DNA from: an uncultured Bacilli bacterium
GTDB taxonomy: Bacteria > Bacillota_I > Bacilli_A > RF39 > UBA660
DNA: 36,007 nucleotides
Assembly: GCA_944358695.1 (NCBI GenBank)
Contig: CALVRM010000023.1
Location: forward strand, 1-36,007
Direction of reading: 5' to 3'
Part shown: one piece after another, positions 1 to 36,007 of the stretch
Position numbering within the stretch: the first letter of the stretch is position 1
Layout of the letters: each line of letters opens with the position of its first letter
Program-made: the position numbers and the translations under genes
Notes under the pieces: generated by a model
The model's input: the letters and a program-made list of their open reading frames with translations, nothing else
What the model was told of the DNA's origin: nothing
Database searches by the model: none

Positions 1-1
1 T

Positions 2-166
2 AAAGATGCTTCGGGCTCTTGCACCTTCAATTCGAGTAATTCGTACTGCTATGCTGGTACCATCGGTTTAAATGCTTATTCTGATGGTAGTGTCAGAGCT
101 TATGATCCCACTACGATTGCTAGTTGCATTGTCAATAGCAATGGCAGTGCTTATTGCGGTGAGTAG
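2..166 (+). CDS. C-terminal fragment of an exported Cys-rich protein
   Basis: The gene enters from the left edge and its last 54 codons are readable in the frame starting at base 2, ending in TAG at 164-166. The tail is rich in Ser, Gly, Asn and Tyr with four evenly scattered cysteines (motifs GSC, SYC, ASC, AYC) and almost no Lys or hydrophobic runs. This is typical of the folded, disulphide-bonded tail of a secreted or pilin-like protein. A rho-independent terminator follows at 298-334. I do not recognise the family. A type IV pilin-like protein is possible, since another one occurs at 11433, but the N-terminus that would show it lies outside the window. Confidence 0.6.
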   Translation, partial: KDASGSCTFNSSNSYCYAGTIGLNAYSDGSVRAYDPTTIASCIVNSNGSAYCGE

Positions 167-297
167 TTGCGGTAGTCCAGCAATTTCCAAGAGACTAAAG
201 TTTATGAGTGTAAAATCCATATTCATAAGGCTTGGGAACATGGATGATCTTTGTAATTTATAGTAGTAAAGCATTATAAAAATCTTTATCTTTTTAT

Positions 298-334
298 AAA
301 TACGCATTCGATAATTAGGAATGTGTATTTTTTT
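298..334 (+). terminator. Rho-independent terminator
   Basis: A 12-bp stem (AAATACGCATTC with GAATGTGTATTT, one G-T pair) and a 9-base loop lead into a T run. It ends the transcript of the gene cut by the left edge. The rest of 167-467 is AT-rich with no gene that I can support. Confidence 0.85.
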
Positions 335-467
335 AATGTTTGGAAAATTCAAGATGATCAAAAATTGGTATCATTGATTAGCAAGTTTTATTTGGCTGTG
401 GTATTTACTGTTTTTAATTAATATTCAATTTTTTTGAATTTAGTATATTTTAATAACTCATTAAAAA

Positions 468-476
468 TGTTATACT
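468..476 (+). promoter_or_regulatory. Extended -10 promoter of dacA
   Basis: TGT followed by TATACT forms an extended -10 element. No good -35 is visible 16-18 bases upstream, which fits TGn-dependent promoters. The distance to the GTG start of dacA is about 18 bases and includes the ribosome site TAGGTGAT. Confidence 0.6.
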
Positions 477-494
477 GATATAGTAGGTGATGAT

Positions 495-1712
495 GTGAAA
501 AATATATTTAAATGTTTTTTTTGCTTAATTATTTCGTTATTTATATTTTCAAATGTACAAGCTTTAGATCTTGATATTCAATCTAGTAATGCTATTTTAT
601 ATAATACGGATGAAAATAAAGTCTTATATCAGAAAAACGAAAATGAAAAAGTTCAAATTGCTAGTTTAACGAAAATAATGACGGCAATAATTACTTTAGA
701 AAAAATTGATAATTTAGATAAGACGGTAACTTTAGTTACTGAAGATTTTAAAGGATTATTAGAGGAAAATTTGGTCGTTTCTGGTTTCAAAGTGGGGCAA
801 ACGGTTTCTTACCGTGATTTATTATATGGATTATTATTGCCTTCGGGAGCTGATGCTGCGAAAGCTTTGGCTAGAAATGTTGGCGGAACAGAGGAAGAAT
901 TTGTAAGACTTATGAACGAAAAAGCGAAAAGTCTTAATTTGAAAAATACTTCGTTTACTAATCCAATTGGCTTAGATGATGAGAATAATTATTCAACAGT
1001 CAAAGAAGTTTCGATAATTTTTAAGCAAGCTTTAAAAAATGAAGATTTTAAAAAAATTATTACAGATGTTAGTTATACAACCTCTGATGGAAGTTTAACT
1101 TTAAAGAATAAAATTCGTCATAATAATAATGTTGGTACCTATTTATTAGGGGGAAAAACAGGAACAACAGATGGAGCTGGCCTTTGTTTAGCTAGCATTG
1201 CGCAAGCTGATGGTGTTAATTTTTTATTAGTAACCACGGGGGCCCCTTATGATAAAAAAGGTCCACATAATTATGAAGATGCGAAAACTATATATGAGTA
1301 TTTTATTGATAACTATGATTATCAAAAAGTAGTGGCAGTTAGCGATAGTATTTTATCGCTTGAGACTAAATATGCGAAAGAAAATCAAGTTCATTTTTAT
1401 TTAGATAATGATTTAAAAGTTTATTTACCTAATGATTTTAATAAAAACGATTTAAAATTCGATTATTCAGGGATAAAACTTATTACCCCATTTATGGAAA
1501 AGGGAACGAAATTAGGAACTTTGGATATTTATTATAAAGATGAAAAAATAAAAAGTGTAGAAATTACACTAAAAGATAAACTAGAAATTTCGTTTATAAA
1601 AATTATTGAAGAATATAGATTAGTTTTAATAGGATTAATTTTATTAGTTTTCATTTTAGTTTTTATGAAAAAGTGTAAAAGAAAAAAGAAAAAACGTAAA
1701 AGTATACGTTAG
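495..1712 (+). CDS. dacA: D-alanyl-D-alanine carboxypeptidase (peptidase S11, low-molecular-mass PBP)
   Basis: This enzyme trims the terminal D-Ala from peptidoglycan stem peptides outside the membrane. The 405-residue protein has an N-terminal signal sequence (about 1-23, ending VQA). The catalytic SLTK motif (SxxK) is at 57-60 and the KTG motif (GGKTGTT) at 221-223. The usual SxN motif appears as SGA at 117-119, so its Asn is replaced by Ala. A C-terminal beta domain is followed by a membrane segment around 374-390 and a very basic tail (KKCKRKKKKRKS), so it is tail-anchored as in other DacA proteins. The start is GTG at 495: the ATG just upstream runs into a stop at once, and TAGGTGA sits correctly. 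It has its own extended -10 promoter. Confidence 0.92.
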   Translation: MKNIFKCFFCLIISLFIFSNVQALDLDIQSSNAILYNTDENKVLYQKNENEKVQIASLTKIMTAIITLEKIDNLDKTVTLVTEDFKGLLEENLVVSGFKVGQTVSYRDLLYGLLLPSGADAAKALARNVGGTEEEFVRLMNEKAKSLNLKNTSFTNPIGLDDENNYSTVKEVSIIFKQALKNEDFKKIITDVSYTTSDGSLTLKNKIRHNNNVGTYLLGGKTGTTDGAGLCLASIAQADGVNFLLVTTGAPYDKKGPHNYEDAKTIYEYFIDNYDYQKVVAVSDSILSLETKYAKENQVHFYLDNDLKVYLPNDFNKNDLKFDYSGIKLITPFMEKGTKLGTLDIYYKDEKIKSVEITLKDKLEISFIKIIEEYRLVLIGLILLVFILVFMKKCKRKKKKRKSIR

Positions 1713-1737
1713 AAACTTAGGCTATATTTAGTTATTA

Positions 1738-1746
1738 TGTTATAAT
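1738..1746 (+). promoter_or_regulatory. Extended -10 promoter upstream of the HAD phosphatase gene
   Basis: TGT plus a perfect TATAAT lies 17 bases before the ATG at 1764, with the ribosome site AGGTGA between them. The -35 region is weak (TTAGGC at 1717-1722 is the best candidate). Confidence 0.6.
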
Positions 1747-1763
1747 TTAGTAGGTGAACTAGG

Positions 1764-2375
1764 ATGGGTAAAAATATCGAAATGTTAAAGTGTTTTATGA
1801 AAGTTATGCGCGGCGATTCTTTAGAAACCATTAAAGTAATTCCGGACATGTATCAAGAGAGTATATATACAATAGATGAAGATTATTTATTAAGGATTGG
1901 AATTAATAAACTTATTTTAGATATTGATGGCACTTTGCTTCCAGCAGATGATATATATGTACCTGAGAAATTAATTGATAGAATTAAAACTTTTCGAAAT
2001 AAACAATTTTCAATATGTTTAGTTTCTAATAATGGTAAAGACAGAGTAGAGCCAGTGGCTAAGGCTTTGGGTCTTTTAGATAGTTATTTAGCCAGTGCAT
2101 GTAAGCCGTTACCGTCAGCTTTTGACAAGGCTTTAGAAATCCTAGATGGTGATAAAAAAAATGTGGCTATGGTTGGTGATCAAATGATGAGTGATGTTAA
2201 AGGCGCTAATGAATATGGCATTTATTCGATTTTAGTAAAACCGATTTCGAATCACAATAACATTCAAACGAAAACAAGCCGTTTTTTGCAAAACAAAATG
2301 GAAAAACATTTGAAAAAAATGGGAATGTTTGATCATGAAATATTTTATAAGAAAAAAGGAGAAGTGATAAAGTGA
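1764..2375 (+). CDS. YqeG family HAD-IIIA phosphatase
   Basis: This is a 203-residue HAD-superfamily phosphatase of the YqeG type, cytosolic, with an unknown physiological substrate. Motif I is DIDGT (nucleophile Asp53 and general acid Asp55), motif II is the Ser/Thr region VSNNG at 87-91, motif III is the lysine of CKPLP at 113-117, and motif IV is GDQMMSD (Asp139, Asp144). In Bacillus yqeG sits in an operon with yqeH and aroE; here it is coupled to deoD instead, overlapping its start by four bases (GTGA at 2372-2375). The coupling suggests a link to nucleotide salvage, but that is inference. The C-terminal 40 residues are basic and rich in Lys. Confidence 0.85.
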   Translation: MGKNIEMLKCFMKVMRGDSLETIKVIPDMYQESIYTIDEDYLLRIGINKLILDIDGTLLPADDIYVPEKLIDRIKTFRNKQFSICLVSNNGKDRVEPVAKALGLLDSYLASACKPLPSAFDKALEILDGDKKNVAMVGDQMMSDVKGANEYGIYSILVKPISNHNNIQTKTSRFLQNKMEKHLKKMGMFDHEIFYKKKGEVIK

Positions 2376-3091
2376 CACCACATAATTCAGCTTCAAAAGG
2401 ACAAATAGCCGAAAGAGTAATAATGCCTGGCGATCCTTTACGATCAAAATTTATAGTAGAAAATTATTTTGATGACTATGAAATCGTTAGCGAAGTTAGA
2501 GGTAATACGGTTTATACTGGTCACTATAAAGGGCAAAGGATTAGTGTAATGGCCTCCGGAATGGGAATTCCTAGCATGGGAATTTATGCGTATGAGCTTT
2601 TTAATTACTATGATGTTAAAGTAATTATTAAAATTGGTTCTTGCGGTGCTTATAAGGACAATATGAAGTTGTTTGACATTGTTTTAGCTGGACGTACTTA
2701 TTCTGAAACAAATTATGATATGGCAGCGGGAAATGACGATATAAGTATTGTATATCCTTCATTAGATTTAAACAAAAAATTAGTTGCTAAAGCGATTTCT
2801 ATGGATATTCCGGTTCAAATAGGTGATGTTATTTGTTCAGAATGTTTTGATGCTTATATGGAAGATAAAAAAAGTTTTTTGACTAGAATACCTAGAGAAA
2901 TTGATCCTATGGTGGGAGAAATGGAAAGTTATGCGTTATTTTATTTAGCCGAAAAATTTAAAAAACAGGCGGCTTGTGTTCTTACCGTTACTGATATTAT
3001 TGGAACAGAGATGTGCGCATCACCTTTAGAACGCGAAAAAGGGCTGCGAGCAGCAATCGAAATGACTTTAGAAGCACTTAAAATGTTATAA
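2372..3091 (+). CDS. deoD: Purine nucleoside phosphorylase, DeoD type
   Basis: The enzyme splits purine (deoxy)ribonucleosides with phosphate into base and (deoxy)ribose-1-phosphate, for purine salvage. The 239 residues match the hexameric bacterial DeoD length. Visible motifs are the start MTPHNSASKG, the phosphate loop GDPLR (20-24), GMGIPS (63-68), GSCG (89-92), the nucleoside-binding MES at 184-186 and Asp208 in TVTD, the equivalent of the base-protonating Asp204. The start is GTG at 2372, with AAAGGAGAAG upstream and a 4-base overlap with the preceding gene, so translation is probably coupled. A weak GGTTT/AAACC hairpin with TTTT follows the stop (about 3096-3110). Confidence 0.93.
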   Translation: MTPHNSASKGQIAERVIMPGDPLRSKFIVENYFDDYEIVSEVRGNTVYTGHYKGQRISVMASGMGIPSMGIYAYELFNYYDVKVIIKIGSCGAYKDNMKLFDIVLAGRTYSETNYDMAAGNDDISIVYPSLDLNKKLVAKAISMDIPVQIGDVICSECFDAYMEDKKSFLTRIPREIDPMVGEMESYALFYLAEKFKKQAACVLTVTDIIGTEMCASPLEREKGLRAAIEMTLEALKML

Positions 3092-3157
3092 CTTGGTTTG
3101 AAAACCTTTTAAGGATATAAAAACAAAAAAACGTCATAATATAAAAAGAGGTGAAAT

Positions 3158-4432
3158 ATGAATTACGAATTATACAATATGGGGAACTATAACTTATATT
3201 TGATCAATACTGATAAATTTAAAACAATTTCAGTATCTGCATATTTTTGTCATGAAGATACTCGAGAAGACGGTGTGTATTCAGCCATTTTAAAAGATGT
3301 TTTGGAAGCAGGAACTGCGGGCTATGAAAAGTTAAATGATTATTATAAACAGAGGCTAGAAATATATGACCCGAAAGTAACGATTAGAAATCTCACTTTT
3401 GGTAAAGAAAGTGCTTTCTTATTAAATGGGCAATTTGCCAATGAAAAATATACGGAAAAGGGAATGAATGAAAAAAGTATTAAATTTATTTTTGATATGC
3501 TTTATAATCCGAAATTAGAAGGCCAAGCTTTTGAGGAAGAGACTTTTGAAATTTGCCGCCATGATTATGTAGAGTTACTTAAAGCTTCTAAAGATAATCC
3601 AAGAGTATACAGTAGAGCTCGTCTTTGGGAAGAGATGAATGTATGTGATTATCAAGTTATGTCAAATGATGAAGTTATTGACTTTGCTTCAAAAATGACT
3701 GCTCATGATTTATATCGATACTATCAAAGCTTATTTACGGAAAATTCGTTAGATATTTTTATTATTGGTGATTTTGATAACGAAGAAATGAAAAATATTA
3801 TTAATGGCCTAATAAAAGGTGATTTTAAACCGTCTTCTAAAAAACGTTATATCAATTTTAGTAGTGTTCGTAGTAAAGCTAAAAAAGTTATCGAGCCCGC
3901 TCAAACAGGGCAAAGCCAATTAGCGATTGGTTTAAAATTTACGGATTTAACAGATTTTGAGCGTAATTATGTATCGATATTTTATATAAGCATTTTAGGT
4001 GGGAATTGGAGTTCTAAATTAAATCAAGTAGTGCGTGAAGAGAACTCTTTGTGTTATTATATTGGGGCACTTCGTAATATGACATGTAGTGTGGCCTACA
4101 TATATGCGGGAATTGATGCGGGAAATTTTGAAAAAACTTGCAAGTTAATTAAAGAACAAATGCAGTTAATGGTCAAAGGTGATTTTACTTTAGATCATAT
4201 GAAGCAGGTTAAACAAATTTATGAAAATTCTTTAGTAGAAATAGAAGATAATCAACTGTCTATATTAAATACATTAGTATCACAAGTATTAAATGATGCT
4301 GATGATATTGCTAAAAGGCGCGAGGAAATAAACAAAGTTACTAAGAAGGATATTGTCGCATTAGCAAAAAAAATTAATTTTGATGTAATTTATTTACTTA
4401 AGGGGGAAAATAATGAAAAAGGTCAAGCTTAA
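3158..4432 (+). CDS. M16 family protein without zinc motif (YmfF-like partner)
   Basis: A 424-residue protein of the insulinase/pitrilysin (M16) fold. The position where active members have HxxEH reads KDVLE (46-50, in the context AILKDVLEAGT), so it cannot bind the catalytic zinc in the usual way. It is followed, with a 20-base overlap, by an M16 protein with an intact HxxEH. Such inactive/active pairs are known in the family (B. subtilis YmfF/YmfH, alpha/beta mitochondrial processing peptidase), where the inactive partner shapes the substrate chamber. The start at 3158 is supported by AAGAGGTGAAAT. Substrate is unknown. Confidence 0.85.
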   Translation: MNYELYNMGNYNLYLINTDKFKTISVSAYFCHEDTREDGVYSAILKDVLEAGTAGYEKLNDYYKQRLEIYDPKVTIRNLTFGKESAFLLNGQFANEKYTEKGMNEKSIKFIFDMLYNPKLEGQAFEEETFEICRHDYVELLKASKDNPRVYSRARLWEEMNVCDYQVMSNDEVIDFASKMTAHDLYRYYQSLFTENSLDIFIIGDFDNEEMKNIINGLIKGDFKPSSKKRYINFSSVRSKAKKVIEPAQTGQSQLAIGLKFTDLTDFERNYVSIFYISILGGNWSSKLNQVVREENSLCYYIGALRNMTCSVAYIYAGIDAGNFEKTCKLIKEQMQLMVKGDFTLDHMKQVKQIYENSLVEIEDNQLSILNTLVSQVLNDADDIAKRREEINKVTKKDIVALAKKINFDVIYLLKGENNEKGQA

Positions 4433-5687
4433 GGGTTTAGAATTAGATGTGTATAAAGGCAAGCTAGATAATGGGCTGCTAGTTTATATTTGTCCGATGG
4501 AAAAACATGATACTCATGCTTCGATTGTTGTAAGGTATGGTAATGATGTATTGGAATTTGTACCGAGAGGGAAAAATGATTTTACGAAAATTCCACCGGG
4601 AACAGCGCATTTTTTGGAACATAAAATGTTTGCAACTGAAGAGGGCCTTGATCCAATGATTTTATTTTCCAATAACGGTGCTTCTTCTAATGCTTATACT
4701 TCTTCAAATGTTACTCGTTATTATTTTACTGGGGCGTCTCATTTTTATGACAATTTAAAAATTTTACTTGATTGTATTACAACACCTTATTTTACTAAAG
4801 AAAATATTGAAAAAGAGCAGGGAATAATTGAACAAGAAATTAAAGCTGGTTTTGATGACCCTGGACATATGGCTTATTTTTTAGCTTGTAAGAGTTTGTT
4901 TAAATCTCATCCTCACAAATATCCAGTTGCTGGTTACGTTGATTCGATTAAAAAATTGACACCAGAAATGTTATACGATTGTTATAATACTTTTTATCAT
5001 CCTGATAATATGTATTTAGTTATTACTGGTAATGTTGATCCTGATGAAGCTTTTGCTTTTGTTCAAAATTATTACCAGGGGTGCAATTTTATGGCTCACG
5101 CAGAAATAAAAGTTAAACAGTACGCTGAAAAAGGACAAGTGGCTATTAAAAAAGCTGTTGAAACGATGGACATTACTAAGAAGATTTTGACGATTAATTA
5201 TAAAGTAAAAGTTGATAATACTAAATGTGAGAAGTTTTTTACTAATCTTTATTTGTTAATTTATTTAGATATTTTATTTAGTGAGATGTCTGATTTATAT
5301 GACGAGAACCACCATGATAAAAACATATTAAGGCAGATAGAATATTATATTGAAAATGTTGAAGATTATGTGGCGATTTATTTTGATATTGAGGTTATAG
5401 ATGATGAGGGTGTTTTAAAGAAAATTAATGATACAATTAATCAAAAAGAGTTTACTGAAGAAGATTTTAAACTAATTTCAAAAAATCTTGTTAAATCAGC
5501 AATCTTATCGACGGAAAATGTAAATGGGGTTGCTAATTTAATCGTCAATCAAGAACTTCTATATGATAAATTTCATACAGATTTTTATGATAAATATAAA
5601 AATTTAAGCTATCAAGATTGCAAAGAATTTATAGAGAGTTTAGACTTTTCTAATTATTCAATCGGAATTATTAAAAAGGAAGAATAA
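4413..5687 (+). CDS. M16 family zinc peptidase (YmfH-like, active partner)
   Basis: A 424-residue M16 metallopeptidase. The inverted zinc motif HFLEH is at 66-70 (His66 and His70 as ligands, Glu69 as base), and the third ligand is probably Glu142 in the stretch EQGIIEQEI. It has the same length as the upstream partner and probably forms a heterodimer with it. The ATG at 4413 lies inside the end of the upstream gene and is preceded by a very G-rich ribosome site (AAGGGGGAAAA). This G run is also the best complement in the window to the C-rich stretch of the candidate small RNA at 18245 (see findings). Confidence 0.88.
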   Translation: MKKVKLKGLELDVYKGKLDNGLLVYICPMEKHDTHASIVVRYGNDVLEFVPRGKNDFTKIPPGTAHFLEHKMFATEEGLDPMILFSNNGASSNAYTSSNVTRYYFTGASHFYDNLKILLDCITTPYFTKENIEKEQGIIEQEIKAGFDDPGHMAYFLACKSLFKSHPHKYPVAGYVDSIKKLTPEMLYDCYNTFYHPDNMYLVITGNVDPDEAFAFVQNYYQGCNFMAHAEIKVKQYAEKGQVAIKKAVETMDITKKILTINYKVKVDNTKCEKFFTNLYLLIYLDILFSEMSDLYDENHHDKNILRQIEYYIENVEDYVAIYFDIEVIDDEGVLKKINDTINQKEFTEEDFKLISKNLVKSAILSTENVNGVANLIVNQELLYDKFHTDFYDKYKNLSYQDCKEFIESLDFSNYSIGIIKKEE

Positions 5688-5695
5688 ATGAGTCT

Positions 5696-5724
5696 ATTCT
5701 TTTTTATATTATATAAAAAAGAAT
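5696..5724 (+). terminator. AT-only hairpin after the M16 pair
   Basis: An A/T palindrome (ATTCTTTTTTATA, loop TTA, TATAAAAAAGAAT) lies right after the stop codon. It lacks a clear T run on the plus strand, so its strength as a terminator is uncertain. Confidence 0.4.
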
Positions 5725-5746
5725 TTATTAACCCGATTAGGAAAAT

Positions 5747-5775
5747 TTGCAATTTCTTAAAAAATGTGATAAATT
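5747..5775 (+). promoter_or_regulatory. Probable secG promoter
   Basis: TTGCAA and TAAATT are separated by 17 bases, with TGA just before the -10 (extended type). The secG ATG is at 5797, after AGGAGG. Confidence 0.5.
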
Positions 5776-5796
5776 AATAGAGCTAGGAGGAATACT

Positions 5797-6015
5797 ATGC
5801 AGGTATTGTTAATTATTGTATCGATTTTAATTATTGCTATTGTCATTTTACAAAGTGGTAAATCGGCAACAGCTAGTAGCAGTATTATGGGCGGGAACGA
5901 TGAATTGTTTGCTAATCGTAAAGAAAGAGGTAGTGAACTATTTATCACTAGGCTTACCGCGGTCTTAGGTGTAGCATTTTTTGTTATTTGTATCGCAATG
6001 GAATTTGTTGGATAG
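5797..6015 (+). CDS. secG: Preprotein translocase subunit SecG
   Basis: The small SecG subunit of the SecYEG protein-export channel. The 72 residues form two membrane helices (about 1-20 and 50-71) joined by a cytosolic loop that holds the family signature LQSGKSA...SIMGG. Length and pattern are typical of Firmicutes SecG. The ribosome site GGAGG is well placed, the gene has its own promoter, and a terminator follows directly. In many Firmicutes secG precedes rnr and smpB; those genes are not here. Confidence 0.93.
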   Translation: MQVLLIIVSILIIAIVILQSGKSATASSSIMGGNDELFANRKERGSELFITRLTAVLGVAFFVICIAMEFVG

Positions 6016-6036
6016 TAGCTACGGCTATTATTTTTT
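6012..6036 (+). terminator. Rho-independent terminator of secG
   Basis: ATAGTAGC, loop TACG, GCTATTAT, then six T. The stem begins inside the last codon of secG. Confidence 0.85.
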
Positions 6037-6111
6037 ATCATAACTTAAATTATTCAGCATAAAGATTAATAGATGTTTAATATAAGCAGCACAGAAATTG
6101 GAGGTGTTAAA

Positions 6112-6402
6112 ATGGAAGAAATGAATGATCGATTTGAAACATATCCTTCTGGCAGTGACGTAATACGTACTTCGTCATATGTTTCACTTGAGAATCTTGG
6201 AAATGGTGAGCCTGATTACGAAGGTTTTGCAAAGGCCGTGACTATGGCAGTTGATAGCCTCGAGCGAAACAAATATTCAGAATCAGAGTTTTGTGGAATC
6301 ATTAGTACTTTAGTTGATAACTATGGTATTCCTAGATTCCATGCTCCAACTAGTCCAGATTATTATAACAATAAAGCTAAAAGTTTAGGAACGAGAAGTT
6401 AA
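6112..6402 (+). CDS. Small hypothetical protein (96 aa)
   Basis: I do not recognise this protein. The open frame extends back to 6073, but the start is set at ATG 6112 because TTGGAGGTG lies at the right distance. The product is soluble and acidic in its first half (MEEMNDRFETYPSG), with a helical middle (FAKAVTMAVDSLERNKYSE) and a basic end (NNKAKSLGTRS). It has one Cys, and neither a signal peptide nor membrane segments. It stands alone between secG and rlmN, with a terminator on each side, so it is probably expressed by itself. No clear promoter is visible in the 76 bases upstream. Confidence 0.7.
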   Translation: MEEMNDRFETYPSGSDVIRTSSYVSLENLGNGEPDYEGFAKAVTMAVDSLERNKYSESEFCGIISTLVDNYGIPRFHAPTSPDYYNNKAKSLGTRS

Positions 6403-6460
6403 GACAAAAGCAATTTTGTCTTTTAGTTTGTAAAATAATAGAAATTTCTATTATTTTTTT
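6401..6460 (+). terminator. Two tandem hairpins with T runs
   Basis: The first hairpin is AAGACAAAA, GCAA, TTTTGTCTT followed by TTTT-type bases (6401-6424). The second is the perfect palindrome AAAATAATAGAAA/TTTCTATTATTTT (6432-6457) running into more T. Together they separate the small gene from rlmN. Confidence 0.8.
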
Positions 6461-6468
6461 GCTTTTTT

Positions 6469-6477
6469 TGGTATAAT
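6469..6477 (+). promoter_or_regulatory. Extended -10 promoter of the rlmN-prkC-rsgA-nifJ run
   Basis: TGG then TATAAT, 18 bases before the rlmN ATG. It is the only clear promoter I see before the tightly packed genes that extend to 15257. Confidence 0.6.
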
Positions 6478-6495
6478 TTATATTAGGGTGGGAAT

Positions 6496-7518
6496 ATGAA
6501 CATATATAGTGCGACACTTGAAGATTTAGAGCATTATTTTGAAAGTATAGATGAAAAAAAATTTAAAGCTATACAAGTATATGACTGGCTTTATAAAAAA
6601 AGGGTAAAATCATTTAAGAAAATGAGCAATATTAAAAAGACGGTAATTGATACTTTGGCCCGTGATTTTACAATTTCTCAGCCTAAAATAATTGCGAAAC
6701 AAATTGGTAAAGATGTATTTAAATATTTGTTTGAGTTAGATGATAAGGCTAAAGTGGAAGCGGTTTTAATGATTCATAATTATGGTAATAGTTTGTGCGT
6801 TTCGACACAGGTTGGTTGTAATATGGGATGCGCTTTTTGTGAAAGTGGAAGGCGTAAGAAAAAAAGAAATTTAGAGCCTTCAGAAATGGTGAGCCAAATT
6901 TTATTAATAGAAGAAGATTTGAATATTAGAATATCACATGTAGTACTAATGGGAATTGGTGAGCCATTTGATAATTATGAAAATGTGATGAAGTTTATTA
7001 AGATTGTCAATTGTGGTAAAGGAATCGATATTGGGGCTAGGCATATAACGGTTTCTACTTGTGGAATCGTGCCGAAAATTAAAGAGTTTGCTAAGGAAAA
7101 TTTACAGGTTAACTTAGCTATTTCATTACATGCTCCAAATGATGAACTTCGAAATAGACTTATGAAAATAAATAAAGTATATAAGCTTGAAGAATTAATT
7201 AAAGCAGTTAAAGAATATATTGTGCAAACTAATAGAAGAGTTACTTTTGAATATATTATGCTTAAAGATATAAACGATAGTAAAAAATGTGCTTTAGAGT
7301 TAGCTTACTTGCTAAAGGGCTTGAATGCTTATGTTAATTTGATTCCTTATAATGAGACAAGCCATATTGACTTTAAAAAGGCTAACGAGGATAGAATTAT
7401 GGAATTTTATGATGTTTTAAAGAAAAATAAAATAAACGTGACTGTAAGAAAAGAGTTTGGCTCGGAAGTAAGTGCGGCATGTGGTCAATTAAGATCAAAT
7501 TACGAGGAGGAAAATTAA
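6496..7518 (+). CDS. rlmN: Dual-specificity 23S rRNA/tRNA adenine-C2 methyltransferase
   Basis: A radical-SAM enzyme that methylates C2 of A2503 in 23S rRNA (and A37 of some tRNAs). The 340 residues match the family. The CxxxCxxC cluster is CNMGCAFC (Cys108, 112, 115). Cys329 in SAACGQL is the residue that becomes the methyl-carrying cysteine, and Cys101 (SLCVSTQ) fits the resolving cysteine. The start at 6496 follows GGGTGGGA. The gene ends in TAA that shares one base with the next ATG, so it is coupled to the phosphatase and kinase genes, which is the usual Firmicutes order. Confidence 0.95.
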   Translation: MNIYSATLEDLEHYFESIDEKKFKAIQVYDWLYKKRVKSFKKMSNIKKTVIDTLARDFTISQPKIIAKQIGKDVFKYLFELDDKAKVEAVLMIHNYGNSLCVSTQVGCNMGCAFCESGRRKKKRNLEPSEMVSQILLIEEDLNIRISHVVLMGIGEPFDNYENVMKFIKIVNCGKGIDIGARHITVSTCGIVPKIKEFAKENLQVNLAISLHAPNDELRNRLMKINKVYKLEELIKAVKEYIVQTNRRVTFEYIMLKDINDSKKCALELAYLLKGLNAYVNLIPYNETSHIDFKKANEDRIMEFYDVLKKNKINVTVRKEFGSEVSAACGQLRSNYEEEN

Positions 7519-8252
7519 TGGAATATTCTTATTTAACAGATCCCGGAAAAGTTAGAGATCATAATGAAGATAGTGTGACAATTGTCAAGAATGGCAATGA
7601 CGAGATTTTAATGGCAGTGGCTGACGGAATGGGCGGTCATAAGGGCGGTGAAATTGCTTCATCGATTGCTATTACTAACATTGGCAAACGTTTTATGGGT
7701 ACTAGCACAGTAGGAAATAAGGAAGATGCAATTGCTTTTATTAAAGAAATTGTTAGCGAAGCTAATATTCTTTTATATAAATATACCGGCGAGAATCCTG
7801 AAAGTACCGGCATGGGAACTACCATAGTTTTAGCATTGTTAACTAAAGATTTTCTATTATTTGGTAATATTGGCGATTCATCTGGCTACGTAATTAAAAA
7901 TAAGAAATTATATAAAATTACATCGGATCACACGTTAGTGAATTTATTAGTTAAATCAGGAGAATTAACGCCAGAGGAAGCGAAAGATCATCCACGTAAA
8001 AATGTCCTTATGCGCGCACTTGGAGCTAATATGACGGTAGAAATGGATATCTTTGATGTTGAAACTGATGTCGATGGAATCTTTTTATGTAGTGATGGTT
8101 TAACCAATATGCTTGACAATGAGCAAATTGAGAAAGTTTTAGATGACAATTTAAGTATTGATGAGAAGCTACAAAAACTTATTTTAAAAGCCAATAATCG
8201 CGGGGGTACTGATAATATTTCAGTGGCATATTTGACTAAGGAGGTAAAGTAA
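7518..8252 (+). CDS. prpC: PP2C-type Ser/Thr protein phosphatase
   Basis: It removes phosphate from Ser/Thr of proteins phosphorylated by the PASTA kinase next door. The 244 residues contain the PP2C metal motifs RDHNEDS (13-19), ADGMGGH (35-41), GDSSGY and the closing GGTDNIS. The open frame begins at 7479, but ATG 7518 is the start: ACGAGGAGGAAAA lies just upstream and this ATG overlaps the rlmN stop by one base. The kinase gene begins two bases after its stop. The pair is a classical reversible signalling module for cell-wall growth and dormancy exit. Confidence 0.94.
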   Translation: MEYSYLTDPGKVRDHNEDSVTIVKNGNDEILMAVADGMGGHKGGEIASSIAITNIGKRFMGTSTVGNKEDAIAFIKEIVSEANILLYKYTGENPESTGMGTTIVLALLTKDFLLFGNIGDSSGYVIKNKKLYKITSDHTLVNLLVKSGELTPEEAKDHPRKNVLMRALGANMTVEMDIFDVETDVDGIFLCSDGLTNMLDNEQIEKVLDDNLSIDEKLQKLILKANNRGGTDNISVAYLTKEVK

Positions 8253-8253
8253 T

Positions 8254-9960
8254 ATGATATCAAAAGGACAGAAGATCAATGGTCGTTATGAAATAATTCG
8301 TTCAATTGGCGAAGGAGGAATGGCTAATGTTTATTTAGCTTATGACACTATCTTAGATCGGAAAGTGGCGGTTAAAATTTTAAGAGGCGATTTAGCCGAA
8401 GATGAGAAATTTGTTCGCCGTTTTCAAAGAGAGGCTATTTCAGCAAGTTCTTTAAATCATCCAAATATTGTTGAAGTTTATGACGTTGGAGAAGATGATG
8501 GTAAATATTTTATCGTCATGGAATATGTTGAAGGTAAGACTCTTAAGCAGTTAATTAAAAAGCGCGGGGCGTTAACGCTTCCAGAAGTAGTTGATATTAT
8601 GTTGCAACTTACTTCGGCAATTTCACATGCCCACGAGAGCTATATTATTCACCGTGATATTAAACCGCAGAATGTTATTATTCTTGAAGATGGCCGCGTG
8701 AAAATAATGGATTTTGGAATTGCAGCTCAGCTTAATAGTAACGAATTAACTCAGACTAATAGTGTAATGGGAACAGTATATTATTTACCGCCGGAGCAAG
8801 CCAATGGAACGGCGGCAACGATTAAAAGTGACATATATTCTTTAGGAATTTTAATGTATGAGTTAGTTGTAGGAAAAGTACCATTTAAGGGTGATAGTCC
8901 GGTAGAAGTAGCGATTAAACAGATGAAGGAGGCTATTCCCGATTTGACATCGGCTAACCCGGATATTCCTCAAAGTATTGAAAACATTATTTTAAGAGCA
9001 TGTGCTAAAAATCCTAAGAACCGCTATGAGTCAGCACTAGTTATGCATGAGGATTTGGAAACAGCACTTGATAAGGATCGTTTTAACGAAGCTAGAAATG
9101 TTTACGAGTATCCTGAAAGTGATTTTGATAATGAAGAACCTGCTTTAGGTAAAAGGACTGAACGATCAGCGCAAAAAGAAGAAGATCAAAAAGAAAAAAA
9201 ATTAAATAAAAAATTATTAATTACAGGTTGTATTGCTGGAGGCTTATTGTTAGTTGTCATATTTATCTTCTTTATATATCCAAGGTTTATTTCTAAGCCG
9301 TCAGTAGAAGTTCCTGATGTTTCTGGCATGAGCATTGCTAAAGCCGAGGAAAAATTAGAAGATAAGGGCTTTGAGGTGGCTACTAAAACGAAAAAGGAAA
9401 CAAGTGACGAATTTAAAGAGGGAAAAGTTATATCTACTGATCCAGAGGCTGGAAGAACTATAAAAAAAGGAACGAAAATTACTTTAATTGTTTCTAAAGG
9501 AAGCAAAAAGCTAACAATTGAAGATTACACTGGACAAAATTATTATGAAATTAAAGCTAAACTAGAAGCAGCAGGCATTGAAGTAGCTACGGATAAAAAA
9601 GATGTAGCTAATGACGGCAAAACTGAAGAAAATATTATTTTAGGCCAGGATGTTGAAGCTGGAGAGAAGTTAGGTAAAGGCGATTCGATTACTTTAACGG
9701 TGCCGAATCTTTATACTACTTATCCGGATTTTGCGGCTGATGGTTATAGCGTAGTTGATGTTCGTAATTTCTGTACTGAAAACGAAATTTCTTTAGAAGT
9801 TAAATATCAGACCGATAATGCTAAAGCTGATGGAACTATCATTTATCAAAATATGGTGGCTGGAACAAAAGTGACTTCTGGTTCGACATTGACAATTACA
9901 GTTGTAAAAAATGAAGTTACTAATAGTCAAAGTAGTGAAGACATAGGTAGTGAACAATAA
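8254..9960 (+). CDS. prkC: PASTA-domain Ser/Thr protein kinase
   Basis: A membrane kinase that senses peptidoglycan fragments through its outer PASTA repeats. The kinase domain covers about 11-275: glycine loop GEGGMANVY (19-27), Lys41, catalytic HRDIKPQN (133-140), DFG (153-155) and the PPE that replaces APE (179-181). An acidic, charged linker follows, then a single membrane helix at about 321-342 and three PASTA repeats (about 350-414, 418-483, 484-553). The third is divergent. The protein ends in a short Ser/Asn/Glu-rich tail. The start at 8254 is preceded by AAGGAGGTAAAG. It is coupled to the PP2C gene upstream and rsgA 8 bases downstream. Confidence 0.95.
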   Translation: MISKGQKINGRYEIIRSIGEGGMANVYLAYDTILDRKVAVKILRGDLAEDEKFVRRFQREAISASSLNHPNIVEVYDVGEDDGKYFIVMEYVEGKTLKQLIKKRGALTLPEVVDIMLQLTSAISHAHESYIIHRDIKPQNVIILEDGRVKIMDFGIAAQLNSNELTQTNSVMGTVYYLPPEQANGTAATIKSDIYSLGILMYELVVGKVPFKGDSPVEVAIKQMKEAIPDLTSANPDIPQSIENIILRACAKNPKNRYESALVMHEDLETALDKDRFNEARNVYEYPESDFDNEEPALGKRTERSAQKEEDQKEKKLNKKLLITGCIAGGLLLVVIFIFFIYPRFISKPSVEVPDVSGMSIAKAEEKLEDKGFEVATKTKKETSDEFKEGKVISTDPEAGRTIKKGTKITLIVSKGSKKLTIEDYTGQNYYEIKAKLEAAGIEVATDKKDVANDGKTEENIILGQDVEAGEKLGKGDSITLTVPNLYTTYPDFAADGYSVVDVRNFCTENEISLEVKYQTDNAKADGTIIYQNMVAGTKVTSGSTLTITVVKNEVTNSQSSEDIGSEQ

Positions 9961-9968
9961 GGAGTTTT

Positions 9969-10802
9969 ATGCAGGGGAAAATAATTAAACAAATTAGTAA
10001 TGATTATACGGTTAAAAGTGGTGAATTTGAATACGTATGTAAAGCTAGGGGAAAATTCCGAAAAATGGAAGTTTCTCCTTTAGTTGGTGATGAGGTATTG
10101 TTTGACGATAAAGAAAATTATATTTTAGATATTTTACCTCGTAAAAATAAGCTGGAAAGACCGGCTATTGTCAATGTTGATCAAGCCATTATAATAACCA
10201 GTTTAAAAAGTCCAGACTTTGATACTAATTTATTAGATAAATTACTTATTATACTTAGTTATAATAGTATTAAACCAATAATTATTTTTACTAAAGCAGA
10301 TTTGCTTACTAAAGATGAACTTGAATTATTTAACATATATTTTGACTATTATCAGAAAATAGGCTATGAATGTTACTTTAATACTGAGCTTGACAAGATA
10401 AAAAAAATTTTTAATAACAAAGTAAGTGTTTTCACTGGGCAAAGCGGAGCTGGGAAAAGTACGTTATTAAATAAATTAGATAATAGTTTAAATCTTAAAA
10501 CTGCAGAGATTTCCTTAGCTCTTAATCGCGGGAAGCATACGACTAGGCATACAGCTTTATTACCAGTGGGTGGTGGCTTAGTAGCTGATACTCCAGGTTT
10601 TTCAGCATTAGGATTTGGTAATATGAGTAATGAGGATATTCGCGATAATTTACCAGAATTTAATCTTTATAGAGTTGACTGTAAATATCGTGATTGTATG
10701 CATTATAAAGAAGATAAATGCATGGTTAAAGAGAAAGTGCGATCTTCTGATATTTTGGAAAGCCGCTATATTAATTATTTAAACTTTATAACAAAGAGGT
10801 GA
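9969..10802 (+). CDS. rsgA: Ribosome small subunit-dependent GTPase A
   Basis: A circularly permuted GTPase that checks late 30S subunit maturation. An N-terminal OB fold (about 1-65) is followed by the permuted G motifs: TKAD (108-111, G4) comes before GQSGAGKST (157-165, G1) and DTPG (207-210, G3). A C-terminal zinc site is formed by Cys238, Cys243, His245 and Cys251. At 277 residues it is slightly shorter than most family members. The ribosome site AAGGAG lies 6 bases before the ATG. It sits between prkC and rpe, its conserved place in Firmicutes. Confidence 0.95.
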   Translation: MQGKIIKQISNDYTVKSGEFEYVCKARGKFRKMEVSPLVGDEVLFDDKENYILDILPRKNKLERPAIVNVDQAIIITSLKSPDFDTNLLDKLLIILSYNSIKPIIIFTKADLLTKDELELFNIYFDYYQKIGYECYFNTELDKIKKIFNNKVSVFTGQSGAGKSTLLNKLDNSLNLKTAEISLALNRGKHTTRHTALLPVGGGLVADTPGFSALGFGNMSNEDIRDNLPEFNLYRVDCKYRDCMHYKEDKCMVKEKVRSSDILESRYINYLNFITKR

Positions 10803-10806
10803 GACA

Positions 10807-11436
10807 ATGAAAATATCTGCATCATTTTTAAAGATTCAAGATGATAAAAATAAAATAAAAGAGTTAGATTTATTAAGTGACTATATGCATTTTGATATCA
10901 TGGATGGGAATTTTGTCGAAGCTACTACGGTTAGCTATGAAGTAATGAAGGAAAATGCAGAACATGTTTTTAAACCTAAAGATATTCATCTAATGGTTAA
11001 AGATATTTATAGTTATGTTGATAAATATCAAAAATTATCACCAGAATTTATAACTTTTCATTATGAAGCCACTGAAAATATCCATGAGGTTATAAATTAT
11101 ATAAAATCTCTTGGGATCAAGGTGGGAATCTCGATTAATCCTAATACTGATGTTAGTTTGTTAAAACCGTATTTAAATATAGTGGATTTAGTTTTGGTTA
11201 TGTCTGTTTTTCCAGGAGCGGGTGGACAAAAATTTATCGATATTTCGAATAAATTAACTTATTTAGCGCAGCAAAGAGAAATTAATAATTTTAAATATTT
11301 GATAGAAGTTGATGGCGGAATTAATGATGAAACGATTAAAAAGGTAGAGAAGGCGGATATAGTAGTAGTTGGTTCTTATATTACTGATAGTAATGATTAT
11401 AAAGCTCAGTTTGCAAAGTTAAGGGAGGCATTATGA
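10807..11436 (+). CDS. rpe: Ribulose-phosphate 3-epimerase
   Basis: It interconverts ribulose-5-phosphate and xylulose-5-phosphate in the pentose phosphate pathway. The 209-residue TIM barrel shows the metal and catalytic residues His28 and Asp30 (HFDIMDG), His61 (DIHLMV) and Asp169 (EVDGGI). The phosphate loop is VFPGAGGQKF (134-143), where most relatives have PGFGGQ. The ATG is 4 bases after rsgA and has AAAGAGGTGAG. The last four bases overlap the start of the pilin-like gene. Confidence 0.93.
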   Translation: MKISASFLKIQDDKNKIKELDLLSDYMHFDIMDGNFVEATTVSYEVMKENAEHVFKPKDIHLMVKDIYSYVDKYQKLSPEFITFHYEATENIHEVINYIKSLGIKVGISINPNTDVSLLKPYLNIVDLVLVMSVFPGAGGQKFIDISNKLTYLAQQREINNFKYLIEVDGGINDETIKKVEKADIVVVGSYITDSNDYKAQFAKLREAL

Positions 11437-11897
11437 AAAAGGGATTTACTTTAGCCGAATTAATGGGGGTTATTGTTATTTTAGGAATTATCGCGACAAT
11501 TGTGACGTTAGCAATAGACAATAATATTAAAAGTAGTCGTTATAAGACATGCCAGGTTCAAGAAAAAAATATTATTGAAGGGGCTAAAGCATGGTCAGTT
11601 GATAATGGAACCAAATTACCGAATTTATCTAAACCAACAGTTAATGTTTCTTTGGTTAATGAGTTGCAGGCCAATGGTTATGTTGAAGAAGGGTTAGTTA
11701 GTCCAATGACACAAAAGGCTTATACATCTGGAACATACGTTAAAATTTTTGTTTCAACAACGCCGGTTGAAACATGTTATACGCATAATAAAGGCCAAGC
11801 GAATGAAGAGACTGTTTGCGAAGAAGTAGCACCAACGGGGAAGGATTATCAGTATGAGGTGGTTTATGGCAGTACGTCAGAAAAGTGTTCAAAATAA
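11433..11897 (+). CDS. Type IV pilin-like protein (class III signal peptide)
   Basis: The N-terminus MKKG/FTLAEL is a textbook prepilin peptidase site: cleavage after Gly4, new Phe at +1, Glu at +5. It is followed by a long hydrophobic helix to about residue 27. The body (154 residues in all) has cysteines at 40, 115, 129 and 152 that could form two disulphides. It is probably a major or minor pilin, or a ComGC-like pseudopilin, assembled outside the membrane. The ATGA overlap with rpe (11433-11436) shows translational coupling to a sugar-phosphate epimerase, an unusual place for a pilin gene. No pilus assembly ATPase, platform protein or prepilin peptidase is in the window. Confidence 0.85.
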   Translation: MKKGFTLAELMGVIVILGIIATIVTLAIDNNIKSSRYKTCQVQEKNIIEGAKAWSVDNGTKLPNLSKPTVNVSLVNELQANGYVEEGLVSPMTQKAYTSGTYVKIFVSTTPVETCYTHNKGQANEETVCEEVAPTGKDYQYEVVYGSTSEKCSK

Positions 11898-11909
11898 AGG
11901 AGGCGCGTG

Positions 11910-14900
11910 ATGAAAAAAATAACAGTCGATGGTAATGAAGCTTGTGCTTTAGCTTCATATATGTTTACAGAAGTGGCTGGAATATATCCAATTACTCCTT
12001 CTAGCCCAATGCCAGAAAACATTGATAAATGGAGTAGTATGGGACGAGAAAATATTTTTGGAAGTTTCGTTAAAGTTGTAGAGATGCAAAGTGAAGCTGG
12101 AGCTATTGGGTTGGTCCATGGTAGTTTGCAAGCGGGGGTCCTTACAAGTACTTATACAGCTAGTCAGGGATTGCTTTTAATGATACCTAATATGTATAAA
12201 ATCGCTGGTGAAATGCTTCCTTGTACAATGCATGTGGCGGCTCGCTCGTTAGCAACTCATGCTTTAAGTATTTTTGGTGATCATCAAGATGTATATGCTA
12301 CTAGAGGAACGGGATTTTGTATGCTTGCTTCTTCTAGCGTGCAAGATGCTTATTATCTAGCGCTTATTAGTCATTTGTCTGCAATTAAATCGTCACTGCC
12401 ATTTATGCATTTTTTTGATGGATTTAGAACTAGTCATGAGCTTAATAAAATTGATATTTTAGATCAACAAGATATTATTCCATTATTAGATAAAAAAGCT
12501 TTAGCAGAATTTCGAAATAAGGCTTTAAATATTCATGATCCAGTGACTAGGGGAACTAATCAAAATGGCGATATTTATTTTCAGCTGACTGAATCACGTA
12601 ATCGTTTTTACGATGCTGCGGTAGAAAATGTTTGTTATTACATGGATAAAATTAATAAATTAGCTAAAACCAACTATAAACCTTTTAATTACTACGGTGA
12701 TAAAAATGCAGAAAAAGTTATTGTGGCAATGGGGTCGGTTTGTGAAACGATTAAGGAGACAATTGATCATTTAAAGGGGAAAATTGGTTTAATAGAAGTT
12801 CACTTATATCGACCATTTAGTGTTAAATATTTATTAGAAGTGTTACCACGAACAGTAAAAAAAATAGCTGTTTTAGATCGCACTAAAGAAGCTGGCAGTA
12901 ATGGAGAACCACTATATCTCGATATCGTTAGTGCTTTAAGTAGTAAAGATATTGTGATAGTAGGTGGCCGCTATGGCTTATCTAGTAAAGATACTACTCC
13001 GGGAATGATTAAAGCTGTTTATGATAGTTTGGATAATCCTAAAAATAATTTTACAATTGGAATTAATGATGATGTTACTAATTTGAGTTTAGTGTATGAA
13101 GAACTTGATTTAAATAATAGTGATGAGTTTTTACTTTACGGTTATGGTAGTGATGGAACTGTTAGTGCTGCCAAATCAATTATCGAATTAATTGGTAATA
13201 ATACCGACAAATATGTCCAAGGATATTTCGAATATGATTCGAAAAAATCGGGCGGCGTAACGGCTAGTCATTTGCGTTTTTCTGATAATAAGATAAGATC
13301 AACTTATTTTGTCTCTAACCCTAGAGTTGTTGTAATTACTAAAGATACTTATTTAGAAGATTTTGATCCTATTAGTAATATCCAACAAAATGGTATTTTA
13401 ATTATTAATACTTTAAAAACGGAAATAGAAATACTTGAGTCTTTAAAAATGTATAAACGGTTACTAAAAGAGAAAAATGTTAAAGTTTATATTATCAATG
13501 CTTATGAACTGGCGCGTAAATGCGGACTTGGTAATAAGATTAGTATGATTATGGAAAGTGCTATATTTAAGGTCACGGGTCTATTAGATTACGAGATAGC
13601 GATTAAAGAGATGGAAACGTTTATTAATAATAAATTTGCTAAAAAAAGTATGGATCTTGTTAAAGCTAATATGCTTGGAGTTAAAGAGACAGTTAATTAT
13701 TTAAAAGAACTTACTTTAGATGATGAAGAAAGTAAGTTAGATTTTGCACTTAATGATATATATCAAATGATTGCTCATCGTCAAGGTAATTTGCTTAAGG
13801 TGTCAGATTTTAAGGGCATGGAAGATGGAACGGTAACTCATACTAAACCAAATAGTCGCGGTATCAGTGATATAGTACCGAAGTGGTTAAATAGTAATTG
13901 TATCCAATGTGGCATGTGTTCGATGGTGTGTCCGCATGGAGTTATTAGACCGTTTTTATTGTCGGAGGAAGAATATCAAAAAGCACCTAAAAGTATTAAA
14001 GATAAATGTTTACCGGCAATGGGGATTGCTGAATATTATTATATAATTGGAATAGCTTTGGAAAACTGTACTGGCTGCGGCGTATGTATTAATACTTGCC
14101 CCGGCAAGAAAGGTGAGAAAGCTTTAGTTTATGAAAAGCTTGCTTTATCAGATGATTTTGATTATTTAGTTAACAATATTAGCGAAAAGGATTTAGTTAA
14201 AAAAAATACCATTAAAGGAAGTCAATTTAAACAGCCAAAATTTGCTTTTCATGGAGCTTGCGCAGGTTGTGGCGAGACCGCTTATATTAAATTATTAACT
14301 CAGTTATTTGGAGATAATTTAATGATTGCTAATGCAACTGGTTGTTCATCGATTTATGGTGGCAGTATTCCAGATATTCCGTATGCGATACCTTGGGCAA
14401 ATAGTTTGTTCGAAGATAACGCCGAATATGGTTATGGAATGTTAGTTGGTTATGAAACGGCAAGAAGTAGAATTAGACAGTATATGAGCACTCATGAAGA
14501 TGAATTATTTAACAAATGGCTTTTGAATAGCAATGATTACCAGGTTACTAAAGAGGTTTATGATAATTTGGATTATGAAAAACATCCGAAATTAAAAGAG
14601 CTTAAAAATTATATTACAGCACGTACTGTTTGGGCTATTGGTGGTGATGGTTGGGCTTATGATATTGGCTTTGGCGGAATTGATCATGTTCTTTCTAGTA
14701 ATGACAATATAAATATTTTAGTTTTAGATAGTCAAGTTTATTCTAATACCGGTGGTCAAGCCTCAAAAGCAACACCTAAAGGGGCAGTGGCCGAGTTTGC
14801 AAGTGATGGTAAAAAGCATAATAAAAAAGATTTAGCTAGAATTGCCATGAGCTATCCAAATGTCTATGTAGCGCAGGTTAGTTTAGGGGCTAATATGATG

Positions 14901-15257
14901 CAAGTTATTAAAGCGTTTGAAGAAGCTAAAAAGCATGAAGGACCATCGATTATTATTGCTTATACTCCTTGTATTGCGCACGGAATTAAAGGCGGAATGA
15001 AGGAAAGTGTTAATATGGAAGCTTTAGCTACTAAATGTGGATATTTTCCTATATTTAGATATAATGGTGAGCATTTTATATTAGATAGCCAAAATCCCGA
15101 TTTTGATTTATATGAGGAATTTTTAAATAGACAAACCAGATATGCAATGCTTAAGACAGTTAATAGTTCTAAAGCTGACGAGTTACTTTTAGAAAACAAA
15201 CAAAACGCTATTAAACGATTTGCGTATTATAAAAGTTTAACTTTGGAAAATAAATAA
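11910..15257 (+). CDS. nifJ: Pyruvate:ferredoxin (flavodoxin) oxidoreductase
   Basis: It oxidises pyruvate with CoA to acetyl-CoA and CO2 and passes electrons to ferredoxin or flavodoxin, an oxygen-sensitive enzyme of anaerobes. This is the single-chain form, 1115 residues from ATG 11910. That start is preferred over GTG 11907 because of its spacing to AAAGGAGG. The N-terminal pyrimidine-binding domain (GIYPITPSSPM, VEMQSEAGA) is followed by the CoA/transketolase-C-like region, then two 4Fe-4S motifs near 664 (CIQCGMCSMVCP) and 720 (CTGCGVCINTCP). A proximal cluster cysteine pair lies near 784 (CAGCGET) and the TPP/Mg motif near 911 (GDGWAYDIG and NTGGQ). It is slightly shorter than the usual 1170-1190 residues. 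It ends the long operon. Confidence 0.95.
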   Translation: MKKITVDGNEACALASYMFTEVAGIYPITPSSPMPENIDKWSSMGRENIFGSFVKVVEMQSEAGAIGLVHGSLQAGVLTSTYTASQGLLLMIPNMYKIAGEMLPCTMHVAARSLATHALSIFGDHQDVYATRGTGFCMLASSSVQDAYYLALISHLSAIKSSLPFMHFFDGFRTSHELNKIDILDQQDIIPLLDKKALAEFRNKALNIHDPVTRGTNQNGDIYFQLTESRNRFYDAAVENVCYYMDKINKLAKTNYKPFNYYGDKNAEKVIVAMGSVCETIKETIDHLKGKIGLIEVHLYRPFSVKYLLEVLPRTVKKIAVLDRTKEAGSNGEPLYLDIVSALSSKDIVIVGGRYGLSSKDTTPGMIKAVYDSLDNPKNNFTIGINDDVTNLSLVYEELDLNNSDEFLLYGYGSDGTVSAAKSIIELIGNNTDKYVQGYFEYDSKKSGGVTASHLRFSDNKIRSTYFVSNPRVVVITKDTYLEDFDPISNIQQNGILIINTLKTEIEILESLKMYKRLLKEKNVKVYIINAYELARKCGLGNKISMIMESAIFKVTGLLDYEIAIKEMETFINNKFAKKSMDLVKANMLGVKETVNYLKELTLDDEESKLDFALNDIYQMIAHRQGNLLKVSDFKGMEDGTVTHTKPNSRGISDIVPKWLNSNCIQCGMCSMVCPHGVIRPFLLSEEEYQKAPKSIKDKCLPAMGIAEYYYIIGIALENCTGCGVCINTCPGKKGEKALVYEKLALSDDFDYLVNNISEKDLVKKNTIKGSQFKQPKFAFHGACAGCGETAYIKLLTQLFGDNLMIANATGCSSIYGGSIPDIPYAIPWANSLFEDNAEYGYGMLVGYETARSRIRQYMSTHEDELFNKWLLNSNDYQVTKEVYDNLDYEKHPKLKELKNYITARTVWAIGGDGWAYDIGFGGIDHVLSSNDNINILVLDSQVYSNTGGQASKATPKGAVAEFASDGKKHNKKDLARIAMSYPNVYVAQVSLGANMMQVIKAFEEAKKHEGPSIIIAYTPCIAHGIKGGMKESVNMEALATKCGYFPIFRYNGEHFILDSQNPDFDLYEEFLNRQTRYAMLKTVNSSKADELLLENKQNAIKRFAYYKSLTLENK

Positions 15258-15272
15258 TCCAAAGTTTTTTAT
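15239..15272 (+). terminator. Rho-independent terminator of nifJ
   Basis: AACTTTGG, a 12-base loop, CCAAAGTT and a T run. The left arm lies inside the last codons of nifJ. Confidence 0.85.
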
Positions 15273-15372
15273 TTTTTACGTTATTTGTCATTAAATAATT
15301 TATTTAAACAAGGAAAAATGATTTAATCGTGGTAAGATGGTAATAGAGGTATAAATTATGAGAATATAAAAT

Positions 15373-15411
15373 AAAGTGCCTAAGTTTTTATAACTTACAC
15401 ACTTTACTTTT
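15373..15411. terminator. Possible bidirectional terminator between convergent genes
   Basis: AAAGTG-CC-TAAGTT and AACTTA-CA-CACTTT pair with an internal mismatch. ACTTTTT follows on the plus strand and a weaker ATTTTAT on the minus strand. It lies between nifJ and the minus-strand gene. The stretch 15273-15372 shows nothing else. Confidence 0.45.
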
Positions 15412-15428
15412 TAAGCGAATGATTGTTT

Positions 15429-15890
15429 TTATTGCCAGGCTTCATAAACATATAAAATATTATCTTCTAAATCATAAAACATAAATATTTTAGAATTATC
15501 ATCGTGTTTAATTAAATAATAATTTAACGGTTTATCATCACTAGGTACATATTTTTCTGGAATATTATATTTTTCTACATATTCTTTCCATTGCCTTGGG
15601 ATATCAGGAGATTCTTTATATACCCAATCAAGAGAATTGAATTTTTTAATTTTTTCTTTGTCATTATATTTTAAAACATAATAATGTTGTTGGTCTCTTC
15701 CTGGAGCACCATCCTGCTGATAAAGAACTTTGTCAGCAACAGGAATATGTAAATTCCAATTGACTGCTAAATCAATAAATTTAGCTTGTTTATTATACCA
15801 TTTAGTAAAATTAGAAAAATTTAAAACAGCAATAATGAGTAGTACGATTGCTACACCAATAGTAATGAAAAAACACTTGCTTTTTTTCAC
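15429..15890 (-). CDS. Hypothetical membrane-anchored protein (153 aa)
   Basis: I do not recognise this family. The protein has one N-terminal membrane helix (about 7-25, FFITIGVAIVLLIIAVL) after a short basic start (MKKSK). An outer domain of about 125 residues follows, rich in Tyr, Trp, Asp and Lys. No lipobox or catalytic motif is visible. The start is GTG at 15890, supported by AGAGGTGG. It is transcribed alone from a strong promoter (15911-15938), opposite in direction to its neighbours nifJ and recG. The topology suggests a cell-surface protein. Confidence 0.75.
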   Translation of the reverse strand: MKKSKCFFITIGVAIVLLIIAVLNFSNFTKWYNKQAKFIDLAVNWNLHIPVADKVLYQQDGAPGRDQQHYYVLKYNDKEKIKKFNSLDWVYKESPDIPRQWKEYVEKYNIPEKYVPSDDKPLNYYLIKHDDNSKIFMFYDLEDNILYVYEAWQ

Positions 15891-15910
15891 GGAACCACCT
15901 CTTAGTGAAA

Positions 15911-15938
15911 ATTATATCATTTATGGCATTGTTGTCAA
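15911..15938 (-). promoter_or_regulatory. Promoter of the minus-strand membrane protein gene
   Basis: Read on the minus strand: TTGACA, 16 bases, TATAAT, with TGA directly before the -10. It is a near-consensus extended promoter. Confidence 0.8.
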
Positions 15939-16019
15939 ATTGTAGATATACTAATTTTTCTTGCTATTTAATAATTTTCAATATATAATTATTCCAGTAG
16001 TATGCTGGTTTTATAATTA

Positions 16020-16125
16020 AATAAACAAAAAGGACAGTCCCCCCTGAAGGGCTGTCCAAATAAAAGAATAAAAAGGGGCTGGCTAGTTTACACTAGCGCC
16101 AATTCAACATAAATTGAATTGGTGG
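16020..16125 (-). ncRNA. Candidate small RNA gene on the minus strand upstream of recG
   Basis: A complete transcription unit can be read without any open frame. The promoter lies at 16131-16158. The transcript from about 16125 then folds into CCAATTCAA/TTGAATTGG (9 bp), then GCTAGT/ACTAGC with an outer GGC/GCC, then a single-stranded stretch with CCCC and TTTTTATTC. It ends in a GGACAG/CTGTCC stem (with an inner CCC/GGG) followed by TTTTTGTTT, as in a rho-independent terminator. I do not match it to any RNA family that I know. On the plus strand the same stem would pair slightly better (a G-U pair replaces an A-C mismatch) but lacks a T run. Confidence 0.5.
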
Positions 16126-16130
16126 TTAAT

Positions 16131-16158
16131 ATATTATCATAAAAAAAAAATATGTCAA
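16131..16158 (-). promoter_or_regulatory. Promoter of the candidate minus-strand small RNA
   Basis: On the minus strand: TTGACA, a 16-base T-rich spacer, and TAATAT preceded by TGA. It points away from recG and has no protein gene within reach. Its layout is the same as that of the promoter at 15911-15938. Confidence 0.65.
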
Positions 16159-16194
16159 CAGTTTTTTTAAAAAAAAATAAAAAAGGTGGGAAGC

Positions 16195-18177
16195 ATGGAG
16201 ATACAGGAAGTAAAAGGAATCGGAATTAATTCGGTCAAAGATTGGAAAGCACTTGGGATAAACGATGACATCGATCTAGTAACGTATTATCCTTTTAGAT
16301 ATGAAGTTATTGAAAGAAGCGATATTAATAATTTAGAAGATGGTAGTAAGATTATTATCGATGGTATTTGTGAAAATACACCGAATGTTTACCACTTTTC
16401 TAAAAAGTTAAATAAGATGACTTTTAGATTGAATACGGGTGAAAAGCTATTAAATATAACGATTTTTAATCGTAGTTTTTTAAAGCGTAATATCAATCCA
16501 GGAACGGAGCTTATAGTCATTGGAAAATACGATATTAAACATCATAGTATTACGGCAAGTGATTTGAAATTTGGTAAATTATTAGAAACGATTATTGAGC
16601 CAATTTATCATTCTTCGTTTAAAATTAATAGCCGAAAAATAAATAAAACTATAAATTCAGTGATTAGACAAGTTATAGTGCCTGATTATATTCCCAGTAG
16701 TTTAAAAAAACATTATAATTTTATGGATAAAAATAAAGCAATATATTTAATGCATAATCCCCAAAATATGGAGATGGTCAATAGGGCTATTGAACGCTTG
16801 AAGTATGAAGAATTATTTTTGTTTATGCTTAAGATGAATTACTTAAAAAATTGTAATCGCGAAGGAACGGGGCTTAAACGGGATGTTTGTTATGATTTGA
16901 TTTTAAAAGCGATTGAAAGTATACCGTTTAAATTAACCGATGACCAGATGAAAAGTGTAAGAGATATTTATGAAGATTTAGTTAGTTCTAGAAGAATGAA
17001 TAGATTATTACAGGGAGACGTTGGTAGCGGAAAAACTGTCGTGGCTTTTATTAGTTTATATATTAATTATTTAAGTGGTTATCAGGGAGCGATGATGGCA
17101 CCAACTGAAATTTTAGCGATTCAGCACTATAATAATATTCAAAAATTATTCCCGCAGTTAAAAACGGTTTTGTTAACTGGGAAATTAAAAGTTAAAGAAA
17201 GACGGGAATTATTGAAGCTGGTAGAGAATGGTGAAGCTAATGTGATTATTGGTACTCATGCCTTGATAAGTGATGATGTGATTTATAAAAATTTGGGATT
17301 AGTTGTTACGGATGAACAACATCGATTTGGGGTTAATCAACGGGCTAATTTAAAAAACAAAGGTATATTTCCGGATATTTTGTATATGAGTGCTACACCA
17401 ATTCCGAGAACTTATGCTTTAACGCTTTATGGTGATATGGATATTTCTAGTATTAAAACAATGCCCAATGGACGTAAGAGCGTTAAGACTTATTTAAAAA
17501 GTAATAAAGAGATTAAAGACGTTTTATATATGATGCTTGATGAGATTAAAAAGGGCCATCAAATATATGTAATTGCTCCTTTAGTCATAGAATCAGATAA
17601 AATTGACATGGAAAATGTTTATGAACTTGAGGAGAAAATGAATAAAGCTTTTGGTAAAATATGTACGGTTGGGGTTTTACATGGTAAAATGAAGTCGACC
17701 GAAAAAGACGAAGTTATGAGAGATTTTAAAGATAATAATATTCAAATTTTAATTAGTACGACGGTTATTGAAGTTGGAGTTGACGTTGCTAATGCAACGA
17801 TGATGGTAATATTTGATAGTTATCGTTTTGGGTTATCGGCTTTACACCAGCTTAGGGGAAGGGTTGGACGTAACGATTTAGACTCATATTGTATTTTAAT
17901 TAGCGATCGTGAAACTAAGCGTTTAAAGGTTTTAACTGAGACAAATGATGGTTTTAAAGTTAGTGAAGAAGATTTTATGTTAAGAGGTAGTGGAGATTTA
18001 TTTGGCTTTCGTCAAAGTGGTGATATGAGTTTTAAATTGGCTGATATTAAAAAAGATTATCGATTATTATTAACGGTTAAAGTAGATAGCGAACATTTTT
18101 TGAACAGTCAAGATTATATAAATGAAGAGAATAGTCATATAAGAGAAGTGGCCGAAAAATCGAGCGCTTTGGATTAG
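16195..18177 (+). CDS. recG: ATP-dependent DNA helicase RecG
   Basis: RecG remodels stalled replication forks and branch-migrates Holliday junctions. The start is set at ATG 16195 (660 residues) because AAGGTGGG lies 4-5 bases upstream; the in-frame GTG at 16186 would lie inside that site. The N-terminal wedge/OB domain covers about 1-190. Walker A is GDVGSGKT (274-281), motif II is DEQHRFG (about 373-379), followed by motif III SATPIPRT (about 399) and the C-terminal helicase half (STTVIEVGVDV, LHQLRGRVGR). The length is close to the usual 680. No standard promoter is obvious directly upstream, where the minus-strand small RNA promoter sits. Confidence 0.95.
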   Translation: MEIQEVKGIGINSVKDWKALGINDDIDLVTYYPFRYEVIERSDINNLEDGSKIIIDGICENTPNVYHFSKKLNKMTFRLNTGEKLLNITIFNRSFLKRNINPGTELIVIGKYDIKHHSITASDLKFGKLLETIIEPIYHSSFKINSRKINKTINSVIRQVIVPDYIPSSLKKHYNFMDKNKAIYLMHNPQNMEMVNRAIERLKYEELFLFMLKMNYLKNCNREGTGLKRDVCYDLILKAIESIPFKLTDDQMKSVRDIYEDLVSSRRMNRLLQGDVGSGKTVVAFISLYINYLSGYQGAMMAPTEILAIQHYNNIQKLFPQLKTVLLTGKLKVKERRELLKLVENGEANVIIGTHALISDDVIYKNLGLVVTDEQHRFGVNQRANLKNKGIFPDILYMSATPIPRTYALTLYGDMDISSIKTMPNGRKSVKTYLKSNKEIKDVLYMMLDEIKKGHQIYVIAPLVIESDKIDMENVYELEEKMNKAFGKICTVGVLHGKMKSTEKDEVMRDFKDNNIQILISTTVIEVGVDVANATMMVIFDSYRFGLSALHQLRGRVGRNDLDSYCILISDRETKRLKVLTETNDGFKVSEEDFMLRGSGDLFGFRQSGDMSFKLADIKKDYRLLLTVKVDSEHFLNSQDYINEENSHIREVAEKSSALD

Positions 18178-18209
18178 TGTTAAGTATAGTTAATTTATGA
18201 TTAAATCTG

Positions 18210-18238
18210 TTGACTTTTAATGTTAAATATTTTATACT
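18210..18238 (+). promoter_or_regulatory. Promoter of the candidate small RNA after recG
   Basis: TTGACT and TATACT are separated by exactly 17 bases, in a gene-free stretch 30-60 bases after the recG stop. No plus-strand open frame of useful length follows before the terminator. Confidence 0.7.
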
Positions 18239-18244
18239 TGTAAT

Positions 18245-18340
18245 AGCATAGACGTAACTGTCTATGTTAGGAAGACTTACGAATATAATGTGAGTATTCC
18301 GACCAAAACCCCCTGAAGGAGCCATGTGGCTCCGTTTTTT
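18245..18340 (+). ncRNA. Candidate small RNA (about 95 nt) downstream of recG
   Basis: The unit has a promoter (18210-18238), three hairpins and an intrinsic terminator, with no ORF. Hairpin 1 is AGCATAGAC/GTCTATGTT around GTAACT (9 pairs). Hairpin 2 is GGAA-CTTAC with GTGAG-TTCC around a 2x2 internal loop and the loop GAATATAAT. A single-stranded, C-rich linker (ACCAAAACCCCCTGAA) follows. Hairpin 3 is GGAGCC, ATGT, GGCTCC and GTTTTTTG. An exposed C-run is a hallmark of Gram-positive regulatory RNAs that pair with Shine-Dalgarno sites (RsaE/RoxS, FsrA). It does not look like SRP RNA, 6S, tmRNA or a riboswitch that I know. Confidence 0.55.
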
Positions 18341-18368
18341 GTTTATTTTATTATAAAAAAAGATGAAC

Positions 18369-20156
18369 TTACACATCAATTTTATATAGTGAAAATAAAT
18401 ATTTGTTTAATTCCTCATTATTAAGCATTAAAATATTTTGAATATCATATTTTGATAATTCAGGAATCGAAAAATTTTTTATATACTTTTTTTGAAAACA
18501 TTTAAAATTGCCAGCAATACTATAACTAGTATTTTCTATATAATATTTCATGACATCGGAATTAAGTATTTTTAGTAATACATGTTTGTCATATGTAAAG
18601 TTTGTTAAGCAATAACCATTTGATAACAGGGCTTCGTTAGAAGGGCAGTCCATAAATTTTGGGATATTACTAAAGGTTGAGAATATTATTTTTTCACCAA
18701 ACATATTTAAACCTTGAGTCCGTCCATAAGCGTACCATGGCTTTAGTAAAATACCTTTGTCTTTTTTTTCAATGATTGTCTTATTTTTTGTAAAGTATTT
18801 ATAACATAGTGGAAAGTTTTGTTTTATTGTATTTTCATCATAAATAATTGCTTTCCCTTCAATAATTGAATATGGGAAAATAATTCTATCTATACTTTTG
18901 GTTGTTTTATATTTTGATATTTTGATAAAAGGTTTTGTTATTTCTGGTTCAATATAATAAATTTTATCTTTGATTATTTTATAATAAAGTTTTTTTTCTT
19001 GATCGTAGCCATCTAATATGAATAATTTGTCTCTTAAAGTGGCTATTCCAGTTTTGATATATTTGTCTAATTTGTTATAGGATTCGATGGTTTTAAGATT
19101 GTTTAGCGTATCATTACTTGTTAAATACCAGCCTTCATCGTTTAAAGTATTAAGGTTTTTTTTGTAAAATTTCATGTTTTTAAAAATGGCATTAACATTT
19201 GAAGCTTTATATATTTGGCAATAGTTAAAGCTTTGGTTATTTTTATTTAATATAACAATGCAATTATAAGTTAAAGTTGGAGAGAATAGGGTATTGTCTT
19301 TAAAGTCGATAATTGTATTCAATAATTGATTTTCTTTGATAAATCGCCTTAATTTTAAAGCTGATTTTATATATAAAAAATTATTAGGTATTATATACCC
19401 GATGGTGCCATCTTCGGTTATATATTGGGTGCTTTTTTCGATAAAAGCGTAAAATATGTTAAAGACTCCTTCTTGCGTGGTTTGAAAATGGTTTTTGAGT
19501 TTACAGATATATTTTTTATTTAAATCGTGATTATTAATGTACGGTGGATTACCTACGATGTAATTGAATTTATGGACATTAAATATTTTGGACCAATCAC
19601 AGAATAAACTATCTTCGCAGATTAAATTAAAACTATATTCTTCTAGATCTTCACCGTTAGTAATGGCAAAAAGCGATAACAAAATTTTGACTCTATAAAT
19701 ATTTTCTTGCTTTAAATCTATACCATAGAGATTATTTTTTAGAATATCGCTAATTTTGATATGATATTTAGAATTAATATGTTTAAGCACCACAATGAGA
19801 AAAATTCCGCAACCGCATGATGGATCGATAATTTTGGATTTACGATTAAACTTAATAATTGTGTTTTGAATAATATAATCGGCGATAAATTCGGGGGTAA
19901 AAATAATCCCATTTTTTATTTTTTCTTCTTCGTTAAATAAGTTTTCAAAAAATTTATCCAAGGAATTTATGTCGGTTATCGAAAAATTACCTTTAATTTT
20001 ATTATAAAGTTGATAATTAACATTTTCTATTTTTTCGGCGATAAGTTTATTATTTATTTTATTAATGTTGTTGTTATCTAAAAATAGTTTGATAGCAGCA
20101 TTTTCAATTTCTTTAATAGAGTGATGTTCTAATAATTTATTAATACTATTTTTCAT
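18369..20156 (-). CDS. Adenine-N6 DNA methyltransferase, Eco57I/TaqI-like
   Basis: A 595-residue class I DNA methyltransferase that probably protects host DNA in a restriction-modification system. A FTPEFIADY stretch (86-94) precedes SAM motif I, DPSCGCGIF (111-119), which has Cys where most have Ser. Motif IV is NPPY (203-206), the signature of adenine-N6 enzymes. A TaqI-like specificity region fills the second half (for example LKPWYAYGRTQGLN). The start is ATG at 20156 with GGTGAT upstream. The frame stays open for 71 further codons, but that part overlaps the promoter and start of the divergent gene. The gene faces away from its likely partner at 20266. The coding strand is very AT-rich, with many Asn and Lys. 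Confidence 0.88.
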   Translation of the reverse strand: MKNSINKLLEHHSIKEIENAAIKLFLDNNNINKINNKLIAEKIENVNYQLYNKIKGNFSITDINSLDKFFENLFNEEEKIKNGIIFTPEFIADYIIQNTIIKFNRKSKIIDPSCGCGIFLIVVLKHINSKYHIKISDILKNNLYGIDLKQENIYRVKILLSLFAITNGEDLEEYSFNLICEDSLFCDWSKIFNVHKFNYIVGNPPYINNHDLNKKYICKLKNHFQTTQEGVFNIFYAFIEKSTQYITEDGTIGYIIPNNFLYIKSALKLRRFIKENQLLNTIIDFKDNTLFSPTLTYNCIVILNKNNQSFNYCQIYKASNVNAIFKNMKFYKKNLNTLNDEGWYLTSNDTLNNLKTIESYNKLDKYIKTGIATLRDKLFILDGYDQEKKLYYKIIKDKIYYIEPEITKPFIKISKYKTTKSIDRIIFPYSIIEGKAIIYDENTIKQNFPLCYKYFTKNKTIIEKKDKGILLKPWYAYGRTQGLNMFGEKIIFSTFSNIPKFMDCPSNEALLSNGYCLTNFTYDKHVLLKILNSDVMKYYIENTSYSIAGNFKCFQKKYIKNFSIPELSKYDIQNILMLNNEELNKYLFSLYKIDV

Positions 20157-20174
20157 TTTATTATCACCATTTTT

Positions 20175-20180
20175 ATTATA
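20175..20180 (-). promoter_or_regulatory. -10 element of the methyltransferase gene
   Basis: TATAAT on the minus strand, preceded by TTG, about 19 bases before the ATG. The -35 region is poor. It lies in the 109-base gap between the divergent genes, close to the promoter of the opposite gene. Confidence 0.45.
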
Positions 20181-20219
20181 CAATAAAAATTCGTTTTTTT
20201 TATAAATTATTAATATTAT

Positions 20220-20249
20220 TTGAGAAAAAGCTGAAAAAAGTGTTAAAAT
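20220..20249 (+). promoter_or_regulatory. Promoter of the probable restriction endonuclease gene
   Basis: TTGAGA, 18 bases, TAAAAT, with TGT before the -10. The GAGGTG ribosome site and the ATG at 20266 follow. Confidence 0.6.
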
Positions 20250-20265
20250 ATAGCTGAGGTGTTTT

Positions 20266-21129
20266 ATGAAAATGGAAGAGTGCCTTTTTAAAATAAAAAA
20301 AGAACTAGAACTTTGTATATTGACGGGTAAAAACAATGGAAAAGTTTTGGAAAATGGTTCACGTGCCAAAATGAGTTTAATTCGGTCTTCGAGATTAATT
20401 GGTTATTTACATGAATGGGTAAAGTATGAATTGATTAATAATGGCGTGAAGCCCGGAAATATTTTTCCGCCTTTAGGAAATTCAGTGCCTGAAATTAAGA
20501 TTACCGGCTTTTTAAAACAAAAAGATCAAGATATAACAGTAATTCCTTCTGGGTTAAAGAAGCATGAGCAAGTAATTGACTGGGGACCTTTGGGTCATGA
20601 AAATAAGAAGGATCCTTTTGGGGCTGAGTACACAGCTAATTGTTTAATAATAAATGTTAGAAGTCAGCTTAGTAGTCTAGCTAAAAATGCTGATACCTTA
20701 TTCGAAAGAACTTTTGCTGAAGCGTTGAATCTTCATATTATTCATAAGGACATTGTTTTGGGAGAGGTTTATTTAATTCCAGTATATGAATATAATGAGG
20801 CGGATGCAAAAAGAAATAAAGTATCTTTTTCTTCGAAAAAAACGAATTTGGAAAAGTATATTAGTTTTTTTACCGCTATAAATAATAGAAAAAGTAGTGA
20901 GGATGCTGAGTATAAATATGAAAGGTGTACACTATTAATTGTTGATTTTTCACGAGATATTCCTAAAATTTATAATACAACTGAAGAATTAAAAGCTGAT
21001 AATTTGATTTCTTTAGATTTTGATTTAAAACTTGAAGATTTATCATTTAGTAATTTTGTTTCCGATTTATTATATAAATATGCTGAAAGATTTAATATTT
21101 TTAATATTGTCGATAATAAAGACTTGTAA
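20266..21129 (+). CDS. Probable type II restriction endonuclease of unrecognised family
   Basis: I do not recognise the family from sequence alone. The 287-residue soluble protein lies head-to-head with an adenine-N6 methyltransferase, which is the main reason for the call. It contains a stretch that could be a PD-(D/E)XK-type active site: Glu76 (VPEIKIT), then Lys85 and Asp87/Asp89 (FLKQKDQDITV). An Arg/Ser/Gln-rich helix follows (VRSQLSSLAKN). No helicase, ATPase, HNH or GIY-YIG motif is seen, so a simple cleavage subunit fits best. The start is ATG 20266 after GAGGTG; ATG 20272 is possible. A terminator follows at 21171. It could also be a small unrelated accessory protein. Confidence 0.6.
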   Translation: MKMEECLFKIKKELELCILTGKNNGKVLENGSRAKMSLIRSSRLIGYLHEWVKYELINNGVKPGNIFPPLGNSVPEIKITGFLKQKDQDITVIPSGLKKHEQVIDWGPLGHENKKDPFGAEYTANCLIINVRSQLSSLAKNADTLFERTFAEALNLHIIHKDIVLGEVYLIPVYEYNEADAKRNKVSFSSKKTNLEKYISFFTAINNRKSSEDAEYKYERCTLLIVDFSRDIPKIYNTTEELKADNLISLDFDLKLEDLSFSNFVSDLLYKYAERFNIFNIVDNKDL

Positions 21130-21170
21130 TAGATAGTTCAAAAGAATTCTTTTATTAAAAAATGACTATG

Positions 21171-21195
21171 GGACAAATAAAATTTGTTCTTTTTT
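21171..21195 (+). terminator. Rho-independent terminator after the restriction gene
   Basis: GGACAAAT, loop AAA, ATTTGTTC (one G-T pair), then six T. Confidence 0.85.
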
Positions 21196-21208
21196 GTTGA
21201 ATAAATGC

Positions 21209-21239
21209 TTGACTTGAAGATAGCTTTAAATGGTAAAAT
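21209..21239 (+). promoter_or_regulatory. MerR-type promoter and operator (copy 1)
   Basis: TTGACT and TAAAAT are separated by 19 bases instead of 17, the hallmark of promoters that a MerR-family protein must untwist. The spacer holds the broken palindrome CTTGAAG-ATAG-CTTTAAA. The same architecture, with nearly the same bases (TGCTTGACTTG), recurs at 21758, directly before the MerR gene. The site overlaps the apparent ORF start at 21205, showing that the true start of the next gene is further down. Confidence 0.8.
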
Positions 21240-21261
21240 TAATATAAGAGGTGGGAAGGGC

Positions 21262-21747
21262 ATGTTAAAAAAAATTATTGTGTTAGTAATAGGCGTTATT
21301 TTAATGTGTCTAGTAATTTATTTTGTTTTGATTAATAGTGGCAAAAATAAAGTCAGAGTTGTGAATGATGATAAAGAGAAGGTTAGTGAAACAATGCCGA
21401 AAATAGAGATAAAAATAGCTAGCCAAAGTTATATAGCAACTTTGGAAAATAATGAAGCGGCGTTAGCGTTTATTGAGCTTTTACCGATGACTATAACAAT
21501 GAAGGAATTTAATTCTAATGAAAAATATTATGATTTATTAAATGATCTTCCAGTATCGGAAGACTATTATTCGCAAATTGAAAGTGGTGATCTAATGTTA
21601 TACGGTAGTAAAACGGTTGTGTTGTTCTACAAGACTTTTACAACTAATTATAATTATACAAGAATTGGAAAAATAATAAACCCAGAAGGATTACAAGATG
21701 TTTTAGGCGATGGTGATAAAGAAATTAGTTTTGGGTTGATAAATTAA
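21262..21747 (+). CDS. Membrane-anchored cyclophilin-like fold protein
   Basis: A 161-residue protein with an N-terminal membrane helix (about 4-24, IIVLVIGVILMCLVIYFVLI) and a cyclophilin-like beta-barrel domain. The domain is recognisable from AFIELLPMTITMKEFN, the YYDL motif, SGDLMLYGSKTVVLFYK and the closing YTRIGKI...GL. The family has no proven function that I can name. The start is ATG 21262 behind AAGAGGTGGGAAGG; an in-frame ATG at 21205 lies upstream of the -35 box and cannot be used. It is controlled by the MerR-type promoter at 21209 and lies next to the regulator gene, so it is probably induced by the same stress. Confidence 0.8.
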   Translation: MLKKIIVLVIGVILMCLVIYFVLINSGKNKVRVVNDDKEKVSETMPKIEIKIASQSYIATLENNEAALAFIELLPMTITMKEFNSNEKYYDLLNDLPVSEDYYSQIESGDLMLYGSKTVVLFYKTFTTNYNYTRIGKIINPEGLQDVLGDGDKEISFGLIN

Positions 21748-21757
21748 AATAAAATGC

Positions 21758-21788
21758 TTGACTTGGAGTTTGCTTTAAGGTATATGAT
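21758..21788 (+). promoter_or_regulatory. MerR-type promoter and operator (copy 2, autoregulatory)
   Basis: TTGACT, 19 bases, TATGAT. The spacer contains the near-palindrome CTTGGAG-TTTG-CTTTAAG. It lies 18 bases before the MerR start, so the regulator probably controls itself and the two genes downstream. It matches copy 1 closely in bases and spacing. Confidence 0.82.
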
Positions 21789-21805
21789 AATAATGGAGGT
21801 AGCAG

Positions 21806-22186
21806 ATGAGAATTAAAGAGGTAGCACAAATGTTTGGAATGACTGAAGATACACTTAGATATTATGAGAAATCTGGATTAGTTGGACCGATTAGTAAAAC
21901 GCCAAATGGTATTCGTGATTATACTGAAGATGATTTAGCGCGCATTGAGTTTGTAAAATGTATGCGCGGAGCATCTTTGCCGATAGCTGTTTTGAGACAT
22001 TATATGGAACTTTATGATCGTGGGGATTCGACTTCTGAAGAGAGAAAAGAACTTTTGATTAAGCAACGTGATATTTTAAAGTGTAAAATTGCTGATATGA
22101 ATATAGCTTATGAAAAGTTGAATAAAAAGATAGAAATGTATGATAATAAAAGTTTGGAAAAGAATTTAGTAAGAAAAAATTTGTAA
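21806..22186 (+). CDS. MerR family regulator, AdhR/NmlR-like
   Basis: A 126-residue transcriptional activator. The winged helix (about 1-70) has the classical start MRIKEVAQMFGMTEDTLRYYEK, and a dimerising coiled coil covers about 78-115. There is no C-terminal metal-binding Cys cluster. Only Cys52 (FVKCMRG) and Cys93 are present. Cys52 matches, in position and context, the conserved cysteine through which B. subtilis AdhR and relatives sense aldehydes and other electrophiles, so this is a likely sensor of the same kind (inference from memory of that family). ATG 21806 has ATGGAGGTAG upstream. The two 19-bp-spacer promoters are its probable targets. Confidence 0.88.
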   Translation: MRIKEVAQMFGMTEDTLRYYEKSGLVGPISKTPNGIRDYTEDDLARIEFVKCMRGASLPIAVLRHYMELYDRGDSTSEERKELLIKQRDILKCKIADMNIAYEKLNKKIEMYDNKSLEKNLVRKNL

Positions 22187-22203
22187 TTAAGGAGGAAAAT
22201 CAA

Positions 22204-22944
22204 ATGGAAAAACAAACTGCGGGTAGAGATTCGTTAGGGATGTTTGCTCCGAAATTTGCTGAGATTAATGATGATATTTTGTTTGGAGAAATATGGTCTA
22301 GAGAAGACAAGCTATCTTTAAGAGATCGTTCGCTAGTGACAATATGTGTTTTTATGGGTAAAGGTTTAGTTGACGATTCATTAAAATATCATCTGATAAA
22401 TGCAAAAAATAATGGAATAACTAAAGTTGAAATGGCAGAAATTATCACTCATGCGGCTTTTTATGCTGGATGGCCAAATGCTTGGGCCGTCTTTAATATG
22501 GCCAAAGAGGTATATTTGGATGATATACAAGAAAGCCATGGCGGGATGTTTGGTTTAGGTGAGCCTAATAAGGATTATGCGCAATATTTTATTGGTAATT
22601 CATATTTAAAACCATTAACTAACCCTAGGGAAACCAATTTGTTTTTGGCTAATGTGACTTTTGAGCCGGCGGCAAGGAATAATTGGCATAAACATTTAGC
22701 TAAAAGTGGTGGTGGACAAATATTATTATGTGTTGAAGGTGAGGGCTGGTATCAAGAAGAAGGCAAGGAAGCTATTAGTTTAAAACCGGGTGATGTGGTG
22801 ACAATACCGGCTAATGTAAAACATTGGCATGGTGCTAAAAGAGATTCATGGTTTAGTCATATTGCAGTTGAAGTACCTGGCGAAGAAACTGCTAATGAAT
22901 GGCTTGAGCCGGTTAACGAGAATGATTATAATAGACTTAGATGA
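22204..22944 (+). CDS. Carboxymuconolactone decarboxylase-cupin fusion protein
   Basis: A 246-residue two-domain protein. The N-terminal half (about 20-105) is the CMD/AhpD-like helical domain (RDRSLVTICVFMG, EMAEIITHAAFYAGWPNAW). It lacks the CxxC of AhpD, so a peroxiredoxin-reducing role is unlikely. The C-terminal half (about 145-235) is a cupin barrel with metal ligands His162 and His164 (WHKH), Gln172 where Glu is common, and His207 in KPGDVVTIPANVKHWH. Such fusions are frequent in anaerobes beside MerR regulators. The substrate is unknown, with a small aldehyde or quinone-type compound plausible. It follows the MerR gene by 17 bases with AAGGAGG, in the same operon. Confidence 0.87.
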   Translation: MEKQTAGRDSLGMFAPKFAEINDDILFGEIWSREDKLSLRDRSLVTICVFMGKGLVDDSLKYHLINAKNNGITKVEMAEIITHAAFYAGWPNAWAVFNMAKEVYLDDIQESHGGMFGLGEPNKDYAQYFIGNSYLKPLTNPRETNLFLANVTFEPAARNNWHKHLAKSGGGQILLCVEGEGWYQEEGKEAISLKPGDVVTIPANVKHWHGAKRDSWFSHIAVEVPGEETANEWLEPVNENDYNRLR

Positions 22945-22999
22945 TTCTTGGTAGAGAATTATATTGCTTATGATATAAAATAATAAAGGAGATGAGATA

Positions 23000-23881
23000 A
23001 TGGAAAAAGCAAAAGTTTATTTTACCAAAGAGATTACCCCAGAGAAGGTAGTAGAGATTTTTAAAGCAGTAAATAAGGAATTGGATGGCAAGGTTGCTGT
23101 TAAGGTGCATTCTGGAGAAGCTGGCAATCAAAATTATTTGCGCCCAGAGTTTATGCGTCAAATAATTGAATATGTTAAAGGTACAGTAGTAGAGTGTAAT
23201 ACGGCTTATGATGGTGCACGGAATACGACGGAACGTCATCTTAAATTAGTGGAAGATCATGGCTGGACAAAATATTTTGATGTTGATTTAATGGATGCTA
23301 AAGGCGATGATATGGTTTTAGACATTCCGAACGGTAAAGTGATTAATAAAAATTATGTTGGTAGAAATTTATCTAATTATGATTCAATGTTGGTTTTATC
23401 ACATTTTAAAGGTCATCCAATGGGTGGATACGGTGGAGCTTTAAAGCAACTTTCGATCGGAATTGCTTCAAGTCATGGTAAAAGTTATATCCATTGTTTG
23501 GGTAATGAGAATGGAACGTTTGAAGAAATGTTTAAAGTTGATCAAACAAAATTTTTGGAAGCAATGGCGGAAGCAGCTTCTTCAGTAGTTAACTATTTTA
23601 AAGGAAATGTTGTTTATATTAATGTAATGTGCAATATGTCAGTTGATTGCGATTGCTGTGCAGTAGCTGAAGACCCTTGTATGAAGGACATTGGAATTTT
23701 AGCATCATTAGATCCTGTTGCTTTGGATGAGGCTTGTTTAGATTTAGTTTATAATTCTGATGACCCTGGACGTGATCATTTGGTTGAAAGAATTGAAACA
23801 AGAAATGGACGTCATACCGTAGACTATGCTGCGGAAATTGGGGTTGGAACTAAGGAATATGAATTGATAAATATTAATTAA
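23000..23881 (+). CDS. DUF362 domain-containing protein
   Basis: A 293-residue DUF362 protein. It contains the family's typical blocks VAVKVHSGEAGNQNYLRPEF, SHFKGHPMGGYGGALKQLSIG and LDPVALDEACLDLVY. A cysteine group at about 213-228 (CNM...CDCC...DPCM) could hold an Fe-S cluster or metal. DUF362 proteins often carry ferredoxin-like clusters and lie near redox genes, but the reaction is not established. The ribosome site AAGGAGATGAG precedes ATG 23000, 55 bases after the cupin gene. It is probably the last gene of the MerR-controlled unit; a terminator follows directly. Confidence 0.87.
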   Translation: MEKAKVYFTKEITPEKVVEIFKAVNKELDGKVAVKVHSGEAGNQNYLRPEFMRQIIEYVKGTVVECNTAYDGARNTTERHLKLVEDHGWTKYFDVDLMDAKGDDMVLDIPNGKVINKNYVGRNLSNYDSMLVLSHFKGHPMGGYGGALKQLSIGIASSHGKSYIHCLGNENGTFEEMFKVDQTKFLEAMAEAASSVVNYFKGNVVYINVMCNMSVDCDCCAVAEDPCMKDIGILASLDPVALDEACLDLVYNSDDPGRDHLVERIETRNGRHTVDYAAEIGVGTKEYELININ

Positions 23882-23905
23882 GCGTATTAGTTATGCGCTT
23901 TTTTA
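23880..23905 (+). terminator. Rho-independent terminator of the MerR unit
   Basis: AAGCGTAT, loop TAGTT, ATGCGCTT (one G-T pair), then T6. The stem starts in the stop codon of the DUF362 gene. Confidence 0.85.
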
Positions 23906-23947
23906 TTAGCTGTATTATAATTAAATAGGTGATATTATTAAGAAAGT

Positions 23948-24180
23948 GAATTTCAGATAACGGTGTGGAATGTTCTTAGGCATATTCCATATGAAAGGAC
24001 TATTAGTTATGGCGCTATTGTTCAAGAAATTGAGAAAATTATAGCTCATAAAGTTTCCGCACAAGCAAGTAGGTGGGAAGTTAGATGTAATCTTATTTCA
24101 ATAATTATCCCATGTCACTAAGTAGTTGGGGTGTAGATACGCCCCAGTTCTATGACATTTTAGAACGAGAAAGGGTTTAA
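23948..24180 (+). pseudogene. ogt: Remnant of methylated-DNA-protein-cysteine methyltransferase
   Basis: Reading from 23948, 57 codons match the C-terminal domain of Ogt/MGMT suicide repair proteins. They include FQITVWNVLRHIPYERTISYG, then the active-site block SIIIPCH with its acceptor cysteine. A stop (TAA, 24119-24121) stands where the invariant Arg of PCHRV belongs. After it VVG is still readable, another stop follows, and LERERV appears in a different frame (24160-24177). The N-terminal half, the Asn hinge region and the glycine loop are lost or garbled. The gene is therefore dead through truncation, stops and frameshift. No intact copy is seen in the window. Confidence 0.85.
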
Positions 24181-24216
24181 AATTATAGGCTTTTTATTTA
24201 AAATTTGCAAAAATTA

Positions 24217-24245
24217 TTGTCATGATTTTTTGAATATGTTATAAT
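24217..24245 (+). promoter_or_regulatory. Promoter of the DUF1292-coiled-coil operon
   Basis: TTGTCA, 17 bases, TATAAT, with TGT before the -10. The first gene starts at 24272. Confidence 0.75.
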
Positions 24246-24271
24246 GTACTTTAGAATAGGAGGGCTTAAAT

Positions 24272-24532
24272 ATGGAAAAAAAGATTAAAGTTATTAATGA
24301 AAACGGGGAAGAGATAGAAGCAGAGGTACTATTATATTTTAGTTTAGACAGTACAGGAAATGATTATATCTTATATACATTTGGGGAAAAAGATGATCAA
24401 AAGATGGAGACTATTCACGCTTCAATTTTAAATAAGTCTGAAGACGGTTATAAACTAGAAACTATGCCTGATGAAGATTGGGAAACTGTAAAAGAAGTAA
24501 TGCGCGAAATTATAAGGAATGAAGAGGAATAA
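24272..24532 (+). CDS. DUF1292 domain-containing protein (YrzB-like)
   Basis: A small acidic cytosolic protein of 86 residues from the DUF1292 family. The pattern is an initial beta-strand region (KKIKVINENGEEIEAEVLLYF) and a YILYTFGE core, ending in a Glu-rich helix (DWETVKEVMREIIRNEEE). In many Firmicutes DUF1292 genes sit beside ruvX/yrrK and mreB-related loci; here the partner is a long coiled-coil protein two bases downstream. Function is unknown. ATG 24272 follows AGGAGGGC and a good promoter. Confidence 0.82.
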   Translation: MEKKIKVINENGEEIEAEVLLYFSLDSTGNDYILYTFGEKDDQKMETIHASILNKSEDGYKLETMPDEDWETVKEVMREIIRNEEE

Positions 24533-24534
24533 AA

Positions 24535-26226
24535 ATGGAAATAAAAGAAATAATATATGGGGGTAGTAAAGCTGTTAAAATTACGGAAATAATGCGCCGT
24601 GATTTGGATTCTTACAATCAAAGAAAACAGGAAGTGGCTAGTTTTGAAGAAGAAATTGCTAAGCAAGAACAGGAAATTAATGAGAAAAAATCTGAAATTT
24701 CAGAGTTAAATGTTCAAGCTAGTAGTGAGGATAAAAAAGAGGTAAAAGAGGCTACCAAGAAAATAAAATCTTTAGAAAAAGAAATAAATAAAATTGATGA
24801 TAATATTAAACATATGCGTGATAAAATGAAAAAACTAACTGATAAACATAATAAAACTCAGTTAGTTGGTGTAACTTTAAATTCTTTCCCTGAAAAAGAA
24901 AAAATCGAAAATCAAGAGGTGGTAGAGGATGGTGAAATGACACCAGTGCAACCGGAACAAGTTGAAATGCCAGTTGTAACAGTCGTTCCTCCTATCACAC
25001 AGTTCCCTGATCAAATACCAGTTCAGCCAGCGGAAGAAAATGTATCAGAGAATGAAATGGAAAACGAAATTGATGAAGGCGGAACTTTGGCTAATCCATC
25101 AATAACTGAAGATGGAGAAACGGTTGGTTTTGAACAAGAAAATAATGCGGCGAATAATAATGTACAACAATCGGATTTGCCAGCGGAATCAGACAACAAT
25201 TTTTCTTCTGAATTAGATGATGATTTTGAAATTGATGAATCAACAGTTGAACCTACGGTGGATGAACCGGCAGTACCAGTTAATCCTACACCAATTAATC
25301 CAGATTATAGTGATTTTGATGATTTAAATATTACTGAAAGTGAAGCTGACCAGATTTGGGAAGGACTTCAAAATATCGATTTATATGATACTGAAGCACC
25401 TAAAATGTATGATGAAACTACAAATTATGAGCCAGTTTCGGAGCCATTAAAGGAAGTAGAGACTGTTAGTGATAATGTTAGTGAGCCAGAGCAAGTTATG
25501 CCGGAAAAAACTGAAGAAGAAATTAAGCAAGAAGTTCACAACGATATTGAGCAGAGTATTCCGATAGTTGAAGTTCCAGCACCTGTAAGCACCGAGGCAG
25601 TGATAGATCAAGTATATGATGAGGTTGGAGTTAGGCCTGAAGAAGAGCCAAAAGAAAGAGATTTAAAAAATTTAACTTTATTTAAAGATTATGCTGATTA
25701 TGTGTTTACTTTTGGACAAAAACATTATGCTAAGGATGCTTTAACTCCAGTTGAAATTGCGGCTTTAGATGATGTTAAAGATTTCTTAACAGAAAAGGCT
25801 TTTGAAACAAAACGAGCTACACAATATAATAAAATCGATAACGAAAATAAAAAATTAAAGAAAAAAGTGGTAACACTTGGTAAGGAATTTACCAAAAATG
25901 TTGATAGTATTTCTGCTGAATATTCCGCATCAGTTGAAAAGTTGACTGAAATGGCAGAGGCTGCTAAGGAGCAAGCTGAAGCTGATAGAGTTGAAAAAAT
26001 TCAAACGCAGAAATTAAATGATTCTTTAACTGATACGATTAATGATCAATCACAAAATATCGAAAATTTAACTAATGAAAATAGTGAATTGCAAAGTACA
26101 ATCGAAAAGCAGAAAGCACAAATTGCCGATCTGGAAAAGCAGAATGAGAAACAAGCAGCAAAAATTAAGGATTTTGAAGAAAAACTTAATACAGTTTTTG
26201 GAATCGTTAAAGAAGTTAGTAATTAG
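24535..26226 (+). CDS. Large acidic coiled-coil protein, unknown function
   Basis: I do not recognise this 563-residue protein. It has three parts. An N-terminal domain begins MEIKEIIYGGSKAVKITEIM and continues into a coiled coil (about 25-110, rich in E, K, Q). A long Pro/Glu/Val-rich, probably disordered middle follows (about 115-370). The C-terminal part has a short conserved-looking block (LFKDYADYVFTFGQKHYAKDALTP) and a second coiled coil of about 120 residues up to the end. There is no signal peptide or membrane segment. It is coupled to DUF1292 and ends at a terminator. The shape resembles cytoskeletal or scaffold proteins, but this is only a guess. Confidence 0.75.
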   Translation: MEIKEIIYGGSKAVKITEIMRRDLDSYNQRKQEVASFEEEIAKQEQEINEKKSEISELNVQASSEDKKEVKEATKKIKSLEKEINKIDDNIKHMRDKMKKLTDKHNKTQLVGVTLNSFPEKEKIENQEVVEDGEMTPVQPEQVEMPVVTVVPPITQFPDQIPVQPAEENVSENEMENEIDEGGTLANPSITEDGETVGFEQENNAANNNVQQSDLPAESDNNFSSELDDDFEIDESTVEPTVDEPAVPVNPTPINPDYSDFDDLNITESEADQIWEGLQNIDLYDTEAPKMYDETTNYEPVSEPLKEVETVSDNVSEPEQVMPEKTEEEIKQEVHNDIEQSIPIVEVPAPVSTEAVIDQVYDEVGVRPEEEPKERDLKNLTLFKDYADYVFTFGQKHYAKDALTPVEIAALDDVKDFLTEKAFETKRATQYNKIDNENKKLKKKVVTLGKEFTKNVDSISAEYSASVEKLTEMAEAAKEQAEADRVEKIQTQKLNDSLTDTINDQSQNIENLTNENSELQSTIEKQKAQIADLEKQNEKQAAKIKDFEEKLNTVFGIVKEVSN

Positions 26227-26252
26227 AGCAAGTTAGGCGCTTGTTCTTTTTT
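26226..26252 (+). terminator. Rho-independent terminator
   Basis: GAGCAAG, loop TTAGGCG, CTTGTTC, then six T, right after the coiled-coil gene. Confidence 0.85.
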
Positions 26253-26271
26253 AGTTTAATAGCGAATTTTG

Positions 26272-26300
26272 TTGTTTTTTGTTATTGACCATAGTATAAT
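26272..26300 (+). promoter_or_regulatory. Promoter of the NfeD-paraslipin operon
   Basis: TTGTTT, 17 bases, TATAAT, 18 bases before the NfeD ATG. Confidence 0.65.
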
Positions 26301-26318
26301 ATAAGCAGGAGGGATAAG

Positions 26319-26753
26319 ATGGAACAATGGTATGTTTGGCTTGCAGTGGTAATAATTTTAGCATTTTTAGAAGCTACAACAGTTAATTTGACGACTATTT
26401 GGTTTGTTGCCAGTGGGTTAGTAGCTTTAATTATTTCGTTTTTTACCGATAATTACATTATTCAGTTTGGCGTTTTTGTCATTTTAGGGGTTATTCTTTT
26501 AGTAACTACTAAACCATTATTAGAAAAAGCTTTAAAGTCTAGAAAAGAGGCGACTAATGCTGAGAGGGTTATTGGAATGGAAGCGGTAGTTACAGATAAG
26601 ATAACTAGAAATCAAACAGGTGCAGTAAAAGTTGATGGGAAATATTGGACAGCCTATGCTGATAAAACAATAAAAGAAGGCGAAGTTGTCAAAGTTTTAG
26701 CAATCAACGGTGTTAAGTTAAAAGTTGAACAGTTAAAGGGGGAAGAAAGATGA
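26319..26753 (+). CDS. NfeD family membrane protein
   Basis: A 144-residue short-type NfeD protein. Two to three membrane helices span about 4-70 (WYVWLAVVIILAFLEATT, IIQFGVFVILGVILLVTT). They are followed by the C-terminal OB-fold domain (about 80-140: RVIGMEAVVTDKI, GAVKVDGKYWTAYA, GEVVKVLAINGVKLKVE). NfeD proteins partner with SPFH/stomatin proteins in membrane microdomains, and here the partner gene overlaps the stop by four bases (ATGA, 26750-26753). The protease domain of long NfeD proteins is absent. The ribosome site is AGGAGGG. Confidence 0.92.
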   Translation: MEQWYVWLAVVIILAFLEATTVNLTTIWFVASGLVALIISFFTDNYIIQFGVFVILGVILLVTTKPLLEKALKSRKEATNAERVIGMEAVVTDKITRNQTGAVKVDGKYWTAYADKTIKEGEVVKVLAINGVKLKVEQLKGEER

Positions 26754-27637
26754 GTGTTTTTTTAGTAATTTTAGTTTTAGTAATAGTAATTATTATACCT
26801 AACGTTAAGGTGGTACCACAATCAAAATGTTATATTATTGAAAGACTTGGATCATATTATACAACTTGGAGTAATGGCTTGCATTTTAAAATACCGTTTG
26901 TTGATAGGGTGTCAGCCATAGTAAGTTTAAAGGAGATTGTTAAAGATTTTCCTCCACAACCAGTTATCACTAAAGATAATGTTACTATGCAAATTGATAC
27001 AGTAGTTTATTTTCAAATTACTGATCCTAAATTATATACTTACGGAGTTGAAAATCCGATTAATGCGATCGAAAATTTGACGGCAACGACACTTCGTAAT
27101 ATTATTGGTGAATTAGAATTAGATCAGACTTTGACTTCGAGAGATGTAATTAATTCTAAAATGCGTGCTATTTTGGATGAGGCTACTGATCCGTGGGGTA
27201 TTAAAGTAAATCGTGTGGAAGTGAAAAATATTTTGCCACCGCATGATATTCAAGAAGCGATGGAAAAACAAATGCGTGCGGAACGTGAACGTCGTGAATC
27301 TATTTTAAAAGCCGAAGGTGAAAAAAAATCTAGTATCTTGATTGCGGAAGGTGAAAAGCAAAGTGCAATTTTAAGAGCTGAAGCTGATAAAGAATCACAA
27401 ATTAGGATCGCTGAAGGTGAAGCTGAGGCAATTTTAAAAATTAATCAAGCTGAGGCTGAGAGTATTAGGATGATTAAAGAGGCTAAAGCTGATCAGACAG
27501 TACTTACTTTAAGAAGTTTTGAAGCATTGGCTAAAGTTGCTAATGGTAATGCGACTAAAATTATTGTGCCATCTGAGCTGCAAAATTTGGCAACGCTTGG
27601 AACAACGCTAAGTGAAATGTTTAAGGATAAAAAATAG
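26750..27637 (+). CDS. SPFH/stomatin-like protein (paraslipin)
   Basis: A 295-residue band-7 protein that builds flotillin- or stomatin-like membrane assemblies with NfeD. It has an N-terminal hydrophobic anchor (about 2-17) and the SPFH domain (about 20-185, with RLGSYYTTWSNGLHFKIPF and the stomatin block QMRAERERRE near 180). A charged helical region with repeated AEGEKK/AEGEKQ/AEADKE/AEGEAE units (about 190-250) drives oligomerisation. The length matches bacterial QmcA/YbbK-like paraslipins. The start is coupled to NfeD and preceded by AAAGGGGGAAG, one of the most G-rich ribosome sites here. Confidence 0.93.
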   Translation: MSVFLVILVLVIVIIIPNVKVVPQSKCYIIERLGSYYTTWSNGLHFKIPFVDRVSAIVSLKEIVKDFPPQPVITKDNVTMQIDTVVYFQITDPKLYTYGVENPINAIENLTATTLRNIIGELELDQTLTSRDVINSKMRAILDEATDPWGIKVNRVEVKNILPPHDIQEAMEKQMRAERERRESILKAEGEKKSSILIAEGEKQSAILRAEADKESQIRIAEGEAEAILKINQAEAESIRMIKEAKADQTVLTLRSFEALAKVANGNATKIIVPSELQNLATLGTTLSEMFKDKK

Positions 27638-27661
27638 GCTAGTCTTTTTTCTTTACAATTG

Positions 27662-27691
27662 TTGACACAAAGTGTAAGAAAGCGGTATAAT
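27662..27691 (+). promoter_or_regulatory. Near-consensus promoter
   Basis: TTGACA, 18 bases, TATAAT. It drives the unknown gene that starts at about 27722-27746. Confidence 0.8.
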
Positions 27692-27721
27692 GTAAATAGG
27701 TAATAGAGACTTGGAAAATGG

Positions 27722-29170
27722 GTGATCAGGGTGGCAGAAGAAAATATGAAAAAACCGAAATTCAGTGAGATAAAAACTTGGCTTCAAGAACATTTAGATG
27801 AGCCTAATAATTTAATATTAAAGAATGATAAAACTAGTAGGATTGTCACTGTTAATTCGCTTTCTGGGGTAAAAGAATATACAATTCCTTTAAAGCCTTT
27901 GAAACCTAGTGATAACGCTACTGAAAAAGAGATTTTAGAATTTAAACAATCACTTATGCATTTTAGAGAAGCATGGGTTGATGTTTATTTAGGTTGCTTG
28001 GATTATTTAAAAGAAAATGTTGCCGTATTGTTTGGAACAGGGAAAATTAATCATTCAGAAGATGGTAACACAGTTATAGTTGGTAAACGTGAGTTTGCGT
28101 TTAATGATGAAATGGATAGTATTGACTATATCAGCATGCTAGAAGCAGTTTCTACGGCTTATGCGGAGGAGAGTAAAAAAACAATCACGCCTTCGCCAAT
28201 TGCGGTTCATAAAATCACTGTGCCACTAGATCCAGTTGATAGTGTACCTAAAAAATCAAAAGCGGAAGATGTGTTAAGTGGAAATGTGAAACTTACTAGT
28301 TTACCAACGGGAACTTACCATGTTACTAGTAAGCAAATGGATTTAGAAAAAAAAGCGATTGTTCCTGAGCCTGATAGCTATAATGGAAATAGTACCATAG
28401 AGGTTATAGCGCCAGTAAATCAAGAGATAAAGATGGCCCAAGAAAAAGAAATAGCACCAACGAGAAAACGTGTTAGAGTTGATTATGCTAGATTAAAAGC
28501 TTTACGAGAAATGAAAACGGTGTACGCTAAATTGCCTGATGATGAACGTTTAGCAAAATCTGATTGTGATTCATTACGTGATATGGAGATTATATTTGTT
28601 CCTAGTTCGATTTCTAATAAAAGTGAGCCAATTTTTAGTGATAATATTGATTTGCTTCAAGGTGTGATACCTAATGTTCCTAGAGCCGCGTTTATCAGTG
28701 GTAAAGCTGTTTCATTGGAAAAGGTGCCAAAAGAGGCTTTAAAAATCATTAAATTATGTAGTGAAACGGTTAATTCTGGGGTTATATGCTATGAAGTTAA
28801 TAATCCAGCCTTGCGAGATTTAATTGATAATAAAGAGGAATTTTTATCATCTATTATGGCTGTTGAGAAGTTAGCTGAGGTTTTAACTAATGAGGGATAT
28901 AGTTCATTAATTTGTATGGACCTTGACGTTCGACATGCTTATGATGCTGTAAATATGGAATTTAGACCGAGCTATCAAAGCCAATATCCTATTTTAACTA
29001 GAATATCATCTAGACAATTAGATGAGGTAGATAATAGTATGAACTTGATTGTTATGGATCCGGGCTATGAAAGTGATCAAATTATGGTTGATAGCGGGAT
29101 ACAGAATTATATAAGTCAAACTATTAAGGGAGCAACGAAAACTAAAATGTCAAGTCAGAAGGCTGCTTGA
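27722..29170 (+). CDS. Large hypothetical protein (about 480 aa)
   Basis: I do not recognise this protein. The start is uncertain: GTG 27722, GTG 27731 and ATG 27746 are all in frame. ATG 27746 has AGGGTGG 11 bases upstream and begins MKKPKFSEIKTW. It is soluble, with no signal peptide or membrane helix. An N-terminal domain (about 10-150) includes FREAWVDVYLGCLDYL. A linker rich in Pro, Lys and Ser covers about 165-255, and a basic stretch (APTRKRVRVDYARLKALREM) follows. The C-terminal domain of about 200 residues includes LAEVLTNEGYSSLICMDLDV and ends in a Lys/Ser-rich tail. No catalytic motif is visible. It is monocistronic with a strong promoter. Confidence 0.72.
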   Translation: MIRVAEENMKKPKFSEIKTWLQEHLDEPNNLILKNDKTSRIVTVNSLSGVKEYTIPLKPLKPSDNATEKEILEFKQSLMHFREAWVDVYLGCLDYLKENVAVLFGTGKINHSEDGNTVIVGKREFAFNDEMDSIDYISMLEAVSTAYAEESKKTITPSPIAVHKITVPLDPVDSVPKKSKAEDVLSGNVKLTSLPTGTYHVTSKQMDLEKKAIVPEPDSYNGNSTIEVIAPVNQEIKMAQEKEIAPTRKRVRVDYARLKALREMKTVYAKLPDDERLAKSDCDSLRDMEIIFVPSSISNKSEPIFSDNIDLLQGVIPNVPRAAFISGKAVSLEKVPKEALKIIKLCSETVNSGVICYEVNNPALRDLIDNKEEFLSSIMAVEKLAEVLTNEGYSSLICMDLDVRHAYDAVNMEFRPSYQSQYPILTRISSRQLDEVDNSMNLIVMDPGYESDQIMVDSGIQNYISQTIKGATKTKMSSQKAA

Positions 29171-29177
29171 TATTTTT

Positions 29178-29206
29178 TTGATTTTATGTTATTACTGACG
29201 TATAAT
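29178..29206 (+). promoter_or_regulatory. Promoter of the ABC exporter gene
   Basis: TTGATT, 17 bases, TATAAT, 20 bases before the ATG at 29227. Confidence 0.75.
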
Positions 29207-29226
29207 TAATATAGCGAGGTGAAAAA

Positions 29227-31551
29227 ATGTTAAAATTAACGAAAGTAAAAAAAAGTTATAAAACTGGTAATTTTAAACAGCATGCTTTAAAGGGTATTAG
29301 TTTAAAATTTCGTGATAATGAATTTGTAGCTGTTTTAGGTCCCTCTGGCAGTGGGAAGACAACGCTGTTAAACATTATTGGTGGACTGGATAATTATGAT
29401 AGTGGTGATTTAATTATCAATGGTAAATCAACTAAACACTTTAAAAATGCTGAATGGGATGCTTATCGTAATAATTCAGTTGGCTTTATTTTTCAAAGTT
29501 ATAATTTAATTCCGCATATTACTATTTTAGAAAATGTCGAAATGGGCATGACATTAAGTGGAGTTGGCACTAAAAGCCGTAAAGAGAAGGCTTTAGAACT
29601 GTTAAAAAAAGTTGGCCTTGAAGAACATAGTCATAAAAAACCTGCTCAGTTATCTGGTGGACAAATGCAAAGAGTGGCGATTGCTAGGGCTTTGGCTAAT
29701 GACCCAGATATTATTTTGGCAGATGAACCAACTGGAGCTTTAGATACAAAAACTAGCAAACAAATTATGAATTTAATTAAAGAAATTGCTAAAGATAAGT
29801 TAGTTATTATGGTTACCCATAATCCAGAGTTAGCTAATGAATATGCTAGTAGAGTTGTGGAAATGCGTGATGGCGAAGTTATTAATGATAGCAATCCTTT
29901 AACTGATACTACTAAAGAAGATAATAGTTTTTCTTTAAATAAAACTTCAATGGGCTTTTTTACCGCTTTAAAATTATCTTTTAATAATATCAAAACTAAA
30001 AAAGGAAGAACGGCGTTGACAGCTTTTGCTTCTAGTATTGGAATTATCGGTATCGCCCTTATTTTGTCACTTTCAAATGGTTTTAAAATTGAGGTTGATA
30101 ATTTCGAGCAAAATTCATTAGCGCAATCACCAATTATGGTTACTAGTCAGGCTATGAAAATGGATGAGGAAACGGTGAAGAAAATTTATGGAAATGATGA
30201 GCTTGAAAAGTACCCAAAAACTAAAACGGTGTATGCACAGGAAGATGTTGTAGATTCGGTGTTGCATAATAACAAAATTACTCAAGATTATATTGATTAT
30301 CTTGAAAAACTCGATAAAGATAAAATATCAGGATATACTTATGAAAAAGGGACAAATATAAATATTGTGCGTAAAAATAATGACAATACTTATTCAAAAG
30401 TGGAAATGCCAAGTGGAACTGTAACCGATAGTATGCAATTATGGACTTTGTTACCTAGTAATCCTAATAAAGGTGAGGATGGAGTTATTGAAACTAATTA
30501 TGACATTTTAGCTGGTGAACTTGATGAGAAAACTCCGGGCTTGATTTTACAAGTTAATAGTAAAAATCAGGTTTCAGCTTCTATTCTTAAACAATTAGGT
30601 TTCGATGACAAAGATCAGGTTAGTTTTGCTGATATTATGAAAAAAGAACTTAAGGTTATAGTTAATGACGATTATTATCAAAAAATTGGCAGCAATTTTA
30701 TTCCAAATCAAGATTTAGAAAAAATGTACAATAGCACTAATAGTATTACAGTTAAAGTCCAAGCGATTATACGCGGTAAAGACGGAAAAGAAATGGTTAC
30801 CAATAATAGTGGTTTAGGCTATACTAATGCTTTAACTGAAGCTATTATTGATAAAAATAAAAATTCTGAAATTGTGCAAGCACAAGATAAAGTTAATTAT
30901 AATGTTTTAACCCACCAAGAATTTGATGATAAAGCTGGGAGTACAAATACGAAAGATATTATGATGGGATATTTGGGTGCGGAAGCGTTACCAGTTGCTA
31001 TTTATATTTATCCAAAGGATTTTGACACTAAGGATTATGTTACTGATTATTTAGATAATTATAATAAAAATAAAGATGAAGAAGACACTGTTCAATATAC
31101 TGACACAGCAGAAATGATTTCCTCTTTAACTGGTAACATTATGGATGCTATTACTGTGGTACTTGTAGCATTTTCTTCAATTTCGTTAGTTGTATCGTCT
31201 ATTATGATTGGTATTATTACTTATATTTCGGTTTTGGAACGAACTAAAGAGATTGGGATTTTAAGAGCCCTTGGTGCGCGTAAAAAGGATATTAAACGAG
31301 TGTTTAATGCTGAAACATTTATAATTGGGGTATTTTCTGGATTGTTAGGAATTGGCATTGCTTATTTATTAACCATTCCAACGAATATTATTATTGAAGA
31401 CTTATCAGGTTTAGCTAATGTGGCTAAATTAAATCCGGTTCACGCCCTTATCTTAATTTTCATTAGTATGGCATTAACGGTAATTGGTGGAGCAATTCCA
31501 GCCAATATGGCATCTAAAAAAGACCCGGTGGAAGCACTACGTACTGAATAG
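29227..31551 (+). CDS. MacB-like ABC transporter, ATPase fused to FtsX-type permease
   Basis: A 774-residue single-chain exporter of the MacB/LolCDE/FtsX superfamily. The ATPase domain covers about 1-225: Walker A GPSGSGKT (38-45), LSGGQ (142-146) and Walker B IILADEP (162-168). The permease half has a first membrane helix at about 262-285. A large extracytoplasmic domain of about 330 residues follows (IMVTSQAMKMDEE to TAEMISSLTG), then three helices near the C-terminus (about 635-765) with the FtsX signature ERTKEIGILRALGARKKDI. Such proteins move lipopeptides, bacteriocins or signals, or transmit force; the substrate is not shown here. No two-component system or antibiotic genes adjoin. The gene is monocistronic, between its own promoter and terminator. 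Confidence 0.92.
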   Translation: MLKLTKVKKSYKTGNFKQHALKGISLKFRDNEFVAVLGPSGSGKTTLLNIIGGLDNYDSGDLIINGKSTKHFKNAEWDAYRNNSVGFIFQSYNLIPHITILENVEMGMTLSGVGTKSRKEKALELLKKVGLEEHSHKKPAQLSGGQMQRVAIARALANDPDIILADEPTGALDTKTSKQIMNLIKEIAKDKLVIMVTHNPELANEYASRVVEMRDGEVINDSNPLTDTTKEDNSFSLNKTSMGFFTALKLSFNNIKTKKGRTALTAFASSIGIIGIALILSLSNGFKIEVDNFEQNSLAQSPIMVTSQAMKMDEETVKKIYGNDELEKYPKTKTVYAQEDVVDSVLHNNKITQDYIDYLEKLDKDKISGYTYEKGTNINIVRKNNDNTYSKVEMPSGTVTDSMQLWTLLPSNPNKGEDGVIETNYDILAGELDEKTPGLILQVNSKNQVSASILKQLGFDDKDQVSFADIMKKELKVIVNDDYYQKIGSNFIPNQDLEKMYNSTNSITVKVQAIIRGKDGKEMVTNNSGLGYTNALTEAIIDKNKNSEIVQAQDKVNYNVLTHQEFDDKAGSTNTKDIMMGYLGAEALPVAIYIYPKDFDTKDYVTDYLDNYNKNKDEEDTVQYTDTAEMISSLTGNIMDAITVVLVAFSSISLVVSSIMIGIITYISVLERTKEIGILRALGARKKDIKRVFNAETFIIGVFSGLLGIGIAYLLTIPTNIIIEDLSGLANVAKLNPVHALILIFISMALTVIGGAIPANMASKKDPVEALRTE

Positions 31552-31564
31552 GTTGACAAAAAAC

Positions 31565-31593
31565 AAAAAGGCGCTATAATAGATGGCGTCTTT
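31565..31593 (+). terminator. Terminator of the ABC exporter gene
   Basis: AAAAGGCGCT pairs with GGCGTCTTTT (two G-T pairs), 13 bases after the stop codon, and the T run forms part of the stem. Confidence 0.7.
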
Positions 31594-31698
31594 TCATAAT
31601 GAAATGAATTGCTTTATGATAAATGCGTAATATTAACGAAGAACTTATAATTTAATTATTTTGAAAATTAGATTTTGTATGTGGTTTATAAAATACGG

Positions 31699-31723
31699 AA
31701 AAAGACAGAAATTGTCTTTTTTT
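31699..31723 (+). terminator. Rho-independent terminator upstream of msrAB
   Basis: AAAAAGACA, loop GAAAT, TGTCTTTTT and further T. It is a second terminator in the 219-base gap. Between the two (31594-31698) I see no ORF and no convincing promoter. Confidence 0.75.
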
Positions 31724-31770
31724 AAACATAATATTGGTTATTAATTCCATATTAATAGAAGGTGATACTT

Positions 31771-32664
31771 ATGAAGGAAATATATTTGGCCGGTGGTTGC
31801 TTTTGGGCAGTGCAGAAGTATGTCGATTTGATTTTTGGAGTTTTGGAAACAGAAGTAGGGTATGTGAATGGAAAGAGTGAGCGAACTAGTTATTTAAAAA
31901 TTTCCAAAACTTCTCATGCTGAAGCGGTGCATATCATTTATAATTCTAAAGTATTACCTTTAGAGAAATTACTTAATTATTATTATGAAATTATCGACCC
32001 TACTAGCTTGAATAAACAAGGCAATGATGTTGGGAAGCAGTATAGGACAGGAATATATTATACTGATAAAAACGATGTTCCTTTAATAATTAAGTCTTTG
32101 GAAGAACTCCAAAAAAAGTATGCAAAGAAAATCGTTATTGAAGTTGAAAAGTTAAAAAATTTTGTTAAGGCTGAAGGTTATCATCAAAACTTTTTAAAGA
32201 ATAATCCATTTGGCTATTGTCATATACCATTAGAAAAGTTTGAGGAAATTAAGGCTAAGCAATTTGATAATATGACTTATCGGGTTACTAAGTTTAAAGA
32301 AACGGAACCAGCTTTTGATAATGAATATGTTGATAATTTTGAAGCAGGTATATATGTTGACAGAGAAACTAATAAACCACTTTTTTCTTCAAAAGATAAG
32401 TATGATGCTAGATGTGGATGGCCTACTTTTTATAAATCTTCATTTGAAGATGAAATCGAAAAACATATAGATTTAAGAAATTTAACAATTAAAATGGAAG
32501 TTATGTCTAAAACTGGGAAAAATCATTTGGGGCACCTTTTTTATGATGGTCCAGTAAATTATGGTGGTAAAAGGTTTTGTATAAATAGTGCTGCGCTTAG
32601 ATTTATTCCTAAAGATAAGATGGTTTTAGAAGGCTTTGAGGATTATTTAAAATATGTTGATTAA
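31771..32664 (+). CDS. msrAB: Bifunctional methionine sulfoxide reductase MsrA-MsrB
   Basis: It repairs both S- and R-methionine sulfoxide in proteins. The MsrA half (about 1-155) carries GGCFW with catalytic Cys10 and the block DVGKQYRTGIYY. The MsrB half (about 165-297) has CGWPTF and the catalytic Cys270 in RFCINSAALRF, and lacks the paired CxxC zinc sites of some MsrB proteins. The order is A then B. The start is ATG 31771 (297 residues): GAAGGTGAT lies just upstream and the in-frame GTG at 31762 is part of it. The protein contains few resolving cysteines. Cys152 (FGYCHI) may act as one for MsrA. Confidence 0.93.
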   Translation: MKEIYLAGGCFWAVQKYVDLIFGVLETEVGYVNGKSERTSYLKISKTSHAEAVHIIYNSKVLPLEKLLNYYYEIIDPTSLNKQGNDVGKQYRTGIYYTDKNDVPLIIKSLEELQKKYAKKIVIEVEKLKNFVKAEGYHQNFLKNNPFGYCHIPLEKFEEIKAKQFDNMTYRVTKFKETEPAFDNEYVDNFEAGIYVDRETNKPLFSSKDKYDARCGWPTFYKSSFEDEIEKHIDLRNLTIKMEVMSKTGKNHLGHLFYDGPVNYGGKRFCINSAALRFIPKDKMVLEGFEDYLKYVD

Positions 32665-32695
32665 AGGTAAATAATAAGTTTATTTATCTTTTTTT
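32663..32695 (+). terminator. Rho-independent terminator of msrAB
   Basis: AAAGGTAAATAA, loop TAAGT, TTATTTATCTTT, then T. A 12-bp stem with one G-T pair, beginning in the stop codon. Confidence 0.85.
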
Positions 32696-32700
32696 ACATT

Positions 32701-32919
32701 TTAGGGTTGAGAGAATTATTTGTTATTAATAATTTGTTAATAGAAAAAAGAAAGAGAAAATTAGAAGATATTATAAGAAAAAATAACTTAGATTGAGTAA
32801 TTCTTGGTATTAATGGGTAGACTGATGATGATAAATTGGAAGCTACTTATGAAGAAATATAGGAAGTAAAGAATGGTGGATTTGTGACTACTAATGTTTA
32901 TAACATTCATATAGTCTAA
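32701..32919 (+). pseudogene. Decayed ORF with three in-frame stops
   Basis: One frame reads like protein for 72 codons: LLIEKRKRKLEDIIRKNNLD, stop, VILGING, stop, TDDDKLEATYEEI, stop, EVKNGGFVTTNVYNIHIV, stop. The internal stops are TGA (32794), TAG (32818) and TAG (32860), without any frameshift. The amino-acid make-up is coding-like, with hydrophobic blocks next to charged helices, unlike the flanking spacer. I cannot name the ancestor. It could be the tail of a small cytosolic enzyme, or chance. The rest of 32696-33023 is featureless AT-rich DNA, with a TATAAT at 33000 that may serve the next gene. Confidence 0.35.
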
Positions 32920-33023
32920 ATATTAACGATGTGAAAAAAACTATGACAATGTTTATATAATAGTAATGAATTATAATGTTAAAATCTATTTTCTTGAGTT
33001 ATAATATAGATGGAGGAATAATA

Positions 33024-33497
33024 ATGGAAGAGAAATTAAAAAAATTAGTTAAAAAACTAACTTTAGAAAATAAAACTGTCAGTACAATGGAGTCATGTAC
33101 AGGTGGAGGCTTAGTGAATGCACTTACAAATATTGAAGGGGCTAGTGAAATAATCAAATTTAGTGCAGTTACTTATGCTAATGAATATAAAATTAAAATG
33201 GGAGTTTCGAAGGAGATAATTGATAAATATACTGTTTATAGTAAGCAGGTAGCTGAGGCGATGGCTAAAGCTATTGCTGAGTTTGCCAATAGTAATTACG
33301 GGGTTGGCATAACTGGAAAGTTAAATAGGGTGGATCATTATAATTTAAACGGTAATGATAATGAAGTTTTTATTTCTATTTATGATAATGATAATAAAAG
33401 TTTTGATACTTTCAATTTCGTTGTTAATAAATGCATACGTAAAGACAATAAAGAAGCTATTGTCATGGAAGTTTTAACACATTTAGTTGATTGCTAG
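33024..33497 (+). CDS. pncC: CinA C-terminal domain protein (nicotinamide-nucleotide amidase family)
   Basis: A stand-alone CinA-C/PncC domain of 157 residues, the family that deamidates NMN to NaMN in pyridine nucleotide recycling. The nucleophile region ESCTGGGL (23-30) and the block AVTYANEYKIKMGVS are intact. The usual GITGxAGPxGG loop reads GITGKLNRVDHYN, so the Gly-rich part is lost. Activity is therefore doubtful. The start is ATG 33024 behind TGGAGGAAT; the open frame begins earlier, at 32976. Confidence 0.82.
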   Translation: MEEKLKKLVKKLTLENKTVSTMESCTGGGLVNALTNIEGASEIIKFSAVTYANEYKIKMGVSKEIIDKYTVYSKQVAEAMAKAIAEFANSNYGVGITGKLNRVDHYNLNGNDNEVFISIYDNDNKSFDTFNFVVNKCIRKDNKEAIVMEVLTHLVDC

Positions 33498-33572
33498 AGT
33501 TAAAGTATGTTATAGCCTTTTTGTAAATAAGAAGTGGTATGATGTGCAGTTTAGAGGAAGGATTTTTTATAA

Positions 33573-34058
33573 TTATAAATCTATTAAATAGTATTTGTAA
33601 TTTAATTCTTCGAGGAATTTGAACATATCATTAATAGTTATGAAAAAAGTTGCAGTGTTATCATTGGGATGAAATGTAATTATTTTTTCATTTTGTAATT
33701 TTTTGTCGATATAAATTTCGATGTCATGTGATTGATTATTAATTAGGCCAAAAAGAGAAACCATACCAGGGACGAGACCTAATTTTTCTATTAGTTTTTC
33801 TTCAGAAGCAAAGTGCAATCTATCGCCGATTAATTCACCGACTTTTTTTAGATCTAATCTTTTATTATCGTCCATAATAATTAAATAGAAACGGCGATCT
33901 TTTTTTCCAGCCATAAATAGAGTTTTAGAAGGCACTCCGTCTTTACCAGCAATCACTTTATCGGCTTCCTCAGTTGTCCAAACAGCGTTATGTGTGATTT
34001 CTTCGAATTCTATATTCATTTTGTTTAAGGTGTTAATGACTAAGTCTTTTTGATTCAT
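33573..34058 (-). CDS. YbaK/ProX-like aminoacyl-tRNA deacylase
   Basis: A 161-residue single-domain protein of the YbaK/PrdX (ProXp) family, which hydrolyses mischarged tRNA such as Ala-tRNA(Pro) in trans. Typical features are the start KDLVINTLNKMNIEFEEITH, the Lys-containing PSKTLFMAGKKDRRFYLIIM block, RLDLKKVGELIG, and GMVSLFGLINN (usually GxVSPFGL). The C-terminal half closes the fold (EKIITFHPNDNTATFFI). The ribosome site AAGGAGC precedes the ATG at 34058. It is transcribed from its own extended -10 promoter, convergent with pncC. Confidence 0.9.
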   Translation of the reverse strand: MNQKDLVINTLNKMNIEFEEITHNAVWTTEEADKVIAGKDGVPSKTLFMAGKKDRRFYLIIMDDNKRLDLKKVGELIGDRLHFASEEKLIEKLGLVPGMVSLFGLINNQSHDIEIYIDKKLQNEKIITFHPNDNTATFFITINDMFKFLEELNYKYYLIDL

Positions 34059-34077
34059 AATATCAGCTCCTTATTTA

Positions 34078-34086
34078 ATTATAACA
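34078..34086 (-). promoter_or_regulatory. Extended -10 promoter of the deacylase gene
   Basis: On the minus strand TGT followed by TATAAT, about 20 bases before the ATG. The -35 is weak. Confidence 0.6.
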
Positions 34087-34197
34087 TAAATTTTAATAAA
34101 GTATGTATGTGTTAATAAAATAGAAGTGTTTCTAATCTTTCATTTACTTTTACAAGTGAGGTTATTCTAGTTTATTTAGATTTTTTTATTTAAAATG

Positions 34198-34226
34198 TTG
34201 TTAATTGATTAAGAAAATGATATAAT
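34198..34226 (+). promoter_or_regulatory. Promoter of the tRNA-Lys gene
   Basis: TTGTTA, 17 bases, TATAAT, with TGA before the -10. The tRNA begins 13 bases later. Confidence 0.75.
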
Positions 34227-34239
34227 TAAATAGTTGAAT

Positions 34240-34315
34240 GTCTCCGTAGCTCAGTTGGTAGAGCAATTGACTCTTAATCAATGGGTCCACGGTTCGAGCC
34301 CGTGCGGGGACACCA
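34240..34315 (+). tRNA. tRNA-Lys (anticodon CTT)
   Basis: A 76-base cloverleaf with encoded CCA. The acceptor stem is GTCTCCG with CGGGGAC and the D arm is GTAGCTCAGTTGGTAGAGC. The anticodon stem ATTGA/TCAAT encloses the loop CTCTTAA (anticodon CTT, reads AAG). The T arm GGTTCGAGCCC (in the stem CACGG/CCGTG region) is intact. It stands alone with promoter and terminator. Confidence 0.97.
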
Positions 34316-34329
34316 TTTTGTATGCTAAG

Positions 34330-34358
34330 AAGTCCTTCATATTTCAAAGGGCTTTTTT
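34330..34358 (+). terminator. Terminator of the tRNA gene
   Basis: AAGTCCTT, a 9-base loop, AAGGGCTT, then a T run. Confidence 0.85.
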
Positions 34359-34501
34359 ATTTTCTATTAATTAATTTTAGTCATATATATCGATAAAATA
34401 GCTAAAAATCTTATAAAATGTATTCATTGGCAACATTAAAAGAAAAATACATTTTTTATTTAAGATTCAATTACTATTCTAAAATTGTTGTTATAATTTT
34501 A

Positions 34502-34537
34502 AACTTTAGTTATGTGCAGTTTAACTAAAGTTTTTTT
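34502..34537 (+). terminator. Orphan terminator-like hairpin
   Basis: A perfect 10-bp stem AACTTTAGTT/AACTAAAGTT with an 11-base loop and T7. No gene precedes it. A TGTTATAAT-like sequence at 34489-34497 directly abuts it, so any transcript would be tiny. The stretch 34361-34488 holds nothing else that I can see. Confidence 0.5.
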
Positions 34538-34559
34538 GTGACTCGTTAAATTAAGGGAA

Positions 34560-34584
34560 AACTTCCCGCTAAAAAGTGGGAAAA
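34560..34584. repeat. Palindromic repeat, copy R1 (degenerate)
   Basis: AACTTCCCG and GTGGGAAAA face each other around a short A-rich loop. The half-site AACTTCCCG/CGGGAAGTT recurs at 34690, 35193, 35691 and 35712. Confidence 0.6.
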
Positions 34585-34689
34585 CCTTTTAGAGGTAAAA
34601 TTCCGAAAAATAAGGGCAAGGTCTAGAAAAAAACAAATTAAAATGGTAGAATAAAGGCGAATTAAGTTAAATTTACCCACCCAAAAAGC

Positions 34690-34732
34690 CGGGAAGTTCG
34701 AAAAATTTTTTTTGAATAAAGGTAACGTCCCG
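34690..34732. repeat. Palindromic repeat, copy R2
   Basis: CGGGAAGTT, a core of A and T runs, then AACGTCCCG. It is similar along its whole length to copy R3 (35193-35234), and like R3 lies about 25 bases outside the left end of an IS30 fragment. Confidence 0.7.
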
Positions 34733-34756
34733 TTGTTATACAAAAATTATTAAGGT

Positions 34757-35050
34757 GTATTTTGGCTTAATTTAATAGCTTTTGAAACTACTTTTTAAGT
34801 AGTCTTATAGAAAGATCGATATCGTCATTATCGATTTTTTTAATATTAAATCTTGTTAAATTATCTTTACCAATAAAAAGATGTGCGGCTTCATAAGGAG
34901 AAAAGTTATTCAAAGAAAGCCTAGGAATAGAATTAATATGAGAAGCGATTAAATAACAATCCATTTGTGACAAGCCTGCAAAAGAAGTCCATTTAGGTAA
35001 AACATAACGAATAAATTCATGATTGCGCTCTAAAGCGTTAAATAAAGAGA
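34757..35050 (-). mobile_element. IS30-family fragment A (3' part of the element)
   Basis: The fragment begins at the terminal repeat GTATTTTGGCTTA (34757-34769) and carries the 3' part of a transposase gene. The 5' part and the other end are missing. It is the same element type as fragment B at 35257-35606, which has the identical 13-base end. Confidence 0.75.
34788..35050 (-). pseudogene. IS30-family transposase, C-terminal remnant
   Basis: About 85 C-terminal residues are readable on the minus strand: ALERNHEFIRYVLPKWTSF (probably with the last Glu of the DDE triad in ERNH), DCYLIASHINSIPRLSLNNF and the end FNIKKIDNDDIDLSIRLLKK. Upstream of about 35050 the frame stays open but no longer looks like transposase. 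The helix-turn-helix and the first two catalytic Asp residues are gone, so it cannot act. Confidence 0.75.
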
Positions 35051-35052
35051 TA

Positions 35053-35100
35053 AAGTCACGTAAGAGTAAAAATAAAGATTTAATAAGTAAAGTCACGTAA
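35053..35100. repeat. Short direct repeat AAAGTCACGTAA
   Basis: The 12-base unit AAAGTCACGTAA occurs twice, about 35 bases apart, at the broken edge of IS fragment A. It may mark the deletion or a local duplication. Confidence 0.5.
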
Positions 35101-35192
35101 ATCAAAGAAAAAGATATTAAAAATTTGCTTAAAAAGTAAAAAAGTGATAAAATAAAAAAGGATTTTAGCCAAAAAAATACATACAAAAGGAA

Positions 35193-35234
35193 CGAGAAGT
35201 TAAAAAAATTTTTTTGGAAAGAGTTAACGTCCCG
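35193..35234. repeat. Palindromic repeat, copy R3
   Basis: CGAGAAGTT, A and T runs, AACGTCCCG. A direct repeat of R2 with a few changes, again just outside an IS30 end. Confidence 0.7.
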
Positions 35235-35256
35235 AGATAATTAATATATAAAAAGA

Positions 35257-35606
35257 GTATTTTGGCTTAAATTAAATTTTATTTGTAGAATATTATCTTA
35301 ATAATCTGTAAGAAAGGTCGATATCGTCATAATCGATCTTTTTTATATTAAATTTATTAATATTATCAGCACCTAAAAATAACAAAGCAGCAAGGTCTAT
35401 CAGGGGTAGAATTACCTCTTAAGAATCTGTGTTTAAGAACTTCTTTAGAGATAGTAGTTCTGTTTTTGCCAAGTCTATTAGCGATTTGTGTAAAATTGTA
35501 ACCACGATTTAAAAATTCTTCAATAACACATCTATCTTCAAAAGAAAGATGTTTGTATTTTACAGCTTTCATAAAAAATAAGCTCCTTTCCAATAAGCCA
35601 AAATAC
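35257..35606 (-). mobile_element. IS30-family element B, internally deleted (about 350 bp)
   Basis: Both ends are present as a perfect 13-base inverted repeat, GTATTTTGGCTTA at 35257-35269 and TAAGCCAAAATAC at 35594-35606. Between them lies a transposase gene that has lost its centre. At about 350 bp it is a MITE-like derivative that could be moved only by a transposase supplied in trans. Confidence 0.8.
35293..35572 (-). pseudogene. IS30-family transposase, internal deletion
   Basis: On the minus strand the gene starts at ATG 35572 behind AAAGGAGC. It encodes the IS30 helix-turn-helix region (KYKHLSFEDRCVIEEFLNRG, then TQIANRLGKNRTTISKEVLKHRF). After about residue 50 the sequence jumps to the C-terminal part NSTPD, then continues, after a frameshift, as AALLFLGADNINKFNIKKID and DIDLSYRLLR with stop at 35293-35295. 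The whole DDE catalytic region is lost. Confidence 0.82.
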
Positions 35607-35690
35607 AGGAGATATTATAAAGAAAAGAAGAATAAAAAACAAATTTCAATATTACCAAAAAAACACTTCCCCCCAAAGCATTCCAAAATT

Positions 35691-35720
35691 AACTTCTCGT
35701 TTTGAAAAAATCGGGAAGTT
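35691..35720. repeat. Palindromic repeat, copy R4 (inverted layout)
   Basis: AACTTCTCG, TTTTGAAAAAAT, CGGGAAGTT: the half-sites of R2/R3 in inward orientation, a 9-bp stem with one mismatch. It lies to the right of IS fragment B. Confidence 0.65.
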
Positions 35721-35766
35721 AAATAAAAAATTAAATTGACTTTTTGGCATTGAAAATATTGACATA

Positions 35767-35786
35767 GGGGGGGGGGGGGGGGGGGG
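35767..35786. repeat. Run of 20 G
   Basis: Twenty consecutive G in DNA that is otherwise about 70% A+T. It directly follows TTGACATA (35759-35766). It may be a slippage-prone contingency tract or a sequencing artefact (see findings). Confidence 0.85.
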
Positions 35787-35801
35787 AGAATAAAACAATA
35801 A

Positions 35802-35853
35802 AAAAAAGAAAAAAAAAAAGAAAGAAGGAAAAGAAAAAGAAAAAGAAAGAGAA
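35802..35853. repeat. Long homopurine (A/G) tract
   Basis: About 50 bases consist of A and G only, with AAAAAG-type units. With the G run just upstream this makes one strand almost purely purine for some 85 bases (35767-35853), interrupted by a few pyrimidines at 35791-35799. Confidence 0.8.
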
Positions 35854-35858
35854 TACAA

Positions 35859-35887
35859 TTGAATGGTAACGAGGTATGCGATATAAT
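35859..35887 (+). promoter_or_regulatory. Promoter of the exported-protein gene at the right edge
   Basis: TTGAAT, 17 bases, TATAAT, 28 bases before the ATG. It lies right after the purine tract. Confidence 0.7.
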
Positions 35888-35915
35888 ATAAATATAAATC
35901 TAAAGTAGGTGCTGT

Positions 35916-36007
35916 ATGAGAAGAGAAGCAAGAAAGAGAAATAAAATAATAATAGGATTAATAGTGATAGTAGTATTAATGAGCGTAGGATATGCAGCGT
36001 TCCAAAC
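35916..36007 (+). CDS. N-terminus of an exported protein, SipW-cognate-like signal
   Basis: Thirty codons are visible before the window ends. The start MRREARKRNK is strongly basic and is followed by a hydrophobic helix (IIIGLIVIVVLMSVGYAAF). The ending SVGYAAF resembles the signal peptides of surface proteins processed by SipW-type peptidases (TasA/camelysin-like) in Firmicutes. The ribosome site AGTAGGTG lies 5 bases before ATG 35916. The mature part, and so the function, is outside the window. Confidence 0.7.
   Translation, partial: MRREARKRNKIIIGLIVIVVLMSVGYAAFQ

Follow-up and report, generated by a model that had tools for sequence, protein, structure and literature searches.

Two conserved and mutually complementary RNA genes on either side of recG in an uncultured family of Bacilli

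Does the short stretch behind recG, at positions 18210-18340 on the plus strand, hold an independent RNA gene, and if so, with what might its product pair? The window, by which we mean the whole stretch of DNA analysed (36,007 nt), is contig C23 of the 1.15 Mb genome, in 45 contigs, of an uncultured gut bacterium. A preliminary description, made from the letters of the window, had claimed a complete and undescribed small RNA gene of ~95 nt at this position, with an exposed C-run as its likely pairing site and the ribosome site of an M16 peptidase gene as a target. The evidence considered here is comparative DNA, drawn from genomes that are fragmented assemblies and, for the named relatives, metagenome-assembled.

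A structured RNA gene behind recG

The promoter (18210-18238) consists of TTGACT (18210-18215), a 17-nt spacer and TATACT (18233-18238), and an intrinsic terminator, GGAGCC-ATGT-GGCTCC-GTTTTTT, lies at 18318-18340, both exactly where they had been described. Taken alone the promoter match is at chance level, with 8 promoter-like sites seen in this AT-rich region and 8.0 expected, whilst 1 terminator was seen against 0.2 expected. It is because of its conservation in relatives that the gene, hereafter sRNA-1, rises above chance. Folding of 101 nt gave exactly three hairpins at -33.9 kcal/mol, compared with a mean of -17 for shuffled sequences (z = -5.4; 0/200 shuffles equalled it), and so the three hairpins with an unpaired linker of the preliminary description stand. 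Hairpin 1 (CATAGAC/GTCTATG) spans 18244-18269 and hairpin 2, with a conserved CTTACG...TGTGAG, spans 18270-18300. Between hairpin 2 and the terminator the linker GACCAAAACCCCCTGAA (18301-18317) is left unpaired, and its core CCCCCTGA (18309-18316) is invariant and a proposed seed. Thirteen members folded individually returned the three-hairpin plan each time, with the linker open.

Homologues of sRNA-1 within the genus share 74-81% DNA identity. Aligned with those from other genera, they keep TTGAC-N17-TATACTT or near variants, the two hairpins and the linker; the promoter elements TTGAC and TATACTT are retained genus-wide and largely family-wide. At the position of the terminator, relatives carry unrelated hairpins instead. 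A covariance model built from 15 sequences, with promoter and terminator left out, found matches in 220/291 genomes and 128/150 genera of one uncultured Bacilli family, and in 37/44 genomes of the genus at E up to 1, E-values from covariance models built in this analysis being rough. Across the family the linker ACCAAAACCCCCUGAAG is almost invariant. The exposed C-run is the likely pairing site. Among 45 distinct sequences, 94.9% of cells were paired (77.5% when shuffled), double-sided changes numbered 166 cells compared with 59 and fell in 13 of the 17 pairs, and the covariation score was 0.600 against 0.266; covariation was also seen with the 15 sequences. It affects both hairpins, hairpin 1 occurring for example as CATAGGC/GCCTATG and GCGTGA/TCACGC.

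Among the checks put forward for the gene were a search for a known RNA class and a search for covarying stems in related genomes. No Rfam 15 family reached the gathering cut-off for sRNA-1, the sole passing match in the window being a tRNA at 34240-34312, and the stems covary with the promoter retained. Taken together, these data argue that sRNA-1 is almost certainly a real RNA gene, and they point to an independent gene of about 95 nt that was previously uncatalogued. A limited literature search returned no earlier description of it or of the second RNA described below.

RoxS/RsaE and FsrA of Bacillus and Staphylococcus are small stand-alone sRNAs in which an unpaired C-rich stretch pairs with ribosome sites (PMC8216469). 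sRNA-1 is likewise small, stand-alone and structured, with stem-loops and an unpaired C-rich stretch. It differs in that a search for RsaE/FsrA homology gave no Rfam match even at E up to 10, in its structure and gene neighbourhood, in its linker ACCAAAACCCCCUGAAG and in being restricted, as seen here, to one uncultured family.

A complementary RNA across recG

The conserved gene recG (16186-18177, plus strand; Pfam) is flanked on its other side by a second RNA, sRNA-2. The window holds one further CCCCCTGAAG, at 16040-16049, and its minus-strand reading is the loop of the sRNA-2 terminator. sRNA-2 covers 16023-16132 on the minus strand, 2.2 kb from sRNA-1 and divergent from it, directed away from recG. 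Its promoter (16131-16158), TTGACA (16158-16153), 16 nt and TAATAT (16136-16131), is kept in homologues. Sequence comparison delimits hairpin A (CCAATTCAA/TTGAATTGG; 16099-16122), which is followed by hairpin B (GCTAGTGTAAACTAGC; 16082-16097), nearly invariant in sequence, by the unpaired CCAGCCCCTTTTTATTCTTTTATTT (16058-16082), invariant within the genus, and by the terminator (16023-16057), whose loop CCTTCAGGGGG, the complement of 16040-16049, is complementary to CCCCCTGAAGG of sRNA-1. The preliminary description missed this RNA, as it did the comK ribosome site and the integration site at the sRNA-1 3′ end that are treated below.

Most genomes of the genus contain sRNA-2 at 80-93% identity. 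The core, GCTAGT..ACTAGCC(A/G)(A/G)CCCCTTTTTATTCTTT, is almost invariant, and a search model built on it matched 131/144 genera, genomes of 0.5-0.6 Mb included. Of 46 sampled family genomes 43 carried sRNA-2, compared with 0/300 outside the family (about 300 genomes of the class, Infernal strict filters), and database sequences with sRNA-2 bear labels such as uncultured Bacilli or Mycoplasmatota, e.g. Candidatus Pelethosoma. Rfam 15 gave no family at the gathering cut-off, and no RsaOG or similar match appeared at E up to 5. On sequence comparison, sRNA-2 is a second unreported RNA gene.

Some genomes hold tandem copies of sRNA-2 ~155-160 nt apart (L243, at 5090 and 5245; L330), and in L243 one copy is without the loop G-run. 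In another genome (G175:C3:1002362-1002632) sRNA-1 and sRNA-2 stand head to head, ~130 nt apart, without the 2-kb recG interval. Downstream of sRNA-2 in the window, a 153-aa ORF (15429-15890, minus strand) has no Pfam or PADLOC match.

The sRNA-2 terminator loop retains UCAGGGGG, the exact complement of CCCCCUGA in sRNA-1. In the window the match extends over 11 contiguous bp with a predicted energy of -26.9 kcal/mol, and the predicted dimer reaches -73.6 kcal/mol, compared with -68.3 kcal/mol for the two RNAs separately. Among 167 distinct sRNA-2 copies the loop contains CAGGGGG in 136 and TCAGGGGG, the reverse complement of CCCCCTGA, in 127, against 0.1% in shuffles; the letters of the terminator stem vary freely, even completely, between genera whilst the loop stays. 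In one genome (G031) CCCCCTGA has become CCCCCAAA and the sRNA-2 loop is without GGGGG, and a second (G145) is similar. Five others (G018, G020, G029, G032 and G061) have kept CCCCCTGA and lost the loop G-run, and some species have the loop with no sRNA-1 detected beside recG. Therefore, the C-run has, or had, another use. We consider it probable that sRNA-1 pairs with sRNA-2, as the exact complementarity suggests; the AGGGG of the sRNA-2 loop can also pair with CCCCU of sRNA-2 itself.

Sponges of C-rich sRNAs are known. RosA of B. subtilis is a stand-alone RNA whose G-rich sites match the C-rich RoxS and FsrA, for which it acts as a sponge, and RsaI/RsaOG of S. aureus has G-rich sites plus a C-rich stretch for mRNAs (PMC8216469). 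sRNA-2 is similarly stand-alone, and the sRNA to which its G-rich loop is complementary is C-rich and encoded in the same genome. It is closer to RsaI since both have G-rich and C-rich stretches. Unlike RosA and RsaI, its G-run sits in the terminator loop, it is divergent across recG from its putative partner and it has no Rfam match.

Candidate messenger targets

ComK is the master regulator of competence, the switch for DNA uptake. Genome-wide there are only 12 CAGGGGG sites, among them the comK ribosome site (PF06338, E = 2.6e-34 for the encoded protein); others are the two sRNA loci and two sites in tRNA-like sequences. ComK was found in 135/145 family genomes. The comK loci of the family (e.g. 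L376, L377-L406) were compared in 131 species, with hardly a genus represented twice. GGGGG stood in the ribosome site in 80 of them (about 60%; 73 as AGGGGG), compared with 13/408 (3%) of other family starts counted by an identical rule (Fisher p about 4e-46, a value that is overstated because species are not independent). Dependence of the comK G-run on sRNA-1 was rejected, with the G-run present in 64/101 species with detectable sRNA-1 and in 16/30 without. Therefore, the C-run of sRNA-2 or some other factor may read comK. Association with the sRNA-2 loop was a trend only (35/53 vs 6/16, p = 0.08). Duplex energies favour comK; they add little here because the reversed linker scores alike, and as proof of pairing direction they were rejected on the same ground. 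From the enrichment, comK is the best candidate mRNA target for either C-rich RNA or for the two together, and its regulation by at least one of them appears somewhat probable. A CAGGGGG ribosome site also precedes an M48 peptidase gene (L366, G000:C2), in a part of contig C2 that appears to have a higher GC content than the rest and may be of foreign origin or reflect misbinning of the contig.

We hypothesise that sRNA-1 is a trans-acting regulatory RNA of ~95 nt, whose two structural hairpins and terminator would keep the linker ACCAAAACCCCCUGAAG single-stranded. If transcribed, the linker would pair with G-runs in the ribosome sites of mRNAs and block translation, the most likely conserved target being comK with its (A)GGGGG site in most genera. 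sRNA-2 would act as a sponge, its loop UCAGGGGG capturing sRNA-1 through CCCCCUGA, and the CCAACCCCUUUUUAUUCUUU stretch of sRNA-2 may be a second C-rich seed, leaving the kind of target unchanged. To this whole scheme, in which a C-rich RNA represses and its partner sponges it as in RoxS/RosA of B. subtilis, we give close to an even chance. csRNAs of Streptococcus pneumoniae, which are controlled by CiaR, limit competence by pairing near the comC ribosome site (PMC4507080). The likeness lies in a putative restraint of competence by a small RNA that pairs close to where the ribosome binds a competence transcript, although the candidate here is comK and not comC.

The roles may be reversed, with sRNA-2 regulating comK via its own CCAACCCCUUUUU and sRNA-1 serving as an anti-sRNA by opening or sequestering it. 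In favour, sRNA-2 was detected more widely than sRNA-1 (in those 131/144 genera), the comK G-run persists where sRNA-1 was not detected, and the sRNA-2 linker is predicted to pair with comK at -16.8 kcal/mol. However, CCCCCU of sRNA-1 matches AGGGGG at six positions, and the sRNA-2 linker sets comK apart from other starts less well, 19% of background starts being as good, compared with 5% for sRNA-1; we regard this reversal as unlikely. A little less likely again is that sRNA-1 is a broad regulator of the metabolic or iron type, like RoxS/FsrA, acting at many G-rich sites of which comK is one or to which it is unrelated. Its C-rich unpaired linker and the 3% of family starts that have GGGGG would suit such a role, whereas among a limited sample of genes no further class stood out and the M16 site is not conserved.

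That M16 site was the target favoured by the preliminary description. The match is literally there: CTTAAGGGGG at 4397-4406, ahead of the M16 peptidase gene (4413-5687), is complementary to the C-run at 9/10 positions, with a predicted energy of -15.0 kcal/mol. Yet nearly all genus orthologues compared have ordinary ribosome sites such as AAAGGGAGA or AAAAGGAG whilst the sRNA linker is invariant, and M16 was rejected as a conserved target. The sRNA-2 loop fits the C-run far better (-26.9 vs -15.0 kcal/mol), and the paraslipin ribosome site is predicted to pair at -12.9 kcal/mol. Repression of M16 as the function of the C-run is thus highly improbable, and a species-specific effect of sRNA-1 on this gene is possible.

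Integration at the sRNA-1 3′ end

RecG lies directly upstream in 86/112 sRNA-1 loci and the downstream side is variable. In the window, the variable site directly behind sRNA-1 holds a type II DNA methyltransferase (18369-20369, minus strand) with its partner restriction enzyme (20266-21129, plus strand). Of the 57 loci whose sequence extends far enough, about 20 have a tyrosine integrase (PF00589) that converges on sRNA-1; for most of these integrase genes the distance behind the C-run is 85-190 nt, and direct repeats often lie in the interval. An unoccupied site (G019) has a gene block directly after sRNA-1. In an occupied one (G028) sRNA-1 runs into an integrase element, and on another contig a second CCCCCTGAAG and terminator precede the same block, 77% identical to that of G019 over 2.4 kb, the G028 junctions thus lying on two contigs. 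A viral contig carries the C-run junction beside an integrase. The locus is found with and without an element, and an integrase accompanies the junction at which the 3′ end is exchanged. From the G019/G028 comparison it follows that CCCCCTGAAG is where elements enter and that they supply a new terminator. The junction at which they replace the 3′ end is the linker core CCCCCTGA, and the terminators of sRNA-1 have been exchanged because the end of the gene is an integration site of tyrosine-integrase elements.

Three loci with only the C-run and a terminator (L013, L014 and L015) were considered as a second RNA family, which was rejected by the repeats flanking the C-run and by the G028/G019 comparison. 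Together with a fourth (L026) they are probably the far ends of integrated elements with a copy of the C-run and terminator. L026 additionally has CAACCAAAA and a hairpin in front, and is possibly an element-borne imitation of sRNA-1.

tRNA and tmRNA genes are known integration sites of phages and islands, where the element brings a replacement 3′ end and the gene stays intact. The situation at sRNA-1 is alike in that an RNA gene is entered at its 3′ end and receives a new end from the element. It differs in that the gene entered encodes an sRNA, of which the terminator is what gets exchanged. That the conserved stretch is a mere attB of mobile elements devoid of RNA function, as the converging integrases, the occupied and empty sites and the viral junction might suggest, is extremely improbable given the covariation, since element-free loci also conserve the promoter and the covarying hairpins, neither of which belongs to the part that is exchanged, terminator function survives every exchange, and there is a partner RNA whose complementarity is exact.

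Returning to the repressor and sponge scheme, its fullest form is a two-RNA competence switch in a family of more than 150 genera, in which sRNA-1 would block the unusual AGGGGG of comK, the sRNA-2 loop would mimic that site, and elements landing at sRNA-1 would swap its terminator. We offer this form tentatively, as somewhat less probable than the general scheme.

In summary, two uncatalogued RNA families become available for annotation, which are apparently restricted to one family and near-universal within it. With exactly complementary RNAs flanking a single gene, a possible RNA-on-RNA control circuit becomes open to testing in bacteria so far beyond cultivation. Moreover, the anomaly at the comK ribosome site provides a concrete hypothesis for how competence may be restrained in these organisms, and an sRNA gene emerges as a repeated landing site of integrase elements.
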